Shown: positions 1 to 64,000 of the stretch, one piece after another
Layout: each line of letters begins with the position of its first letter
Position numbering within the stretch: the first letter of the stretch is position 1
NCBI GenBank assembly: GCA_000158155.1
Contig: DS999407.1
Location: 381,087 to 445,086 of the forward strand
Direction: 5' to 3'
Source of the DNA: a gamma proteobacterium NOR5-3
Lineage (GTDB): Bacteria > Pseudomonadota > Gammaproteobacteria > Pseudomonadales > Halieaceae
Length of the DNA stretch: 64,000 nucleotides
Program-made: the position numbers and the translations under genes
Notes under the pieces: model-generated
Seen by the model: only the letters and a program-made list of their open reading frames with translations
The model's database searches: none
Told to the model about the DNA's origin: nothing

Positions 1-25
1 GCACAAAAGGATTTGTGCATCAACA

Positions 26-415
26 TCACAGCAGCGCCCCCAAAAGCATTACGAAGGTTGCCGCAAAGCCCACAAACCAGATGGCCGATCGCAGCAGGGG
101 TACGCCAGAAGCATAGGCAGGCACGTAAAGAATACGCGCGCCTAGATACGCCCAGGCACAGTTCGCGGTGAGGCTGCTTCCCGCATCACCCAGAGCAACC
201 ACCACCACAGCAATGGTGAAGAGGATAAGTCCTTCAAAATGATTATCCATCGCGCGCTTAAGACGCCCGGGAATCCCCGTCGCCTCTCGCGGCTCATCCC
301 GCGGACCACCCGTGTACTGCGTGCCCAACTGAATATTTAAAGGAACAGCCATCAATACAAACTGGAGGTACTGAAGCAACGCCGCATAGGCCAAAACCTG
401 TACTTCTACCGGCAT
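26..415 (-). CDS. MAPEG family membrane protein
   Basis: A 129-residue, very hydrophobic protein with about four predicted membrane segments (around residues 8-28, 60-78, 84-98 and 108-128). The loop after the first helix carries the polar GTQYTGGPRDEP-type stretch and an RLKRAMDNHFE motif. Both fit the MAPEG superfamily, which holds membrane glutathione transferase-like and eicosanoid-metabolism proteins. Bacterial members of this length usually have no known substrate, so the exact role is open. It is the last minus-strand gene before the window edge and lies 31 bp downstream of the sugar dehydrogenase gene, so the two may share a transcript. Confidence 0.75.
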   Translation of the reverse strand: MPVEVQVLAYAALLQYLQFVLMAVPLNIQLGTQYTGGPRDEPREATGIPGRLKRAMDNHFEGLILFTIAVVVVALGDAGSSLTANCAWAYLGARILYVPAYASGVPLLRSAIWFVGFAATFVMLLGALL

Positions 416-446
416 AAAAACACCTTATGTTCTCAAAAGCTGCCTA

Positions 447-1595
447 TCAGGATCTGGGCGTCAGCCGAAGCAGGCGCCCTTTGCTGTCACCGTAGTCATC
501 TTCAAGCACCAAAATGCTGCCATCCGATGCTTCCTGCACACTGCGGATGCGCGCGCCCATGTCATAGCGCTCGAGCTCCCTGGCAGAGCCATCATCACCC
601 AGTTCCACACGCACGATAGCGCGCGAGGACAGACCGGCAATAATTGCATTGCCCTTCCAGTCGGCAAAAGCATCGCCCCGGTAAATCAACATATCGCCGG
701 GAGAGATGACCGGCGTCCACCACAGCGCAGGCGCATTAAACTCAGGTCGCGTATCGTGATCGGGCATTTCCCGACCGTCGTAATGATCACCATTGGAGAC
801 TTCCGGGTAACCGTAATTAGCGCCGCGCTCAATCAGGTTAAGCTCGTCACCGCCGGCGGGGCCCATTTCGATTTCCCACAGGCGTCCGTCCAAACCCACA
901 GCGAGCCCAAGAACATTGCGGTGCCCTAAAGACCAGATTTGCGGATATACACCGCGGCGATCAACGCGCGGATTTTTTGAGTAGTAGTCCACAAAGGGGT
1001 TGTCATCGGGTACCGACCCATCATCATTCAAGCGAAGCACTTTGCCCGAGTTGGACTGCATATCCTGAGCGGTGGTGAACTTCTGCCGATCACCCGAGGT
1101 AATCCACAGATAGCCATCATCATCGAACAGCATACGATGACCGTAATGACCGTACCCGACCAGCTTCGGGTACTGTCGCCACACCACCTCTACATCCTTG
1201 AGCGCCGGACGGCGTCCCGAGGCATCGAGTACGCCCCGAGCTACCGCTGCGCCGCGGGTATCGCCCACACCCGCTTCCGCATAGCTAAGGTAGACCATAC
1301 CGTTGCTGGCAAAGTCTGGATGCAACACGACGTCACCCAGACCACCCTGCCCGCCATAGGCAACATCGGGCACGCCGCTTACCGGTCGAGATTGCCCGCC
1401 TTCTTTATCTACGATAACAAGGTTGCCCTTGGCTTCGGTCACCAGCAGACGCCCATCAGGCATCTCGGCCACGGACCAGGGGTCGTCAAACTGACTCACC
1501 TCGGTCACGGTAAATGGGGTCTGAGCGCTAACCGATGGAACCATCAGCAGCGCCAGTAACATCAGCGCGGAATTCAGAAGGCCTTTCATATCCAT
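447..1595 (-). CDS. PQQ-dependent sugar dehydrogenase (soluble aldose dehydrogenase family)
   Basis: A 382-residue secreted protein. Residues 1-24 form a classic signal peptide (Met-Asp-Met-Lys start, Leu-rich core, VSA-Q cleavage site), so it should act in the periplasm. The rest is a six-bladed beta-propeller of the soluble glucose/aldose dehydrogenase type (E. coli YliI/Asd-like). Family landmarks are GQGGLGDVVLHPDF, the GHYGHRMLF segment holding the catalytic-type His, TSGDR, DELNLIERGANYGYP and the C-terminal SPGDMLIYRGD. Known members oxidise sugar aldehydes with bound PQQ; the actual substrate here is unknown. No PQQ biosynthesis gene is in the window. Confidence 0.85.
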   Translation of the reverse strand: MDMKGLLNSALMLLALLMVPSVSAQTPFTVTEVSQFDDPWSVAEMPDGRLLVTEAKGNLVIVDKEGGQSRPVSGVPDVAYGGQGGLGDVVLHPDFASNGMVYLSYAEAGVGDTRGAAVARGVLDASGRRPALKDVEVVWRQYPKLVGYGHYGHRMLFDDDGYLWITSGDRQKFTTAQDMQSNSGKVLRLNDDGSVPDDNPFVDYYSKNPRVDRRGVYPQIWSLGHRNVLGLAVGLDGRLWEIEMGPAGGDELNLIERGANYGYPEVSNGDHYDGREMPDHDTRPEFNAPALWWTPVISPGDMLIYRGDAFADWKGNAIIAGLSSRAIVRVELGDDGSARELERYDMGARIRSVQEASDGSILVLEDDYGDSKGRLLRLTPRS

Positions 1596-1654
1596 TCCTT
1601 AATGATTGGTGTTCGTTAAAATCTCAAGCCACGCAAAGCCCAAAGCCCCGGGGG

Positions 1655-3079
1655 CTAGGCTCGGTTCGCGACCTCAAAACAGGGTCGGTAAGACGCCGGA
1701 TCGATCTTCATCCGGCCATCACGCACAAATCCTTCCAGCAAGCCGGACAGTCCGGAGATCACCTCGCCCTCTCCATGGAGTTGATACGGACCATGTGCTT
1801 CAACGGCTCTTACGCCAAAGTCTTTTACATTCCCCGCCACAATGCCGGAAAACGCCCGGCGAAGCTCTGCGATCAACTGATGGCTAGGCTGATCCCGATG
1901 CAGCGAGAGCGCCGCCATATTTTCGTGCGACGGCAGAAAAGGCTGCTGCAGTTCCTTGGGAATGTGCAGCGTCCAACTGTAACTAAAGGACTCGTTTTGC
2001 TCGATACGCTGACGCCGCACGGCTTTGATAGAGGACTTCATAGCACGTGCTACAGCGGCAGGGTCACCGTTGATAATCGTGTAGTGCTGCGCGACCTCGT
2101 CACCCAGACAGTTGCGCAAAAACGCATCAATCCGGGCAAAGTATTCAGCGCTTTGTGCAGGACCGGTAAAGATCAGAGGAAGCTCAATGTGGGCATTGTC
2201 CGGGTGCATCTTAATACCCAGTAAAAACATGATTTCCTCGGCGGTACCGACGCCTCCGGGAAACACCAGAATTCCGTGGGCAACTCGCACAAAAGCTTCA
2301 AGTCGCTTTTCTATGTCGGGCATGATCACCAGTTCGCTGACGATCGCATTCGGTGACTCGGCGGCAATAATCCCCGGCTCAGAAAGTCCAACGTAACGGG
2401 TGTCCCGGTTCAGTTGCTTGGCATGGGCGATGGCAGCTCCTTTCATGGGGCCTTTCATCGCTCCCGGGCCACAGCCCGTGCAGATATCAAAGCCACGTAA
2501 GCCCAGCGAATAGCCCACGGTTTTTGAGTAGTCGTACTCCGTACGGGAAATGGAATGCCCGCCCCAGCACACCACCAGACGCGGCTGTACATTGCTGCGT
2601 ACCACATTCGCATTGCGCAGAATCCGAAACACAGCGTCGGTAATGCCCTCGGAGCTGCTCAGATCAAAGGTCTGCTGCTCCGCCAACTTGTGTTCGGTAT
2701 AGACAATGTCACGCAGGGCCGAAAACAAATGGTGACGAATACCCTCAATCATCTTGCCGTCGACAAAGGCCTCGCCGGGCGCATTGAAGAGCTCTAACTT
2801 CAAACCCCGGGGCTCGGGAATCACCCGCAGCTCAAAGTCAGCGTAAGCCTCGTAGACCTTGCGCGCATCATCGACGTAGCCATCTGTGTTGAGGATCGCC
2901 AGGGCGCAGCGACGAAAAAGCTCGTGCAGGCTCGCATCGGCGTTAGCCAGGCTGGACATCTCCCGCTGGGTCAGTAAGTCAAGGGTTTGCACCGGGCGCA
3001 CCGACGCTCTGGCAATACGCGCAGGAGGAGTACTGCTACCGCCGGTGGTTTCTCCGGCAACTTGCTCTGGAATATTCAT
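1655..3079 (-). CDS. ppnN: Pyrimidine/purine nucleotide 5'-monophosphate nucleosidase
   Basis: A 474-residue protein that matches PpnN (YgdH), a LOG-fold enzyme that splits nucleoside monophosphates into free base and ribose 5-phosphate in nucleotide salvage. The central LOG domain (about residues 165-370) carries VVCWGGHSIS, CTGCGPGAMKGPMKGA and the signature FPGGVGTAEE, which forms the substrate site. The N-terminal domain (about 30-150) and the C-terminal domain after residue 380 are those of the long PpnN form, so it is not a short cytokinin-type LOG protein. E. coli PpnN is about 20 residues shorter. In E. coli the enzyme is controlled by (p)ppGpp; that is family knowledge only. Confidence 0.9.
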   Translation of the reverse strand: MNIPEQVAGETTGGSSTPPARIARASVRPVQTLDLLTQREMSSLANADASLHELFRRCALAILNTDGYVDDARKVYEAYADFELRVIPEPRGLKLELFNAPGEAFVDGKMIEGIRHHLFSALRDIVYTEHKLAEQQTFDLSSSEGITDAVFRILRNANVVRSNVQPRLVVCWGGHSISRTEYDYSKTVGYSLGLRGFDICTGCGPGAMKGPMKGAAIAHAKQLNRDTRYVGLSEPGIIAAESPNAIVSELVIMPDIEKRLEAFVRVAHGILVFPGGVGTAEEIMFLLGIKMHPDNAHIELPLIFTGPAQSAEYFARIDAFLRNCLGDEVAQHYTIINGDPAAVARAMKSSIKAVRRQRIEQNESFSYSWTLHIPKELQQPFLPSHENMAALSLHRDQPSHQLIAELRRAFSGIVAGNVKDFGVRAVEAHGPYQLHGEGEVISGLSGLLEGFVRDGRMKIDPASYRPCFEVANRA

Positions 3080-3128
3080 AATTTAAGTATACCGCGACGA
3101 CGTGACAGCTTGGTGAAAACGCAAGCGC

Positions 3129-3764
3129 TCACTGGCGCCGCACCAACTCCGGGTGCACATATCGAAAAGTCAGGTTGATTCGAGCCCCACAGGGCCTGGC
3201 CTGCTTGGGAACCTCGTGCCGCCAGTTTTGCTGCGTGTCACCACGCATGATTAACAGGCTTCCCGGGGCCAGAGGCAGACGCACGGGTTTAAGGTCCTTG
3301 CGGTGCCGGTGCTTGAGCCGAAATACACGCTCCTCCCCCAGACTCAGCGACGCAATGACCGGCTTAGGGCCTAACTCCGGCTCGTCGTCCGCATGCAGGC
3401 CCATGCTGTCCCGATGGTCGCGATACTGGTTGGCCAGCACACTGTTAAAGCGCACTCCACTGAGCGTCTGGACATGCTCACGCAGGGTCGCAAGAGTCGC
3501 AGTCCACGGAAGCGGTTCGTGATCAATGCCGGAATAGCGATAGGACAGGCCGTCATCGCCATACCAGGCCAGAAGACGCGGTTGCATATAGCGTTTGCCA
3601 AATAGCTGAATGGGCTCCTGACGCCAATGCAACTCGCGCTGGAGCCTGTCAAACAGAACGTCGCCAGGGACACCCAGATCCGGGCTGCGATACAGCACCA
3701 ACTCGCCTCCGGGCAAGTCCAGCGACTGTGCACCCTCCTTTGCGAACAGATCGCCCGCGCTCAT
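3129..3764 (-). CDS. AlkB-like 2OG-Fe(II) dioxygenase
   Basis: An alpha-ketoglutarate/iron dioxygenase of 211 residues, probably for oxidative repair of alkylated nucleic acid bases (ALKBH2-like layout). The iron ligands are visible as HADDE (His-x-Asp), the later His in NWRHEVPK and the 2OG-binding RINLTFR. LYRSPDLG and the SLSLGEERVF core strand also fit. The longer reading with 17 extra residues is rejected: Met18 starts in an ATGA overlap with the stop of the upstream acetyltransferase gene, which suggests translational coupling. Confidence 0.85.
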   Translation of the reverse strand: MSAGDLFAKEGAQSLDLPGGELVLYRSPDLGVPGDVLFDRLQRELHWRQEPIQLFGKRYMQPRLLAWYGDDGLSYRYSGIDHEPLPWTATLATLREHVQTLSGVRFNSVLANQYRDHRDSMGLHADDEPELGPKPVIASLSLGEERVFRLKHRHRKDLKPVRLPLAPGSLLIMRGDTQQNWRHEVPKQARPCGARINLTFRYVHPELVRRQ

Positions 3765-4360
3765 TGGGCATGCTTGCCCAGCATGGCATCCAACTGCACC
3801 CGCACGCCGGGCCACTCACTTTCCAGGATAGAGTAAACACAGGTGTCACGCAGCGTACCGTTGCTGTGGCGACTATGATTACGCAGGATGCCGTCTGGCT
3901 TGGCGCCAATGCGCTCAATGGCCTGACGACTGGCGCGATTAAAGGACGAGGTCCGAAACTCAACCGCGATGCAGCCCAAAACCTCGAAGGCGTGCTCAAG
4001 CAAAAGCCGTTTGCATTGTGTATTGAGCGCCGTGCGCTGCACCCGCCGCGCGTACCAGGTGGACCCAATCTCAACCCGCGGCGACTTCGCATCAATGTTC
4101 ATATAGGTGGTCATGCCCGCCGGCACCCCTTCCTCATCCAGCACAGTGAAAGGCAGCATGCGACCAGCTCGCTGCTCTTCAAGCCTGCGCTCTATTTCTC
4201 CAAGCATTTGGTCGGGAGACGGAACGTTGGTGTACCAGGCGCGCCACACTTCACCATCACCACTGGCATGAGCAAGAGCGCCGCTATGCTCAAGGCTCAA
4301 TGGAACCAAACTCGCAAATTCACCCTGAAGTGTGACGGGGGCCGGCCAGGGCATCTTCAA
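3761..4360 (-). CDS. GNAT acetyltransferase, RimJ/RimL-like
   Basis: A 199-residue protein of the GNAT_3 (RimJ/RimL) type. It begins with the usual substrate-binding strand (VTLQGEFASLVPLS) and has the IGSTWYARRVQRTALNTQCK segment that forms the acetyl-CoA pyrophosphate loop. FRTSSFNRASRQAIERIGAKPDG follows, then a C-terminal RDTCVYSILESEWP. This subgroup acetylates protein N-termini or small amines; the substrate cannot be told here. It overlaps the AlkB-like gene by 4 bp and is upstream of it. The prx terminator lies just ahead of it, so this two-gene unit probably has its own promoter between 4361 and 4401. Confidence 0.8.
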   Translation of the reverse strand: MKMPWPAPVTLQGEFASLVPLSLEHSGALAHASGDGEVWRAWYTNVPSPDQMLGEIERRLEEQRAGRMLPFTVLDEEGVPAGMTTYMNIDAKSPRVEIGSTWYARRVQRTALNTQCKRLLLEHAFEVLGCIAVEFRTSSFNRASRQAIERIGAKPDGILRNHSRHSNGTLRDTCVYSILESEWPGVRVQLDAMLGKHAQ

Positions 4361-4401
4361 ACTCCTCTAAACAAAGGCGGCAAGCATGCCACGAAACAGG
4401 C

Positions 4402-4432
4402 AAAAAAAACCCGCTCCATATTCGAAGCGGGT
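4402..4432 (-). terminator. Rho-independent terminator of the peroxiredoxin gene
   Basis: Read on minus, AACCCGCT and AGCGGGTT arms enclose a 10-nt loop and are followed by an unbroken run of eight T. It sits about 50 bp past the peroxiredoxin stop codon and in the right orientation. The opposite strand has no T tract after the stem. Confidence 0.85.
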
Positions 4433-4483
4433 TCCTTAGCGGCCTTGTTAACAAGACCCAGGCGTTAAGACACAGCCCGGTGC

Positions 4484-5050
4484 TTAGCCAACAAAAGCCT
4501 TACGTGGCTCAGACACGCCCGCAGACTCAGTACCCTTCAGGTACGCCAGCATGGTGTCCGCATCAGAGACTTCAAACGGGTCGGTTTCACCGTTATCGCA
4601 GTAGCCGGCTTCCGAGAACAGCTTCTCGATCACGCCGTCATTGACGAGCATGGAGTAACGCCAGGAGCGCATGCCAAAACCAATGTTGGACTTGTCTACC
4701 AGCATACCCATCTTGCGTGTGAATTCGCCGTTTCCGTCAGGAAGCAGGAAAATGTTCTTGTTGCCCTGGTCCTGGCCCCACTTGAACATTACGAAGGCAT
4801 CGTTCACAGAAACGCAAACGATCTCATCGACGCCTTGCGCCTTGAACTCTTCGTAAAGCTCGTCGTAGCGTGGCAGGTGGTTCGAAGAACAGGTTGGGGT
4901 AAACGCGCCAGGCAGTGAAAACACGACCACTTTCTTGCCGCCAAAGATATCGGCAGTTGTTTTCTCTTCCCAACGGTAAGGGTTGTCGCCACCTACGGAT
5001 TCGTCCCGTACGCGGGTCTTGAATGTTGCATCTGGTACATGTGTAGTCAC
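4484..5050 (-). CDS. Peroxiredoxin, Prx5/AhpE-like (1-Cys/hybrid type)
   Basis: A 188-residue thiol peroxidase of the Prx5 subfamily that reduces peroxides in the cytoplasm. The peroxidatic Cys lies in [14 protein letters not shown], the family signature, and [16 protein letters not shown] leads into it. [10 protein letters not shown], the Arg in [10 protein letters not shown] and a second Cys in EAGYCDNGE also fit. There is no glutaredoxin domain fused at the C-terminus, unlike the Haemophilus type. It is monocistronic, with its own terminator. The leader has a short stem (ACTCGTA/TACGAGT, 5093-5114) about 45-65 bp upstream of the start codon, of unknown meaning. No OxyR site could be recognised by eye. 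Confidence 0.9.
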
Positions 5051-5257
5051 GTCTGCGTTCTCCTTAAGAGTCTAAAAACAAAATGGCTGTGAACTCGTAG
5101 CTTAGTTTACGAGTCGCAACGCTGCGAGGATCAGTATCCTAACCAAGAATCAGTCATCGATAAAACAATATTTATTGCACTTGGTGTTCGCTTTTCTCGA
5201 TCGAGCTGCCGTTCCGCGACGCAACACCGCGATACACGGGTGCTTTGCGCGCCGGAC

Positions 5258-6751
5258 CTAGGCGGCGTGCTTTTCAGCCTGCCCCACAGCCGCTGGCGAC
5301 TCGTAGCGCAAGGCCGGCTCGGCAAAGTCCATTTCTTCAAACTCGCGCTTTTCGCGCAGATAGTTCTGAGAATTCACCCAGGGGGGACGATCGCCCTGCC
5401 TTGGAAACAAATGCATCACGCGCTGCATGTAACCGGCGGAAAAATCATCAATCCAGGGCTTAGGGCTCATGATGGGTAGGCCCTCCTCCAGCGCCGGAGT
5501 GACCACCGTCTCTCCCTTAGCGTCCATGTGAGCCAATAGCCTGCACATCCACTGGGAGACCAAATCCGCGCGGAGGGTCCAGGAGGCATTGATATACCCG
5601 AACACCGACACCAGGTTGGGCAGACCGGTACACATCATGCCGCGATAAGACCAACTGGAGGCAAAATCAAAAATCTCGCCGTCGACCTTAATCTCGACAC
5701 CCCCAAAGAGCTCCAGTTCAAGACCGGTGGCCGAGACAATAATATCTGCCGCCAACTCCGAGCCATCAACAAGGCGTACGCCCTCAGCAGTCAGGGTATC
5801 AATCTGATTGGTCACCACCCGCGCTTTACCGCTGTGTATGGCCGCAAACAGATCACTGTCCGGAACGAGACACAAACGCTGATCCCAGGGATTATAGGTC
5901 GGCGTGAAATCGGCCAGATCTCCCGCGTCACCCAGCTCCTTTTTCGTTTGGTCGAGCAGCATCTGACGCAGTTTCTCGGGCTGTTTCCGGGATTTTTTGT
6001 ACACCCAATGCTGCATCCGCGTGTTTTTCCAGCGCGTAACGCTGTAAGCCCAGTTCTTGGGCAGTACCGCGCGCAGGAAATTGGCAATCCAGTCTTTCGA
6101 CGGCCGGGAAACCACCCAGGTAGGCGAACGCTGGAGCATCACAACCTCGGCAGCTTTGTCTGCCATGGAAGGCACCAGCGTCATGGCGGTGGCGCCAGAG
6201 CCAATAACGAGCACGCGCTTGTTCTCGTAATCCAGATCGTCCGGCCAGAACTGGGGATGGATAAACTCACCTTTAAAGTCATCCCGTCCGGGAAAATCAG
6301 GCTGATGCCCATGGCTATAGCTGTAATACCCCGCGCAAAGGTGCAAAAAGCGCGTTTTCAGGGTTTGCAGGGCGCCGCTATTCCCATCTTCGATGGTCAG
6401 CTCCCAGCACTGCTGCTCGCTGTGCCAATGAGCCTGCTTTACTTTTTGCTGATAGCGAATCAGCGAGTCGACGCCATACTCTTTTGCTGTCTCGCGCACA
6501 TAGCTCAGAATCGACGGTCCGTCGGCAATCGCCTTGGACGCCTCCCAGGGCTTAAAACTGTAGCCCAGGGTGTGCATATCGCTGTCGGAACGAATACCGG
6601 GATAGCGAAACAGGTCCCAGGTGCCACCGCTGCGTTCTCGCGCCTCTAAAATGGCGACTTTGCGCTGGGGACAGTGGCGCTTTAGATGACAGGCTGCGCC
6701 AATGCCGGACAGACCCGCACCAATGATCACTACATCAAGAATATCGCTCAT
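5258..6751 (-). CDS. Flavin-containing monooxygenase, Baeyer-Villiger type
   Basis: A 497-residue FAD- and NADPH-dependent monooxygenase. The first Rossmann motif is VIIGAGLSGIGAA (about residues 8-20) and the second is VLVIGSGATA. Between them stands FKGEFIHPQFWP, which fits the type I Baeyer-Villiger fingerprint FxGxxxHxxxW[P/D]. The usual RYPGIRSDSDMH and SRPSKDW motifs are also present. The protein likely inserts oxygen into a ketone to give an ester or lactone; the substrate is unknown. The start is set at Met25 of the longer reading because IIGAG then lies near the N-terminus and an AGG-containing ribosome site precedes it. It follows argG on the same strand, but the 79-bp gap gives no sign of a shared function. 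Confidence 0.88.
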   Translation of the reverse strand: MSDILDVVIIGAGLSGIGAACHLKRHCPQRKVAILEARERSGGTWDLFRYPGIRSDSDMHTLGYSFKPWEASKAIADGPSILSYVRETAKEYGVDSLIRYQQKVKQAHWHSEQQCWELTIEDGNSGALQTLKTRFLHLCAGYYSYSHGHQPDFPGRDDFKGEFIHPQFWPDDLDYENKRVLVIGSGATAMTLVPSMADKAAEVVMLQRSPTWVVSRPSKDWIANFLRAVLPKNWAYSVTRWKNTRMQHWVYKKSRKQPEKLRQMLLDQTKKELGDAGDLADFTPTYNPWDQRLCLVPDSDLFAAIHSGKARVVTNQIDTLTAEGVRLVDGSELAADIIVSATGLELELFGGVEIKVDGEIFDFASSWSYRGMMCTGLPNLVSVFGYINASWTLRADLVSQWMCRLLAHMDAKGETVVTPALEEGLPIMSPKPWIDDFSAGYMQRVMHLFPRQGDRPPWVNSQNYLREKREFEEMDFAEPALRYESPAAVGQAEKHAA

Positions 6752-6830
6752 ATACCTATGGTCCTGGCTTATCGCTTTTGTGGCTTGTAATGGCTCTCGC
6801 GAGCCGTGGTACCTTGCTCCCACCGCCGTG

Positions 6831-8051
6831 CTAGCGTGAACTTCTGCCCCGCCCTGCCGCGATGCGCAGGCGCAGCGCGTTCAGCTTGATGAAACCCTCT
6901 GCATCCGCCTGATCATAGGCACCCGCATCGTCCTCAAAGGTCGCAATACTTTCGTCAAACAGGCTGTCTTTGGAGCTTCGACCCACCGCTGACACGCTAC
7001 CCTTATAGAGCTTGAGACGGACCGTGCCATTGACCACGGATTGCGACTGGTCGATAGCCGCTTGAAGCATCTGCCGCTCCGGGGACCACCAGTAGCCGTT
7101 GTAAATCAGATTCGCGTAACGCGGCATCAACTCATCTTTGAGATGCGCCACCTCACGATCCAGCGTCAGTGACTCGATAGCGCGGTGGGCCTTGAGCATG
7201 ATCGTGCCGCCCGGGGTCTCGTAGCAGCCCCGGGACTTCATCCCCACGTAGCGGTTTTCCACAATATCCAGACGACCGATGCCGTTGGCACCGCCGATCG
7301 CATTGAGGGTTTCCAATACGGTGGCCGGAGACATCGCCTGTCCGTCGACGGCCACGATATCGCCGCCGAGAAACTCCAGTTCGATGTAGGTGGGCGTGTC
7401 CGGCGCTTGTTCGGGACTGACACTCCAGCGCCACATGGATTCTTCGGCTTCGGCCCAGGGGTCTTCAAGAATTCCCCCTTCATAGGAAATGTGCAGCAGG
7501 TTGGCATCCATGGAATAAGGCGACTTTTTGCCAGCGGCAGCAAAGTCCACCGGTATATCCCGCTCACGACAATAGGCCATAAGCGACTCCCGGGAGCTAA
7601 GGTCCCACTCCCGCCAGGGCGCTATCACCTGAATGCCGGGCTTAAGAGCATAGGCGCCCAGTTCAAAACGCACCTGATCATTACCCTTGCCTGTGGCGCC
7701 ATGAGAAATGGCGTCGGCGCCGGTTTCTGTCGCGATATCGACCAGTCTCTTGGCAATCAGGGGGCGCGCAATCGATGTGCCCAGGAGGTATTCCCCCTCG
7801 TAGATCGTGTTGGCGCGGAACATGGGGTACACATAGTCGCGCACAAACTCTTCACGCAGGTCTTCAATGTAAATTTCTTTGACCCCCAGGGCCTTCGCTT
7901 TAGCCCGTGCCGGCTCAACCTCCTCGCCCTGACCGATATCGGCGGTAAAGGTCACCACCTCACAGGCGTAGTTGTCCTGCAACCAGCGCACGATGACCGA
8001 GGTATCGAGTCCCCCGGAGTAAGCCAAAACTACTTTTTTGACGTCTGCCAT
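6831..8051 (-). CDS. argG: Argininosuccinate synthase
   Basis: A 406-residue enzyme that joins citrulline and aspartate, using ATP, in arginine synthesis. The N-terminal P-loop of the N-type ATP pyrophosphatases is AYSGGLDTS, followed by the family motifs [21 protein letters not shown] and [17 protein letters not shown]. Length and motifs match the common bacterial form rather than the longer E. coli form. The start is placed at the Met before ADVKKVV; six upstream codons of the longer frame are not conserved in the family. It is divergent from pyrC with about 135 bp between, so arginine and pyrimidine genes share a control region. Confidence 0.95.
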
Positions 8052-8185
8052 ACTGATCCTTGAGCGCAAAAGTAGTCGAGTTTACCGCTGCAATGACCCG
8101 CGTGCACGGATAAGAGTCTCCGATGGTTTTGTCGAGTGCACCTTTGCGGTAGCATCACATTCCTTCTGTCGCACGGCCCAAACCT

Positions 8186-9235
8186 TTGGACACCCTCACT
8201 TTAGTACGCCCCGACGACTGGCACAGCCACCTCCGTGACGGTTCTGCACTGACCCAGACCTGTGCCGACATGGCGCGGTACATGGGCCGGGTGATCGTCA
8301 TGCCGAATCTTGTGCCTCCGGTCACCAACACCCGTCTGGCCGCAGAGTACCGCCAACGAATCCTGCGCAGCATGCAAGACGCACCGCGCCAGTTTGATCC
8401 GCTGATGACCCTGTATTTAACCGATGGCACCAGCGCAGATGACATCCGCGAGGCAGCCGCGACGGACTGGCTGGCCGCGGTCAAACTGTACCCCGCCGGA
8501 GCCACCACCAACTCTGATGCGGGGGTCAATTCCCTGGAAGCGCTGTATCCGGTACTCGCCACCATGGAAGAGGTTGATCTGCCCTTACTGGTGCATGGTG
8601 AAGTCACCGACGCCGATGTGGATATCTTTGATCGCGAAGCGGCCTTTATCGGCGAACACCTCGCTCCTATCGTTGCGCGCTTTCCAAAGCTGCGCGTAGT
8701 GCTGGAGCACATCACCACCGCCGATGCCGTGGATTTTGTGAAGAGCGCTGGAGCACAGGTGGCAGCCACCATCACCGCTCACCACCTCCTCCTCAATCGC
8801 AACGACATGCTGGTCGGTGGCATAAAGCCGCACTACTACTGCCTGCCCATCCTCAAGCGCCGGCAGCATCAGGAAGCCCTGCGCCAGGCGGCGACTTCAG
8901 AAGATCGAAGCTTTTTTATCGGCACAGACTCAGCCCCCCACGAAAAACACGCCAAGGAGAGCGCCTGCGGCTGCGCCGGCGTGTACACCGCGCATGCCTC
9001 GCTGGAGCTGTACGCGGAAGTTTTCGAGGATCTGGACGCTCTGCACCGCCTGGAGGATTTTGCCTCACTGCGGGGACCGGACTTTTATCAGCGACCCCGG
9101 AACACCGAAAAGGTCTGTCTGCGTCGCGTCAGCTGGACTGTGCCTGCGAGCATCCCCTTGGGGGACGAAGAAATGGTGCCCCTGCGTGCTGGTGAGTCTT
9201 TGCGCTGGCAAGTTATTGACGCGGGAGCAGCGTAA
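8186..9235 (+). CDS. pyrC: Dihydroorotase
   Basis: The zinc enzyme of step three in pyrimidine synthesis, 349 residues, of the class II (E. coli-like) type. [12 protein letters not shown] gives the metal-binding HxH, and [24 protein letters not shown] (carbamylated Lys), HGEV, LEHITT and TDSAPH supply the other active-site residues. The start is TTG: the DDWHxHLRDG motif follows within ten codons as in E. coli, and I see no in-frame ATG upstream. rnt starts 3 bp after the stop codon, so the two are almost certainly co-transcribed. Confidence 0.95.
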
Positions 9236-9238
9236 GTC

Positions 9239-9868
9239 ATGGCAATGAAGTCACGCTTCCGAGGCTTTCTACCCGTGATTATCGACATGGAAACCGGTGG
9301 GTTTTCGTCGTCTACCGACGCTATATTAGAACTTGCGGCGACCATCATTCGCATGGATGACTCGGGACATGTCGCGGTTCACGAAACCCATAGCTTCAAC
9401 GTTGCTCCCTTTGAAGGCGCCAATATTGAGCAGTCCGCACTGGATTTTACGGGCATTGATCCCTGGCATCCGTTCAGAGAAGCGCACTCGGAAAAAGATG
9501 CCCTGGCCGAGCTGTTTCAGGTAGTTCGTCGGGAGATCCGTGATCAGGAGTGCAACCGGGCGATCCTTGTGGGGCATAACGCCCACTTCGATGCGGGCTT
9601 TTTAAATGCCGCGGTAGAGCGCTGCGAGATCAAACGGAACCCCTTCCACCCGTTTTCGCACTTTGATACGGCGACACTATCGGGGCTGGCTTACGGACAG
9701 ACGGTACTGGCAAAAAGCTGCCTGGAAGCGGGCATACCTTTCGACAATGAGCAGGCGCATTCCGCGGCTTACGATGCAGAACGCACCGCAGAACTGTTTT
9801 GCAGCATTGTTAATCGATGGCAAATGCTCGGCGGCTGGACGCCGGGCAGCATGTCCTCTTCTGACTAG
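9239..9868 (+). CDS. rnt: Ribonuclease T
   Basis: A 209-residue DEDD-family 3'-to-5' exoribonuclease that trims the 3' ends of tRNA and other stable RNAs. The catalytic acids are in [10 protein letters not shown] (first D and E), [12 protein letters not shown] (D) and [14 protein letters not shown] (H and D), the DEDDh pattern. Length equals that of known RNase T. It follows pyrC directly, as in pseudomonads, and its last four bases overlap the tail of the convergent LON-domain gene. Confidence 0.95.
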
Positions 9869-10455
9869 GCCTCGCCGCTCAAAGCATTGAGCAGCAGATC
9901 AAGCTCCCGCATGAGCTCTTCAATAGCCGTGAGGGACAGTAGCTCGACCTTCAGCTCTTCCTCCAACGGCAGCAGCTGCACCAGACTGTAAGCCACCTGC
10001 CAGGCATCCGTGAGATCCGCAGGCATGCCGATGCGCTGCACATGCGGGTGCGCCTCCAGGCCCTCGAGCACCGTGCGCAGGGGCTCCCAGGCATCGATCA
10101 TCGCTGCGGGTTCCAGCGGCGGCAAAAGCTCCACCTCCGCGCGAATGAGGCCATTGTTCTCGCGCCAGAACTCCCCCAGCAAGAAGCGCTGACTGCCCTC
10201 TACGGTCACGCCCAACAAACCATTGTCCAGCTGATCCCAGTCGACAATGGAGGCGAGCGTACCCATGCCGGCCAACTGAGGCAGCCGCGCAGAGCCCACT
10301 TCAACCCCGCGCTCAATGCGCAGCATGCCAAAGCGATCACCGCTGCGCATGGAGGACTTCACCAGTTCGAGATAGCGCTGCTCGAATATCTGCAGGGGCA
10401 TGCGTCCGTAGGGAAGCAGCACCGCTGACAGGGGAAATAGCGCTATCTCAGTCAT
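9865..10455 (-). CDS. LON N-terminal (substrate-binding) domain protein
   Basis: A 196-residue protein made only of the N-terminal domain of Lon, with no ATPase or protease part. The pattern is [23 protein letters not shown] near the start, then [32 protein letters not shown] and a helical C-terminus (about 120-190). Such stand-alone proteins are widespread and of unclear function; protein binding is the best guess. It overlaps the exporter gene by 4 bp and is last in the mpl-exporter-LON unit. Confidence 0.85.
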
Positions 10456-13088
10456 TGTTCAGGGCCCAGCGGTTTGAAGAGCAGTATCAGTCGCGGCAGC
10501 AGCAGCAGCGCACCGACCACCGCGGCGGTCATGGCAATCACCGTGAGTACACCAAAGTACAAACTGGGATTGAAGTTGGACAGGGTGAGCGTGCTGAAAC
10601 CCACCACCAGTGTCAGGGTCGTGTAGTACATCGCTCTGCCGATACTGCCGTGACAGCGGTACATCGACGCCAGGTAGTTCCGATCAACGGGAAACTCCCG
10701 CTTGAATCGATGCACGTAGTGAATACAGTTATCTACACCAATACCCACCACGATAGCCGCGATAGTGATGGTCATAATATCCAGAGGAATGCCGGCAAAA
10801 CCCATAATCCCCAACACCAACCCTGCAGCCAGCAGATTCGGCGCCAGGGCAATGAGCGCCAGAGACAGCGAACGGAACAAAATCCAGAACATGATCAGAA
10901 TGACAGCGAATACGGCACCGAGGGTCAGTATCTGTGACGCAAAGAGGCTTTGAAGAACGTTGTTGTACATCACCAACATGCCGGTAAAACGCGCCTGCCC
11001 TTCTTCCAGCCCGCCCTCTTCACGTAACGCCCGGTCCAAGTCCCTGAGAAACGCCGCTCGTCGCAGGTCCTGACTGGTCTCCTTCACCCTTATGGTTATT
11101 CGCGCTTCGTCCCGCTCTGCATTGAAGTAAGGCTCCACGAGTTGGCGGGAGATGTCCGCCGAGAGCGCATTGCGCGCAAGCGCCAGTTCTACGCTTCCCA
11201 TATCGTCACCCAGAAGCTGACGGAAGAGCTCGAAGGTCGTAGAGAGCGACTGCACCTTTCCGGTCTCATCGTAGCCATCAACGATGCCCTGCAAACGATC
11301 GATCAGACGCATACCTTCCAGACTGAACCAGAAGCCCGGATCCACAGCGCTGCTCCCGAAGGAGTCACCACCGTCGGTCCCCAGAAAATCATCACCGCTG
11401 CTCTCATTGGCAAAAGGATCATCCGCAAAGGGATCATCGGCAAAGCCGTCGCCCGCAAAGGCGTCGTCGCCAATGTCGCTGGCAAAGGGATCGTCAAATT
11501 CTTCAGCAAACGGATCATCATCCGCCATGGGTGCCGCGTTGCCGCCAGAGTGATTCTCCAGCCCCGGCAGCGGCGCTGAGCTATCCGGGGCGGCAATCAC
11601 AATATCCAGCGGGATGGTGCCACCGAGCCGCGCATCCAGGAGTTCCATGCCCTGGTAGATCTCGGTGCTTTCCTTGAAATAATCAATAAAACGGTTCTCC
11701 ACCTTGAGCCGCAGCACGCCCACCACCACCAGCACACTCAGCGCCAGACTTCCCCAGAGCACCCAAGACCCGTGATGATCCGCAACCCGCGCAAAACGCA
11801 GAGTAAAAGGCTCACCCTCATCGGGAACCGGCTGCTCCCGATCCAGGGGCCACAGCAGCATCAGCGCAGGCACGAGAGTAAATGACACCAGCAGTGCCAC
11901 GCAGATACCCAGGGTCATCATCCAACCAAAATCAATCACCGGCTGGATTCCGGAAACCACCAGAGAGACAAATGCCACCATCGTGGTAACACCGGTGTAC
12001 ACGCAGGGCACCGCCATAAGACGCATGCTTTCGCGTACACGCTCGTACAGGCCTAACTCCGGCTGCTCCCGATGTAACTCCCGGTATCGCACCACCAGAT
12101 GAATCGCGATAGCGAGCCCCACGATGAGCAATACTGCGACCACGTTGGAGGAAATCACCGTCATCCGCCAATCGAGATAACCGAGAATACCCAGGGTGTA
12201 AGCCACGCCCAAAGAACAGCTCAGGAGCGGAATCACCACCCATTTGCTGCGTCGAAAAATCAGCGCCAGCACCAGCACCATAACGCCGAGGATCGCACTG
12301 CCAAACACCACCAGATCGCTGCGCACAAAACTCACCATGTCCGCAGTGATCATGGGCAGACCCCCGACAAAAATCCCGGCGTACTCGCGGTATCCATCCA
12401 CCACCGAGCGAACACCGGCCACCAGAGCGCTTTGCTGGGCCAGCTGTTCGGCGTTGCGTCGTTTCACCTCCTGCTCGACGACGGCAAGCCGCGCCGCAGC
12501 CTCATCGCTAAAACCCGCCGACTCCTGCGCCTGACGTAAGTCTTCACGCTCGCGCATGAGCTCAGTATCACCATCAGTACGCGCAAGATTCACCTGAATC
12601 GCTGTGACATCACCATCAGCACCGACAAGCAGGTCACTGTAGAGCGGGCTTTGAGTGAATTCCTGCAGCGCCAATTCACGATCGATATCCGGATCTTGCA
12701 AGGAGGGAAGCGGGTCACCGGAGGTGACCTGAGAAAGTCCCACAGGCGGACTCTGCAACAGCGGTACATCCATTACCGTGACCACAGATGACACCCCCGG
12801 GAGCCCGCGAAGCTCATCAGCCATAGCCGACAACGGGCCCAGGGACTCGTCTGACAACAGCTGCGCTTCGGGTCGCCAGGTGATGACGATGAAATCTTCG
12901 CTGCTATAACGCCGCCCAACCTCTCGAAAATACTCCAGTGCAGGGTCACCTTTGAGCAGCAATGAGTCCGCCGAGGCGTCAATGCGAATCTTGGGGAACT
13001 GCAGGAGAGCGAACAGCAACAACACAGCAAGCAATCCGAGCACGGCAAGCGGTCGCCGCAGCACTAACTGCTCATAAAAGGCCAACAT
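10452..13088 (-). CDS. MMPL/RND family exporter with an acidic DPFA-repeat insert
   Basis: An 878-residue inner-membrane protein of the RND superfamily (MMPL/HpnN-like). One membrane segment at residues 11-29 is followed by a large periplasmic domain, five or six membrane segments around 255-420, a second periplasmic domain and a matching membrane block at 725-875. Members export lipids or other hydrophobic molecules with the proton gradient; the substrate is unknown. Within the second periplasmic domain, at about residues 509-575, lies an acidic low-complexity stretch with repeated DDPFA/DDAFA units that is not part of the family fold. Its stop overlaps the LON-domain gene and its start lies 6 bp after mpl. 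Confidence 0.85.
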   Translation of the reverse strand: MLAFYEQLVLRRPLAVLGLLAVLLLFALLQFPKIRIDASADSLLLKGDPALEYFREVGRRYSSEDFIVITWRPEAQLLSDESLGPLSAMADELRGLPGVSSVVTVMDVPLLQSPPVGLSQVTSGDPLPSLQDPDIDRELALQEFTQSPLYSDLLVGADGDVTAIQVNLARTDGDTELMREREDLRQAQESAGFSDEAAARLAVVEQEVKRRNAEQLAQQSALVAGVRSVVDGYREYAGIFVGGLPMITADMVSFVRSDLVVFGSAILGVMVLVLALIFRRSKWVVIPLLSCSLGVAYTLGILGYLDWRMTVISSNVVAVLLIVGLAIAIHLVVRYRELHREQPELGLYERVRESMRLMAVPCVYTGVTTMVAFVSLVVSGIQPVIDFGWMMTLGICVALLVSFTLVPALMLLWPLDREQPVPDEGEPFTLRFARVADHHGSWVLWGSLALSVLVVVGVLRLKVENRFIDYFKESTEIYQGMELLDARLGGTIPLDIVIAAPDSSAPLPGLENHSGGNAAPMADDDPFAEEFDDPFASDIGDDAFAGDGFADDPFADDPFANESSGDDFLGTDGGDSFGSSAVDPGFWFSLEGMRLIDRLQGIVDGYDETGKVQSLSTTFELFRQLLGDDMGSVELALARNALSADISRQLVEPYFNAERDEARITIRVKETSQDLRRAAFLRDLDRALREEGGLEEGQARFTGMLVMYNNVLQSLFASQILTLGAVFAVILIMFWILFRSLSLALIALAPNLLAAGLVLGIMGFAGIPLDIMTITIAAIVVGIGVDNCIHYVHRFKREFPVDRNYLASMYRCHGSIGRAMYYTTLTLVVGFSTLTLSNFNPSLYFGVLTVIAMTAAVVGALLLLPRLILLFKPLGPEQ

Positions 13089-13094
13089 ACTAAA

Positions 13095-14471
13095 TTACTC
13101 CTGGTGACGCTTTGCGAGCGCCGATAGCAGACGCTCATGAATACCGCCGAAGGCACCGTTGCTCATCACCACGACATCATCGCCGGGCAAAGCATGGTCG
13201 ACGATACGCGCAACAAGCGCATCGATATCTTCGCTGATGGATGCAGGCACCGCGCTGCTGTCGATGACGTCCTCCAAAGACCAGCCCAACGCCTTGGGCT
13301 GATACCAGAAGACCTCATCAGCCGCGGCGGTTGAAGGTGCCAATGCGGATCTATGTTCTCCCATACGCATGGTATTGGAACGCGGTTCGATCACTGCCAA
13401 AACCCGCTTTCTGCCCGCCGCACCTTGCAGGGCCGCAAGGGTGCTCTTAATCGCCGTCGGATGATGGGCAAAATCGTCGTAAACCCGAATATTGCTGACC
13501 TCACCACGGAGTTCCAGACGACGCCTGACGCCCAAAAAACCCTGCAGCGCATTCACAGCGTGTTTCGGCGTAACACCCACATGCCGCGCCGCCGCACAGG
13601 CTCCCAGGGCATTGGCCACATTGTGTGCGCCGCGCTGCCCCCAGCTCACCGCCAGCGTTTCGCCGCCCGGCGCGTTCAGCTGCCAGTGCGTGCCGCCGGT
13701 ATCTGCAAGCAGGGCATACCAATCGGCCTGGGAATCCTCGGTCGACAGCGTCTCCCGCGGGGTCCAGCAGCCCAGCTCCAGCATCTCCTCCACTGCGGGC
13801 ACAGCCCGGGGCGTAAACACCCGCCCATTGCCCGGAACGCAGCGCAGCAGGTGATGAAACTGCCGCTGAATGGCCGCGAGGTCGGGGTAAATATCCGCAT
13901 GATCAAACTCGAGGTTGTTCACAATCAAGGTCCGGGGACGGTAGTGAACAAACTTGGCGCGCTTATCAAAAAAAGCCGTGTCGTATTCGTCGGCCTCAAT
14001 CACAAAAAAACTACCGCTGCCCAGGCGTGCCGAGACGCCAAAATTCAGGGGCACGCCGCCGATGAGGAAGCCCGGAGAGAGTCCCGCATCTTCGAGCAGC
14101 CAGGCCAGCATGCTGCTTGCCGTGGTCTTGCCATGGGTACCGGACACCGCCAAAACCCAGCGATCCGCGAGCACGGCTTCAGCCAGCCACTGGGGACCGG
14201 ATTGGTAACGCAGCCCCCGCGACAGCACCGCTTCCACGGCTGGATTTCCGCGCGACAGCGCGTTACCCACAACAATCAACGCATCATCCGGAAGGTGCTC
14301 CGGGTCAAAACCCTCATGCAAAGCAATACCCGCCGCGGCGAGTTGGTCACTCATGGGGGGGTAGACATTGGCATCACAGCCGCTGACTTCCCAGCCCAGT
14401 TCCCGGGCGAGCAAAGCCAGACCGCCCATAAACGTGCCGCATATGCCTAGAATGTGCAGGCGCTGTTGCAC
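13095..14471 (-). CDS. mpl: UDP-MurNAc:L-Ala-gamma-D-Glu-meso-DAP ligase (murein recycling)
   Basis: A 458-residue cytosolic Mur-family ligase. It attaches the recovered tripeptide directly to UDP-MurNAc with ATP, which saves cell-wall material. HILGICGTFMGGLALLARELG is the Mpl-type N-terminus; the ATP loop is GTHGKTTASSML, followed by IEADEYDTAFFDKRAKF and NLEFDHADIY, and then DDFAHHPTAI and EPRSNTMRMG in the C-terminal domain. Presence of Mpl implies DAP-type peptidoglycan and recycling. First gene of a minus-strand unit with the exporter and the LON-domain protein; the start lies about 130 bp from the phosphofructokinase start on the other strand. Confidence 0.95.
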   Translation of the reverse strand: MQQRLHILGICGTFMGGLALLARELGWEVSGCDANVYPPMSDQLAAAGIALHEGFDPEHLPDDALIVVGNALSRGNPAVEAVLSRGLRYQSGPQWLAEAVLADRWVLAVSGTHGKTTASSMLAWLLEDAGLSPGFLIGGVPLNFGVSARLGSGSFFVIEADEYDTAFFDKRAKFVHYRPRTLIVNNLEFDHADIYPDLAAIQRQFHHLLRCVPGNGRVFTPRAVPAVEEMLELGCWTPRETLSTEDSQADWYALLADTGGTHWQLNAPGGETLAVSWGQRGAHNVANALGACAAARHVGVTPKHAVNALQGFLGVRRRLELRGEVSNIRVYDDFAHHPTAIKSTLAALQGAAGRKRVLAVIEPRSNTMRMGEHRSALAPSTAAADEVFWYQPKALGWSLEDVIDSSAVPASISEDIDALVARIVDHALPGDDVVVMSNGAFGGIHERLLSALAKRHQE

Positions 14472-14603
14472 AGCCTGTCCTCGCGAAGAAAAGAGCGAAA
14501 TTCTAGCACGGCATCACACTATGGCCTTGCTCAGCGGTGCACAGCGCAGCTCACATCCCGTATGATTACCGTCATCAATCAATGCTCCCTGAGGATCTCC
14601 AGC

Positions 14604-15872
14604 TTGAGCCGGAAAGCCAACGCCTTTTACGCCCAATCCGGCGGTGTTACCTCCGTTATCAATGCCTCCGCCTGCGGTGTCATAGAGACTGCAAGGCAAC
14701 ATCGCGACGTCATCGGTAAAGTGTTCGCGGGCCGTAACGGCATCATCGGTGCGCTTCAAGAAGAACTGATTGATACCAGCAAAGAGAGCAGCACAGCGAT
14801 CCGCGGATTACTGCAAACACCTTCCGGTGCATTCGGATCCTGCCGTCATAAACTGAAATCTCTGGAAAGCAACCGCGCCGAGTACGAGCGACTCATGGAG
14901 GTTTTCCAGGCCCACAACATCCGCTACTTTTTTTATAACGGCGGCGGGGACTCCGCGGACACCTGCCTCAAGGTCTCCCAGCTCAGCCATTCCCTGGGCT
15001 ATCCGCTGCAGGCCATTCATGTCCCCAAGACCATCGATAACGACCTGCCGCACACCGACAACAGCCCGGGCTTTGGTTCCGTGGCGAAATACGTCGCCAT
15101 ATCAACGCGGGAGGCAGCTCTTGATGTTGCCTCCATGTGCGCCAGCTCAACCAAAGTATTTATTCTCGAGGTTATGGGCCGCCACGCAGGCTGGATCGCC
15201 GCTGCATCAGGTCTTGCAGCCGAGCGCGAAGGCGATGCGCCGCACTGCATTCTTTTCCCGGAAATCGCCTTTGACCAGAAGAAGTTTCTGGCACGGGTGC
15301 AGCGATCAGTGAAGCGCTTTGGTTATTGCGTCGTTGTGGCCTCTGAGGGCGCGCAAACGGCCGACGGGCGCTTTCTCAGTGACACCGGAGCCCGCGACGC
15401 TTTTGGTCATGCGCAGCTTGGCGGGCTGGCGCCGACTCTGGCCAACCTGGTAAAGACTGAGTTGGGTTACAAATACCACTGGGCGGTTGCCGATTACCTG
15501 CAACGCGCTGCACGACACATCGCCTCGCAGACAGATCTCGACCAGGCCTATGCGGTAGGCGAAGCCGCCGTGGAGATGGCCGTTGCGGGCAAAAACGCCG
15601 TCATGCCGAGCATCGTGCGCGGCAAGGGCAAGCGCTACAGCTGGCATATTGGCGAGGCTCCGCTGGAAAACGTGGCGAATGTGGAAAAGAAAATGCCCCG
15701 CAGCTTTATCAGCCGCGACGGTTTTGGCATCACCCCGGCAGCTCGTGAGTATTTGCAGCCGCTTATACAGGGCGAGGCCTATCCGAGCTATCACCAGGGA
15801 TTACCCCGGTATGTTCGGCTCAAGAACGAATTGGTGCCACGGAAGCTGCGCAAGCGATTCTCTGTAAGCTAG
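14604..15872 (+). CDS. 6-phosphofructokinase, PPi-dependent type
   Basis: A 422-residue enzyme that phosphorylates fructose 6-phosphate. AFYAQSGGVTSVINAS at the N-terminus, NGGGDS (113-117) and PKTIDND (141-147) fit the PPi-dependent class. ATP enzymes carry Gly in place of that Lys (PGTIDND) and GGDGS at the first motif. The reaction is then reversible and uses pyrophosphate. The start is TTG: GAGGA lies 8 bp upstream, and the family begins at about this residue. A frame open further upstream would add 50 residues that overlap mpl, and an ATG at 14562 is the alternative. The pyrophosphatase gene follows on the same strand, 163 bp away. Confidence 0.85.
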   Translation: MSRKANAFYAQSGGVTSVINASACGVIETARQHRDVIGKVFAGRNGIIGALQEELIDTSKESSTAIRGLLQTPSGAFGSCRHKLKSLESNRAEYERLMEVFQAHNIRYFFYNGGGDSADTCLKVSQLSHSLGYPLQAIHVPKTIDNDLPHTDNSPGFGSVAKYVAISTREAALDVASMCASSTKVFILEVMGRHAGWIAAASGLAAEREGDAPHCILFPEIAFDQKKFLARVQRSVKRFGYCVVVASEGAQTADGRFLSDTGARDAFGHAQLGGLAPTLANLVKTELGYKYHWAVADYLQRAARHIASQTDLDQAYAVGEAAVEMAVAGKNAVMPSIVRGKGKRYSWHIGEAPLENVANVEKKMPRSFISRDGFGITPAAREYLQPLIQGEAYPSYHQGLPRYVRLKNELVPRKLRKRFSVS

Positions 15873-15937
15873 CGGGTTATCGCGACCCTGAAAGAAACAC
15901 CCGGAAAGTCTCACAGATTTTCGCGAAGCTAGCGGGT
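15866..15937 (+). repeat. 12-bp direct repeat at the end of the phosphofructokinase gene
   Basis: AAGCTAGCGGGT occurs at 15866-15877, where it includes the TAG stop codon, and again at 15926-15937. Both copies are followed by a similar ATCGCG. The second copy runs into TACAAT (15937-15942), a plausible -10 box for the pyrophosphatase gene, though no good -35 is seen. The repeat may be a short duplication or a regulator site. Confidence 0.5.
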
Positions 15938-16035
15938 ACAATCGCGCCTGCTTTTTTTACCCGTGTCTTACACACCGGATTTACCGCGGCATTGACGCGC
16001 CCTACAGCGCGCCGCTCAACATGCAAGGAGACATC

Positions 16036-16674
16036 ATGTATCTCAACGAAAAATTCAATCGCTGGCGCCGCCACCCCTGGCACGGTTTACACGCCCAGAT
16101 GGACGGTGCCGAAGCAGGCGTCGTGCAGGTGTACATCGAAATGCTGCCCACAGACGTAGTCAAGTACGAGCTGGACAAGGCCTCGGGCTTCCTTATGGTT
16201 GACCGTCCCCAGCGTACGACCTCCAGCCCCCCCGCGCTCTATGGATTCATCCCCAGAACGTACTGCGCAGAAGAAGTGGCCAAGCGCTGCCCTGAGGTCG
16301 ATGTCGCGGACGGGGATCCGTTGGATATCTGCGTCTACTCAGAGCGCCACATCAACCGCTCAGATATCATCCTCAACGCCCGGGTAGTGGGCGGCATACA
16401 GATGATTGATGATGGAGAAGCCGACGACAAGATCATTGCGATTCTCGACGGTGACAACATCTGGGGCGATGTGCAGGACATTTCCGACCTGCCAAAAATC
16501 AAGGTCGAGCGTCTCCAGCACTATTTCTCTACCTACAAACTGGTACCGGGCAAAGAGATCGACATTAAGGTTGATCATGTCTACGGCCGCGAAGAGGCGC
16601 TTCAAGTCATCGCCGCAGCGGAGAAGGACTACTGGAACCACTTTGGCGACCTGCACAAGCAAGCCAAAGAGTAA
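16036..16674 (+). CDS. ppa: Inorganic pyrophosphatase, family I
   Basis: A soluble pyrophosphatase of 212 residues that cleaves PPi to two phosphates. The family I signature DGDPLDICV supplies the metal-binding Asp residues, and YGFIPRTYC and VGGIQMIDDGEADDKIIAI are the other landmarks. It is longer than the 176-residue E. coli enzyme and resembles the roughly 210-residue form known from, for example, chlamydiae. The start is the second ATG, which has AAGGAG 5 bp upstream; the ATG at 16021 overlaps that ribosome site. Being next to a PPi-using phosphofructokinase makes it a possible competitor for the same metabolite. Confidence 0.92.
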   Translation: MYLNEKFNRWRRHPWHGLHAQMDGAEAGVVQVYIEMLPTDVVKYELDKASGFLMVDRPQRTTSSPPALYGFIPRTYCAEEVAKRCPEVDVADGDPLDICVYSERHINRSDIILNARVVGGIQMIDDGEADDKIIAILDGDNIWGDVQDISDLPKIKVERLQHYFSTYKLVPGKEIDIKVDHVYGREEALQVIAAAEKDYWNHFGDLHKQAKE

Positions 16675-16704
16675 GCGCCACCGCTGCGTATCTGCTACCG
16701 GCAC

Positions 16705-17457
16705 TTATGTCGGTGGCAGGTACTCAAGCGCAGCTTTCGGCGCGACAGCGACCCGGGCAACAAAACGCTCAAACAGCGTATCAAGCTGAAGCTCCAAAGC
16801 TTCTCTTCCACCCAGCTCTCCCCACGCCTTATCGCTCCAGACAGCCCGGAGCAGCTCGGCACTGCACTGAATCTCATAAGCAGCCGCCAACGGCGCAAAA
16901 CTTAAGTGCCAGCGCTCCGGCGCGACCCCTCCTCGGTCTTCATCGTAGGGCCGGTAAAACCCAAAGCTACGCCCCTGGGCAATGCGCTCATCGAGCCATT
17001 CGTGCATGGGCCCGAAAGGTCCATCCGGGGCAACCTCCGCAGCGCTCAGCTGAACGTCGTAGCCCGGTTCTATCGCCGACGCATCATAAACATCAACATC
17101 CGTGCCCCAATGATGCCGGCTGGCCCCGGGCATCGCCGAAAATCGCAGGATGCAGGCAATACAATCCTCAAAACTCATGCCCGCCCTGTCGATGGGCCGG
17201 TCATCATCATCAACCACGGGGCGCTCACCGCTCAATTTGCCGTTCCAGATCGTGAGTTGCCGTTCATAGGAGCGGTAAGCGCTGGCAACCTTCAACTCAA
17301 AACCCTGCTCTGCAGCAGCCTCGGTCAGCAGAGTGAGCGCCGTCCAAACCAGCGGCTGCAGCCGCGCTGTGCCCTCGCCAAGCAGGGCACTGTCGTCAAG
17401 CCCCAGGAGCTGTCGCTGAAACAACGAGAGGATCACGGCGAACCCCACAGCCAACAC
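16705..17457 (-). CDS. M15 family (VanY/LdcB-like) peptidase
   Basis: A 250-residue D-Ala-D-Ala carboxypeptidase-like protein. The zinc and catalytic residues of family M15B are seen in SAYRSYERQ, SRHHWGTDVDVYD (His and Asp ligands) and ERWHLSF (catalytic Glu region and last His). Members trim peptidoglycan stem peptides in the periplasm. The N-terminus is hydrophobic for about 12 residues, which may be a weak signal or anchor, but no clear cleavage site follows. The start is uncertain: GTG at 17457, TTG at 17454 or GTG at 17448, with GGAAGG just upstream. It converges on ppa and is divergent from the Rieske gene. Confidence 0.82.
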   Translation of the reverse strand: MLAVGFAVILSLFQRQLLGLDDSALLGEGTARLQPLVWTALTLLTEAAAEQGFELKVASAYRSYERQLTIWNGKLSGERPVVDDDDRPIDRAGMSFEDCIACILRFSAMPGASRHHWGTDVDVYDASAIEPGYDVQLSAAEVAPDGPFGPMHEWLDERIAQGRSFGFYRPYDEDRGGVAPERWHLSFAPLAAAYEIQCSAELLRAVWSDKAWGELGGREALELQLDTLFERFVARVAVAPKAALEYLPPT

Positions 17458-17523
17458 TTGCCTTCCATCGCTGTGCGATGGCTTACTGCGCCGTCGAGAC
17501 CTTTACCAGCAGACTTTGTAACC

Positions 17524-17847
17524 ATGAACGACTCCGAAATGGGCGCGGTGTTGTTGTCGATGCCCGACAACAGCAGTAAGAGTGTAACGCTCGAAGGACG
17601 CCCGCTGATACTTGCCAAACACCGCGGGGAGCTCTTTTTGTTTGAAAACAACTGCCCCCATGCCAACGAGACCATGGACCCTCTGGGAGGCTCCCTCAGT
17701 GACGATAGCGGAGCGTTGCTGCGCTGCCAGCGCCACGGTGCCGAGTTTCTTACCCACAGCGGTGAGTGCGTGGCTGGCCCGTGCCTGGGAGACGCGCTCA
17801 CCCCCGTCGCTTTTACCCTTGCTGGCGGGCAAATCTATCTGGACTGA
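17524..17847 (+). CDS. Small Rieske [2Fe-2S] protein
   Basis: A 107-residue single-domain Rieske ferredoxin. The cluster ligands are CPHANETMDPLGG (Cys-x-His) and CQRHGAEF (Cys-x-x-His), 20-odd residues apart. There is no signal peptide or oxygenase domain, so it is likely a cytosolic electron carrier or a nitrite reductase small-subunit-like protein. The frame stays open far upstream on this strand, but that part is antisense to the M15 peptidase gene; the ATG at 17524 gives the normal family length. Confidence 0.85.
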   Translation: MNDSEMGAVLLSMPDNSSKSVTLEGRPLILAKHRGELFLFENNCPHANETMDPLGGSLSDDSGALLRCQRHGAEFLTHSGECVAGPCLGDALTPVAFTLAGGQIYLD

Positions 17848-17933
17848 GGCACCGGGCATTTTTCATCCGTCAAGGACGTTTTTAGCTGGTGTGCGGGAGG
17901 CAATTCTGGTAGCTTCTGCGCGCTTCGAAATGC

Positions 17934-17958
17934 GCCCTGCCAGATTATCTCGCAGGGC
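17934..17958 (+). promoter_or_regulatory. Hairpin in the dksA leader
   Basis: GCCCTGC and GCAGGGC arms of 7 bp enclose an 11-nt AT-rich loop, 30 bp before the dksA start codon. No T run follows, so it is not an ordinary terminator. It could stabilise or fold the leader, or be an operator if read as DNA. Confidence 0.45.
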
Positions 17959-17987
17959 AGTCAGAGTAAGATAGTTGGAACACCACT

Positions 17988-18545
17988 ATGCCGACAAAAG
18001 CAGCACCTAAAGCAGCACCCAAAAAGAAGGCCGTAAAAGCGAAAGCAGCCAGCAGCGCAGCGCCCAGGAAAAAGGCCGCCAGTAAAGCGAAGGCAGCACC
18101 CGCTAAGAAAGCCCGCGCCAAAAGCACCGGCACCGAATTTCGCAACTTCGAGCCGTACAAGCCAAAGCGCGGCGAAGAGTACATGAACGAGGCGCAGCGT
18201 GAGCACTTCAAGCTCATCCTCAAGCGCTGGAAGTCCGAACTCATGGAAGAAGTGGATCGTACGGTCTCTCACATGAAGGATGAAGCCGCCAACTTCCCGG
18301 ATCCGGCGGATCGCGCCACTCAGGAAGAAGAATTCAGTCTTGAACTGCGAACCCGCGATCGTGAGCGGAAGTTAATCAAGAAAATCGATTCCACCATCGA
18401 AAGAATTGAGCAGGATGACTACGGTTTCTGCGACGCCTGTGGTGTAGAGATCGGAATCAAGCGGCTGGAAGCGCGCCCTACGGCATCGCTGTGCATCGAT
18501 TGCAAGACGCTGGACGAAATCAAAGAACGGCAGGAGCTGGGCTAA
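17988..18545 (+). CDS. dksA: RNA polymerase-binding transcription factor DksA with a basic N-terminal extension
   Basis: A 185-residue DksA. The conserved part runs from about residue 50: [15 protein letters not shown], the coiled coil with [26 protein letters not shown] at its tip region, and the four-Cys zinc finger CDACG ... CIDC. The protein binds the RNA polymerase secondary channel and, with ppGpp, tunes rRNA and amino-acid promoters. E. coli DksA has 151 residues. The extra 35 or so residues are an N-terminal Lys/Ala/Pro-rich tail ([12 protein letters not shown]-type repeats) like histone H1 or AlgP tails. gluQ follows in the standard dksA-gluQ arrangement. Confidence 0.95.
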
Positions 18546-18567
18546 GCCCACGCCTCTTCCCCGGTTA

Positions 18568-19434
18568 ATGGCACACCCGCCTGACTACCGGGGCCGCTTT
18601 GCCCCCTCGCCTACCGGCCCATTACATATGGGCTCCCTGCTGGCAGCCCTCGCGAGCTATCTGGATGCTCGCTGTGCGGGTGGCGCCTGGCTTTTGCGTA
18701 TGGAAGACATCGACCCACCGCGAGAAATGCCCGGTGCCGCGGACCGCATTCTTCGCTCGCTGGAGGCCCATGGCCTGTGCTGGGACGAGTCGGTGCTGTT
18801 CCAGTCGACTCGCCGGGACGCCTACGAAGAAGCACTGCGAGTTCTCGAGGAAGCCGGCCGCGTGTTTGCCTGCTGCTGCAGCCGCGCCACGCTGGGTCCC
18901 GGCGGCAGCTGTCTGGGTCGCTGCAAACCCAGAGCCGGCCAGCCTATATCCCTGAGAATTCGCCTGCGCGGCGATACAGGCTTCGATGATCAGATACTGG
19001 GTCTCCAGCCGCCGGTGAATACCCACAGTGATCTGGTGCTGCGACGAAAAGACGGGCTGTATGCCTATGCCCTGGCCGTTGTTGTGGACGATGCCTGGCA
19101 GGGCATCAACCATGTTGTTCGGGGCTCGGACCTGCTCTTACAAACATTTGCCCAATTGGAGATATTTCGGGAGCTGGCTGCCACCGCACCCCAATACGCG
19201 CATCTGCCCCTGGTTCGAGACACCCAGGGCACCAAGCTGAGCAAGCAAACCGGCGCGCGGGCCATCGATGATGCCTTTGCCGTGGACAACCTTCGCAGCG
19301 CACTGCGATTACTCCAACAAGACAGTGCAGATATGCCTGCCAGCTCAACCGGGGAGCTGCTTGACCTCGCTGTGAATAACTGGCGCCCCCGGGTGCTCAG
19401 TGCGCTTGCGGAAAAAAGCCTGGTTTACCCGTAG
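18568..19434 (+). CDS. gluQ: Glutamyl-queuosine tRNA(Asp) synthetase
   Basis: A 288-residue truncated glutamyl-tRNA synthetase without an anticodon-binding domain. It puts glutamate on the queuosine base of tRNA(Asp). Seen are APSPTGPLHMGSLLAAL (HIGH-type motif), RMEDIDPPRE, a Cys cluster around CCCSRA ... CLGRCK that would bind zinc, HVVRGSDLL, and GTKLSKQTGA in place of KMSKS. It follows dksA by 22 bp, as in E. coli and Pseudomonas. Confidence 0.95.
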   Translation: MAHPPDYRGRFAPSPTGPLHMGSLLAALASYLDARCAGGAWLLRMEDIDPPREMPGAADRILRSLEAHGLCWDESVLFQSTRRDAYEEALRVLEEAGRVFACCCSRATLGPGGSCLGRCKPRAGQPISLRIRLRGDTGFDDQILGLQPPVNTHSDLVLRRKDGLYAYALAVVVDDAWQGINHVVRGSDLLLQTFAQLEIFRELAATAPQYAHLPLVRDTQGTKLSKQTGARAIDDAFAVDNLRSALRLLQQDSADMPASSTGELLDLAVNNWRPRVLSALAEKSLVYP

Positions 19435-19536
19435 GCAACAAGCCCGTAGCATCCAGTCCATGCACCTGACTTTCTCTGCCCCCCGATTACTGCCAAAGCG
19501 TGCCGCTGTTTCTCACCGCAGTGCCCGCAGCTGAGC

Positions 19537-20664
19537 ATGAATGTGCTTTATCTGGCCATCCCGTCTGCAGCCATGCTCATTGCGCTGGTCATGCTGTACC
19601 GCCAACGCCGGGAATATCAGCAAACCTTTGAGGAGCTGCCCACCGGACTTTGCGTAGTGGGCAGCGACCACCGGGTACAGCGCTGGAACCGGCAAATGTC
19701 GAATCTCAGTGGAATCTCCGCAGGCGAGGCGATTACAGAGAATATTGCCAATCTACCAAGCCCCTGGCCCGGGGCACTAAGCGACGCACTGAAAGACCCC
19801 CGGGGCAAGGTGATCAAGCAGTCTTTGGGGTATGACGACAATGGCGGAGAGCGCTGGGTCATTTTGCACAGCAGTGCTCTGCAACTTCCCGGCCGCAAAC
19901 GCCAGATTCTGGTAGAGGACATCACAGACTATCAGCGGCTTCAGGACGAGCTGCTGCACAACGAGCGCCTGGCCTCCATTGGACGACTCGCCGCCGGTGT
20001 AGCCCACGAGATAGGCAACCCGGTCACCGGTATCGCCTGTATTGCGCAAAATCTGGCGGACAACGCCGATGCAGCGGAGCTCGAGCTGGGCACCTCAGAA
20101 ATCCTCAAGCAGACCGAACGCATCTCGCGCATCGTGAGCTCTCTCATGCAACTGTCGCATCCGGGCAGCGTGCCCCGGGATGCTGACTGTGTGCCGTGCA
20201 ATCTGGCGGACTGTATTGACGAAGCGGCTCATCTACTGAGCCTTGATCGGGATGTGCCGCCGGGACATTTTGAAAACCTTGTCGACCGGGAGCTACTGGT
20301 GCAGGGTGATGGGCAATTGCTCCTTCAGGTATTCCTCAATTTATTGGACAACGCCCGCAGCGCTGCCGCCGAGGAGGGACCAGTGCTTATCGATGCGCAG
20401 CAGCAGGGTGACAACGTCATCATCACGGTGGATAACCCGGGTCCTGCGATTTCCCCGGACATTCTCTCCCAGGTGTTTGAACCCTTCTATACCACCAAGG
20501 ACGTGGGTGAGGGGACGGGCCTGGGCCTGGCTCTGGTGCGTCGTATGCTGGAGGACATGGGCGGCAGTGTGAGCTTGCTCAGCCCCTCGCCCGGCTCGCC
20601 AGGCTTCGGCGTTCGCGCCCGTGTCGTGTTACGTAGCGCAGACTATGGTCAGCGCTTCGAGTGA
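19537..20664 (+). CDS. Sensor histidine kinase, short CbrA-like (TM-PAS-HisKA-HATPase)
   Basis: A 375-residue membrane kinase. One membrane segment (residues 3-21) is followed by a PAS domain (about 29-135), a HisKA domain with the phospho-acceptor His157 in GVAHEIGNPVTG and a HATPase domain with FLNLLDNARSA (N box), VDNPGPAIS and GEGTGLGLALV (G2 box). It stands where Pseudomonas has CbrA, between gluQ and the sigma54 regulator. CbrA, however, carries a long SLC5-type transporter domain of more than ten membrane helices, and that is absent here. The partner is surely the next gene. Its signal may be cytosolic, through the PAS domain. Confidence 0.88.
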   Translation: MNVLYLAIPSAAMLIALVMLYRQRREYQQTFEELPTGLCVVGSDHRVQRWNRQMSNLSGISAGEAITENIANLPSPWPGALSDALKDPRGKVIKQSLGYDDNGGERWVILHSSALQLPGRKRQILVEDITDYQRLQDELLHNERLASIGRLAAGVAHEIGNPVTGIACIAQNLADNADAAELELGTSEILKQTERISRIVSSLMQLSHPGSVPRDADCVPCNLADCIDEAAHLLSLDRDVPPGHFENLVDRELLVQGDGQLLLQVFLNLLDNARSAAAEEGPVLIDAQQQGDNVIITVDNPGPAISPDILSQVFEPFYTTKDVGEGTGLGLALVRRMLEDMGGSVSLLSPSPGSPGFGVRARVVLRSADYGQRFE

Positions 20665-20739
20665 CCGGAGCCGACCGTCAGAAAATCATGTCCGGGGAAT
20701 GATAGACTAGCCGCCTGCTCAACGAAGGATCCTCTATAG

Positions 20740-22179
20740 ATGCATAAGATACTGATCGTCGAGGACGAGTCAGTCATCCGAGCGGCCTTGCGCCGACTGC
20801 TGGAGAGACACGGCTACTCCCTCGATGAAGCGGCGTCCGTCGCCGAGGCGCAAAACAACTTCACCCTGGGTAACTACGACCTCATCATTAGCGATCTCCG
20901 CCTTCCCGGATCTCCCGGCACTGACTTGATTGCCCTTGCCGGCGCCACGCCTGTGCTCATCATGACAAGCTATGCAAGCCTTCGATCGGCGGTGGATTCC
21001 ATGCGCATGGGCGCGGTCGACTACATCGCCAAGCCCTTCGATCACGCAGACATGCTGCACGCCGTACAGCGGGTCATCGATAAGCACGCGCAGCAAAAAG
21101 GCGTCAAAACTAAAAAAGCATCCAAGGCGGAGCCCCTCGCTTCCGCTGGTGCCCGCGACCACAAAGTCACCATGATCATCGGCGAATGCGATGCCATGCA
21201 AACGCTCGCGGACCACGTCGAAAAATTTGCACCCACAGATTCCACAGTGTTGGTACTGGGTGAGACCGGTACGGGTAAAGAGCTTGTCGCTCGCGAGATA
21301 CATGCCCAGAGCAAAAGGGTAGAGCAGACACTGATATCAGTTAACTGCGCGGCGATCCCTGAGACGCTGATCGAGTCAGAATTATTTGGTTACGAGAAGG
21401 GAGCCTTTACCGGCGCCAATACCAATCGCATGGGCCTCATTGAGGCTGCGGACGGCGGCACCTTGTTTCTGGACGAAATTGGCGAACTCCCCATGGAGGC
21501 TCAGGCACGCTTACTACGTTTTATTCAAGAGGGAGAGATCCGGCGTATAGGCTCAGTCCAGTCGCGCAAAGTCGACGTGCGCCTCATCTGCGCAACCCAT
21601 CGAGACCTGCAAACTCTGGCCTCGGAAGGCAGCTTTCGCCAGGACCTTTTTTATCGCATCAACGTGTTGAGACTTAAGCTTCCACCTTTGAGAGAGCGCG
21701 GCAAAGACATTCTCTTCCTGGCAGAGCGACTACTGGAAAAGCAGGCCGTACGCGCAGGCAGGGCCGCCATGACGCTATCACCCCGGGCAATTCAGGCAAT
21801 CACCACGTACCAGTGGCCGGGGAATGTGCGCGAAATGGAACATGCTATCGAACGCGCGGTGATTCTTACCGAAGGCTCAGAAATCGACAATGATGCGCTG
21901 GGAATTGACCTGGAATTGGTCAATATCAATCGCCTGCGCGGCGACAGAGTCAGCAGCGCCGCTGTTAAGCGCCCGCCGCGCAACAGCGATCCAGTGGAAG
22001 ACCTGTCGCTGGAAGACTATTTCCAGCGCTTTGTGATCGAACACCAGGACTCCATGAGCGAGACAGAATTGGCCCAAAAACTCGGTATTAGCCGCAAGTG
22101 TTTGTGGGAACGTCGACAGCGCTTTGAAATCCCCCGCAAGAAAGCCGGCGGAAGTCGGCAGCGAAAAGCGGCGGGCTAA
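20740..22179 (+). CDS. Sigma54-dependent response regulator, CbrB/NtrC family
   Basis: A 479-residue three-domain activator. The receiver domain has the phospho-acceptor Asp52 in LIISDLRLPG and Lys98 in YIAKPF. A Lys-rich linker (about 115-140) leads to the AAA+ domain with Walker A GETGTGK (174-180), the sigma54-contact loop GAFTGA (221-226) and LFLDEIGELP (Walker B). The C-terminus holds a Fis-type helix-turn-helix (TELAQKLGISRKCLWERRQR). By position and architecture it is the CbrB counterpart, which in Pseudomonas switches on carbon- and nitrogen-source genes and the small RNA gene crcZ. A sigma54 promoter lies 125 bp past its stop codon. Confidence 0.92.
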   Translation: MHKILIVEDESVIRAALRRLLERHGYSLDEAASVAEAQNNFTLGNYDLIISDLRLPGSPGTDLIALAGATPVLIMTSYASLRSAVDSMRMGAVDYIAKPFDHADMLHAVQRVIDKHAQQKGVKTKKASKAEPLASAGARDHKVTMIIGECDAMQTLADHVEKFAPTDSTVLVLGETGTGKELVAREIHAQSKRVEQTLISVNCAAIPETLIESELFGYEKGAFTGANTNRMGLIEAADGGTLFLDEIGELPMEAQARLLRFIQEGEIRRIGSVQSRKVDVRLICATHRDLQTLASEGSFRQDLFYRINVLRLKLPPLRERGKDILFLAERLLEKQAVRAGRAAMTLSPRAIQAITTYQWPGNVREMEHAIERAVILTEGSEIDNDALGIDLELVNINRLRGDRVSSAAVKRPPRNSDPVEDLSLEDYFQRFVIEHQDSMSETELAQKLGISRKCLWERRQRFEIPRKKAGGSRQRKAAG

Positions 22180-22181
22180 CC

Positions 22182-22229
22182 GTTACCCTCCAATACTGAT
22201 ACCCACTGTAACAGTAGACATAGGTAACA
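22182..22229 (+). promoter_or_regulatory. Possible activator half-sites upstream of the sigma54 promoter
   Basis: One GTTAC (22182-22186) and two GTAACA (22208-22213 and 22224-22229, 16 bp start to start) lie 75-120 bp upstream of the -24 element. This is the usual distance for enhancer sites of sigma54 activators. The GTTAC/GTAAC pairing looks like half-sites of a Fis-type helix-turn-helix regulator. That the CbrB-like protein binds here is inference. Confidence 0.5.
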
Positions 22230-22303
22230 ACTGCGGCCAAAACCTAAAGCACGGCCTTACACAGAAAAAAATAAGCCCATGATTTTAATGGAATTTATTA
22301 TAC

Positions 22304-22319
22304 TGGCACAGAGCATGCT
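22304..22319 (+). promoter_or_regulatory. Sigma54 (-24/-12) promoter
   Basis: TGGCACAGAGCATGCT matches the consensus TGGCACGN4TTGCW: the -24 GG (22305-22306) and -12 GC (22317-22318) are exactly 10 bp apart. Only the A at the seventh position and the A before TGC differ. The start of transcription is expected near 22330. It faces away from the CbrB-like gene toward an A-rich stretch and a hairpin. Confidence 0.75.
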
Positions 22320-22329
22320 TTATCAGGCA

Positions 22330-22412
22330 TGCACAAAAATAAAAATAACGCGCACCGCAATAATAATAAATGGTTTAGTGAACCTGGAAGGGGGAAGTTA
22401 TTACTTCCCCCT
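22330..22412 (+). ncRNA. Putative CrcZ-like small RNA
   Basis: If transcription starts 12 bp after the -12 GC, the RNA begins near 22330. It holds two A-rich tracts with AAnAAnAA-type motifs: ACAAAAATAAAAATAAC (about 22332-22348) and CAATAATAATAAATGG (about 22358-22372). These are the kind of sites bound by the distal face of Hfq. A 10-bp perfect hairpin with a TATT loop (22389-22412) follows, then a TCGTTCGTTCT tail that is only partly T-rich, so termination there is likely but not certain. In Pseudomonas crcZ sits between cbrB and pcnB, is driven by sigma54 and CbrB, and sequesters Hfq/Crc. That RNA is about 400 nt long; this one would be near 85 nt. Small reading frames here lack ribosome sites. 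Confidence 0.55.
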
Positions 22413-22677
22413 CGTTCGTTCTGGCTCCCGTTGCCCCACCGGCGGAAGACTCAGAGGCGATACGGCGCTTTGTTGACCGCTCTGTTGACCGCCCTCTACC
22501 GACGCTCCTTTCTGCTCCCCTTTTTACCCCCCCTTTCCAGACTTCTTTCTACGCACCCACCCTACGCACCCACGAAGCGCAGCGATCTACACTCGTATCG
22601 ACGCTTTTTACGGTGGCTATGCTGTCAATAAATCGTCTGCACCAGACCTGCCACAACGCTAGGCCTGTAACCTGCCT
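22413..22677. other. Non-coding remainder of the gap before pcnB
   Basis: No convincing gene. It contains two short tandem duplications (TGTTGACCGC at 22471-22480 and 22483-22492; CTACGCACCCAC at 22549-22560 and 22562-22573). A pyrimidine-rich tract (about 22494-22550) includes TTTTTACCCCCCC. The pcnB promoter should lie here but no clear -35/-10 pair stands out. Confidence 0.5.
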
Positions 22678-24069
22678 GTGCTACCATGTGGCCGGTTTAA
22701 ACATGATCCTGAAAGCCGGACACTTACCGTTTTTTCCAAGCCTGCGATACGGATCGGCAGCGAAGCGCAGAGAAGATATTACCGCTTGAAAGTAATCCCC
22801 AGAGATCAGCATTGTGTCTCGCGCAAGGACATCAGTCCGGGCGCGCTGAAAGTCATGTCCCGCCTGAGAGACCGCGATCATCAGGCGTATCTTGTAGGCG
22901 GTGCTGTTCGCGATCTTCTCCTGGGCGGACATCCAAAAGACTTTGACATCGCCACGGATGCGACCCCGGAAGAGGTTCACGCACTGTTTAGCAATTCCCG
23001 GATTATCGGTCGTCGCTTTAGAATTGTGCATGTCAGATTTGGCCGGGAAGTTATCGAAGTCACCACCTTTCGCGGGCACCACGATGACGGCGACCCCACA
23101 GGTCCGGCGGCCAAGCGCTCCTCGCGCGGACTACTCCTTCGCGACAACGTTTTTGGCACTCTCGAAGAGGACGCTGTGCGGCGCGACCTGACGGTAAACG
23201 CGCTGTACTACGACAGCGGCAGTTTTGAGGTGTTTGATCAGGTTGGAGGCCTCGATGACCTCGAGGCACGGCAGGTGCGTGTTATCGGCGACCCGGCCAA
23301 GCGCTACCGCGAAGACCCGGTGCGCATGCTCAGAACCCTGCGTTTTGCAGCCAAGCTGGATTTTCGCGTAGAAAAAGGCAGCGGCGCACCTATCGCCGAA
23401 CTGGCATCGCTACTGGATGATATTCCTGCAGCGCGACTCTTTGACGAATTTGGCAAGCTGTTTCTCGCGGGCAATGCGCAGCTAACCCTGCGCCTGCTCC
23501 GCGAGTACCGGTGCTTCGACCATCTGTTTCCCGATAGCGCAAGGCTGGCCGATACAGACCCCTTCTACGACCGATTGCTGGACGCCGCGATGGGTAACAC
23601 GGACCAGCGTATTCGACAGGGAAAACCCGTCACGCCCGCGTTTATCCTTGCCGCAATACTGTGGCCCGCGGTCTGCGAACGGCGTCAACAGCTGGAAAAA
23701 CAGGGCGAGAAGCCCGTTCCGGCAATGCACGGTGCAGGGCAGGAGGTCGTTGCCCAGGCCTGTCAGCGCATTGCCATCCCCCGTCGCTTTAGTATGCCCA
23801 TGCGCGAAATCTGGGAAATGCAGCTTCGTTTGCCGCGCACCGAGGGGAAGCGCGCGCTTGAGCTCATGAGCAAACGTCGCTTTCGTGCCGCCTATGACTT
23901 TTTGCTCCTCAGAGAGCAAGCCGGCGAAGATTGTGCAGGACTCGGTGCCACCTGGACACGCCTGCAGGAAGAACACGGGCCTATCGAAATTATAGATGCG
24001 CCGGAGGATCACCGCCCACCTCGCCGCCGCCGTCGCGGCGGCCGCAGACGCCCGGCTCCTGACGCGTGA
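22678..24069 (+). CDS. pcnB: Poly(A) polymerase I
   Basis: A 463-residue RNA 3'-adenylating enzyme of the class II nucleotidyltransferase family, which tags RNAs for decay. LVGGAVRDLLLGGHPKDFDIAT holds the GG and DxD catalytic motifs; GRRFRIVHVRFG and EDPVRMLRTLRFAAKLDF are typical, and a basic tail (RPPRRRRRGGRRRP) ends the protein. From VIPRDQHCVSRKDIS onward it aligns with E. coli PcnB. The start is uncertain: GTG at 22678 is used here, but no good ribosome site precedes it. A later start near the TTG at 22789 is possible; E. coli pcnB also begins at a rare codon. folK overlaps by 4 bp. Confidence 0.93.
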   Translation: MLPCGRFKHDPESRTLTVFSKPAIRIGSEAQRRYYRLKVIPRDQHCVSRKDISPGALKVMSRLRDRDHQAYLVGGAVRDLLLGGHPKDFDIATDATPEEVHALFSNSRIIGRRFRIVHVRFGREVIEVTTFRGHHDDGDPTGPAAKRSSRGLLLRDNVFGTLEEDAVRRDLTVNALYYDSGSFEVFDQVGGLDDLEARQVRVIGDPAKRYREDPVRMLRTLRFAAKLDFRVEKGSGAPIAELASLLDDIPAARLFDEFGKLFLAGNAQLTLRLLREYRCFDHLFPDSARLADTDPFYDRLLDAAMGNTDQRIRQGKPVTPAFILAAILWPAVCERRQQLEKQGEKPVPAMHGAGQEVVAQACQRIAIPRRFSMPMREIWEMQLRLPRTEGKRALELMSKRRFRAAYDFLLLREQAGEDCAGLGATWTRLQEEHGPIEIIDAPEDHRPPRRRRRGGRRRPAPDA

Positions 24070-24587
24070 CTCGGTGCTTTATTGGCCTGGGGGCAAACCT
24101 TGGGAACAGTCACCACACGCTACAACAGGCGGCAGAAGATCTGGAGAACCTCCCTGCAAGCACTGCCGCAGGACGCTCCCCTATTTACCGCTCGGCGCCC
24201 GTGGGACCGCAAGACCAGGCTGACTATCTCAACGCAGTGCTGGCGCTGGACACAACGCTAGCGCCTCTGACCCTGCTCACCAGCTTACAGACGCTCGAAC
24301 AAAAAGCAGGTCGCAGGCGCAGCGTTCGCTGGGGCCCAAGGACACTGGATCTGGATATCTTGATCTACGGTGACTGCGTACTGGAATCAGAGCGCCTGAC
24401 GCTTCCTCATCCGCGCTTGTTTGAGCGCAATTTTGTACTTCGCCCGCTCGCGGATATTGTCGGTGAGCACTGGCGGTTTGCAGACGGCTCAAGCCTTGCC
24501 CGGCGTCTTGAAGACTGCCCCTCCAATGCTTTGACGCTCACCACCCTGGGTTGGTCAGCGGCTTTAAGCGGGGCGGTCAGCGCGTGA
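24066..24587 (+). CDS. folK: 2-amino-4-hydroxy-6-hydroxymethyldihydropteridine pyrophosphokinase
   Basis: A 173-residue HPPK that transfers pyrophosphate from ATP to the pterin in folate synthesis, just before FolP, which lies near 42 kb. FIGLGANLGNS, RSAPVGPQDQADYLNAV and WGPRTLDLDILIYGD (metal-binding Asp residues) are the family motifs. It begins with GTG inside the pcnB stop (GTGA overlap) and ends in a GTGA overlap with the kinase gene, so three genes are tightly coupled. Confidence 0.95.
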   Translation: MTRCFIGLGANLGNSHHTLQQAAEDLENLPASTAAGRSPIYRSAPVGPQDQADYLNAVLALDTTLAPLTLLTSLQTLEQKAGRRRSVRWGPRTLDLDILIYGDCVLESERLTLPHPRLFERNFVLRPLADIVGEHWRFADGSSLARRLEDCPSNALTLTTLGWSAALSGAVSA

Positions 24588-25249
24588 CTGAACTGGACCT
24601 GCGGGGTCGCAAGGCACCGGCATACATTGCCGTAGAAGGCCCCATTGGCGTCGGAAAAACCACGCTCACCCGACGTCTGGCAGAAACATTCAATCACGAA
24701 ATCCTCCTGGAGGACGCCGATCAGAACCCGTTTCTTGAGCGCTTTTATCGCAATCGCAATGAGGCCGCCCTGGCCACGCAGCTGTTTTTTTTGTTTCAGC
24801 GCGCGCAGAAAATGCAGGAGCTGCGGCAGTCTGAACTCTTCTCACCGGTTCGTGTGGCAGACTTTTTGATCGAGAAAGATCCACTGTTTGCGCGCATCAA
24901 TCTAGACAGCGATGAGTTTGAACTGTACGAAAAGGTCTACCAGAAGCTCACCATTGACGCACCACGCCCAGACCTGGTGATTTACCTTCAGGCGTCCACC
25001 GATGTGCTCCTTGACCGCATCGATCGACGTGGCCTGAGGCATGAGAAAAGCATCGATCGTCACTATCTGGAGCAGTTAAACGAAGTGTACAGCGAATTTT
25101 TTCTGTACTACGATGGCGCGCCTCTGCTGATCGTCAACGCGAGCATGATTGATCTGGCCGAAGGCGATGGCGATTACCTGCAGCTGGTGGACTACCTGCT
25201 TGATATTCGCAGCGGACGTCATTACTTCAATCCTACTTTTTTTGGATAG
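24584..25249 (+). CDS. Deoxynucleoside kinase family protein
   Basis: A 221-residue kinase of the dCK/dGK family that phosphorylates deoxynucleosides for salvage. The P-loop is EGPIGVGKTTL and the lid is DRIDRRGLRHEKSID; FFLFQRAQKM and VADFLIEKDPLFA are family motifs. The GTG at 24584, inside the folK stop, is preferred to an earlier codon at 24551 because the GxxxxGK motif then starts near residue 17. A homologue lies at this place in pseudomonads, between folK and panB. Which deoxynucleoside is used cannot be told. Confidence 0.85.
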   Translation: MTELDLRGRKAPAYIAVEGPIGVGKTTLTRRLAETFNHEILLEDADQNPFLERFYRNRNEAALATQLFFLFQRAQKMQELRQSELFSPVRVADFLIEKDPLFARINLDSDEFELYEKVYQKLTIDAPRPDLVIYLQASTDVLLDRIDRRGLRHEKSIDRHYLEQLNEVYSEFFLYYDGAPLLIVNASMIDLAEGDGDYLQLVDYLLDIRSGRHYFNPTFFG

Positions 25250-25324
25250 AAAGTCGTGAACCAGAGGTCCGGCAAGACTAATTCACAGGCCACCGCTGAC
25301 TGTATTGGGGCAACTTCCTAGTTT

Positions 25325-26116
25325 ATGGCTAAAGTAACAATCAGTACGCTCGATAAGATGAAGGCTGCCGGCGAAAAGTTTGTCTGCATCACCGCTTACG
25401 ACGCAACCTTCGCGCGGCTCGTCAGTGAGGCGGGCGCCGAGACTATTCTGGTGGGCGATTCTCTGGGTATGGTACTTCAGGGGCACGACAGCACGATCCC
25501 CGTGACCATTGCAGACATGGAGTATCACACCCGCGCCGTCAATCGCGCTTCACCGCAGTCCCTGGTGATAGCTGACATGCCTTTTATGACCTATGCCACC
25601 GTCACAGAGGCCATGAGCAATGCGACACGGCTGATGCAGGCCGGAGCGCAGATGATCAAAATGGAAGGCGGTGTGTGGTTAAGCGACACCATCAGCGCAC
25701 TGGTTGAACGAGGGGTTCCCGTGTGCGCCCACCTCGGACTCACGCCCCAGTCGGTGAACGCCTTTGGCGGCTACCGCGTGCAGGGGCGGACTCCCAAAGA
25801 GGCCAAGTCCATACTCGCCGACGCTGTAGAAATTCAGGATGCCGGTGCAAGTCTGCTGGTGCTCGAATGCATACCTGCCGATCTGGCCAGCGACATTTCC
25901 CGCAAGTTGGACATCCCGGTCATCGGCATTGGTGCTGGCGCGGGCACCGATGCGCAGGTGCTTGTGATGCACGATTTACTGGGACTCAGTGATCATCAGC
26001 CACGCTTTGTGGAGAACTTCATGCAGGGCAAGGATAGCGTCCAGGCCGCATTGCAGGCCTTTGTCACAGCTGTTAAGGACGGCAGTTACCCCCGGGAAGA
26101 GCACAGCTACAAGTAA
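25325..26116 (+). CDS. panB: 3-methyl-2-oxobutanoate hydroxymethyltransferase
   Basis: A 263-residue enzyme that adds a hydroxymethyl group from methylene-tetrahydrofolate to ketoisovalerate, the first committed step to pantothenate. CITAYDATFARL, LVGDSLGMVLQGHDST, MIKMEGGVW, HLGLTPQSVNAFGGYRVQG and ECIPADLA are the family motifs, with the metal-binding Asp and Glu residues in place. panC follows after an unusual gap of 222 bp. panD is not in the window. Confidence 0.96.
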   Translation: MAKVTISTLDKMKAAGEKFVCITAYDATFARLVSEAGAETILVGDSLGMVLQGHDSTIPVTIADMEYHTRAVNRASPQSLVIADMPFMTYATVTEAMSNATRLMQAGAQMIKMEGGVWLSDTISALVERGVPVCAHLGLTPQSVNAFGGYRVQGRTPKEAKSILADAVEIQDAGASLLVLECIPADLASDISRKLDIPVIGIGAGAGTDAQVLVMHDLLGLSDHQPRFVENFMQGKDSVQAALQAFVTAVKDGSYPREEHSYK

Positions 26117-26157
26117 GCCATCACCTCATAGCGGGGAGCTGACTGCCCCTAAAAATA

Positions 26158-26188
26158 ACTAAAAGTTACAAAAACCGCTTCTTTTAGT
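26158..26188. repeat. Inverted repeat in the panB-panC gap
   Basis: ACTAAAAG (26158-26165) and CTTTTAGT (26181-26188) form a perfect 8-bp inverted repeat with a 15-nt spacer. GTTAC (26165-26169) and GTAAC (26187-26191) overlap it as a second inverted pair. A smaller GCGGG/CCCGC hairpin with an ATAA loop lies at 26265-26278. No T run follows any of them. They may be an operator or a leader structure for panC. Confidence 0.45.
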
Positions 26189-26338
26189 AACAAACACTCC
26201 CTGAAAAGGGCCCTCCAGAGTGCTTGCCCACCCCCAGCTAAAGCTGCATACTCGACCGCCCTGAGCGGGATAACCCGCCACAACCCGGGCCCTTCTTTGC
26301 CATAGAAGACCCACCCTGAACGCAAGCGGGGTAGCAAA

Positions 26339-27223
26339 ATGCTGGTAATCGACAGCAAGGCAGGTTTGCAGCACGCTCTGCAGAGACATCGCCTTGCCCA
26401 GGAGAGCATTGCCTTCGTCCCCACGATGGGCAACCTCCACGAAGGACATCTGGAACTGGTGCGCCGTGCCAAGCAGCTTGGCGATATCATCGTGGTCAGT
26501 ATTTTCGTTAACCCCATGCAATTCGGGGCCAACGAAGATCTGGACGCCTACCCCAGAACCCTGAGTGCGGACCGGGAGAAGTTGTTTGCCGAGGGTGCAA
26601 ACTATCTGTTCGTTCCCACAGAAGACGACATCTATCCCGATGGTCTGAGCGCTCAAACCGTTGTGCGTGTCCCTGATCTGTCAGAAACCCTCTGCGGCAG
26701 TAATCGTCCCGGGCATTTTGATGGCGTCTCCACGGTGGTCAGCAAGCTTTTCAACATGGTGCAGCCTCAGGTCGCCTTGTTTGGCGAGAAAGATTTTCAG
26801 CAGCTGTCGATCATTCGAAAAATGGTCGACGACCTCTGCATGCCCATCGACATTATCGGCGTGCCCACCGTTCGAGCCGATGACGGGCTGGCGCTGAGTT
26901 CCAGAAACAATTACCTGACCATACCCCAGCGCAGCGTCGCTCCGCTCTTGCACAAGACCTTACTGGACTGTCGCGACGCGATTGCCTGCGGTTTTGATAA
27001 CTTCCTCCAGATTGAGTCTCACGCCCGCATGCAATTACTCCAGGCGGGGTTTGTCCCCGACTATTTTGCAATCCGGGACGCCCGCACCCTGCAAGCGGTG
27101 GGACAGGACACAGAAGAAGTAGCGATTCTCGCCGCGGCACGCCTCGGAGGCACCCGTCTTATCGACAATGTTCGCCTGACACTCAATCCCGTCTCCGACT
27201 GGGGCATGCTCGCGACACCCTGA
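26339..27223 (+). CDS. panC: Pantothenate synthetase
   Basis: A 294-residue ligase that joins pantoate and beta-alanine through a pantoyl-adenylate. PTMGNLHEGHLELVRRAK contains the HxGH nucleotide motif; NPMQFGANEDLDAYPRT, LFGEKDFQQL and GLALSSRN are also typical. The start ATG has only a weak GGGG upstream. With panB it supplies the vitamin core of coenzyme A. Confidence 0.95.
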   Translation: MLVIDSKAGLQHALQRHRLAQESIAFVPTMGNLHEGHLELVRRAKQLGDIIVVSIFVNPMQFGANEDLDAYPRTLSADREKLFAEGANYLFVPTEDDIYPDGLSAQTVVRVPDLSETLCGSNRPGHFDGVSTVVSKLFNMVQPQVALFGEKDFQQLSIIRKMVDDLCMPIDIIGVPTVRADDGLALSSRNNYLTIPQRSVAPLLHKTLLDCRDAIACGFDNFLQIESHARMQLLQAGFVPDYFAIRDARTLQAVGQDTEEVAILAAARLGGTRLIDNVRLTLNPVSDWGMLATP

Positions 27224-27328
27224 TGCGGCGATGCGGCTCTGGACGCGATATAAACCTCAGCTGAGCCAACACACCGCTGGTCGCAGCACCAGCGACCATC
27301 AAGCCCGGTGCCTTAGACTAACGTAGAC

Positions 27329-27356
27329 TTGTCTCGCAGACTCGTGCCTCTAGAAT
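27329..27356 (+). promoter_or_regulatory. Possible sigma70 promoter of acs
   Basis: TTGTCT (27329-27334), a 16-bp spacer and TAGAAT (27351-27356) lie 49 bp before the acs start codon. Each box matches the consensus in 4 to 5 of 6 positions. A 7-bp hairpin (CGCTGGT/ACCAGCG, about 27284-27303) stands just upstream. Confidence 0.4.
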
Positions 27357-27404
27357 CAAGGTCGCGTATACAACATCCAATAATCAGTCATTGAGGGGCC
27401 AGCG

Positions 27405-29339
27405 ATGTCTCACCACTTCCCTACACATCCCATTCCTGCAGGCTTTGCCGACGCGCATATTAAACCCGAGGACTATCGCAGGATGTATGAGCGATCGCTG
27501 GTCGATCGCGATGCATTCTTTAGCGAGATGGCCAGTGAGTTCCTCAGCTGGGAAAAGCCCTGGGATAGCGTCTGCTCCTTTGATTTTGTGAAGGGCGATA
27601 CCAGTTGGTTCGCCGGCGGCAAGCTCAATGTCAGCGTTAACTGCATAGATCGACACCTGCCGGCGCGGGCTGAGCAGACCGCCATCATCTGGGAGGGCGA
27701 TGATCCCTCCGACAACCGATCTATCAGCTATGCACAGCTCAAGGACGAAGTGTGTCGTTTAGGCAATGCGCTTCGCGCTCGCGGAGTGGGCAAAGGCGAC
27801 CGGGTGTGCCTGTATATGCCCATGGTCCCAGAGGCCGCCATCGCCATGCTGGCCTGCACGCGCATCGGTGCGGTGCACACCATTGTTTTTGGAGGCTTTT
27901 CGCCGGAAGCGCTGAAAGACCGCATTCAGTCCGCGGAGTGCTCCGCCGTGATTACCAGCGATGAAGGATTACGCGGCGGTAAAGCCGTACCTCTCAAAGC
28001 CAACGTCGATAAGAGCCTGGCGGACTGCCCATCGGTGAGCACCTGCATCGTCGTGCGCCGCACCGGCGCGGACGTCAACATGAAGGATGGCCGCGATGTG
28101 TATTACGACGAGATTACCGCAGCGCAAAGCGATGATTGCGAACCCGAGTCCATGGACGCGGAAGACCCACTGTTCATTCTTTACACTTCCGGCTCCACGG
28201 GGAAACCCAAGGGCGTACTTCACACCACTGCAGGCTACCTCCTTCAGGCCAGCATGACGTTCAAATACGTTTTCGACTACCGTGACGGCGAGGTCTTCTG
28301 GTGTACCGCCGATGTGGGCTGGGTAACGGGCCACTCCTATATTGTCTATGGGCCTCTCGCCAACGGCGCTACAACACTCATGTTTGAGGGCGTACCAACC
28401 TATCCGGATGCAGGTCGCTGCTGGGACGTGGTGGACAAGCATCAGGTCTCTATTTTTTACACCGCACCCACAGCGATTCGGGCACTGCAGGGCAAGGGCG
28501 ACAGCTTTGTTAATCGCACCTCGCGCAAGAGCCTGCGCATTCTGGGCACGGTGGGAGAGCCCATAAACCCCGAAGCCTGGGAATGGTATTTTCATACCGT
28601 AGGCGAGGGACGATGCCCCATCGTGGATACCTGGTGGCAAACCGAAACCGGTGCCCACATGATCACCCCCCTACCCGGCGCCACCCCCATGAAACCCGGC
28701 TCGGCTTCAGTTCCCTTCTTTGGCGTGGAACCGGCCCTTCTTGCGGAAGACGGCAGTGAAATCGAAGGCCCGGGCTCGGGCTATCTGGTCATCAAATCAT
28801 CCTGGCCCAGCCAGATTCGTTCCGTCTATGGCGACCACCAGCGTATGGTGGACACCTACTTCTCCAACTATCCGGGTTACTACTTTACCGGTGACGGCGC
28901 CACCCGGGACGCTGACGGCTACTACTGGATAACCGGTCGCGTCGACGACGTACTCAACGTATCGGGACACAGGATGGGGACGGCAGAGGTCGAAAGCGCC
29001 CTGGTGCTCCATGACAGCATTGCCGAGGCCGCCGTGGTGGGCTTTCCCCATGACATCAAAGGACAGGGTATTTACTGCTACGTGACACCTATGGAAGGTG
29101 TAGAGCCTGACGATGCGCTCAAGGCGGACCTCGTGCAACTCTGCGTAGAAGAAATCGGACCCATCGCCAAACCCGATGTCATCCAATGGGCGCCAGGGCT
29201 ACCCAAAACGCGCTCTGGAAAAATCATGCGGCGCATACTGAGAAAAATTGCCGAGAACGAGCTGGACAGCCTGGGAGACACATCCACCCTCGCAGACCCC
29301 GGCGTGGTGGAGGACTTGATCAGTAACCGTAATAGCTAG
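27405..29339 (+). CDS. acs: Acetyl-CoA synthetase
   Basis: A 644-residue AMP-forming synthetase that activates acetate. [16 protein letters not shown] is the AMP-binding signature; [31 protein letters not shown] and the C-terminal [17 protein letters not shown] follow. The Lys in the last motif is the usual acetylation switch. Length matches E. coli Acs (652). It follows panC, as acsB does in P. aeruginosa, but without the pgi gene that stands between them there. It converges on pnp. Confidence 0.95.
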
Positions 29340-29421
29340 ATTCCAAAGCGCTTTGGCGCCAAAGTTACTGATAGCTGCCCGAAAAGCGCCGCTATAAAAA
29401 CACTGGCCAGCAGACAGACAA

Positions 29422-29444
29422 TAAAAAAGGGCGCCGAAGCGCCC
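29422..29444 (-). terminator. Rho-independent terminator of pnp
   Basis: On minus, GGGCGC-TTCG-GCGCCC is followed by TTTTTTATT, 23 bp past the pnp stop codon. A perfect stem with a UUCG tetraloop and a good U tract. Confidence 0.92.
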
Positions 29445-29466
29445 TGGTGATCGTCTAAGGAAGCGA

Positions 29467-31581
29467 TCAGTCTTCGCTTGCCGCCTCTGCAGGCGCCTCG
29501 TCTTCAAGGAGCTCCTTGATGGACAGCTTGATACGACCACGCTGATCCACGTCCAGAACCTTAACGCGCACTTCCTGACCTTCACTTAAGTGGTCAGAAA
29601 CGTTCTCTACCCGCTCGTTGGCGATCTGCGAGATATGCAGAAGGCCGTCTTTGCCCGGCAGAATATTTACGAATGCGCCAAAATCAACGATGCGCTCGAC
29701 CTTACCGGTGTAGATCGCACCGACTTCGGCCTCAGCAGTGATCTCTTCGATCATCGCTACAGCTTTATCACGCGACGCCTGATCCTGACCGAACACGCGA
29801 ACCGTACCATCGTCTTCGATGTCTACCGTGGCACCAGAGTGCTCGGTGATAGAGCGAATCATCGCGCCACCCTTACCAATGATGTCGCGAATCTTGTCCG
29901 AATCAACCTTCAGGGTCACCATGCTGGGCGCATTCTCGGAGGTCACTGTACGCGGTGCAGCCAGCACAGCGTTCATCTGACCGAGGATGTGCAGACGCGC
30001 CTGCATAGCCTGCTCAAGCGCAATCTCCATAATCTGCTCGGTGATGCCTTCGATCTTGATATCCATCTGCAGGGCCGTTACGCCGTTAGCAGTACCAGCA
30101 ACTTTAAAGTCCATGTCGCCGAGGTGATCTTCGTCACCCAGAATGTCGGTCAGCACAGCAAACTGATTGCCTTCCTTCACCAGACCCATGGCAATACCTG
30201 CAACCGGCGCTTTCAGAGGTACACCGGCGGTCATCATCGCCAGGGAACCTACACACACCGACGCCATAGAGCTGGAACCGTTTGACTCGGTGATCTCAGA
30301 GACCACACGAATGGTGTAGGGAAACTCTTCCAGATCCGGCAGTACCGCCGCAAGACCACGACGCGCCAGACGACCGTGACCAATCTCACGACGGCTGGTG
30401 AAACCAACACGCCCGGCTTCACCTACGGAGTAAGGAGGGAAGTTGTAATGCAGCATGAAAGGATCGCGACGTTCGCCTTCCAGCGCATCAATGATTTGCG
30501 CGTCCCGGGTGGAGCCCAGAGTCACGGCGCCGATAGCCTGGGTTTCGCCACGGGTAAACAATGCGGAACCGTGAGCCTTGGCCAGAACATCCACTTCGCA
30601 GGCAATTTGACGCACAGTGCGTGTGTCACGGCCATCGATACGCGGCTCACCGGCAATGATGCGCTTGCGAACCATAGACTTCTCGACCTTCTTGAAGTAC
30701 TCCTTGACGAGGTCGGCACTGGGGCCACCCTCTGTTGCAAGCTCTGCAACACAGGCTTCACGGATCTCGCCGACTCGGGCGTAACGCTCAGACTTGTCAG
30801 TAATGCGGTAGGCTTCGCCAAGATCGTCCTTGACCATGCCTTCCACGGCGCCAAGCAGCGCTTCGTCGATGGCAGGAGCCTCCCAGTTCCAGCTTGGCTT
30901 GCCAGCTTCTGCCGCAAGCTCCTGAACGGCCTTGATAACGACCTGCATTTCCTGGTGCGCAAACAACACCGCGCCTAGCATCTGATCTTCGGTCAACTGG
31001 TCAGCCTGGGACTCAACCATGAGTACCGCGTCTTCAGTGCCGGCTACAACCATCTCAAGCTTACTGCCCGGCAGTTGGTCGTAAGTAGGGTTAAGAATGT
31101 AACCCTCGGCATCGTTGAACCCTACACGAGCGGCACCGATAGGCCCGTTAAAAGGGCAACCGGAAATTGCCAGGGCAGCAGAAGTACCAATCATGGCAGG
31201 AATATCTGGATCAATATGCTTATCCGCAGACATAACGGTACATATCACCTGCACCTCATTCATGAAGCCATTAGGAAACAGAGGACGGATAGGACGGTCG
31301 ATCAAACGGGAGGTCAGTGTTTCTTTTTCACTGGGACGCGCTTCACGCTTGAAGAAACCACCAGGGATCTTGCCCACGGAGTAGGCTTTCTCAATGTAGT
31401 GCACAGCCAGCGGAAAGAAGTCGCGACCTTCACGGGCAGTCTTCTCTGCAACAACGGTCACCAGCACACTGGTGTTTTCTACGGTAACGAGTACGGCGCC
31501 ACTCGCCTGACGGGCGATGCGGCCTGTTTCCAGCGTGACGGTCTGACCGCCATACTGAAAGGTTTTAGTAACTGGGTTCAC
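29467..31581 (-). CDS. pnp: Polynucleotide phosphorylase
   Basis: A 704-residue 3'-to-5' phosphorolytic exoribonuclease and degradosome partner. Two RNase PH domains (about 10-220 and 310-530) are joined by an all-helical linker, then a KH domain ([20 protein letters not shown]) and an S1 domain ([26 protein letters not shown] split across 620-690). [14 protein letters not shown] and [18 protein letters not shown] mark the active site. The start is GTG at 31581 (Met-Asn-Pro-Val), with GGAG 7 bp upstream; the longer reading would place the ribosome site inside the gene. It lies after rpsO, the usual order. Confidence 0.96.
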
Positions 31582-31606
31582 AATTTTTCTCCAATTCAAA
31601 ATAAAA

Positions 31607-31630
31607 CGACCGGGGCCTGGGCCCCGGTCG
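31607..31630 (-). terminator. Terminator/attenuator between rpsO and pnp
   Basis: A perfect 11-bp GC-rich stem (CGACCGGGGCC/GGCCCCGGTCG) with a 2-nt spacer, followed on minus by TTTTATTTT. It sits 9 bp after the rpsO stop and 25 bp ahead of pnp, like the rpsO t1 terminator of E. coli, and probably lets part of the polymerase through. Confidence 0.85.
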
Positions 31631-31639
31631 CATCAGCGA

Positions 31640-31909
31640 TTAGCGGCGTAGGCCGAGTCGCTTGATCAGTTCAGCGTAGCGCGCTGAATCTTTGCGCTTG
31701 AGGTAATCCAGCAAGTTTCTGCGCTGGTTAACCATGCGGATCAGACCGCGGCGCGAGTGATGGTCCTGTTTGTGGGACTCAAAGTGACCACGAAGCTGCT
31801 CAATATTTGCGGTAAGCAGGGCAACCTGCACTTCCGGAGAGCCGGTATCACCTTCGCTAAGTTGGTAGTCGCGGACGATTTCCGCTTTACGTTCTGCGTT
31901 TAAAGCCAT
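31640..31909 (-). CDS. rpsO: 30S ribosomal protein S15
   Basis: The 89-residue primary 16S rRNA-binding protein. [37 protein letters not shown] and [14 protein letters not shown] are diagnostic. A SD-like AAGGAAAT-type site precedes the ATG. It begins a short unit with pnp and has the truB terminator upstream. Confidence 0.98.
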
Positions 31910-32028
31910 TTCAATTTCCTTGTAATAACCTGCACCGGTCGACCCATGATCAAGCGCTTGCCGCTATCTACGGCGTTAGTACGCTAACTGCTGCGAGTTT
32001 TTCCCGCAGCGATCAAGACCAACCAACC

Positions 32029-32066
32029 AAAAAAAGAGCCTGCCCGTGCAGATTTACAGACAGGTT
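32029..32066 (-). terminator. Probable terminator after truB
   Basis: On minus, CCTGTC and GGCAGG (one G-U pair) form a 6-bp stem around a 14-nt loop, followed by CTC and seven T or more. It separates the nusA-truB operon from rpsO-pnp. Confidence 0.6.
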
Positions 32067-32105
32067 CCCGCCAACGTCCCTTGGACTGAGGCTACAAATA
32101 GCCGT

Positions 32106-33035
32106 TTATCCACCGCTGACAACCAGTCGACGGGGCGCAACGCGCCCGTCGTCCAGAATCTCACCAAGCCCCAGAAACTCTCCGGTCTCTAAAGCGACGC
32201 GCACCATACCATCACGGGGCGCATTTGGCACTAGCACCGGCTGCCCCTGGCGGAGGTAAAAACCACTGGATTCGGGCAGCGTCAGTAAAGGCATATGTGC
32301 CACCGCAGTGTCCACGGGCTTAAGAAACGCATCCATGGCGGCCATATTCTGAGAGCCGTGCAGCGCTTCCAGCGCAGGCATCGCGACACACTCTGACAAC
32401 TCAAAAGGTCCCGCTTTTGTTCGGCGCAACGCGGTGACATGCCCTCCGACGCCCAGCGCTTCACCAAGGTCCATAGCCAGGGAGCGCACATAGGTACCTT
32501 TGCTGCAGAGGATTCGAACATCCACTTCGGCACGCACACCGGGTCGGAACGCCAATACCTCCAGGGACATGATGGTCACTGCACGAGGCTGTCTCTCAAC
32601 CTCTATTCCGGCACGCGCCAGCTTATACAGCGGCTGTCCATCGCGCTTGATCGCCGAATACATAGGAGGAAGCTGCAAAATTGGTCCGCGAAGCGCGTCC
32701 AAAGCCTGCTCAATCCGGGCCACGTCCAAAGCCGAGGCGTCCGCTTCGCTGACAGCTTCGCCTTCGGAGTCGCCGGTCTCGGTGCTGCGACCAAGACAAA
32801 ACGTGCTGTCATAGCCTTTATCCGCATCCAGCAGGTACTGCGAAAACTTCGTAGCCTCACCAAAACACAGGGGCAGTACGCCGGTTGCCAGGGGATCAAG
32901 GCTACCGGTATGTCCCGCCTTGGCGGCGCTATACAACCATTTGCAGCGTTGCAAAGCCTGATTAGAGCTCATGCCCTGGGGTTTATCGAGAAGCAGGATG
33001 CCGGATATCGCTCGACCGCGGCGCCGTCGCGCCAT
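32106..33035 (-). CDS. truB: tRNA pseudouridine(55) synthase
   Basis: A 309-residue enzyme that makes pseudouridine at position 55 of the T loop. The catalytic Asp lies in [57 protein letters not shown] and [16 protein letters not shown] are the other motifs, and a PUA-like C-terminus follows. Two bases separate it from rbfA, so they are co-transcribed with infB and nusA. Confidence 0.96.
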
Positions 33036-33037
33036 GC

Positions 33038-33511
33038 TTAAGAAACCTCGCCCTGGTCGTCCATGCTTTGAGCTAAACCATCGACGCTGTCGCTGTCATT
33101 GTCGGCATCAAGGTCGGCATCAAGGTCGGCGTCAAGGTCGGCATAACGGCGGTCGTCCGCAGTCCTGGCACGATGGATCAGCGCCTCCAGATCACGGCCG
33201 CGCCCGATGCTGCTGTCAAACACAAAACGTAATTTTGGGACGCTACGCATGGACGCGTCGCGAGCAAGCGCAGAACGTAAAAACCCCGCCGCCTTATTCA
33301 ATACATCGGTGCTGGGCTTGGCCTCTTCAGCCGTATCGCAGCCCAGCAGCGTAAAGTGCACACGGGCATGGGAAATATCCCGACTCACGTCCACGGCAGT
33401 GATGCTCACCATGCCCAGGCGTGGATCACGAACCTCACGCTGAATAATCAGCGCGAGCTCGCGACGCAGGTAATCCCCCACCCGCTCTGTGCGACTAAAC
33501 TCTTTGGCCAT
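33038..33511 (-). CDS. rbfA: Ribosome-binding factor A with a repeated Asp/Leu tail
   Basis: A 157-residue 30S maturation factor. [36 protein letters not shown] and [12 protein letters not shown] are the KH-like core, which ends near residue 115. The usual length is 120-135. The extra tail contains three DLDA/DADL units coded by a 12-bp tandem repeat, then a Ser/Asp-rich end. It lies between infB and truB as in most gammaproteobacteria. Confidence 0.95.
33101..33148. repeat. 12-bp tandem repeat inside the 3' end of rbfA
   Basis: About three and a half copies of GTCGGCATCAAG at 33101, 33113, 33125 (one base changed) and 33137 (degenerate). In frame it codes an Asp-Leu-Asp-Ala repeat, so copy number could change without shifting the frame. 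Confidence 0.9.
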
Positions 33512-33538
33512 AGCGCTAACGCCAGCTGCGACAGACTC

Positions 33539-36160
33539 TTAGAGACTGCGCGCTATCTCGCGTACCTCAAAGACTTCAATCTGATCGCCGACTTTGACAT
33601 CGGTATAGTTCTTAACGCCGATACCACACTCAACACCATTGCGAACCTCGTTGGCGTCATCCTTAAAGCGACGCAAAGACTCGAGCTCACCCTGATAGAT
33701 AACCACGTTGTCACGCAGCACACGGATGGGTTTGGAGCGATACACGGTACCCTCGGTCACCATACAGCCAGCAATCTGACCAAACTTTGGTGAACGGAAC
33801 ACATCCCGAACTTCTGCGATACCGACAATCTCCTCGCGCATCTCTGGAGGCAACATGCCTGTCAGCGCCTGCTTAACGTCATCGATCAGATCATAAATAA
33901 CGTTGTAGTAACGCAGGTCTACGCCCTCGGCTTCGACCAGTCGTCGTGCCGAAGCATCGGCCCGTACATTGAAGCCAAATACCACCGCCTCAGAAGTCAT
34001 GGCAAGGTTGATATCCGTTTCGGCGATTCCGCCCACGCCACCCGACACAATATTGACCTGGACCTCGTCGTTTCCAAGTTCAAGCAATGCCGATTGCAGT
34101 GCCTCAAGCGACCCACGAACGTCGGCTTTGACCACAACGTTGAGTGTCTTCTTCTCTCCTGCAGTCATGCTTTCGAACATATTGTCGAGCTTGGCAGCCT
34201 GCTGGCGCTGCAGCTTGCTATCGCGCAACTTCTCCTGACGGGAGTCGGCCAGTTCTCGAGCACGCTTTTCGTTCTCGAGCACAGCGAACTGGTCACCAGC
34301 GTCCGGCGTTCCATCCAGCCCAAGAATCTCCACCGGAATACTCGGACCCGCCTCTTCAATGGGTTTGCCATTTTCATCCAGCATGGCCCGCACGCGACCG
34401 TAATGCAGACCCGCCAGGCAGATGTCGCCCTGACGCAACGTACCGCTTTGAATCAGTAGTGTGGTCACGGGGCCACGACCTTTGTCCAGCCGTGATTCGA
34501 TGACGATACCCTGTGCAGGCACATCTCGCGGAGCCTGAAGTTCAAGCAGCTCCGCCTGCAGGAGGATCGCATCCAGAAGTGCGTCCACGCCGTCGCCCGT
34601 CAATGCCGACACCGGCACGAACTGATGTTCGCCGCCCCACTCTTCCGGCACGACTTCCTTCGCGGAGAGCTCGTTCTTCACCCGATCAGGGTCAGCGCCC
34701 TCTTTATCCATCTTGTTGACTGCAACGATCAGCGGCACGCCCGCTGCTTTGGCATGCTGTACGGCCTCTACGGTTTGCGGCATGACCCCGTCGTCGGCCG
34801 CTACAACCAAAATCACGATATCCGTGCTCTTCGCTCCCCGAGCTCGCATGGCGGTAAACGCCGCGTGCCCGGGAGTATCGAGGAACGAGATCATGCCGTG
34901 ATCTGTCTCGACGTGATACGCGCCAATATGCTGGGTAATACCACCGGCTTCACCCGACGCCACTTTCGCTTTACGTATGTAATCCAGAAGCGATGTCTTA
35001 CCGTGGTCAACGTGCCCCATGACAGTAACAACCGGCGCTCTGGGCATCATTTCGCCTTCATGCATGGCCAGGGCTTCGGTCAGGTTGTCCTCAAGTGCGT
35101 CGGCGCTGATCAACTTAACCGAATGACCTAGCTCTTCAATGACGAGCGTTGCTGTGTCCTGATCGATCATCTGATTGATGTTCGCCATGACACCCAGCTT
35201 CATCAACTCTTTAATCACCGCACCGGACTTCACTGACATCTGCTGAGCGAGGCCGCCCACAGAGATCATGTCGGCCAGCTCTACTTCGTAAACTTTCTTC
35301 GCTGTTGGCATTTCAAATCCATGCTTGCCGTGCTCTTCGTGGGTAGACTTACCCTTGCGTCGGCCACCACGGCGACGTGGCGATCCAGACTCTGCGGCTT
35401 CCAGATCGGACAGCGACAGGTTGTGGCCCCGGTGCTTACCGCGACCCAGAGGCTCAGCACCCACACGGCCACGGGACTTTTTCTTGCGCGGCTCTTCACG
35501 ACCGGGCGCGGCAGGCGCGTCATGCAGGCGCTTGGGCTTGCGTGCTGCGTCGACGCCAGGAGCCGCGCGAGGTGCTGCCTTGGCTTCCGCTTCCTTGCGT
35601 TCGGCTTCAGCCTGACGCGCGGCAATAGCAGCCTCCCGGGCAGCCGCCTCTTCTTCCTCACGCTTTTTACGGCGTGCAGCGGCGCGCTGGCGCAACACCT
35701 CGGGGTCGAGATCTTTCTCATCTTCCGGCTCGGGCTCGGGCTCCGGCTCAGGTGTGGGCTCGGGTGCAGGCGCCTCAACCTCGGCAACTTCTTCTACCAA
35801 CGGCTCTTCAACAAGCTCCTCGGAAGCTACGGCTGACTGCTCTTCACCTTCTTCCTCAACAACGTCACGCTTCACATAGGTGCGTTTCTTTCGCACTTCT
35901 ACGTTGACTGTTTTCTTACCCTGAGAACCTCCGGCACGCAACGTACTGATGGTCTTGCGCTTTAAAGTGATGCGCTTGGGAGCCGCTGTGGACTCACCGT
36001 GACTGGCTTTGAGGAACGCCAGTAGCGTTTGCTTATCCTCATCAGACACGGCTTGTTCGGCCGCGCTGTGAGGCAAGCCTGCATCCTTCATCTGCGCCAG
36101 CAGGCGATCCACGGATGCCCCTACTGTTTCTGCCAGTTGCTCTACTGTTACCTGCGCCAT
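33539..36160 (-). CDS. infB: Translation initiation factor IF-2
   Basis: An 873-residue GTPase that brings initiator tRNA to the ribosome. It has two N-terminal IF2N domains, the second near residue 290 ([17 protein letters not shown]). Between them is a long charged stretch rich in Glu, Lys, Arg and Ala (about 115-285). The G domain follows with [12 protein letters not shown] (G1), DTPGHAAF (G3) and NKMD (G4), and then beta-barrel and C-terminal fMet-tRNA domains. Length matches E. coli IF2-1 (890). It stands 52 bp after nusA. Confidence 0.97.
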
Positions 36161-36212
36161 CGCGCTGTCTCCCTTGTGACCCGTAAACCCTGTTTCAATT
36201 CCAAAAGGGTTA

Positions 36213-37706
36213 TCAGGCCGACTCTTCCTCGAACCAAGGCGCGCGAGCAGTCATGATCAGCTCACCAGCGCGCTCTTCGGTCATATCTTCAATATCCATG
36301 AGCTCATCAACACCCTGCTCTGCCAGATCTTCCATAGTCACGATGCCACGACTGGACAGAATAAAGGCGAGGTGACGATCCATGCCGTCCATGCCAAGCA
36401 GGTCTGCGGCGGGCTCTTGAGCACCCAGCTCTTCCTCCGACGCGATAGCCAGCGTCAGCAGCGCATCCTTCGCTCGAGCCCGCAGCTCTTCCGCAATGTC
36501 TTCGTCAAAACCGTCGATAGACGTCATTTCGTCGATCGGGACATAGGCAACTTCTTCAAGGGTGGTAAAACCCTCATCGACCAGAATACCCGCAACGTCT
36601 TCGTCCACATCAAGCTTGTCCATGAACGTCTGGATAACCTGTCCTGCTTCAGCTTCCTGCTTCTCCACGGCCTCATCGACGCTCATCACGTTGATAGTCC
36701 AGCCGGTGAGTTCACTGGCAAGGCGTACATTCTGTCCCGCACGCCCGATAGCCTGAGCAAGATTATCCTCGGCCACCGCAACATCCATGGTATTGCTTTC
36801 TTCATCGACAACAATGGACTCGACTTCTGCCGGTGACATTGCGTTGATCACCAATTGCGCCGGGTTGTCGTCCCAAAGCACGATGTCAACCCGCTCGTTG
36901 TCCAACTCGTTGGAGACCGCCTGAACGCGCGAACCGCGCATGCCCACACAGGCGCCTACGGGATCGATACGCTGATCGTTTGTTTTCACGGCGATCTTGG
37001 CACGCGACCCCGGATCTCGCGCAGCACTGCGGATCTGGATAACTTCTTCTGAAATTTCCGGGACTTCGATTTTGAACAGCTCGATGAGCATTTCCGGACA
37101 AGCGCGGCTGAGAATCAACTGGGGACCCCGAGTCTCCGTGCTGATCTCCTTCAGAATGGCGCGCACACGATCGTTGATACGGAATGTTTCCCGACCTACC
37201 AACTGCTCTCGCGGCAGCAAACCTTCGGCGTTGTTGCCAAGGTCCACGATCACATTGTCGCGGGTAACTTTCTTTACGGTGCCCGCAATCAGCTCGCCCA
37301 CGCGACTTTCGTATTGCTCTACAACCTGAGCACGCTCGGCATCACGCACTTTTTGCACGATAACCTGCTTTGCAGTCTGAGCGGCAATGCGTCCAAAACC
37401 TACGTTTTCAACCTGTTCCTGGTAGACATCTCCGGGCTTGAGCGACGGGTCCTGCTCAATGGCCTCTTCGGTTGTGAACTGGGTGCCCAGCAGCGCCATC
37501 TCATCATCGGGAACCACCAACCAGCGACGCACGGTTTCATAGTCACCGGTTTCCCGGTCAATAGTGACCTCGATGTCGGCATCTTCGTCGTATCGTTTCT
37601 TGGTGGCCATGGCCAGCGCGGATTCGATTGCCTCAAAGATAATGTCCTCTGACACGCCTTTCTCGTTCGATACCGCTTCCGCTACCAGCAATATTTCTTT
37701 TGTCAT
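36213..37706 (-). CDS. nusA: Transcription elongation/antitermination factor NusA
   Basis: A 497-residue RNA polymerase factor. The N-terminal domain (1-130) is followed by S1 ([20 protein letters not shown]), two KH domains ([16 protein letters not shown] and [18 protein letters not shown]) and two acidic C-terminal repeats (about 365-430 and 440-495). The full gammaproteobacterial form is therefore present. The start is the Met before [11 protein letters not shown]; seven upstream codons are rejected because the family begins here. It is the second gene of the rimP operon. Confidence 0.97.
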
Positions 37707-37743
37707 CGCTCTAAAACCTCGTAACAACAGCCTCGGGGGCTGC

Positions 37744-38199
37744 TCATATACGCAGTGTCAACTGCGCCCGGTCAACGTCGCCGTAGGGCAACAGGTACTC
37801 GTGGTCATCCACAAGCAACACAACATCTCCATCTTCGACACCCCGAAGGATGCCTTTAAACTTGCGACGCCCCTCAAAGGGACTGCGCAAACGCAACTCC
37901 AATTCTTCGCCCACATAGGCTGCGTACTGCTCTAATCGAAACAGCCGTCGATCTACACCGGGAGAGGATACTTCCAGCAGGTACTCCCCGCTGATGGGCT
38001 CCTCCACATCAAGCACCGCTCCCACCTGCTCGCTTACCGCGGCACAGTCGCTTACCTGCACACCGTTTTCAGACTCTATGTACAGTCTCAGCACGCTATG
38101 CTTACCCTGAATCAGATACTCCGTACCCCACAGCTCAAAACCCAGTGCTTCGACCGTCGGTGCGAGCAATGTCTGCAGTTTGTTTTCTTTTGCACTCAT
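37744..38199 (-). CDS. rimP: Ribosome maturation factor RimP
   Basis: A 151-residue 30S assembly factor. [44 protein letters not shown] and [15 protein letters not shown] are typical. AGGAGG lies 7 bp before the ATG at 38199. The longer frame, with 40 more codons, reaches into the terminator upstream and is rejected. It begins the rimP-nusA-infB-rbfA-truB operon, with the initiator tRNA gene ahead. Confidence 0.95.
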
Positions 38200-38307
38200 C
38201 GCCCGCCTCCTGTCATCCGATCCAGTCCGATGTCTTTTAGAATTCCGATCATTTTCAGACCGCATTCCCTTAGCAGCTTCGTCGCCAATACAAACGCGAA
38301 GCCAATA

Positions 38308-38333
38308 AAAAAGCCCCAAAAGGGGCTTTTTTA
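38308..38333 (-). terminator. Terminator between tRNA-fMet and rimP
   Basis: AAAAAAGCCCC-AAAA-GGGGCTTTTTT is fully symmetric, so it can act on both strands. On minus it lies 36 bp after the 3' end of the tRNA. rimP then needs either read-through or a promoter in the 110 bp before its start codon. Confidence 0.88.
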
Positions 38334-38368
38334 TTCACACCGTCGGTCATTGGAGCTGACGGTGTTGT

Positions 38369-38445
<77 letters not shown>

Positions 38446-38542
38446 TCAAAACTTTTCTCTGCGTGCCGGGCCAAAAACGATAACGCTTTTAAACTCGACT
38501 CGCGGGACACTCCCTTAAGCTGCCCCCCCTGAGAGGCCGCGT

Positions 38543-38571
38543 ATTATAGGTGCGACCAACATGTCACGCAA
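38543..38571 (-). promoter_or_regulatory. Sigma70 promoter of the initiator tRNA gene
   Basis: On minus, TTGCGT (38571-38566), a 17-bp spacer and a perfect TATAAT (38548-38543). A GC-rich stretch (GCGGCC) follows the -10 box, the discriminator type linked to stringent control of stable RNA genes. It lies about 98 bp before the 5' end of the mature tRNA. Confidence 0.75.
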
Positions 38572-38665
38572 GCGCTTAACGCCTGCTTTACCCCGATAGG
38601 GCGATTTAAAAGCCAGAAAGGGTGAGCAACTCTTCACACTCCTCACACTCCTCACTGACATCTAA

Positions 38666-38751
38666 TGGTGCCGAAGGGGGGACTTGAACCCCCACGCGCA
38701 TAGCGCACTACCCCCTCAAGATAGCGTGTCTACCAATTCCACCACTTCGGC
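38666..38751 (-). tRNA. tRNA-Leu (GAG)
   Basis: 86 nt with an encoded CCA and the long variable arm of class II tRNAs (GTGCGCTATGCGC). The acceptor stem GCCGAAG pairs with CTTCGGC, the D arm is TGGTGGAATTGGTAGACAC and the anticodon loop is TTGAGGG, which gives GAG. It starts 6 bp after the secG stop codon, as E. coli leuU does, so it is processed from the secG transcript. Confidence 0.96.
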
Positions 38752-38757
38752 ATATCT

Positions 38758-39210
38758 CTACTGCGGCTGAGGAAGATCCTCTTGCGCAGCCTTTCCGTCC
38801 GCTTCGAAACCCTCAGCACTCATTACTGGCATGCTGTCATCCACCACCGGCAGATCACTCTCAGACGCCGGGCGCATATCATCCACAGCTTCCATGCCTG
38901 CGTCCAGTGTTGCGGGTGCAGAATTTGTCGGAACCGGAATCGCAAACTCATCAACGGCTGAGGTCTTGTTCTTGGCAATCACCGCCAGACCAAAGCTTGT
39001 GACAAAAAACAACGTTACCATCCATGCGGTAGCGCGAGTCAGCACATTGCCACTGCCGGTGCTACCAAAAACAGTCTGGGATGCTCCCGCACCAAACGAA
39101 GCGCCTGCATCAGCGCCCTTACCCTGCTGCAGGATGATCAAGCCGATAATTGCCAGGGACAGCAACAAGTGCGTCACCAGTACCAGCTGTTCAATCAATT
39201 GCGCGCTCAT
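38758..39210 (-). CDS. secG: Preprotein translocase subunit SecG
   Basis: A 150-residue subunit of the SecYEG channel. The two membrane segments (about 7-27 and 57-77) enclose the motif LQQGKGADAGASFGAGASQTVFGSTGSGN, here split only for naming, which is the family hallmark. A Pro/Ala/Asp-rich C-terminal tail of about 65 residues makes it longer than E. coli SecG (110). The tRNA-Leu gene follows at once; tpiA lies 72 bp upstream. Confidence 0.95.
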   Translation of the reverse strand: MSAQLIEQLVLVTHLLLSLAIIGLIILQQGKGADAGASFGAGASQTVFGSTGSGNVLTRATAWMVTLFFVTSFGLAVIAKNKTSAVDEFAIPVPTNSAPATLDAGMEAVDDMRPASESDLPVVDDSMPVMSAEGFEADGKAAQEDLPQPQ

Positions 39211-39282
39211 GTCCTAAACCTCGTGGTAGATGCGGCCAAATCCGCCACCTACTTTTTTGTATTGTCTTTGTATCGTCGCCGC

Positions 39283-40023
39283 CTAAGCGGCACTCACAAT
39301 GGCGGCAAACGCTTGTGCATCCAGAGATGCACCGCCAACCAGCGCGCCATCGATGTCCGCCTGCGCAAACAGTTCCGCCGCGTTTTCGGCCTTTACGCTA
39401 CCTCCATAAAGAAGACGTAAAGCCGGTCCGTTCTTTTCATCGAGATCACTCACCACGCCTCTTATAAACGCGTGCATGTCCTGCGCTTGCTCCGGCGAGG
39501 CCGTTAAGCCGGTGCCGATCGCCCAAACAGGCTCATAAGCAATAGCGAGACCCTGCAAATCAGGCAAGTCTCCAAGCGCGCCCAACAACTGGGATTTAAC
39601 GACCCCCTGTGCTTCGCCTGCTTCTCGCTGCTCCTGCGTCTCGCCAACACACAGAACCGGTGAGAGGCCAGCGCGCTGCGCCATGCTCAGCTTTGCCGCC
39701 ACCAGCGCATCAGATTCCTGATGGTACTGCCGACGCTCCGAGTGCCCGACAATAACCCACTGACAGCCACAATCGCTGAGCATCTGTGCCGACACTTCCC
39801 CGGTGTAAGCGCCCTGTGCAATGTGACTGCAGTCCTGGGCGCCCAGCACCACATCACTGGATCGCAGCAAATCCTTGAGCTGCCCCAGGTAAACAAAGGG
39901 GGGACAGAGCACACATTCGGCGCGATGTTTACCCAACAAGCTCAAAAACGCTTCTACCAGAGCCTGGTTAAAGGCGCCGGATCCGTGCATTTTCCAGTTG
40001 GCAATTACCAGCGGGTGTCGCAT
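39283..40023 (-). CDS. tpiA: Triosephosphate isomerase
   Basis: A 246-residue TIM barrel that interconverts dihydroxyacetone phosphate and glyceraldehyde 3-phosphate. Catalytic residues are Lys in ANWKMHG, His in VGHSERRQ and Glu in AYEPVWAIGTG; LYGGSVKAENA is the phosphate loop. The start is ATG at 40023 (RHPLVIANWKM); the 20 codons before it are not family sequence. It stands between glmM and secG as in Pseudomonas. Confidence 0.96.
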   Translation of the reverse strand: MRHPLVIANWKMHGSGAFNQALVEAFLSLLGKHRAECVLCPPFVYLGQLKDLLRSSDVVLGAQDCSHIAQGAYTGEVSAQMLSDCGCQWVIVGHSERRQYHQESDALVAAKLSMAQRAGLSPVLCVGETQEQREAGEAQGVVKSQLLGALGDLPDLQGLAIAYEPVWAIGTGLTASPEQAQDMHAFIRGVVSDLDEKNGPALRLLYGGSVKAENAAELFAQADIDGALVGGASLDAQAFAAIVSAA

Positions 40024-40153
40024 AGCTACAAGCTCCGCGTCGCGAGGGCGCGCAATACTACCCAAGCTGCCTGCCCGGGGCAAGACAAGCTGTCAGTTGT
40101 AGACAATAAAAGAGTGCGGCCGGTTTTCACAAGGATCACCGCCTGAACGGTCT

Positions 40154-41509
40154 TCAGGCGGCCGTCATGAGCTCTTCGACGGTACTCGCCAGGGAGCGAC
40201 AGAGTCGGTCCACCTGCTCTTCATCCCGGCCTTCGACCATTACCCTGATCACAGGCTCGGTGCCGGAAGGCCGTAAAAGCACGCGACCCGCGTCGCCAAG
40301 CTCCTGCTCTACCTTAGCTACCGCGGCAACCATGGCAGGCTCTGCCACGACATTGACACCCGGGGTCACCCGCACATTGATCATCGTTTGCGGAAAAAGT
40401 GGCACCCCGGCCAGAACTTCCCGGAGGCTACCCCCTGCTACCCGCAGGGCTCGAAGCACCTGCAGGGACGATACAATACCGTCGCCCGTGGTCGTCACAT
40501 CGGAGCAAATAATATGCCCCGAGGACTCCCCACCCAGATGCCAGGACTGCGCCTCCATCATTTCGCGCACATAACGGTCACCGACCTTGGCCCGCACAAA
40601 TTGCAGCCCCTGCTCCCTGAGCGCCATTTCCAGGCCCAGATTGGACATCAAAGTCCCCACGACCCCCGCGTCCGAGTTGCCCTCCCGCAGACGATGCATT
40701 GCGATGAGATATAGCAATTGGTCACCGTCCACCGTGGTGCCCTGATCGTCCACAAACAAAACGCGATCGCCATCACCGTCATAGGCTATACCGAGGTCAC
40801 ATTGACGTTCGCGCACCGTGGCGGCAAGAGTATCCATATGCGTGGAACCCACACCTTCATTAATGTTGAAGCCATCGGGAGACACGCCAATGGAAATCAC
40901 CTCCGCACCCAATTCCGACAGCACACTCGGTGCAATGTGATAAGTGGCACCGTGGGCGCAGTCCATAGCAATGCGCAGCCCACGAAGGCTGAACCCCTCG
41001 GGTACGGTGGCCTTACAAAATTCAATATAGCGGCCCGCCGCATCCACCAGTCGCTGCACCTTGCCGATATCGTGAGACTCAACACAGCTCAGGGGCAGAT
41101 CAAGCTCGGCCTCAATGGCAAGCTCAATCTCGTCCGGCAACTTGGAGCCGGTAGCGGAAAAAAACTTGATGCCGTTATCGAAGTAGGGATTGTGTGATGC
41201 GCTGATGACGATGCCCGCATCCGCGTTCTGGGTGCGTGTCATAAGCGCCACCGCGGGTGTCGGCATGGGGCCCAAAAGCTTTACATCCACGCCAGCAGCC
41301 ACCAGGCCTGCCTCGAGAGCAGACTCGAACATATAACCGGACACGCGGGTATCCTTACCGATGATGACGCTGCAGCGCCCCTGCTCTGCCATAAGGCGAG
41401 TAAACACTCTACCGCAGGCCCAACCCAGCTTGAGCACAAAATCCGGTGTGATCGGCGACTCGCCTACCAGGCCGCGGATGCCGTCCGTACCAAAGAAGCG
41501 CTTTTTCAT
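40154..41509 (-). CDS. glmM: Phosphoglucosamine mutase
   Basis: A 451-residue mutase that converts glucosamine 6-phosphate to the 1-phosphate on the way to UDP-GlcNAc. [12 protein letters not shown] starts it; the phospho-Ser is in [16 protein letters not shown], the metal loop is [13 protein letters not shown], the sugar loop GGESSGHI and the phosphate site [12 protein letters not shown]. The ATG overlaps the folP stop by 4 bp, the common folP-glmM arrangement. Confidence 0.97.
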
Positions 41510-42384
41510 GAGTTCTGAACATCCCTTAGAGCCTGAAGGATTCGCAATACATCCGCCGTTTCTGCGACATCGTGAACGCGCAAAATACCTGCGCCATTTT
41601 GCGCAGCAAGCATTGCCAACGCGAGACTACCGGGAAGGCGGTCATCAACCTCGCGGCCGGTGAGTTTAGCAATCAGGGACTTGCGTGATAAGCCTACCAA
41701 TACCGGGAAACCAAGATCAGTGAGGCGATGCAGCTGTGCCAGTAAGCAAAGGTTGTGTTCCAGCGTTTTGCCGAATCCAAATCCCGGGTCGATCACAATT
41801 TGCGACCGGGGTATTCCGGCGTTCACGCAATCAGTCGCGCGAGCCTTAAGGAAGCCCTGAACCTCCGCCAGAACATCTGCGTACTTCGGTGCCTGCTGCA
41901 TGGTGTCGGGCTCGCCTTGCATGTGCATAAGGCACACCGGCAGGCCCAGATCAGCGGCAACCGCGAGGGCATCATCTCGCTGAAATGCCCTCACATCATT
42001 GAGCAACCCGGCGCCCGCCGATGCCGCCGCGCGCATCACCGCGGGTGTGCTGCTATCAAGAGACAGCACGACGTCGAACTCCCGACTCAGGGTTTCAAAC
42101 ACCGGCAACACACGATCCAGTTCTTGCTGGGGGGATACCGCCGTGGCGCCTGGTCGCGTGGATTCTCCACCTATGTCGAGGATTCTTGCGCCGGCCTCGA
42201 CCATGGCCGAGGCCTCCCGGCGCAAAGCATCGAGGTCCGCCTGCCCATGGCTGAACCAGCGACCGCCATCAGAAAAGGAGTCAGGGGTGATATTAAGAAC
42301 GCCCATAATAATGGGCGTGGAAAGATCGAGTTCGGTACCAGCGCAACGCAAAGTCGCGCCAGCACCCTCATCAGGTAAGCTCAA
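41506..42384 (-). CDS. folP: Dihydropteroate synthase
   Basis: A 292-residue enzyme that condenses p-aminobenzoate with the pterin made by Fol[38 protein letters not shown] and [10 protein letters not shown] are diagnostic. It lies between ftsH and glmM as in E. coli and Pseudomonas. Confidence 0.96.
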
Positions 42385-42410
42385 AAGGCCGCATCAAATC
42401 CGGGGAGGCT

Positions 42411-44342
42411 TTAGTGCTCCCCGGCGGGCCCACCGATAGGACCACTGCGATCAGCGGTATCGGACCCTGCAGCCGGCGACGAGCCTGAGTCGTTGTCACT
42501 ATCCTTTTCGACCCAATCCGCAGGCTCCCGCGGCGTTTTCCCCGCCATGATGTCGTCAATTTGATCGGCATCGATAGTCTCGTAGTGCATCAATGCATCG
42601 GACATCACATGCAATTTGTCCACGTGCTCTTCGAGAATATCCTGCGCCTTTCGATAACACTCGTCGATAATCCGACGTACTTCAGCATCAATTTGCTTCG
42701 CCGTTTCATCGGACATTGCCTTGCTCGCCGATGCACCACCGCGTCCCAGGAAGACCTCGTCACCCCCCTCGTCATACAAAAGCGGCCCCATCTTCTCGGA
42801 CAGGCCCCACTTGGTGACCATGTTTCTGGCAATTTCGGTAGCACGCTGGATATCATTGGATGCGCCGGTGGTAATGCCGTCCGGGCCGAGGGTCATTTCT
42901 TCGGCAATCCGACCGCCAAACAGGCTGCATATCTGTCCGATAATGTGCCGCCGACTGTGCGAGTACCGGTCTTCTTCGGGCAGGAACATGGTTACGCCAA
43001 GGGCGCGCCCCCGGGGAATGATGCTCACTTTATAAACCGGATCGTGCTCCGGAATAATCCGACCGACAATCGCGTGCCCCGCCTCGTGATAAGCCGTGTT
43101 GCGCTTTTCATCTTCGGACATCACCATGGATTTGCGCTCCGCGCCCATCATGATTTTGTCCTTGGCAAGTTCAAACTGCGTCATACCTACCGTGCGTATG
43201 CCGGTCCGTGCCGCAAACAGCGCCGCCTCATTCACCAGGTTTGCAAGATCGGCCCCCGAGAAACCCGGCGTGCCCCGCGCAATCTTTGATGCCTCGACAT
43301 CTTCTGCCAGCGGCACTTTGCGCATGTGGACTTTCAAAATTTGCTCGCGGCCGCGAATATCGGGCAGCCCTACAACGACCTGCCGATCGAAACGGCCCGG
43401 GCGCAACAGCGCTGGATCGAGTACATCAGGTCGGTTGGTTGCGGCGATCACGATGACGCCGTCGTTCACTTCAAAGCCGTCCATTTCCACCAGCAACTGG
43501 TTCAGCGTTTGCTCTCGTTCATCGTTCCCGCCACCCATACCGGCGCCACGATGACGACCCACTGCATCTATTTCATCGATAAATATAATGCACGGCGCCT
43601 GCTTCTTGGCCTGATCAAACATGTCGCGCACCCGCGACGCGCCCACACCGACAAACATCTCTACGAAGTCTGAGCCCGAGATGGAAAAGAACGGAACCTT
43701 AGCTTCACCAGCGATGGCCTTGGCCAGCAATGTCTTACCGGTACCCGGCTGACCCACCATCAACACGCCCCGGGGGATACGCCCACCGAGCTTTTGAAAC
43801 TTGCCGGGGTCGCGGAGGAACTCGACCAACTCCTGCACGTCTTCCTTGGCCTCATCGACGCCCGCGACATCCGCGAACGTTGTCGTGATCTGATCCTCAC
43901 CCAGCAGCTTGGCCTTGCTTTTGCCGAAACTCATGGGGCCGCCGCGGCCGCCCGCTCCGCCCTGCATCTGGCGCATGAAAAACATGAATACCGCGATAAT
44001 GATCAGGATAGGGAAACTCGCGACTAACAGCTGCGTCCAAACGCTTTGCTGCTCAGGCTCTCGCCCCTCCACTTCTACCTGATGGCTGAGAAGGTCATCA
44101 ATAAGCTTGGGGTCTTCGACCATGGGACGCGTCGTTTCGAAATAGGATCCATCAAAACGCTCGCCGGCAATGGTCAGCCCATCGATAGTGACCTTGCGAA
44201 TCTGGTCGCGCTGAATCTCCTGAATAAACTCGGAGTACACCATGCGCTCTGTGGGGGTCTGCATGCTGAAGTTATTAAAGATCGACAGCAGTACGGCAGC
44301 TATTACCAGCCACAACAGCAGATTCTTGGCCATATCGTTCAA
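42411..44342 (-). CDS. ftsH: ATP-dependent zinc metalloprotease FtsH
   Basis: A 643-residue membrane-bound AAA+ protease for quality control. Two membrane segments (about 6-24 and 106-124) flank a periplasmic domain. The Walker A loop reads GQPGTGKT, where most FtsH have GPPGTGKT. The SRH region and the zinc site HEAGH (about residue 420) are normal, and an acidic Ser/Asp/Gly-rich tail ends it. The start is TTG at 44342 (Met-Asn-Asp-Met-Ala-Lys): GAGGT lies 7 bp upstream, while the ATG three codons later is too far from it. Confidence 0.96.
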
Positions 44343-44542
44343 AATTGTTACCTCATTACTTTGACGCCCACCATGTGGAGCGCCATAAAAGCAGCGGAGT
44401 TCTTAACAACTGCCGCCGTATATTCATCGGCTGTCGGAGCCCAAAACTGCACCCCCTGACTCACCGGTTCCAGTCACTGCCGGTCGACCAGTATAGCGGT
44501 TTTTACGGCGCAAAAGCCGGCTTGGGCCACTGCTGCCGCCAG

Positions 44543-45181
44543 TCACTTCTCATAGGGAGTCGCTAAACGCCCCCGCGCTACCAGATATACCTCTCGGGAG
44601 CGCGGTCTGGACGCCGTCGGTTTGCGGGTAAGCACCTTGTCAAACTGCTCCCGGGTAGCTTTGAACAACTCATCAAAACCTTCACCCTGAAACACCTTGG
44701 TAACAAACACGCCCCCGGGCGCCAGCACGCGACAGGCCATATCCAGTGCCAACTCGACCAGATAAATGGATTTCGGTTGATCGACGGCACTTACTCCACT
44801 CATATTGGGGGCCATGTCTGAAATTACAAGGTCTGCAGGTTTTCCGTTCAACGTCGTCAAAATGCGCTCAAATACCGCGTTCTCCGTAAAATCTCCTTCA
44901 ACGAAGTCGACCCCCGCTATGCTATCCATGGGCAATATATCGGACGCAATGACCTGACCATGATCTCCCACGAGCGCAGCGGCCACCTGAGACCAGCCGC
45001 CGGGAGCGCTGCCCAGGTCCAAAATGGTCATACCCGGACGAATCAATCGCTCACGCTCCTGTAGTTCCAGAAGTTTGTAGCAGGCCCGGGAACGGTATCC
45101 ATCGCGCTGCGCCTGCTGCACATAGGGGTCTTCGCGATGCTCGCGCAACCATGCCTTGCTACTGGACCGCTTTTTAACCAT
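44543..45181 (-). CDS. rlmE: 23S rRNA (uridine-2'-O)-methyltransferase
   Basis: A 212-residue FtsJ/RrmJ enzyme that methylates U2552 of 23S r[22 protein letters not shown] is the SAM site; [10 protein letters not shown] (Asp) and the Lys in [11 protein letters not shown] are catalytic. The N-terminal [20 protein letters not shown] is the usual RNA-binding part. It precedes ftsH with a 200-bp gap and is divergent from yhbY. Confidence 0.95.
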
Positions 45182-45285
45182 GGCCTGTTCCTGAACTCTC
45201 TATCTGTGACATACGTGCGATTTGGGTCCCACGGGAACTGTAGTGTAGACTCCGCGCCCCGCTGACTTCTTCGGTTTACCCTAGC

Positions 45286-45594
45286 ATGACCCGCAAAACG
45301 AACACGCGCCAACTCCGCGCCATAGGCCACAAACTCAACCCGGTCGTTACCATTGCGGGTAACGGACTCAGCGAGTCGGTACAGCAGGAACTTGAGCGCG
45401 CACTCAATGATCACGAACTCATCAAGGTAAAATTCGCGGTCGGTAGTCGTGAAGTGCGGGATGAAGTCCTTGCGCTGCTACTCAAGGACAGCAAAGCCGA
45501 GTTGATTCAGCGCATCGGCAATACGGCGCTGTTACTTCGCCACAGCGCGCAACCGGATCCCAAAAAGTCCAACCTGCTGCGAGTACTGGCTTAG
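45286..45594 (+). CDS. yhbY: CRS1/YhbY-domain RNA-binding protein
   Basis: A 102-residue KH-like protein linked to 50S ribosome assembly. RQLRAIGHKLNPVVTIAGNGLSESV with the GxxG-like AGNGL loop, ALNDHELIKVKFAVG and a C-terminal LLRHS segment are the family pattern. It is transcribed away from rlmE, as in E. coli; the 104 bp between must hold both promoters. Confidence 0.93.
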   Translation: MTRKTNTRQLRAIGHKLNPVVTIAGNGLSESVQQELERALNDHELIKVKFAVGSREVRDEVLALLLKDSKAELIQRIGNTALLLRHSAQPDPKKSNLLRVLA

Positions 45595-45610
45595 GCGGGC
45601 TCAGGCTCCT

Positions 45611-45642
45611 CTGAACTGAACTGAGCTGAACCGAACTGAACC
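45611..45642. repeat. Short imperfect CTGAA repeat between yhbY and greA
   Basis: CTGAA/CTGAG/CCGAA units recur with a 5-bp period between the converging stop codons. It looks like simple-sequence slippage and is unlikely to act as a terminator, since no stem forms. Confidence 0.6.
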
Positions 45643-45648
45643 GCGCTG

Positions 45649-46128
45649 CTACAACAGGTGGCGCACCTGATCAATCTCATACTCCCGATCACCACCGGGT
45701 GCACGTACCACAACCACATCACCTTCTTCCTTGCCAATGAGCGCGCGAGCAATGGGTGAATTGACAGAAATCAGATTTTGCCTGGCATCCGCCTCATCAT
45801 CGCCAACGATGCGATAAACAACGGACTCATCGTTCTCCACATTGATCAGATCCACCGTGACACCAAAAATAACCTTGCCGGTGCAGGGTATGCTGGTCAC
45901 ATCAATCACCTGGGCATGCGAAAGCTTGCCCTCGATGTCCATGATCCGCCCCTCTGCAAAGCTCTGCTGCTCCCGGGCGGCGTGATACTCCGCATTTTCC
46001 TTAAGATCACCATGCTCCCGGGCCTCGGCAATAGCCTGGCTGATGCGCGGACGATCTACCTTTTTTAATTGCTCGAGCTCTGCGCGCAAAGCCTTTTCAC
46101 CCTGCGCTGTCATCGGCACCTTACTCAT
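45649..46128 (-). CDS. greA: Transcript cleavage factor GreA
   Basis: A 159-residue factor that rescues backtracked RNA polymerase. The N-terminal coiled coil (about 10-75) has [20 protein letters not shown] and ends in the acidic-tip [15 protein letters not shown]; the C-terminal FKBP-like domain follows ([18 protein letters not shown]). Its ATG shares a base with the carB stop (TAATG), so it is coupled to carAB. Confidence 0.97.
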
Positions 46129-49100
46129 TAATGCATGCTCCTGTGGAGATCCTGAAGACGGCGTACCGTCTTATCCCCTTCTCGCTGCAAGGTCAGGCAT
46201 ACAGCCTCGGCCGCGGCGAGGGTAGTTGTGTAAAACACCCGGTGTGCTTCCGCGCTGGCACGAATGGGCGCTGAATCGGCAATCGCCCGCCGGCCTTCTG
46301 TGGTGTTAATAATAATATCTGCTTCGTCATTCTTGATCATATCGACAATGTGCGGCCGGCCTTCGAGCACTTTCTTCACCCGGCGAACCTCAAGGCCCGC
46401 AGCCTCCAGTGCATCTGCGGTACCTCCGGTAGCAGCCAGCTTGAAACCCAGGGCAACCATCTGTGTGGCGAAGGTCACCGCGCCGGGCTTATCGACATCC
46501 CTGACGCTGATGAGCAGCGTGCCGCTGCGCGGTGGAGGATCCCCCGCCGCAAGCTGCGCCTTGGCAAACGCATCGGCAAAGCTGTCGCCCGTGCCCATGA
46601 CCTCCCCCGTGGACTTCATCTCCGGCCCGAGAATAGGGTCAACACCGGGGAACTTGTTAAAGGGCATGACCGCTTCTTTAACACTGAAAAAGTCAGGGAC
46701 AATCTCGGCCGTAAAGTCCTGATCCTCAAGACTCACCCCGGCCATACACCGCGCAGCGACTTTGGCCAGCGAGGTACCGATGCACTTGGACACAAAGGGC
46801 ACGGTGCGCGATGCCCGGGGATTCACCTCGATGACGTAGATTTTCTCATCCTGCCAGGCAAGCTGAACATTCATCAGACCCTTAACGCCTAACGCCAGAG
46901 CCATTTGCCGGACCTGCTCGCGCATCTGATCCTGCACGTCTGCCGGCAGACTGTAAGGGGGCAGTGAACAAGCGGAGTCGCCCGAGTGCACTCCCGCCTG
47001 CTCAATGTGCTGCATGATGGCGCCGATAACCACCTGCTCGCCATCGGACACCGCATCGATATCGACCTCAATGGCCGCACTCAAAAAACTGTCCAGAAGC
47101 ACCGGCGACTCATCGCTCACCGATACGGCTTCACGCATGTAGCGAAGCAGGTCCTCTTCGCGATACACAATCTCCATGGCGCGACCACCCAGCACATAGG
47201 AGGGACGCACCACCAGGGGATAACCGATCGTTCGCGCCGCTTCGATCGCCTGCTCGACGCTGCGAACGGTGGTATTCGCCGGCTGCAGAAGTCCCAGCTC
47301 CTGAATGAGCTGCTGAAAGCGCTCACGATCCTCAGCACGATCAATGGCGTCCGGCGTGGTGCCAATAATAGGCACCCCGGCCGCCTCCAGGGCTCTTGCC
47401 AGCTTGAGAGGTGTCTGCCCGCCAAACTGCACGATCACGCCCTTGGGCTGCTCCTTTGCGACGATCTCAAGCACGTCTTCCAGAGTCACCGGTTCAAAAT
47501 ACAGGCGATCAGAGGTGTCGTAATCCGTGGAGACGGTCTCGGGATTACAGTTAACCATGATGGTTTCGTAGCCATCCTCACGCATAGCCAGCACCGCGTG
47601 AACACAGCAGTAGTCAAACTCAATGCCCTGCCCGATGCGATTGGGGCCACCACCGATCACCAGAATTTTGGGGCGATCCGTAGGCTCTGCCTCACACTCT
47701 TCATCATAAGTGGAGTACATGTACGCGGTGCTGGAGGCGAACTCCGCGGCGCAGGTATCCACGCGTTTGTACACGGGACGAATATCCAGCCCCTGGCGAT
47801 GCTCGCGCACCGACGTCTCGCTCACACCCAGCAGCGCCGCCAGCCTTCGATCTGCAAATCCTTTGCGCTTGAGTCGATAAAGCCGCTGCTTATCCAGATC
47901 CGCGAGCGTACCGGCCGCAATCGCAGCTTCGTCGCGGACAATGTCTTCAATCTGAACCAGATACCAGGGATCCACACCCGAATGGCGGTAAACCTCATCC
48001 ACCGTCATACCCAGACGGAAGGCGTCTGCCAGATGCCAGATGCGATCAGCGCCGGGATTAATCAGCTCACTGATCAACTCGTCGCTGGGCTCTGTGTCAT
48101 CCGGCCCCAGGCGGGACTCCAGTCCCGATGCGCCAACTTCAAGACCGCGCAAGGCTTTTTGCAGCGATTCCTGGAAGTTGCGACCGATGGCCATGACCTC
48201 ACCGACAGACTTCATCTGCGTGGTCAGGCGAGCATCCGCCGCATTGAACTTCTCAAAGGCAAAGCGCGGTATTTTTGTGACCACGTAATCAATAGCAGGC
48301 TCAAAGGAGGCCGGCGTTGCCCCGCCGGTAATGTCATTCTTGAGTTCATCCAACGTGTAGCCAATAGCCAGCTTGGCCGCGACCTTGGCGATGGGAAAAC
48401 CCGTTGCCTTGGAGGCCAGGGCCGAAGAACGTGACACCCGGGGGTTCATCTCGATGACCACCATACGGCCCGTCTTGGGGCAGACACCAAACTGCACGTT
48501 GGAGCCGCCGGTTTCCACGCCGATCTCACGCAGCACCGCCAGCGAGGCGTTGCGCATGATTTGATATTCCTTATCCGTCAGCGTCTGAGCCGGTGCAACC
48601 GTAATGGAGTCACCGGTATGGACACCCATGGCATCGAAGTTCTCAATGGCGCAAATAATGATGCAGTTGTCGTTTCGATCGCGCACCACCTCCATCTCGT
48701 ACTCTTTCCAGCCGATGAGGGACTCATCAATCAGCAGCTCCGACGTCGGTGAAAGATCCAGGCCTCGCAGACAGATTTCTTCGAACTCTTCGCGGTTGTA
48801 GGCAATGCCACCGCCCGATCCCCCCATGGTGAACGAGGGCCGAATAATGCAGGGAAAGCCCAGCTTCTCTCGTACCGCATGAGCCTCTTCCATGGAGCGA
48901 GCGAAGGATGCCCGAGGCGTTTCCAGCCCGATACGCTTCATGGCCTTGTCAAACAACTCGCGATCTTCGGCCTTATCGATAGCCTCCTTGGTCGCGCCGA
49001 TCATTTCGACGCCGTTGGCCTCAAGCACGCCCTCGCGCGCCAGATCCAGGGCACAGTTGAGCGCCGTCTGGCCACCCATGGTGGGCAGCAAAGCGTCCGG

Positions 49101-49346
49101 CTTCTCAACTTCGATAATTCGCGCAACGGTACGCCACTCAATGGGCTCGATATAGGTTGCATCAGCCATGGAAGGGTCGGTCATTATCGTCGCGGGATTG
49201 GAGTTCACCAGGATGACCCGATAGCCCTCTTCGCGCAGCGCCTTACAGGCCTGCGCGCCGGAGTAGTCAAACTCGCAGGCCTGGCCGATGACAATGGGGC
49301 CGGCGCCAATGATGAGAATACTTTGAATGTCTGTGCGCTTTGGCAT
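46128..49346 (-). CDS. carB: Carbamoyl-phosphate synthase large subunit
   Basis: A 1072-residue synthetase with two homologous halves, each an ATP-grasp unit, and a C-terminal allosteric domain (from about 935) that binds UMP/ornithine in known enzymes. [20 protein letters not shown] and [19 protein letters not shown] start the halves; [16 protein letters not shown] and [15 protein letters not shown] are the ATP loops. Length equals E. coli CarB (1073). It feeds both arginine (argG near 7 kb) and pyrimidine (pyrC near 9 kb) synthesis. Confidence 0.98.
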
Positions 49347-49350
49347 GTGC

Positions 49351-50487
49351 TTATCCTGCCTGCTGCTGAATCAGGCTGATGAAATGATCGAAGAGCACGC
49401 TTGGCTCGTGAGGTCCCGGACTCGCCTCGGGGTGCCCCTGAAAACTGAAAGCCGGTTTGTCCCTGCGCTCAATACCCTGCAGCGTGCCGTCAAACAGTGA
49501 TCGGTGAGTCACGCTCAAACAATCCGGCAATGCCTCGTCGTTGACCGCAAACCCATGGTTTTGACTGGTAATCATCACCCGGCCATCGCGAAGATCCTGC
49601 ACCGGATGATTGGCGCCATGGTGGCCAAATTTCATTTTCAGCGTCTGCGCACCACTGGCGAGCGCCAGTAACTGGTGCCCCAGGCAAATGCCAAACAAGG
49701 GAATGCCGGTCTCCAGCAATTCGGTAATTGCAGTGATAGCGTAATCGCAGGGCTCGGGATCTCCCGGGCCGTTGGACAGGAACACGCCATCGGGATTTAA
49801 GGCTAGCACCTCGCTGGCGGGTGTTTTAGCCGGCACGACCGTCAATCGGCAGCCCCGATCCGCGAGCATGCGCAGAATATTGCGCTTTACCCCAAAGTCA
49901 TAGGCCACCACGTGCCAGGGCATCTCCTGGGCCGCCGGATCGCTAAAGCCCTGTCCGAGCTGCCAGGTCCCGGCGGTCCAGGTGTAGCGCTCGGATGTCG
50001 TCACCTCTTTAGCCAGATCCATGCCCTTGAGCCCAGCGAACTCGCGAGCCAGAGCCAGTGCTGCATCTGTATCCGGGCTTTCGGTGGCCATAAGGCAACC
50101 ATTTTGGGCACCCTTGTCTCTCAGTACCCGGGTCAGTCGCCGTGTATCAATCTCGGCAATACCGACAACCCCGCGCTCCTTCAGATAATCATCCAGCGCC
50201 TGGGTATTGCGAAAATTACTGGCTAACAAGGGAAGATCGCGAATCACCAGCCCTGAGGCCCAGATTTGCGACGACTCTTCGTCTTCGGCATTGGTGCCGG
50301 TATTTCCGATGTGTGGATAGGTCAGCGTGACAATCTGGCGGGCATAAGAGGGGTCGGTAAGGATCTCCTGATAGCCCGTCATCGCCGTATTGAACACGAC
50401 TTCGCCAACGGAGGTGGCTGCAGCGCCGATAGATATCCCGTGAAATACGCTACCGTCTTCGAGAACCAGAATTGCAGGACGGGTCAA
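49351..50487 (-). CDS. carA: Carbamoyl-phosphate synthase small subunit
   Basis: A 378-residue glutamine amidotransferase subunit. [12 protein letters not shown] begins it; the catalytic triad Cys is in [13 protein letters not shown] and the His-Glu in [12 protein letters not shown]. The start is set at TTG 50487: GGAGG stands 5 bp upstream and the encoded length is close to E. coli CarA (382). A GTG at 50511 would add eight residues but has no spaced ribosome site. A strong intrinsic terminator lies in its leader. Confidence 0.95.
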
Positions 50488-50526
50488 TCGTTCCTCCAGG
50501 GGCGCCGGCACTCCGCTCGCAGGCTC

Positions 50527-50559
50527 AAAAAAAAGCGAGATGAGTGGTTCTCATCTCGC
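50527..50559 (-). terminator. Intrinsic terminator in the carA leader (candidate attenuator)
   Basis: On minus, GCGAGATGAG and CTCATCTCGC (10 bp, perfect) enclose AACCA and are followed by eight T. It ends 40 bp ahead of the carA start codon. The next gene upstream runs the other way, so no other minus-strand gene needs it. A 10-codon frame (ATG at 50733, AAGG before it, ending TAG at 50701) could be a leader peptide, but this is weak. Confidence 0.75.
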
Positions 50560-50674
50560 TTTTCTTGGCTTGTCAATGTACGTTAATGCCGGCAGCTCAG
50601 AATTTTATGTGGTCAAAGGGCACGCTGAACACACAGTTCAGTCGCGGTACGGCAGTGTACGAAATCACCTGTTT

Positions 50675-50688
50675 TCTGTCCAGACAGA
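50675..50688. promoter_or_regulatory. Inverted repeat between carA and the SDR gene
   Basis: TCTGTC-CA-GACAGA, a 6-2-6 inverted repeat 72 bp before the SDR start codon. It could be a repressor site for the divergent pair of units. Confidence 0.35.
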
Positions 50689-50759
50689 TTATCCACAAAC
50701 TAAGTGCCGCCTGAGCCCACTACACCTATCATAGACCTTAAGCAGCACGGATCCCTCAA

Positions 50760-51614
50760 ATGAACTATTTCTCTCAAAAGCATGCCGTCATCACGGGGGC
50801 CGGCTCCGGTATTGGTCGGGCGCTTGCGCAACAGCTCAACGCGTCGGGCTGCCACCTTTACCTTGCAGATATAGACGAGAAGGGCCTCCAAACCACGATC
50901 GATAGCTTTTCTAACGCTGATGCATCTTCTTACGCCACTGTCGTTGACGTATCAGACGCCGATGCGATGCACCGTTGGGCCGCCACTGTTGGCGAAAAAA
51001 CAGCGGCGCTCCACCTCGTGGTGAACAACGCGGGCGTGGATTTAATGGCTTCTGCCACGCAAACAACCCTGGAAGACTTTCATTGGCTCATGAATATCAA
51101 TTTTTGGGGGGTCGTGCACGGCTGCAATGCGTTCGTGCCGGCTTTGGAAAAATCAGCACGCAGCCATCTGGTCAACATTTCTTCTGTGTTCGGTCTCGTT
51201 GCCGTACCCAATCAATCTGCGTACAACGCGGCCAAATTTGCCGTTCGTGGGTACAGCGAGTCTTTACGCCAGGAACTGGACCTTGCCAACAGTCCCATAA
51301 AGCTGTGCTGCGTACATCCCGGGGGCATCGACACCAATATCGCCAGACGCGCTCGCAATGTGGATCCCGCAGCGACACCAGAATCACAGCAGGCGATGTT
51401 TGCTCCCCATGTGCGCACCAGTGCTGATGAAGCTGCCCGGCGCATCCTGCGCGCTGCAGAGAAAGGACAGCGACGACTGCTCATCGGCAGCGATGCGCGA
51501 TTTATCGACTGGATTGTGAGGTTGTTTCCCACGGCTTACGCGCGATTTTTTCCCAGCGACGTAGCGGCCAACACGGCAGCGGACGCTGCAAACAGCGCTG
51601 TGGATACTCCATGA
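50760..51614 (+). CDS. Short-chain dehydrogenase/reductase
   Basis: A 284-residue NAD(P)-dependent SDR of the classical type. The cofactor loop is ITGAGSGIGRAL (Gly-rich), then NNAGV, the catalytic Ser in NISSVFG and YNAAKFAVRGYSE with Tyr and Lys. The substrate is unknown. The MFS gene follows with an ATGA overlap, so the pair may act on and move the same compound. Confidence 0.88.
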   Translation: MNYFSQKHAVITGAGSGIGRALAQQLNASGCHLYLADIDEKGLQTTIDSFSNADASSYATVVDVSDADAMHRWAATVGEKTAALHLVVNNAGVDLMASATQTTLEDFHWLMNINFWGVVHGCNAFVPALEKSARSHLVNISSVFGLVAVPNQSAYNAAKFAVRGYSESLRQELDLANSPIKLCCVHPGGIDTNIARRARNVDPAATPESQQAMFAPHVRTSADEAARRILRAAEKGQRRLLIGSDARFIDWIVRLFPTAYARFFPSDVAANTAADAANSAVDTP

Positions 51615-52801
51615 AAGAAACCCTGACTCGCCGGCAGCTATTGGTGCTCATTGCAGCACTGATGGCGACAGGCATTGGTCAATCATTGGTGTTTGCGATT
51701 TTGGCGCCTCTCGGCCGCGAGGTCGACCTGGCAGAAGTCCAGATAACCTCAATCATCGCACTCTCGGCGCTGGTGTTTGCAGTGGCTTCGCCGTACTGGG
51801 GCCGGTTATCTGACAAAGTGGGTCGCAAGCCCGTGATTCTCATCGGCCTTATCGGCTACACCGTGGGCACGCTTCTGTTTACCTCGGTGTTTATGGCGGG
51901 ACTCACCGGCGTACTGTCCGGTCTGTCGCTCTACGCGGTCGCGCTCGTGGCACGCTGCAGCCAGTCGGTCGTGATGTCTGCCACCAGCCCATCAACCACG
52001 GCCTACGCTGCGGACAGCACCAGTACCGCCGAGCGCACGGCGGCCATGGCCAAACTGGGGACCGCAAACAGTCTGGGCATGATTCTTGGGCCCGCCGTGA
52101 GCGGCGCGTTGGCAACACTGGGACTCTTGGCACCGCTGTATTTTGCCGGCGCCCTGGCGGCGGCGGCAGCGATACTGGTGTGGCGAGCCTTACCGGGCAT
52201 TCCCGCACCGCAAAGACTCAGCCATGACCGTCCGCGGCGCATGCGCTTTTTGGATGTTCGTATTCGGCGGTTTGCCCTTACGGCTATCGCCCTGTTTACC
52301 GGCTTTTCGGCGATTCAACAAACTCTGGGGTTTCAGCTTCAGGATCAACTATCGCTAACAGGCGTCCAAACCGCGCAATACACCGGCGCCGCCCTGATGG
52401 TCTCGGCGGTATTCACCTTTATCGTACAGGTAACGGCCATGCAGCGCCTGAAGCTACCGCCGCACATCTTTGTGCGAACCGGTCTGGGCTGTATGGCTTT
52501 GGGATCCTTACTCATCGCAGGCTTTGCCAACTTCACGATGCTGGCATTTGGCATGGCCTTGCTGGGCACGGGTCTGGGTTTGTCCATGCCAGCGATCACC
52601 GCCGGCGCCTCCATTGCCGTGAGTTCACAGGAGCAAGGTGGCGCTGCGGGCGTTATTTCTGCCTGCCCTGCGGTGGGTTTTGTCAGCGGGCCGATCATCG
52701 GAGGACTGCTGTATCCCCTGGCGCCCTTTGGTCCAGCGCTATTCTCGGCGCTGGTATTCGCCGGCACCATCGCCTTCCTGTACGGAACCTCTAAACGCTA
52801 G
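51611..52801 (+). CDS. MFS transporter
   Basis: A 396-residue inner-membrane transporter with 12 predicted membrane segments. The cytosolic loop 2-3 motif PYWGRLSDKVGRKPVI matches the conserved GxxxDxxGRR/K pattern, and the antiporter-type motif GPAVSGAL is near helix 5. It resembles drug or metabolite exporters of the DHA1 type. Substrate unknown. It converges on the thioesterase gene, with a 4-bp overlap. Confidence 0.87.
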   Translation: MKETLTRRQLLVLIAALMATGIGQSLVFAILAPLGREVDLAEVQITSIIALSALVFAVASPYWGRLSDKVGRKPVILIGLIGYTVGTLLFTSVFMAGLTGVLSGLSLYAVALVARCSQSVVMSATSPSTTAYAADSTSTAERTAAMAKLGTANSLGMILGPAVSGALATLGLLAPLYFAGALAAAAAILVWRALPGIPAPQRLSHDRPRRMRFLDVRIRRFALTAIALFTGFSAIQQTLGFQLQDQLSLTGVQTAQYTGAALMVSAVFTFIVQVTAMQRLKLPPHIFVRTGLGCMALGSLLIAGFANFTMLAFGMALLGTGLGLSMPAITAGASIAVSSQEQGGAAGVISACPAVGFVSGPIIGGLLYPLAPFGPALFSALVFAGTIAFLYGTSKR

Positions 52802-53238
52802 CTGGCAACTGCAATCGCCGCCAGCGCTTCTCGCATCGCCGGGGGAATGGGCACCGGCCGACCGGTGGCTCGGTTCACAAACACGTGAGTGAAGGTGCCA
52901 TTGGCACAGGCCTGATCGTCACCTTCACGAAAAATACCAATGCCGTACTGCACAGAGCTGTTTCCAAGACGGTCGACTCTGAGTGCACCCTGTAACGCTT
53001 CCGGGTAGGCCACCGGGGTGTAATAGTCACAGGCGGAGTTCACCACCAGCCCCACCGTATCGCCGTTGTGGATATCCAGACCGCCCTCGTCAATAAGATA
53101 CCGATTGGCTACGGAATCGAAATAGCTGTAATAGATTACGTTGTTAACGTGTCCGTAAATGTCGTTGTCCGACCAGCGCGTAGTTATCGCCGTAAACCAC
53201 GGATAGTCCTTGCGCGATGGGGCTTCTGCTTTCGGCAT
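52798..53238 (-). CDS. Acyl-CoA thioesterase, 4HBT hotdog family
   Basis: A 146-residue single hotdog domain. RWSDNDIYGHVNNVIYYSYFD carries the active-site Asp and the GHVNN loop of the YbgC/FadM type; the later strand AVDFR-like region (GALRVDRLGNSSVQYG) fits. It likely frees CoA from an acyl intermediate of the upstream pathway. It is the last gene of the minus-strand acyl-CoA operon, 12 bp after the alcohol dehydrogenase. Confidence 0.85.
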   Translation of the reverse strand: MPKAEAPSRKDYPWFTAITTRWSDNDIYGHVNNVIYYSYFDSVANRYLIDEGGLDIHNGDTVGLVVNSACDYYTPVAYPEALQGALRVDRLGNSSVQYGIGIFREGDDQACANGTFTHVFVNRATGRPVPIPPAMREALAAIAVAS

Positions 53239-53250
53239 GGTCCTACCTAG

Positions 53251-54417
53251 CTACGGTGACGCCCGAAATGCGGAGCGATAGATACCAAGGGCATCGTCGT
53301 AACTCACATCCCGGGGATTATTAACAAGCAGCCGTGTTTGCAGCATCGCATCCTGGGCCAGGGTCTCCAGACTATCCTCACGAACACCCGCTTCAGTGAG
53401 AGTGGCAGGTAAGGACAGTTCATCAATCACTGCCTCAAGTGCGGCAATCAAAGCCTCGGCCCGCGCTTCCTCGCTTCCAGTCACCGGCGCGCCCACCACT
53501 AACTCCGCAAGCTCGGCATAGAGGCTCACCGCGTCCGGCAGGTTGAATCGGAGCACCGCCGGCAGAACCAGCGAGTTACTCAAGCCATGGGGGATGTGAT
53601 AGTGCCCGCCCAGCGGATAGGCCAGAGCGTGCACTGCCGCTACCGGCGCGTTGGCAAAAGCCTGCCCGGCCTGCATAGCCCCCAGGAGCATTGCTCCCCG
53701 GGCATCACGCTGGCGCCCATCGTGAACAGCAGTACGAATGTTTCGAGACAGCAAAGCCAGAGCGCTGCGTGCCAGATTGTCCGATACGGGATTCTTCTTG
53801 ATCCTGGACGTGTAGGCCTCGATGGCGTGCACCATGGCATCAACGCCGGTCATGGCGGTGATTTTCGGCGGCAAACCCAAGGTAAGGTCAGCATCAAGAA
53901 CGGCAATATCGGGTAGCAACACCGATGAGCTCACGCCGGCCTTGGTGGTCTCGCCCGTGGTAATCACGGCGACGGGGGTGACCTCGGAGCCAGTTCCCGC
54001 GGTGGTTGGAACCAGGATAAGCGGCAATCGTCCGCCCGCGACTTGCTCCACGCCGTACATATCAGCTAGCGGCTGATCGCTGCACAACAGCGCTGCCGCC
54101 ACCTTGGCCACATCCATAGAGCTGCCACCGCCCACGGCTATCACGCCATCAGCACCAGCAGCCTTACCTGCAACAGCCGCAGCGAGCACCACCGCCTCTG
54201 GCGGGTCCTCGCTCACTTTCGCAAACAGCGTCACCGAGATACCTGCAGCGCCGAGAGCATTCTGCACCGGGCCGATGAGACCGATGGACACCAGCCCCGG
54301 ATCGGTGACCAGCAGCACGTTTTCGATGCCGAGCCTGGCGCAGTGCGCAGCGAGCTTCAGGGCCTCGCCATTGCCACTTACAACGCTTGCGACGGTATTA
54401 AAAGTAAATGGCTGCAT
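53251..54417 (-). CDS. Iron-containing alcohol dehydrogenase
   Basis: A 388-residue group III alcohol dehydrogenase. GVIAVGGGSSMDVAKV binds the nucleotide, TTAGTGSEVTPVAVIT is typical, and the metal site is formed by DAMVHAIEAY (Asp, His) and the His residues in LAYPLGGHYHIPHGLSNS. It oxidises an alcohol or reduces an aldehyde or ketone; the true substrate is unknown. It lies 7 bp after the quinone oxidoreductase gene, in the same operon. Confidence 0.87.
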   Translation of the reverse strand: MQPFTFNTVASVVSGNGEALKLAAHCARLGIENVLLVTDPGLVSIGLIGPVQNALGAAGISVTLFAKVSEDPPEAVVLAAAVAGKAAGADGVIAVGGGSSMDVAKVAAALLCSDQPLADMYGVEQVAGGRLPLILVPTTAGTGSEVTPVAVITTGETTKAGVSSSVLLPDIAVLDADLTLGLPPKITAMTGVDAMVHAIEAYTSRIKKNPVSDNLARSALALLSRNIRTAVHDGRQRDARGAMLLGAMQAGQAFANAPVAAVHALAYPLGGHYHIPHGLSNSLVLPAVLRFNLPDAVSLYAELAELVVGAPVTGSEEARAEALIAALEAVIDELSLPATLTEAGVREDSLETLAQDAMLQTRLLVNNPRDVSYDDALGIYRSAFRASP

Positions 54418-54424
54418 ACTGCGC

Positions 54425-55405
54425 TTACTCCATGGTCAAAATGACCTTGCCCCGGGCCAGTCGACCGGTCATAACATCGTAGGCTTTTTCATAGTCCTCG
54501 AGCGCGAAGACGTCATTGATAGCCGGCTTGAGCTTACCCTCGGCAAACAGGCCCCAGAGCTCTTTAATGTTTTGCAGATGTACCGCAGGCTCTTCGGCAA
54601 TAAAGCGGCCCCAGAACACCCCAACAATAGAGCAACCCTTAAGCAGAGCAAGATTCAGGGGGATCTCAGGTATGGGCCCGCTCGCGAATCCAATCACCAG
54701 ATAGCGGCCGTTCCAGGCCATGCCGCGCAGCGCAGGCTCTGCGTAATCGCCGCCCACGGGGTCGTAGACAACGTCTACGCCTTTGCCGCCCGTTAACTCT
54801 TTTACGGCCGTCTTGAGATCCTGCTCGCTGTAATTGATAGTCTCGTCGGCGCCGAGTTCACGACACATAGCGAGCTTTTCTTCGGAGCTTGCGGCAGCGA
54901 TGACTTTAGCGCCCATGAGCTTACCCAGCTCCACCGCTGTGGATCCCACTCCACCCGCAGCGCCGAGCACTAACAGGGTCTCGCCTTCTTTGAGATTGGC
55001 ACGCTGCTTGAGCGCGTGGTAGGACGTGAAATAGGTCATGGCAACGCCGGCCGCCTGCTTAAAATCCAGGCCCTCAGGCATCGGCATGACTGCATTGTGA
55101 TCCACGGCGATCTGATCCCGGAAGCAACCGCTGCCGGTCATGGCAATCACTTTGTCGCCGACCTTGTAACGATCAACCCCTTCACCTACCGACAACACGA
55201 CCCCGGCACACTCACCGCCCGGAGAGAATGGCATATCGGGTTGAAACTGGTACTTACCCTGAATAATCAGCACGTCCGGAAAATTCAGCCCGGCTGCCTT
55301 AATGTCGATAACAACCTGGCCAGCCTCGGCTGTCGGCTCAACATGATCCGTAACAAGCTGCAGTTTGTCCGCCATTCCATGCTCGGTACACAGTAGTGCG
55401 CGCAT
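54425..55405 (-). CDS. Zinc-free quinone oxidoreductase (NADPH:quinone reductase family)
   Basis: A 326-residue medium-chain dehydrogenase without the structural zinc loop. NFPDVLIIQGKYQFQPDMPF is the family N-terminal motif, GVAMTYFTSYHAL follows and LVLGAAGGVGSTAVELGKLM is the NADPH loop. Close relatives reduce quinones or enoyl compounds. The start is the ATG before RALLCTEHG, with GGAG upstream; the longer frame runs through a repeat element and is rejected. Confidence 0.87.
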   Translation of the reverse strand: MRALLCTEHGMADKLQLVTDHVEPTAEAGQVVIDIKAAGLNFPDVLIIQGKYQFQPDMPFSPGGECAGVVLSVGEGVDRYKVGDKVIAMTGSGCFRDQIAVDHNAVMPMPEGLDFKQAAGVAMTYFTSYHALKQRANLKEGETLLVLGAAGGVGSTAVELGKLMGAKVIAAASSEEKLAMCRELGADETINYSEQDLKTAVKELTGGKGVDVVYDPVGGDYAEPALRGMAWNGRYLVIGFASGPIPEIPLNLALLKGCSIVGVFWGRFIAEEPAVHLQNIKELWGLFAEGKLKPAINDVFALEDYEKAYDVMTGRLARGKVILTME

Positions 55406-55453
55406 CTTTAAATCTCCTTCAACTAGCAAATTGCAATCAGAACGCCGCCGCAC

Positions 55454-55554
55454 GCATCCCTGGGGTGTTCGCGGAACGCCAAAAAGCGTCATCCATGACA
55501 GGCTCGGCGCTCGCCATCCATGGCTCGCGACGTCCGCGCACACCCCAGGGATGC
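55454..55554. repeat. Long inverted repeat element between thiolase and quinone oxidoreductase
   Basis: GCATCCCTGGGGTGT plus xCGCGGA (22 bp, one mismatch) at 55454-55475 and, inverted, at 55533-55554. The 57 bp between hold smaller palindromes: GTCATCCATGAC (55488-55499), GCCATCCATGGC (55513-55524) and an ACGC/GCGT stem. This layout is like a REP/BIME or a short non-autonomous element. No second copy was noticed in the window. Confidence 0.7.
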
Positions 55555-55574
55555 GCACGGCTTAATGCCAGGAA

Positions 55575-56753
55575 TTACAGTACTTCGAAGAGTCCTGCCG
55601 CACCCATGCCACCGCCAACACACATAGTGATGACAACGTACTTAACACCGCGGCGCTTACCTTCGATGAGTGCATGACCAATCATGCGCGACCCGCTCAT
55701 ACCGTAAGGGTGACCAATGGCAATGGCACCGCCGCTGACGTTGAGCTTGTCGTTGTCGATACCCAATACATCACGACAGTGCAGTACCTGTACCGCAAAG
55801 GCTTCGTTGAGCTCCCAAAGACCGATGTCGTCAACCGTCAGGCCATGCTGTTTAAGCAGTTTGGGCACCGCATAGATAGGACCAATACCCATTTCGTCGG
55901 GCTCAAGACCGGCTACCGCAATACCACGATAAAGTCCCAGGGGCTCAAGACCGCGCTGCTCGGCAAGCTTGGAATCCATAATCAGTTGCGCCGATGCGCC
56001 ATCAGACAGCTGCGAGGCATTACCGGCGGTAATGGTGCCGCCTTCGATCACAGTCTTGAGGCCGGCAAGCGCTTCTGGAGTCGTGGCGCGAATACCCTCG
56101 TCGCGGCTCACCGTGGCTTCTGCTTCGGACTGCTCGCCCGTTTCCTTGTTCCACACAATGCGCTTGCAGGTGACCGGCGTCAGCTCCGCATCGTAACGAC
56201 CCTGCTCGTAGGCTTCGGCCACACGCTGCTGTGATTGCAGACCATACTCATCCATGGCGTCCCGGCTGATACCGTAACGTTTGGCGACGGTTTCCGCCGT
56301 CTGCAGCATGGGCATATAAATGTGAGGATGCATGGCGACCAGTTCCGGATCTGCGGCGCGGTGCAGGTTCATATGCTCGTTTTGCACCAGAGAGATGGAG
56401 TCAAGACCACCACCCACAACGATATCCATGCCGTCATACATCACCTGCTTGGCAGCGGTGGCTACCGCCATGAGACCCGACGAACACTGACGATCGATGG
56501 TCATACCCGATACGGTTACGGGCAAACCGGCACGCAGCGCAATCTGCCGCGCCACGTTCTGACCGCCGGTTCCCTGCTGCAGGGCTGCGCCCATGATGAC
56601 GTCTTCGATTTCACCGGGCTCAACGCCGGCACGACGTACCGCTTCGCTAACCGCGGCCGCTCCCAGTGTTGGGGCAGGCAGATTATTAAACCCACCGCGA
56701 TAGGCTTTGGCGATCGGTGTTCTTGCTGTCGATACGATAACTGCTTCTTTCAT
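55575..56753 (-). CDS. Acetyl-CoA acyltransferase (thiolase)
   Basis: A 392-residue degradative-type thiolase that ends a beta-oxidation round by splitting 3-ketoacyl-CoA. The nucleophile Cys lies in [12 protein letters not shown], and [13 protein letters not shown] (His) and [14 protein letters not shown] (second Cys) complete the site. The start is the ATG before [16 protein letters not shown]; the 23 codons upstream hold a hairpin region and are rejected. It lies 69 bp after the dehydrogenase gene of the same operon. Confidence 0.93.
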
Positions 56754-56800
56754 GTTCAATGTCCTCAGGGCGGTGAAACCACCGCCACTCAATGTAGGTT

Positions 56801-56816
56801 GCGCCCCGCGGGGCGC
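56801..56816. repeat. Perfect GC palindrome upstream of the thiolase gene
   Basis: GCGCCCCGCGGGGCGC, a 16-bp palindrome, just after the SDR stop codon. A second stem, GGCGGT/ACCGCC (56769-56786), follows on minus. No T run is present, so they more likely stabilise or process the operon mRNA than end it. Confidence 0.55.
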
Positions 56817-56822
56817 GATCAA

Positions 56823-57743
56823 TTAGTCGAGGGAAATGCCAAGGCCGGCAGCGGCTTTAGTGAGCATCTTTCCGGTTTGTTCAAAGCCTGCCTGCAACGC
56901 CCGCTCGCCTTCCGGTGCAGTGATGGTGTCCCAGTGCGCGGCAATGCCCTCGGGTGTTTGCTCTTCTGGCGTGAGCCAGCAGCCATCCGTCTCCACAATC
57001 TTGGCAACCGCATAAGAACCGGCGCCCGCACAAAGAATGGTGCGATTGGGGCTGTCTTCACTGACCAGGTACAACACCGCAGGCGTCACGGTCTCGGGAG
57101 TCAGGAGTTCGAATACTTTCTCAGGCATTAAACCCTCAGTCATGCGCGTTCCCGCGGTAGGAGCCAGTGCATTCATGCGAATGTTGTACTTGGCGCCCTC
57201 TTGAACCAGGGTGTTCATCATGCCGATTACACCCATCTTGGCTGAACCATAGTTGGTCTGACCGAAGTTGCCATACAGACCGGAAGACGAGGTGGTCACA
57301 ACGATGCGGCCGTACTCCTGCTCCTTCATGATCTCCCAACAGGCGCGGGTGCAGTACACGCTACCCATGAGGTGCACGTTCAACACCAGCTGAAAATCTT
57401 CCATGGAGCCTTTGATAAAGCTTTTATCGCGAAGGATGCCTGCGTTGTTAACGAGAATATCGACGCGACCCCACTTTTCCATGGCCGCTGCTACCATCGC
57501 CTCTACTTCGGCATAGTTAGCAACATTAGCCCCGTTAGCCATCGCCTCACCACCGGCCGCTTCAATCTCTGCTACCACTGCCAGCGCCGCCTCAGAAGAA
57601 GCACCCGTGCCGTCTTTGGCACCACCGAGGTCATTAACCACTACTTTGGCACCACGCTTGGCAAGCTCAATAGCGTGGCTGCGGCCCAGGCCCTGGCCTG
57701 CGCCGGTAACAATAGCTACTCGACCGTCATAACGAATCGTCAT
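56823..57743 (-). CDS. SDR family 3-hydroxyacyl-CoA dehydrogenase, HSD17B4/MFE-2-like
   Basis: A 306-residue SDR that closely resembles the dehydrogenase part of the peroxisomal multifunctional enzyme type 2. VTGAGQGLGRSHA is the NAD loop, VVVNDLGG and NNAGILRDKSF are typical of HSD17B4, and SSSGLYGNFGQTNYGSAKMG holds the Ser-Tyr-Lys triad. It should oxidise (R)-3-hydroxyacyl-CoA. The MaoC gene lies 24 bp upstream and supplies the matching hydratase. AAGGAG lies 9 bp before the ATG; the TTG two codons earlier is too close to it. Confidence 0.9.
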   Translation of the reverse strand: MTIRYDGRVAIVTGAGQGLGRSHAIELAKRGAKVVVNDLGGAKDGTGASSEAALAVVAEIEAAGGEAMANGANVANYAEVEAMVAAAMEKWGRVDILVNNAGILRDKSFIKGSMEDFQLVLNVHLMGSVYCTRACWEIMKEQEYGRIVVTTSSSGLYGNFGQTNYGSAKMGVIGMMNTLVQEGAKYNIRMNALAPTAGTRMTEGLMPEKVFELLTPETVTPAVLYLVSEDSPNRTILCAGAGSYAVAKIVETDGCWLTPEEQTPEGIAAHWDTITAPEGERALQAGFEQTGKMLTKAAAGLGISLD

Positions 57744-57767
57744 TCTCAATTACTCCTTGTGTATGTG

Positions 57768-58229
57768 TCAGGCGCAGACAAGCATGGTGAGAGTCTCGGC
57801 CACGAGTGCCGGCGTTTCTTCACCTTCAATCTCTACGGTAACCGACGAGGTCAGCAGGAATCGGTTGTCGTCCTTCTGGTCTACATTGACCAATTCGGTG
57901 TGAGCGCGAATCTTTTTACCGGCGCGCACTGGAGCGAGAAAACGCACCTTGTTCATGCCGTAGTTGATCCCCATCATCACGTTCTCTGGCACCACGCCCT
58001 GACCCTCACTGAGCTTGGGAAGCATGGACAGTGACAGAAACCCGTGCGCGATGGTTCCGCCGAAAGGAGTCTGTGCTGCTTTTTCTTCATCCAGATGGAT
58101 GAACTGATGATCTTCGGTGCAATCCGCGAAGGCATTGATCCGCCCCTGGTCCATGGTCACCCAATCACTGGTAGTTTTTGTGCCGACCTCATCAACCAGC
58201 TGATCTTTTGGAACTACTTTAATACCCAT
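57768..58229 (-). CDS. MaoC-like (R)-specific enoyl-CoA hydratase
   Basis: A 153-residue hotdog hydratase. FADCTEDHQFIHLDEE carries the catalytic Asp and His of the hydratase 2 motif, and GGTIAHGFLSLSML is the second family signature. It adds water to enoyl-CoA to give the (R)-3-hydroxy form. Together with the next gene it makes a split MFE-2. Confidence 0.9.
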   Translation of the reverse strand: MGIKVVPKDQLVDEVGTKTTSDWVTMDQGRINAFADCTEDHQFIHLDEEKAAQTPFGGTIAHGFLSLSMLPKLSEGQGVVPENVMMGINYGMNKVRFLAPVRAGKKIRAHTELVNVDQKDDNRFLLTSSVTVEIEGEETPALVAETLTMLVCA

Positions 58230-58297
58230 GTTCTCTCACCTTTTTAACCATTAAATTTTCACCAAATCACTCTGCGCCACTCGCTGATCACCGTGCA

Positions 58298-59548
58298 TCA
58301 GCCATCTCTGAATGTGGCGTTTACCGGCTCCTGATCCATGTACTTTTTGAATTCGTTGCGTCCTACCACCATGCGGTGAACCGCATCGGGGCCATCTGCA
58401 AGACGCAGGGTGCGCTGTCCCATGTACATGGTCGCCAGCGGCGTATCCTGGGATACACCCAAACCACCAAACATCTGGATAGCCTCGTCAATAACCTTCA
58501 ACGTCACGTTAGGCACAGCGGTTTTGATCATAGAAATCCAGACGCGCGCCTCTTTGGGATCAACGTTATCCATCATCCAGGCCGTCTTGAGCGTTAACAG
58601 GCGCGCCTGCTCGATGTCCATACGCGCGTTGGCCACAATGTCGATATTGCCGCCCAAACGGGCCAGGGGCTTGCCAAAGGCCACTCGGGTGGTTGCTCTT
58701 TGACACATGAGCTCCAATGCACGCTCCGCTGCACCCAGGGCACGCATACAGTGGTGAATACGGCCCGGTCCGAGACGCCCCTGGGAGATTTCAAAACCCC
58801 GACCAGCGCCCAGAATCACGTTGTCTTTGGGTACGCGTACATCCTTGAAAGTCAGTTGCATGTGCCCGTGTGGCGCGTCATCCATAGAGAACACCTGCAT
58901 GGGCCGGACGATTTCCACTCCCGGCGTATCCATGGGCACTAATATCTGGGACTGCTGCTTATGCTTGGCGGCATCCGGATCGGTCTTGACCATGACAATC
59001 ATGATCTTGCAACGTGGATCGCCCGCACCCGAAATCCAGTGCTTTTCGCCATTGATGACCCACTCGTCACCTTCTAGCACAGCCCGGGTGCTGATGTTGG
59101 TAGCATCCGAAGACGCTACGCCTGGCTCAGTCATGGCATAAGCACTGCGGATTTCCCCGTTCAATAAGGGCGTGAGCCATTGGGCTTTCTGCGCCTCACT
59201 GCCGTACTTGGTGAGCACTTCCATGTTGCCCGTGTCCGGCGCGGCGCAGTTAAAGGATTCCGCCGCCAAATGCGAACGGCCCATCTGCTCAGCCAGATAC
59301 GCATACTCAACGGTGGTCAAGCCGCTGCTTTGCTCCCCCTCGGTGAGAAAGAAATTCCACAAACCCTGAGCCCGGGCCTTGGATTTCAGCGTCTCGATAA
59401 TCTCGGTCTGACGCGCGGTGAACTGCCAGCGATCACCGGTGGCGATTTCTTTAGCGTATTCGCTTTCGACAGGTACCACTTCGTTGTCGATAAAGTTCTT
59501 CACGCTCTCCAATAGTGGCGCGACTTTTTCCGATATTCCCAGGTCCAT
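58298..59548 (-). CDS. Acyl-CoA dehydrogenase, ACAD10/11-like
   Basis: A 416-residue FAD enzyme. AYAMTEPGVASSDATNI and HWISGAGDPRCKIMIVM are the flavin-binding motifs; GRIHHCMRALGAAERAL and TRVAFGKPLA continue it. Near the C-terminus RLADGPDAVHR stands where classical members have the catalytic Glu, a pattern I associate with ACAD10/11. No kinase domain is fused. It is the fourth gene of the operon. Confidence 0.88.
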   Translation of the reverse strand: MDLGISEKVAPLLESVKNFIDNEVVPVESEYAKEIATGDRWQFTARQTEIIETLKSKARAQGLWNFFLTEGEQSSGLTTVEYAYLAEQMGRSHLAAESFNCAAPDTGNMEVLTKYGSEAQKAQWLTPLLNGEIRSAYAMTEPGVASSDATNISTRAVLEGDEWVINGEKHWISGAGDPRCKIMIVMVKTDPDAAKHKQQSQILVPMDTPGVEIVRPMQVFSMDDAPHGHMQLTFKDVRVPKDNVILGAGRGFEISQGRLGPGRIHHCMRALGAAERALELMCQRATTRVAFGKPLARLGGNIDIVANARMDIEQARLLTLKTAWMMDNVDPKEARVWISMIKTAVPNVTLKVIDEAIQMFGGLGVSQDTPLATMYMGQRTLRLADGPDAVHRMVVGRNEFKKYMDQEPVNATFRDG

Positions 59549-59607
59549 GACCCATTCTCCTTGCGTGTGCGCCCCGCCAAGAATTGCGGGGCAGTAGAAT
59601 GATGCGC

Positions 59608-61308
59608 TCAGGCTTGAGCCAGGCGCTCGCTCATTTCAGCTTTTAGCTGTCGTTTGAAAATTTTGCCCGTGGCAATGCGTGGCAGTGCTTCGTCATGAAA
59701 ACGCACATAGGCAGGTATCTTAAATCCGGCAATGTGTTCCCGTAAGAAGCTCTGCAGATCCTCAGTGCTCAGGCTTTGGCCGTCTCGAAGTACCACGCTG
59801 GCCGCCACCGCCTCTCCGAGACGCTCGTCAGGCACACCGTAAACCGCGGCTTCACTGACTGATGGGTGCTGATAGATGCCAGCCTCCACCTCGATGCAGC
59901 TGATGTTTTCACCGCCCCGGATAATGATTTCTTTCATTCTGTCGACAATAAAGAGAAAACCCTCCTCGTCGATGTAGCCCACATCCCCGGTATGAAACCA
60001 ACCGTCACGGAAGGCCTCGGCGGTAGCTTCGGGTTTGTTCCAGTACCCCAGGCAGTTTGCCGGCGAGTGAATACACACCTCACCACGTTCACCCGCTGCT
60101 ACGGGCTTGTCGTGCTCATCAAATATGGCAATGTCAGTGACCGCTGGCACTGGTGGGCCGGCACTGCCCGGGCGTGCCCGATACACCGCACCCGTGTTAA
60201 TGGTGCCCAGGGCGTTGGTCTCGGTCAGCCCGTAGCCAATACCTGCTGATGAATGCTTAAAAGTCGTTGCGAGCTTTTCGACCTGCGCAGGCGGCCTCGC
60301 CGCTCCGCCACCGTAAATCTCTGCAAGCGAGGACAGATCCCGATCCGATTCCGCCGCCGCAGCCTGCAACTCCGCCGACATGGTGGGAACACCAGTGAAC
60401 CAGGTAATACGCTCCTCTTCGATCAGACGCAGCGCTTCCTGTACGTCCCACTTATGCATGATTACCAGCTTACGACCTACGATGAGTGACAGCAGAAAAG
60501 CCGTGTGACTGCCGGTGCAGTGAAACAGAGGGATAGTGAGCAAACCCGACGGGGGAAAACTGGCAGGAGCCGTGTCGCCCGCGGCCTGCTTGCCTGAGGT
60601 GCCCAGCAACATCCAGCTGTACAGTGCCGACAACATTCCCCGGTGTGAGGACAACGCCCCCTTGGGGTGCCCCGTGGAGCCTGAGGTATACATGATAGTC
60701 GCGTAGTCATCGGGCGCGACCGGCACCTCGGGCATTTCTGCACCTGCGTGTTCATCCACCAGATCCTGGAACTGACTGAAAGCCAGATCCAGTCCGCTGC
60801 AGTCATCCACCGCAATAAGCTTTAGCGCAAGGTCTTTCTGCAAAGGAACAAGGCGCTCCAGACGTTGGCGGTCCGCGATCACGACCTTGGCACCACTGTC
60901 GCGCAAGCCGTAATCGAGCTCCTCGGTGGTCCACCAGGCGTTCATGGGCACAGCGACCGCACCGATGGACAGCGCGGCGATAAACCCCATCATCCACTCG
61001 GGATTGTTGCGACTGAGGATAGCCACCCGATCACCGGGAAGCACGCCAAAGTCATCAATAAGCGAACGGGCCAGGGCCGCCGATTGAGCGTAGCTTTCGC
61101 CGAAAGTAAGCCGCTGATCACGATACACCGTGAATGTCTTTTGCGAATGGTTGAGCATGAAACGGAAATAAGCGCCCATGTTCGGCGGCGCCGAGCTAAA
61201 GCTTCGATACTCCGCGCCATCTATGGTGACTGTCTCAAGCGCAAAGGGCGCGCCTTGTTGAGTCAGCTGCGCTACCACAGCATCAATTTTTTGCAGTTCT
61301 TCACTCAT
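59608..61308 (-). CDS. AMP-dependent acyl-CoA ligase
   Basis: A 566-residue member of the ANL family that activates a carboxylic acid with ATP and CoA. MYTSGSTGHPKGALSSH is the AMP signature, GYGLTETNALG and TGDVGYIDEEGFLFIVDR follow, IIRGGENISCIEVE is the hinge and PRIATGKIFKRQL holds the catalytic Lys. It starts the pathway encoded by this operon. The substrate cannot be told from sequence alone; medium or long chain and cyclic acids are all possible. Confidence 0.9.
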   Translation of the reverse strand: MSEELQKIDAVVAQLTQQGAPFALETVTIDGAEYRSFSSAPPNMGAYFRFMLNHSQKTFTVYRDQRLTFGESYAQSAALARSLIDDFGVLPGDRVAILSRNNPEWMMGFIAALSIGAVAVPMNAWWTTEELDYGLRDSGAKVVIADRQRLERLVPLQKDLALKLIAVDDCSGLDLAFSQFQDLVDEHAGAEMPEVPVAPDDYATIMYTSGSTGHPKGALSSHRGMLSALYSWMLLGTSGKQAAGDTAPASFPPSGLLTIPLFHCTGSHTAFLLSLIVGRKLVIMHKWDVQEALRLIEEERITWFTGVPTMSAELQAAAAESDRDLSSLAEIYGGGAARPPAQVEKLATTFKHSSAGIGYGLTETNALGTINTGAVYRARPGSAGPPVPAVTDIAIFDEHDKPVAAGERGEVCIHSPANCLGYWNKPEATAEAFRDGWFHTGDVGYIDEEGFLFIVDRMKEIIIRGGENISCIEVEAGIYQHPSVSEAAVYGVPDERLGEAVAASVVLRDGQSLSTEDLQSFLREHIAGFKIPAYVRFHDEALPRIATGKIFKRQLKAEMSERLAQA

Positions 61309-61349
61309 CGTTTTTATTGTGTCCTGTGCTTGCGGGCAAATTCGGTGCG

Positions 61350-62489
61350 TCAGTATCCTCCGATTCGGGCAAAGCGATCCAGATGATAGTAATAATCGCC
61401 CATAAGATGCTCCAGAACCCTGGCACGCTTGAGGAACAGGCCAATGTCATATTCGTCGGTCATACCCACACCACCGTGCATCTGTATGCCTTCGTTGCTC
61501 GCAAGACGGGCCACTTCGCAGAGCTTGGCTTTGGCGGCGCTGGCAAGCCGCGACAGGTTCTCATCGTTCGCATCCACGGCCTGCAGCGCCTTAAGCACGA
61601 TAGAGCGTGCCAACTCCAGTTCTGCAAACAAATGCGCGGCGCGGTGCTGCAGCCCCTGAAAAGACCCAATCACCTGACCAAACTGCTTGCGCTCCCGGAT
61701 GTAGGCCATGGTTCGCTCAAAAGCCTCCAGCGACAGCCCCAACATTTCTGCTGCCAGCCCGATGGCGGCGATATCCAAAGTTCGCTCCAGCGCCGCCCAG
61801 GCATCGCCTGCAGACCCCATGAGAGCGTCGGCCGACACGCGGACGCCGTCAAGCGTCACGACACCACATTGACGGCTATCGACCATGTCGCAGCGCGCAC
61901 GGCTCAGGCCCGCAGCATCTGCCGGGACCAAAAATGCGCTGAGTCCATCGGTATCACCTGCCGCGCCGCTGCTGCGGGCAATGACCACGAATGCATCAGC
62001 ACTCTGCGCATCCAGGACCATGCGCTTTTCTGCAGTGAGCACAAAATCATCGCCGTCTTGCACTGCCGTGCTGGCAACCGCCAACGGATCAAAAGCCCCT
62101 GTTTCCTGCAAAGCCAATGTCACCTGCTTCTCGCCAGCGGCTATGGCCGCGAGCCAGTCGGCTTTTTGCGACTCCGTTCCGAGACAATTAATAGCCGTAG
62201 CGCCGATAAGCACGCTGGCCTCCAACGGTGACGCACTCAGATGCCGCCCTGCCTGTTCAAGCACCACACCCAGCCCGGTGTAGCCATAACCAAGACCACC
62301 ATAAGCTTCCGGGACAGCAATTCCCGCCCAGCCCATATCCACCATTTCCCGCCATACAGCTGGGTCAAATCCCAGCTCATCGCCGCTGTCGCACAGGCCG
62401 CGAAGATGCGCAACGGTCGCCTTGCTCGCCAAAAAGCCCGCCGCGGACTCCTGCAGCATCAACTGTTCTTCGTTCAGTACTAAAGTCAT
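61350..62489 (-). CDS. Acyl-CoA dehydrogenase lacking the usual catalytic Glu
   Basis: A 379-residue ACAD-fold protein. VPEAYGGLGYGYTG, the C-terminal RERKQFGQVIGSFQGLQHR and IQMHGGVGMTDEYDIGLFLKRA are present. After the last motif there is no EGT-type segment with the catalytic Glu; the chain ends in DYYYHLDRFARIGGY. The flavin motif TLALQETGAF is also odd. It lies 12 bp after the other dehydrogenase gene. The pair looks like the two subunits of an alpha2beta2 enzyme such as the FadE heteromers of actinobacterial steroid side-chain degradation. Confidence 0.87.
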   Translation of the reverse strand: MTLVLNEEQLMLQESAAGFLASKATVAHLRGLCDSGDELGFDPAVWREMVDMGWAGIAVPEAYGGLGYGYTGLGVVLEQAGRHLSASPLEASVLIGATAINCLGTESQKADWLAAIAAGEKQVTLALQETGAFDPLAVASTAVQDGDDFVLTAEKRMVLDAQSADAFVVIARSSGAAGDTDGLSAFLVPADAAGLSRARCDMVDSRQCGVVTLDGVRVSADALMGSAGDAWAALERTLDIAAIGLAAEMLGLSLEAFERTMAYIRERKQFGQVIGSFQGLQHRAAHLFAELELARSIVLKALQAVDANDENLSRLASAAKAKLCEVARLASNEGIQMHGGVGMTDEYDIGLFLKRARVLEHLMGDYYYHLDRFARIGGY

Positions 62490-62501
62490 ATCCGCTACAC
62501 C

Positions 62502-63683
62502 TCAGGCGTCAGGTAGGCCAAGAACGCGCTTGGCTACGATATTCAATTGAACTTCCGAGGTGCCGCCCTCGATAGAGTTACCCTTGGATCGCAGAAAACT
62601 CCTCACCACGTTACCGTCGTTATAGCGCTCGCCGGACCAGCCCAGAGCCGCTTCACCGCCCACTGCCAGATTCAATTCGTTGCGACGCTTATTAAGCTCG
62701 GTACCGTAGTATTTAAAAATGGACGATGCGGGGCCAAGACCCTGCCCCGCCTTCACCTCATCACCCACGCGCTCCATAGTGGCGGAGAAAGCCAGGGTGT
62801 CGAGTTGATACTGGGCAATGTCCTGGCGAAGAATGCCATTGCGAAGACGACCCTCGGCATCGGCGCCCATAAGCTCAACAGCGGTCTTGCCCAATGATTT
62901 GCCACCGGCGGTACCGAAAGCAGAAATCATTTCGCGCTCGTGGGTTAAGAGGTACTTGGCAATGGTCCAGCCCTGCCCCTCCTCGCCCACCAGATTGCGT
63001 TTGTCCGCGCGGGCGTCGTCAAAAAATGTCTCACAAAAGGGCGAGGAGCCGCTGATAAGACGAATCGGCTTGGCGGTGACACCGGGCTGATCCATGTCAA
63101 ACAGCACAAAGCTGATGCCCTCGTGCTTGCTGCCCGTGTTGTCGGTGCGCACGAGACAAAAAATCCAGTCGGCTTTGTCCGCGTAGGAGGTCCAGACCTT
63201 CTGACCATTGATCAGGTAATGATCGCCCTGATCATCCGCGCGGGTTGCAAGGCTCGCCAAATCAGAACCGGCACTGGGCTCGGAGTAGCCCTGACACCAG
63301 CGAATCTCGCCGCGGCAAATGGGGGGTAAATGCTCGAGCTTCTGCTCTTCACTGCCGAACTTCAGCAGTGCCGGTCCCAACATCGAGATACCAAAGGAGT
63401 CCAGCGGTCGCCGGGCACCGATACGGTCCATTTCCTCACGCAGAACCTTGACCTCTTCTCCCGAGAGGCCACCACCGCCGTACTCTTTGGGCCAGTGCGG
63501 CACAGTCCAGCCTCGCTCAGCCATACGTTCGCACCACAGGGGCTGCTCCGGGATATCAATCTCGGGCCTGCGGCCCCCGGTATAAATGTCCTCAAAGCCG
63601 CTTACCGGCTGGCGCATGGATTCGGGGCAGTTGGCTTCAAGCCACTCCCGGGTTTCCTGACGAAAGGTATCAATCTCGGTCAA
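62502..63683 (-). CDS. Acyl-CoA dehydrogenase with catalytic Glu
   Basis: A 393-residue acyl-CoA dehydrogenase, first gene of the operon. PHWPKEYGGGGLSGEE, WCQGYSEPSAGSDLASL and GQKVWTSYADKADWIF are flavin and substrate motifs; SIEGGTSEVQLNIVAKRVLG supplies the catalytic Glu. Such proteins with the EGGTSEVQ ending are common partners of the Glu-less type encoded next. The control region with a 15-bp palindrome lies upstream. Confidence 0.92.
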   Translation of the reverse strand: MTEIDTFRQETREWLEANCPESMRQPVSGFEDIYTGGRRPEIDIPEQPLWCERMAERGWTVPHWPKEYGGGGLSGEEVKVLREEMDRIGARRPLDSFGISMLGPALLKFGSEEQKLEHLPPICRGEIRWCQGYSEPSAGSDLASLATRADDQGDHYLINGQKVWTSYADKADWIFCLVRTDNTGSKHEGISFVLFDMDQPGVTAKPIRLISGSSPFCETFFDDARADKRNLVGEEGQGWTIAKYLLTHEREMISAFGTAGGKSLGKTAVELMGADAEGRLRNGILRQDIAQYQLDTLAFSATMERVGDEVKAGQGLGPASSIFKYYGTELNKRRNELNLAVGGEAALGWSGERYNDGNVVRSFLRSKGNSIEGGTSEVQLNIVAKRVLGLPDA

Positions 63684-63764
63684 AGCGGAAGCCTCCTGAG
63701 GGTCGCAAAATGTGTTTTTGGTTGGCCCGGGCAGAACACGCCCATGACGAGTAACTCAGATTTG

Positions 63765-63779
63765 AACATACAGTATGTT
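63765..63779. promoter_or_regulatory. Perfect palindrome upstream of the acyl-CoA operon (TetR-type operator?)
   Basis: AACATAC-A-GTATGTT, a 7-1-7 inverted repeat, 82 bp before the start codon of the first dehydrogenase gene. Its size and symmetry are those of operators for TetR-family repressors that control fatty-acid and acyl-CoA genes. No promoter boxes could be fixed by eye. Confidence 0.55.
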
Positions 63780-63882
63780 TTGCTGTCACTCAAGTATTCT
63801 CGCGAATAGACAGCACGCAAGGTCATGCATAAAAAATGGGTTGTCGCGTATTCGCGGGGTCAGCGGCCATATGCCGTCTGGG

Positions 63883-64000
63883 TTACCGCTGGCATACCCG
63901 CGCTGACAAGAGCTGTGCGAAACACGAAGCCAGCCAGACAGCCGGCAGTCCTTTGAGCTGCTCGCGCATCTCCAGAAGAGCTATCGCACTGTTAGAAGCA
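63883..64000 (-). CDS. 3' end of an unknown minus-strand gene (partial)
   Basis: An open frame enters from the window edge and stops with TAA at 63883-63885. The last residues read SAIALLEMREQLKGLPAV and go on as a helical stretch with Cys and Gln. A helical C-terminus just upstream of an operon with a TetR-type palindrome fits a regulator gene, but nothing diagnostic is in view. The stretch between 63684 and 63882 otherwise seems non-coding; a weak CGCG/CGCG stem followed by TTTTTT (about 63833-63860) may end this gene. Confidence 0.35.
   Translation of the reverse strand, partial: ASNSAIALLEMREQLKGLPAVWLASCFAQLLSARVCQR

Follow-up and report, generated by a model that had tools for sequence, protein, structure and literature searches.

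Gene content and order of the locus

The window, a 64,000-nucleotide stretch of DNA analysed as a whole, belongs to a genome of 4.2 Mb in six contigs. Its open reading frames (ORF) give the gene order dksA–gluQ–cbrA–cbrB–(RNA)–pcnB–folK, followed by panB, panC and acs. pcnB and folK were identified by NCBIfam, and dksA, gluQ, panB, panC and acs carry the names that we presume from their translations. The same order presumably surrounds crcZ in Pseudomonas, and by synteny the gap between cbrB and pcnB occupies the position of Pseudomonas crcZ. The features of the locus are as follows.

18568..19434, + strand: gluQ-like gene, the ORF upstream of cbrA, as in Pseudomonas
19537..20664, + strand: cbrA without transporter half, PAS-HisKA-HATPase, 375 aa, one hydrophobic stretch
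20740..22179, + strand: cbrB, sigma54-dependent response regulator (Pfam; 63% identity to Pseudomonas CbrB)
22182..22186, + strand: predicted CbrB subsite F1 (GTTAC), -122 from the promoter start
22208..22212, + strand: predicted CbrB subsite R1 (GTAAC), -96
22224..22228, + strand: predicted CbrB subsite R2 (GTAAC), -80
22304..22319, + strand: sigma54 promoter TGGCACAGAGCATGCT, a pattern match that recurs in relatives
22330..22425, + strand: predicted CrcZ-type small RNA, both ends putative
22335..22348, + strand: A-rich tract 1 with ARN repeats, putative site for the Hfq distal face, a conserved alignment block, predicted unpaired
22359..22370, + strand: A-rich tract 2 with ARN repeats, putative site for the Hfq distal face, conserved, predicted unpaired
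22382..22387, + strand: ACCTGG, conserved element directly 5' of the hairpin
22389..22412, + strand: 10-bp hairpin AGGGGGAAGT-TATT-ACTTCCCCCT, putative terminator or 3' protecting stem
22780..24069, + strand: pcnB, poly(A) polymerase, start putative (NCBIfam pcnB, 492 bits)
22329-22631, + strand: 100-aa ORF with ATG at 22329, rejected as a gene

In the NCBI taxonomy Pseudohaliea is placed in Halieaceae, order Cellvibrionales; the order of our genome surveys is probably the wide Pseudomonadales of GTDB.

Promoter and A-rich motifs

The earlier note had described a near-perfect sigma54 promoter 125 bp past the stop of a cbrB-like gene (22179), with GTTAC/GTAAC half-sites upstream and two A-rich tracts and a perfect 10-bp hairpin downstream. 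All of these are present in the sequence: the promoter at 22304-22319, the half-sites at 22182 (GTTAC), 22208 and 22224 (GTAAC), the tracts at 22335-22348 and 22359-22370, and the hairpin at 22389-22412. In TGGCACAGAGCATGCT the GG (22305-22306) and the GC (22317-22318) are spaced by 10 bp.

The promoter alone is not rare, since the strict sigma54 pattern matched once in the 64-kb window and 1.1 matches were expected, a figure that would suit a chance match in an AT-rich gap. The motif AAYAANAAYAA was found twice against 0.3 expected in the same window, both copies just 3' of the promoter, and none of 60 simulated windows (first-order chain) held the promoter followed by two such motifs.

In 37 of 38 relatives a pcnB gene was found, and 30 loci were taken from them. 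All but one of the 30 (L030) have a TGGCA(C/T)-N6-TGC site upstream of pcnB, and a CbrB-type C-terminus could be read in 25. The CbrB C-terminus also served as query in a separate scan, from which the best 80 of 553 relatives were kept; they span Halieaceae, Spongiibacter, Zhongshania, Gilvimarinus, Cellvibrio, Microbulbifer, Pseudohongiella, Pseudomonas and others. The full layout was defined as at least two GTTAC/GTAAC words within 170 bases before a sigma54 site, together with AAYAANAAYAA within 200 bases. Among these best 80 of 553, 79 loci were readable (L046 was too short), and the layout was found 3' of cbrB in 72 of the 79, or in 68 of 75 when Pseudomonas was left out; it was absent in seven (L060, L066, L070, L084, L091, L095 and L102). 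Mononucleotide-shuffled regions gave it in 0 of 1,580. With this recurrence, and with the conservation in relatives given below, it is hardly conceivable that the features are a chance match.

Two metagenome-bin contigs labelled Verrucomicrobiaceae and Klebsiella pneumoniae (L074 and L091) carry a CbrB locus like those of the order, so that these taxon labels look wrong; the full crcZ layout is present in L074 and absent in L091.

The predicted CbrB operator

The operator was read in 75 regions that contain a TGGCA site; of these, 69 came from the best 80 of 553 relatives and six were others; L012 and L041 are the same genome. Between cbrB and the promoter these regions contained 232 GTTAC/GTAAC words against 27.5 expected from mononucleotide shuffles, with at least two words in 73 of the 75. 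The words hold fixed places. F1, a forward word, lies at -117 to -126 in 67 of 75 regions, and R2, in reverse, at -77 to -83 in 68. R1, also in reverse, lies at -95 to -107 in 40, or in 47 when either orientation was accepted; all three were in place in 38.

The source locus has the sigma54 promoter and the upstream F1, R1 and R2 words. In the source genus R1 is at -96 or -97, about 6 bp nearer the promoter than in relatives, with F1 and R2 at the usual places. The four Pseudomonas loci (L109, L113, L117 and L118) have the operator positions of the 75 regions, with F1 at -122 or -123. In P. putida, CbrB is aided by an IHF site that lies between its own sites and the promoter. A forward-reverse-reverse layout with 20-25 bp spacing was established for P. 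putida crcZ by mutation and gel shift, according to the part of that study available (PMC6296734).

Conservation within the genus and the family

We compared the locus with three sister genomes. The RNA (22331-22412) is 95, 78 and 72% identical, close to the last 500 bases of cbrB (77, 73 and 71%) and a 211-base stretch of pcnB (78, 70 and 74%). The promoter (88, 62 and 81%) and the operator stretch 22180-22240 (80, 54 and 61%) are also kept, and the bases from operator to promoter are 35-49% identical. The conserved block stops at the pyrimidine-rich tail after the hairpin, and the 260 bases from this tail to pcnB are only 22-40% identical. The alignment of this gap in relatives had been put forward as a check, in which the promoter and A-rich motifs should be kept where the flanking genes are kept; it was carried out and came out in favour.

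These comparisons also bear on the 100-aa ORF. Its frame is open from the ATG at 22329 to 22631, and it could be read as a small protein gene. The ATG is missing in sister genome G002, the one that is 95% identical over 22331-22412, and the frame lies mostly within the unconserved spacer; the ORF was rejected on both grounds, and we give a protein product practically no chance.

Another reading is that the sigma54 promoter makes a long pcnB leader, by which CbrB would raise poly(A) polymerase at carbon shortage, with the A-rich part as an Hfq site in the 5' UTR. pcnB does lie downstream on the same strand, and the T-run after the hairpin is weak. Against a leader, the spacer up to pcnB is poorly conserved in the genus, relatives hold two modules or two tandem promoters in the gap, and in L029 pcnB is preceded by a hairpin whose T-run is strong. 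In Pseudomonas, where the order is cbrA–cbrB–crcZ, crcZ is a separate transcript, as the accessible text of a review states (PMC8871633). We consider the leader very unlikely, and a separate CrcZ-type RNA is the reading followed below.

Anatomy and ends of the predicted RNA

The predicted start of the RNA lies 12 bases past the GC element of the promoter. The 3' end was placed from the hairpin and the conserved tail and is putative, because the T-run after the hairpin is poor (CGTTCGTTCT). A compact RNA of about 85 nt had been proposed, which agrees with the conserved segment of about 85-95 nt with two A-rich tracts in the genus. Both tracts are unpaired in the predicted fold, which has a z-score of -2.07, with 6 of 200 shuffles folding equally well.

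RNA alignments A1 and A4 were built from 23 of the 30 pcnB loci; L025, L027, L028, L029 and L030 were left out for lack of an ACCTGG or promoter match, and L024 and L031 as distant. ACCTGG is nearly invariant across the family although it is outside the stem, and the next G run is conserved too. Conservation of both beyond the needs of a hairpin would suit a base-pairing small RNA with Hfq as chaperone and the ACCTGG...GGGG as seed, instead of a sponge. ACCTGG was located no more than 140 bases from the promoter in 25 of the 30 pcnB loci and is less widespread than the ARN tracts and the CbrB words, and the known CrcZ works by titration, as described in the part of the CrcZ study consulted (PMC4063720). 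A base-pairing RNA is thus an unlikely reading, and a sponge of the CrcZ type is preferred.

In the family the first tract (AATAAnAATAA) is flanked by co-varying arms. The stem was tested on 26 of the 30 pcnB loci (L024, L027, L029 and L030 were out) by arm-swap permutations, with a motif pattern widened by eye to admit odd copies; 0 of 20,000 permutations reached the real helix score and 1 of 20,000 the real energy, in a statistic that ignores relatedness. The motif-bearing stem is poor in the source genome, where the best perfect helix is 3 bp. When the plain alignment was given to RNAalifold, the motif stem was missed and pairs within the promoter were proposed; this result was rejected and arm swapping used instead. 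Two-sided change was found by RNAalifold at one of ten pairs.

A second copy of the tracts and hairpin was read in 15 of the 30 pcnB loci, and the alignment of second copies (A2) took 15 of 19 candidates, with L005, L009, L022 and L024 taken as chance matches. All four genomes of the genus have a single copy. This is also the case in some other genera (for example L009, L022 and L023), so the short form is not unique to this genus.

RNA model searches

In a search of the whole genome at E<=10, the sole match of the Rfam CrcZ model was 22325-22426 (21.1 bits, E 0.0023), covering positions 276-379 of the 398 in the model, which is its 3' part. The gathering cut-off of RF01675 is 95 bits and was missed both here and in a relaxed-E search (17.8 bits), and the same permissive search also matched in 9 of 14 control genomes; by itself the Rfam match is therefore weak. 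At gathering score the window contained nothing but tRNAs among Rfam families. Matches of StyR-143, Xist_exon1 and Vax2os1_3 in the gap at relaxed E were rejected as chance.

For model R2 we took 19 sequences from the family's other genera and excluded the source genus. Over the genome at E<=1, its sole match was the RNA gap (E 5.3e-6; 150 of 518 first-look candidates scored). Model R1 includes the source genus. No second copy of the RNA was found in the genome by R1 (150 of 609 first-look candidates scored) or by R2. R1 matched 58 of 293 genomes of the order, and as its filters are strict, the missed genomes should not be taken as absences. On the relatives' loci R1 was applied to 34 of the best 80 of 553; it weakly matched the 3' end of crcZ in Pseudomonas loci L117 and L118 (E 0.04-0.05) and gave no match at 0.1 in L109 and L113.

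The source RNA does not have the several hundred nucleotides and about six tracts of a full-length CrcZ. Being below the cut-off, it should not be filed under RF01675 as the family stands. The RNA had been called a CrcZ-like analogue. Its CrcZ type is borne out by the synteny, the operator, the CbrB of 63% identity and the Crc, Hfq and RpoN described below, and ortholog is the better term, because the Rfam CrcZ model and the genus-free model both point solely to this gap.

Partner proteins

CbrB of the window shows 63% identity to Pseudomonas CbrB over 472 aligned positions. It contains Response_reg and Sigma54_activat (Pfam) and the CbrB-type C-terminal HTH. RpoN and Hfq genes are present in the genome, the latter with the segment YLVNGIKLQ, which we take to be part of the Hfq distal face.

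The Crc protein, of 253 residues, adjoins pyrE and joins an ExoIII-like fold with lost catalytic residues. Its best PDB match was P. aeruginosa Crc (1.9e-58), and as exonucleases followed close behind (3e-55), the assignment does not rest on the PDB match alone and is backed by the pyrE linkage and the lost residues. In 30 loci with Crc-type or ExoIII-type proteins, 19 were pyrE-linked, 10 were of ExoIII type and one was cut. We presume that the catalytic residues of ExoIII are the Glu and the Asp of SDHAP. In the pyrE-linked loci the Glu is replaced in all 18 that were read (16 D, one G and one N) and the Asp in all 15 read; both residues are kept in 10 of 10 ExoIII-type loci.

Elsewhere in the window, CACAATAAAAACG was found at 61308-61318 on the minus strand, just 5' of the start codon of the gene 59608-61308. 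This gene is presumably acyl-CoA synthetase-like and the next one acyl-CoA dehydrogenase-like. The gene 59608-61308 is a candidate Hfq/Crc target.

CbrA without the transporter half

A PAS-HisKA-HATPase kinase adjoins cbrB in the window, with 52% identity to the kinase part of Parahaliea CbrA and 43% to Pseudomonas CbrA. The SLC5-STAC transporter half (13 TM) was not found in it. CbrA is 375-385 aa and directly follows gluQ in all four genomes of the genus (source, L120, L121 and L122), and it is 983-1,019 aa in four other genera of the family. Both genes were read in 66 of the best 80 of 553 relatives. Counted from the earliest start codon available, CbrA is 973-1,109 aa with 9-14 hydrophobic stretches in 65 of these loci. 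Judged from these reading frames, the genus has lost the CbrA transporter half found in nearly all relatives read. The sole exception among the 66 is L063, a metagenome bin with a short CbrA of 370 aa, where the gene may be broken or the half lost in parallel.

Pfam at E 0.001 named no transporter family even in the full-length CbrA of Parahaliea and Pseudomonas. The term transporter half hence rests on the length, the hydrophobic stretches, an identity of 47% between Parahaliea and Pseudomonas CbrA in their N-terminal halves, and published work on the Pseudomonas protein. When all four genomes of the genus were searched with this half, no split-off transporter gene for the short CbrA was found. 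The search matched one SLC5-like hybrid kinase per genome at 32-33% identity, an ORF of about 1,200 aa in the source genome, which from its architecture we take to be CrbS. A relative with full CbrA has such an ORF besides its own CbrA. At 33% identity to the CbrA transporter half, this kinase is not the missing piece of CbrA.

In P. putida, a delta-TM CbrA works only when over-produced, responding to carbon, and its authors read this response as an intracellular signal, as given in the portion of the paper available (PMC6591292). SLC5 is described as dispensable for phosphotransfer in the part of another study at hand (PMC7096432).

Distribution across the order

Of 293 genomes sampled from the order, 265 have the CbrB C-terminus, as do 32 of 276 from the class; three of these 32 belong to the order. 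Twenty representatives from 19 families were picked by hand from the order-scan matches; under a slightly looser rule the layout follows cbrB in 17 of them, in 16 of the 19 families. It was absent after cbrB in L170, L171 and L182 and in a further order locus, L160. The layout test took in five of the 30 order-scan loci (L150, L152, L153, L155 and L156), all positive, and nine new loci of the class scan. In all seven CbrB loci from outside the order the layout was absent. By these matches CbrB-type regulators range wider than the order, and CrcZ, on few outside loci, seems bounded by it.

Four of the 20 representatives (L169, L172, L176 and L184) carry tandem crcZ-like genes, each with its own operator words and sigma54 promoter. 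In genome G033 (L171 and L027) the promoter and A-rich motifs lie before pcnB and cbrB is about 2.5 kb upstream, so the pair is separated there. Viral contigs gave 161 pattern matches with no CbrB relative among them.

CbrAB is unique to Pseudomonadaceae according to a review (PMC8871633), and exclusive of the Pseudomonads according to a research paper (PMC6296734). In the open-licence literature we found no published report contradicting this restriction, and the words "homolog" and "gammaproteobacteria" are absent from the available part of PMC13022988. The earlier note had placed the system in another gammaproteobacterial lineage. It does occur outside Pseudomonas, in Halieaceae, but not as one lineage, as the layout is present in most sampled families of the order.

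We are inclined to regard CbrAB-CrcZ-Crc/Hfq as an ancestral carbon switch of the whole order (the wide Pseudomonadales of GTDB) and not an invention of Pseudomonadaceae, of which this genus would hold a natural minimal form: a transporter-free CbrA reading an intracellular signal via PAS, and one of the shortest CrcZ-type sponges, with two binding tracts.

Proposed function and comparison with known systems

What this Halieaceae bacterium carries is very probably a compact regulatory RNA of the CrcZ type, orthologous by position to Pseudomonas crcZ. Under a shortage of preferred carbon, CbrA, a PAS-kinase, would activate CbrB, which would bind F1-R1-R2 at -122, -96 and -80 and drive the sigma54 polymerase at 22304-22319. 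Transcription, dependence on CbrB, binding of Hfq/Crc, release of targets and both ends of the RNA are predicted here from the sequence. The mechanism so predicted is a known one; its place is unexpected and its small form unusual.

Should the wider distribution be confirmed, a Crc/Hfq carbon control as yet undescribed would exist in many marine heterotrophs. The genus with transporter-free CbrA is a natural counterpart of the P. putida delta-TM mutant, and allows the signal of CbrA, and the reason for its fusion to a transporter, to be tested directly. With its two tracts, the RNA offers a minimal system for the question of how many Hfq hexamers a sponge must bind.

Compared with CrbS/CrbR, the source genome keeps one SLC5-like hybrid kinase ORF. 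Compared with CbrA/CbrB of Pseudomonas and Azotobacter, the locus has the same gene order, with CbrB at 63% and the kinase part of CbrA at 43% identity, but CbrA of the source genus is without the SLC5-STAC half and the lineage is outside Pseudomonadaceae. Crc-Hfq catabolite repression is represented here by its genes, a Crc at pyrE with replaced Glu and Asp and an Hfq gene. CrcZ of Pseudomonas stands together with CrcY and CrcX of P. putida, Azotobacter and P. syringae; against CrcZ, CrcY and CrcX, the RNA of the source genome scores below the Rfam cut-off and no second copy was found. CrcZ of P. aeruginosa has 407 nt and six A-rich tracts, and these bind Hfq at its distal face, with about one hexamer per tract, as stated in the available text (PMC4063720); with about 85-95 nt and two tracts, the RNA here would have a lower sponge capacity per molecule. 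It shares with CrcZ (RF01675) the position between cbrB and pcnB, the sigma54 promoter, the F1-R1-R2 words, the ARN tracts and the G-rich 3' hairpin.
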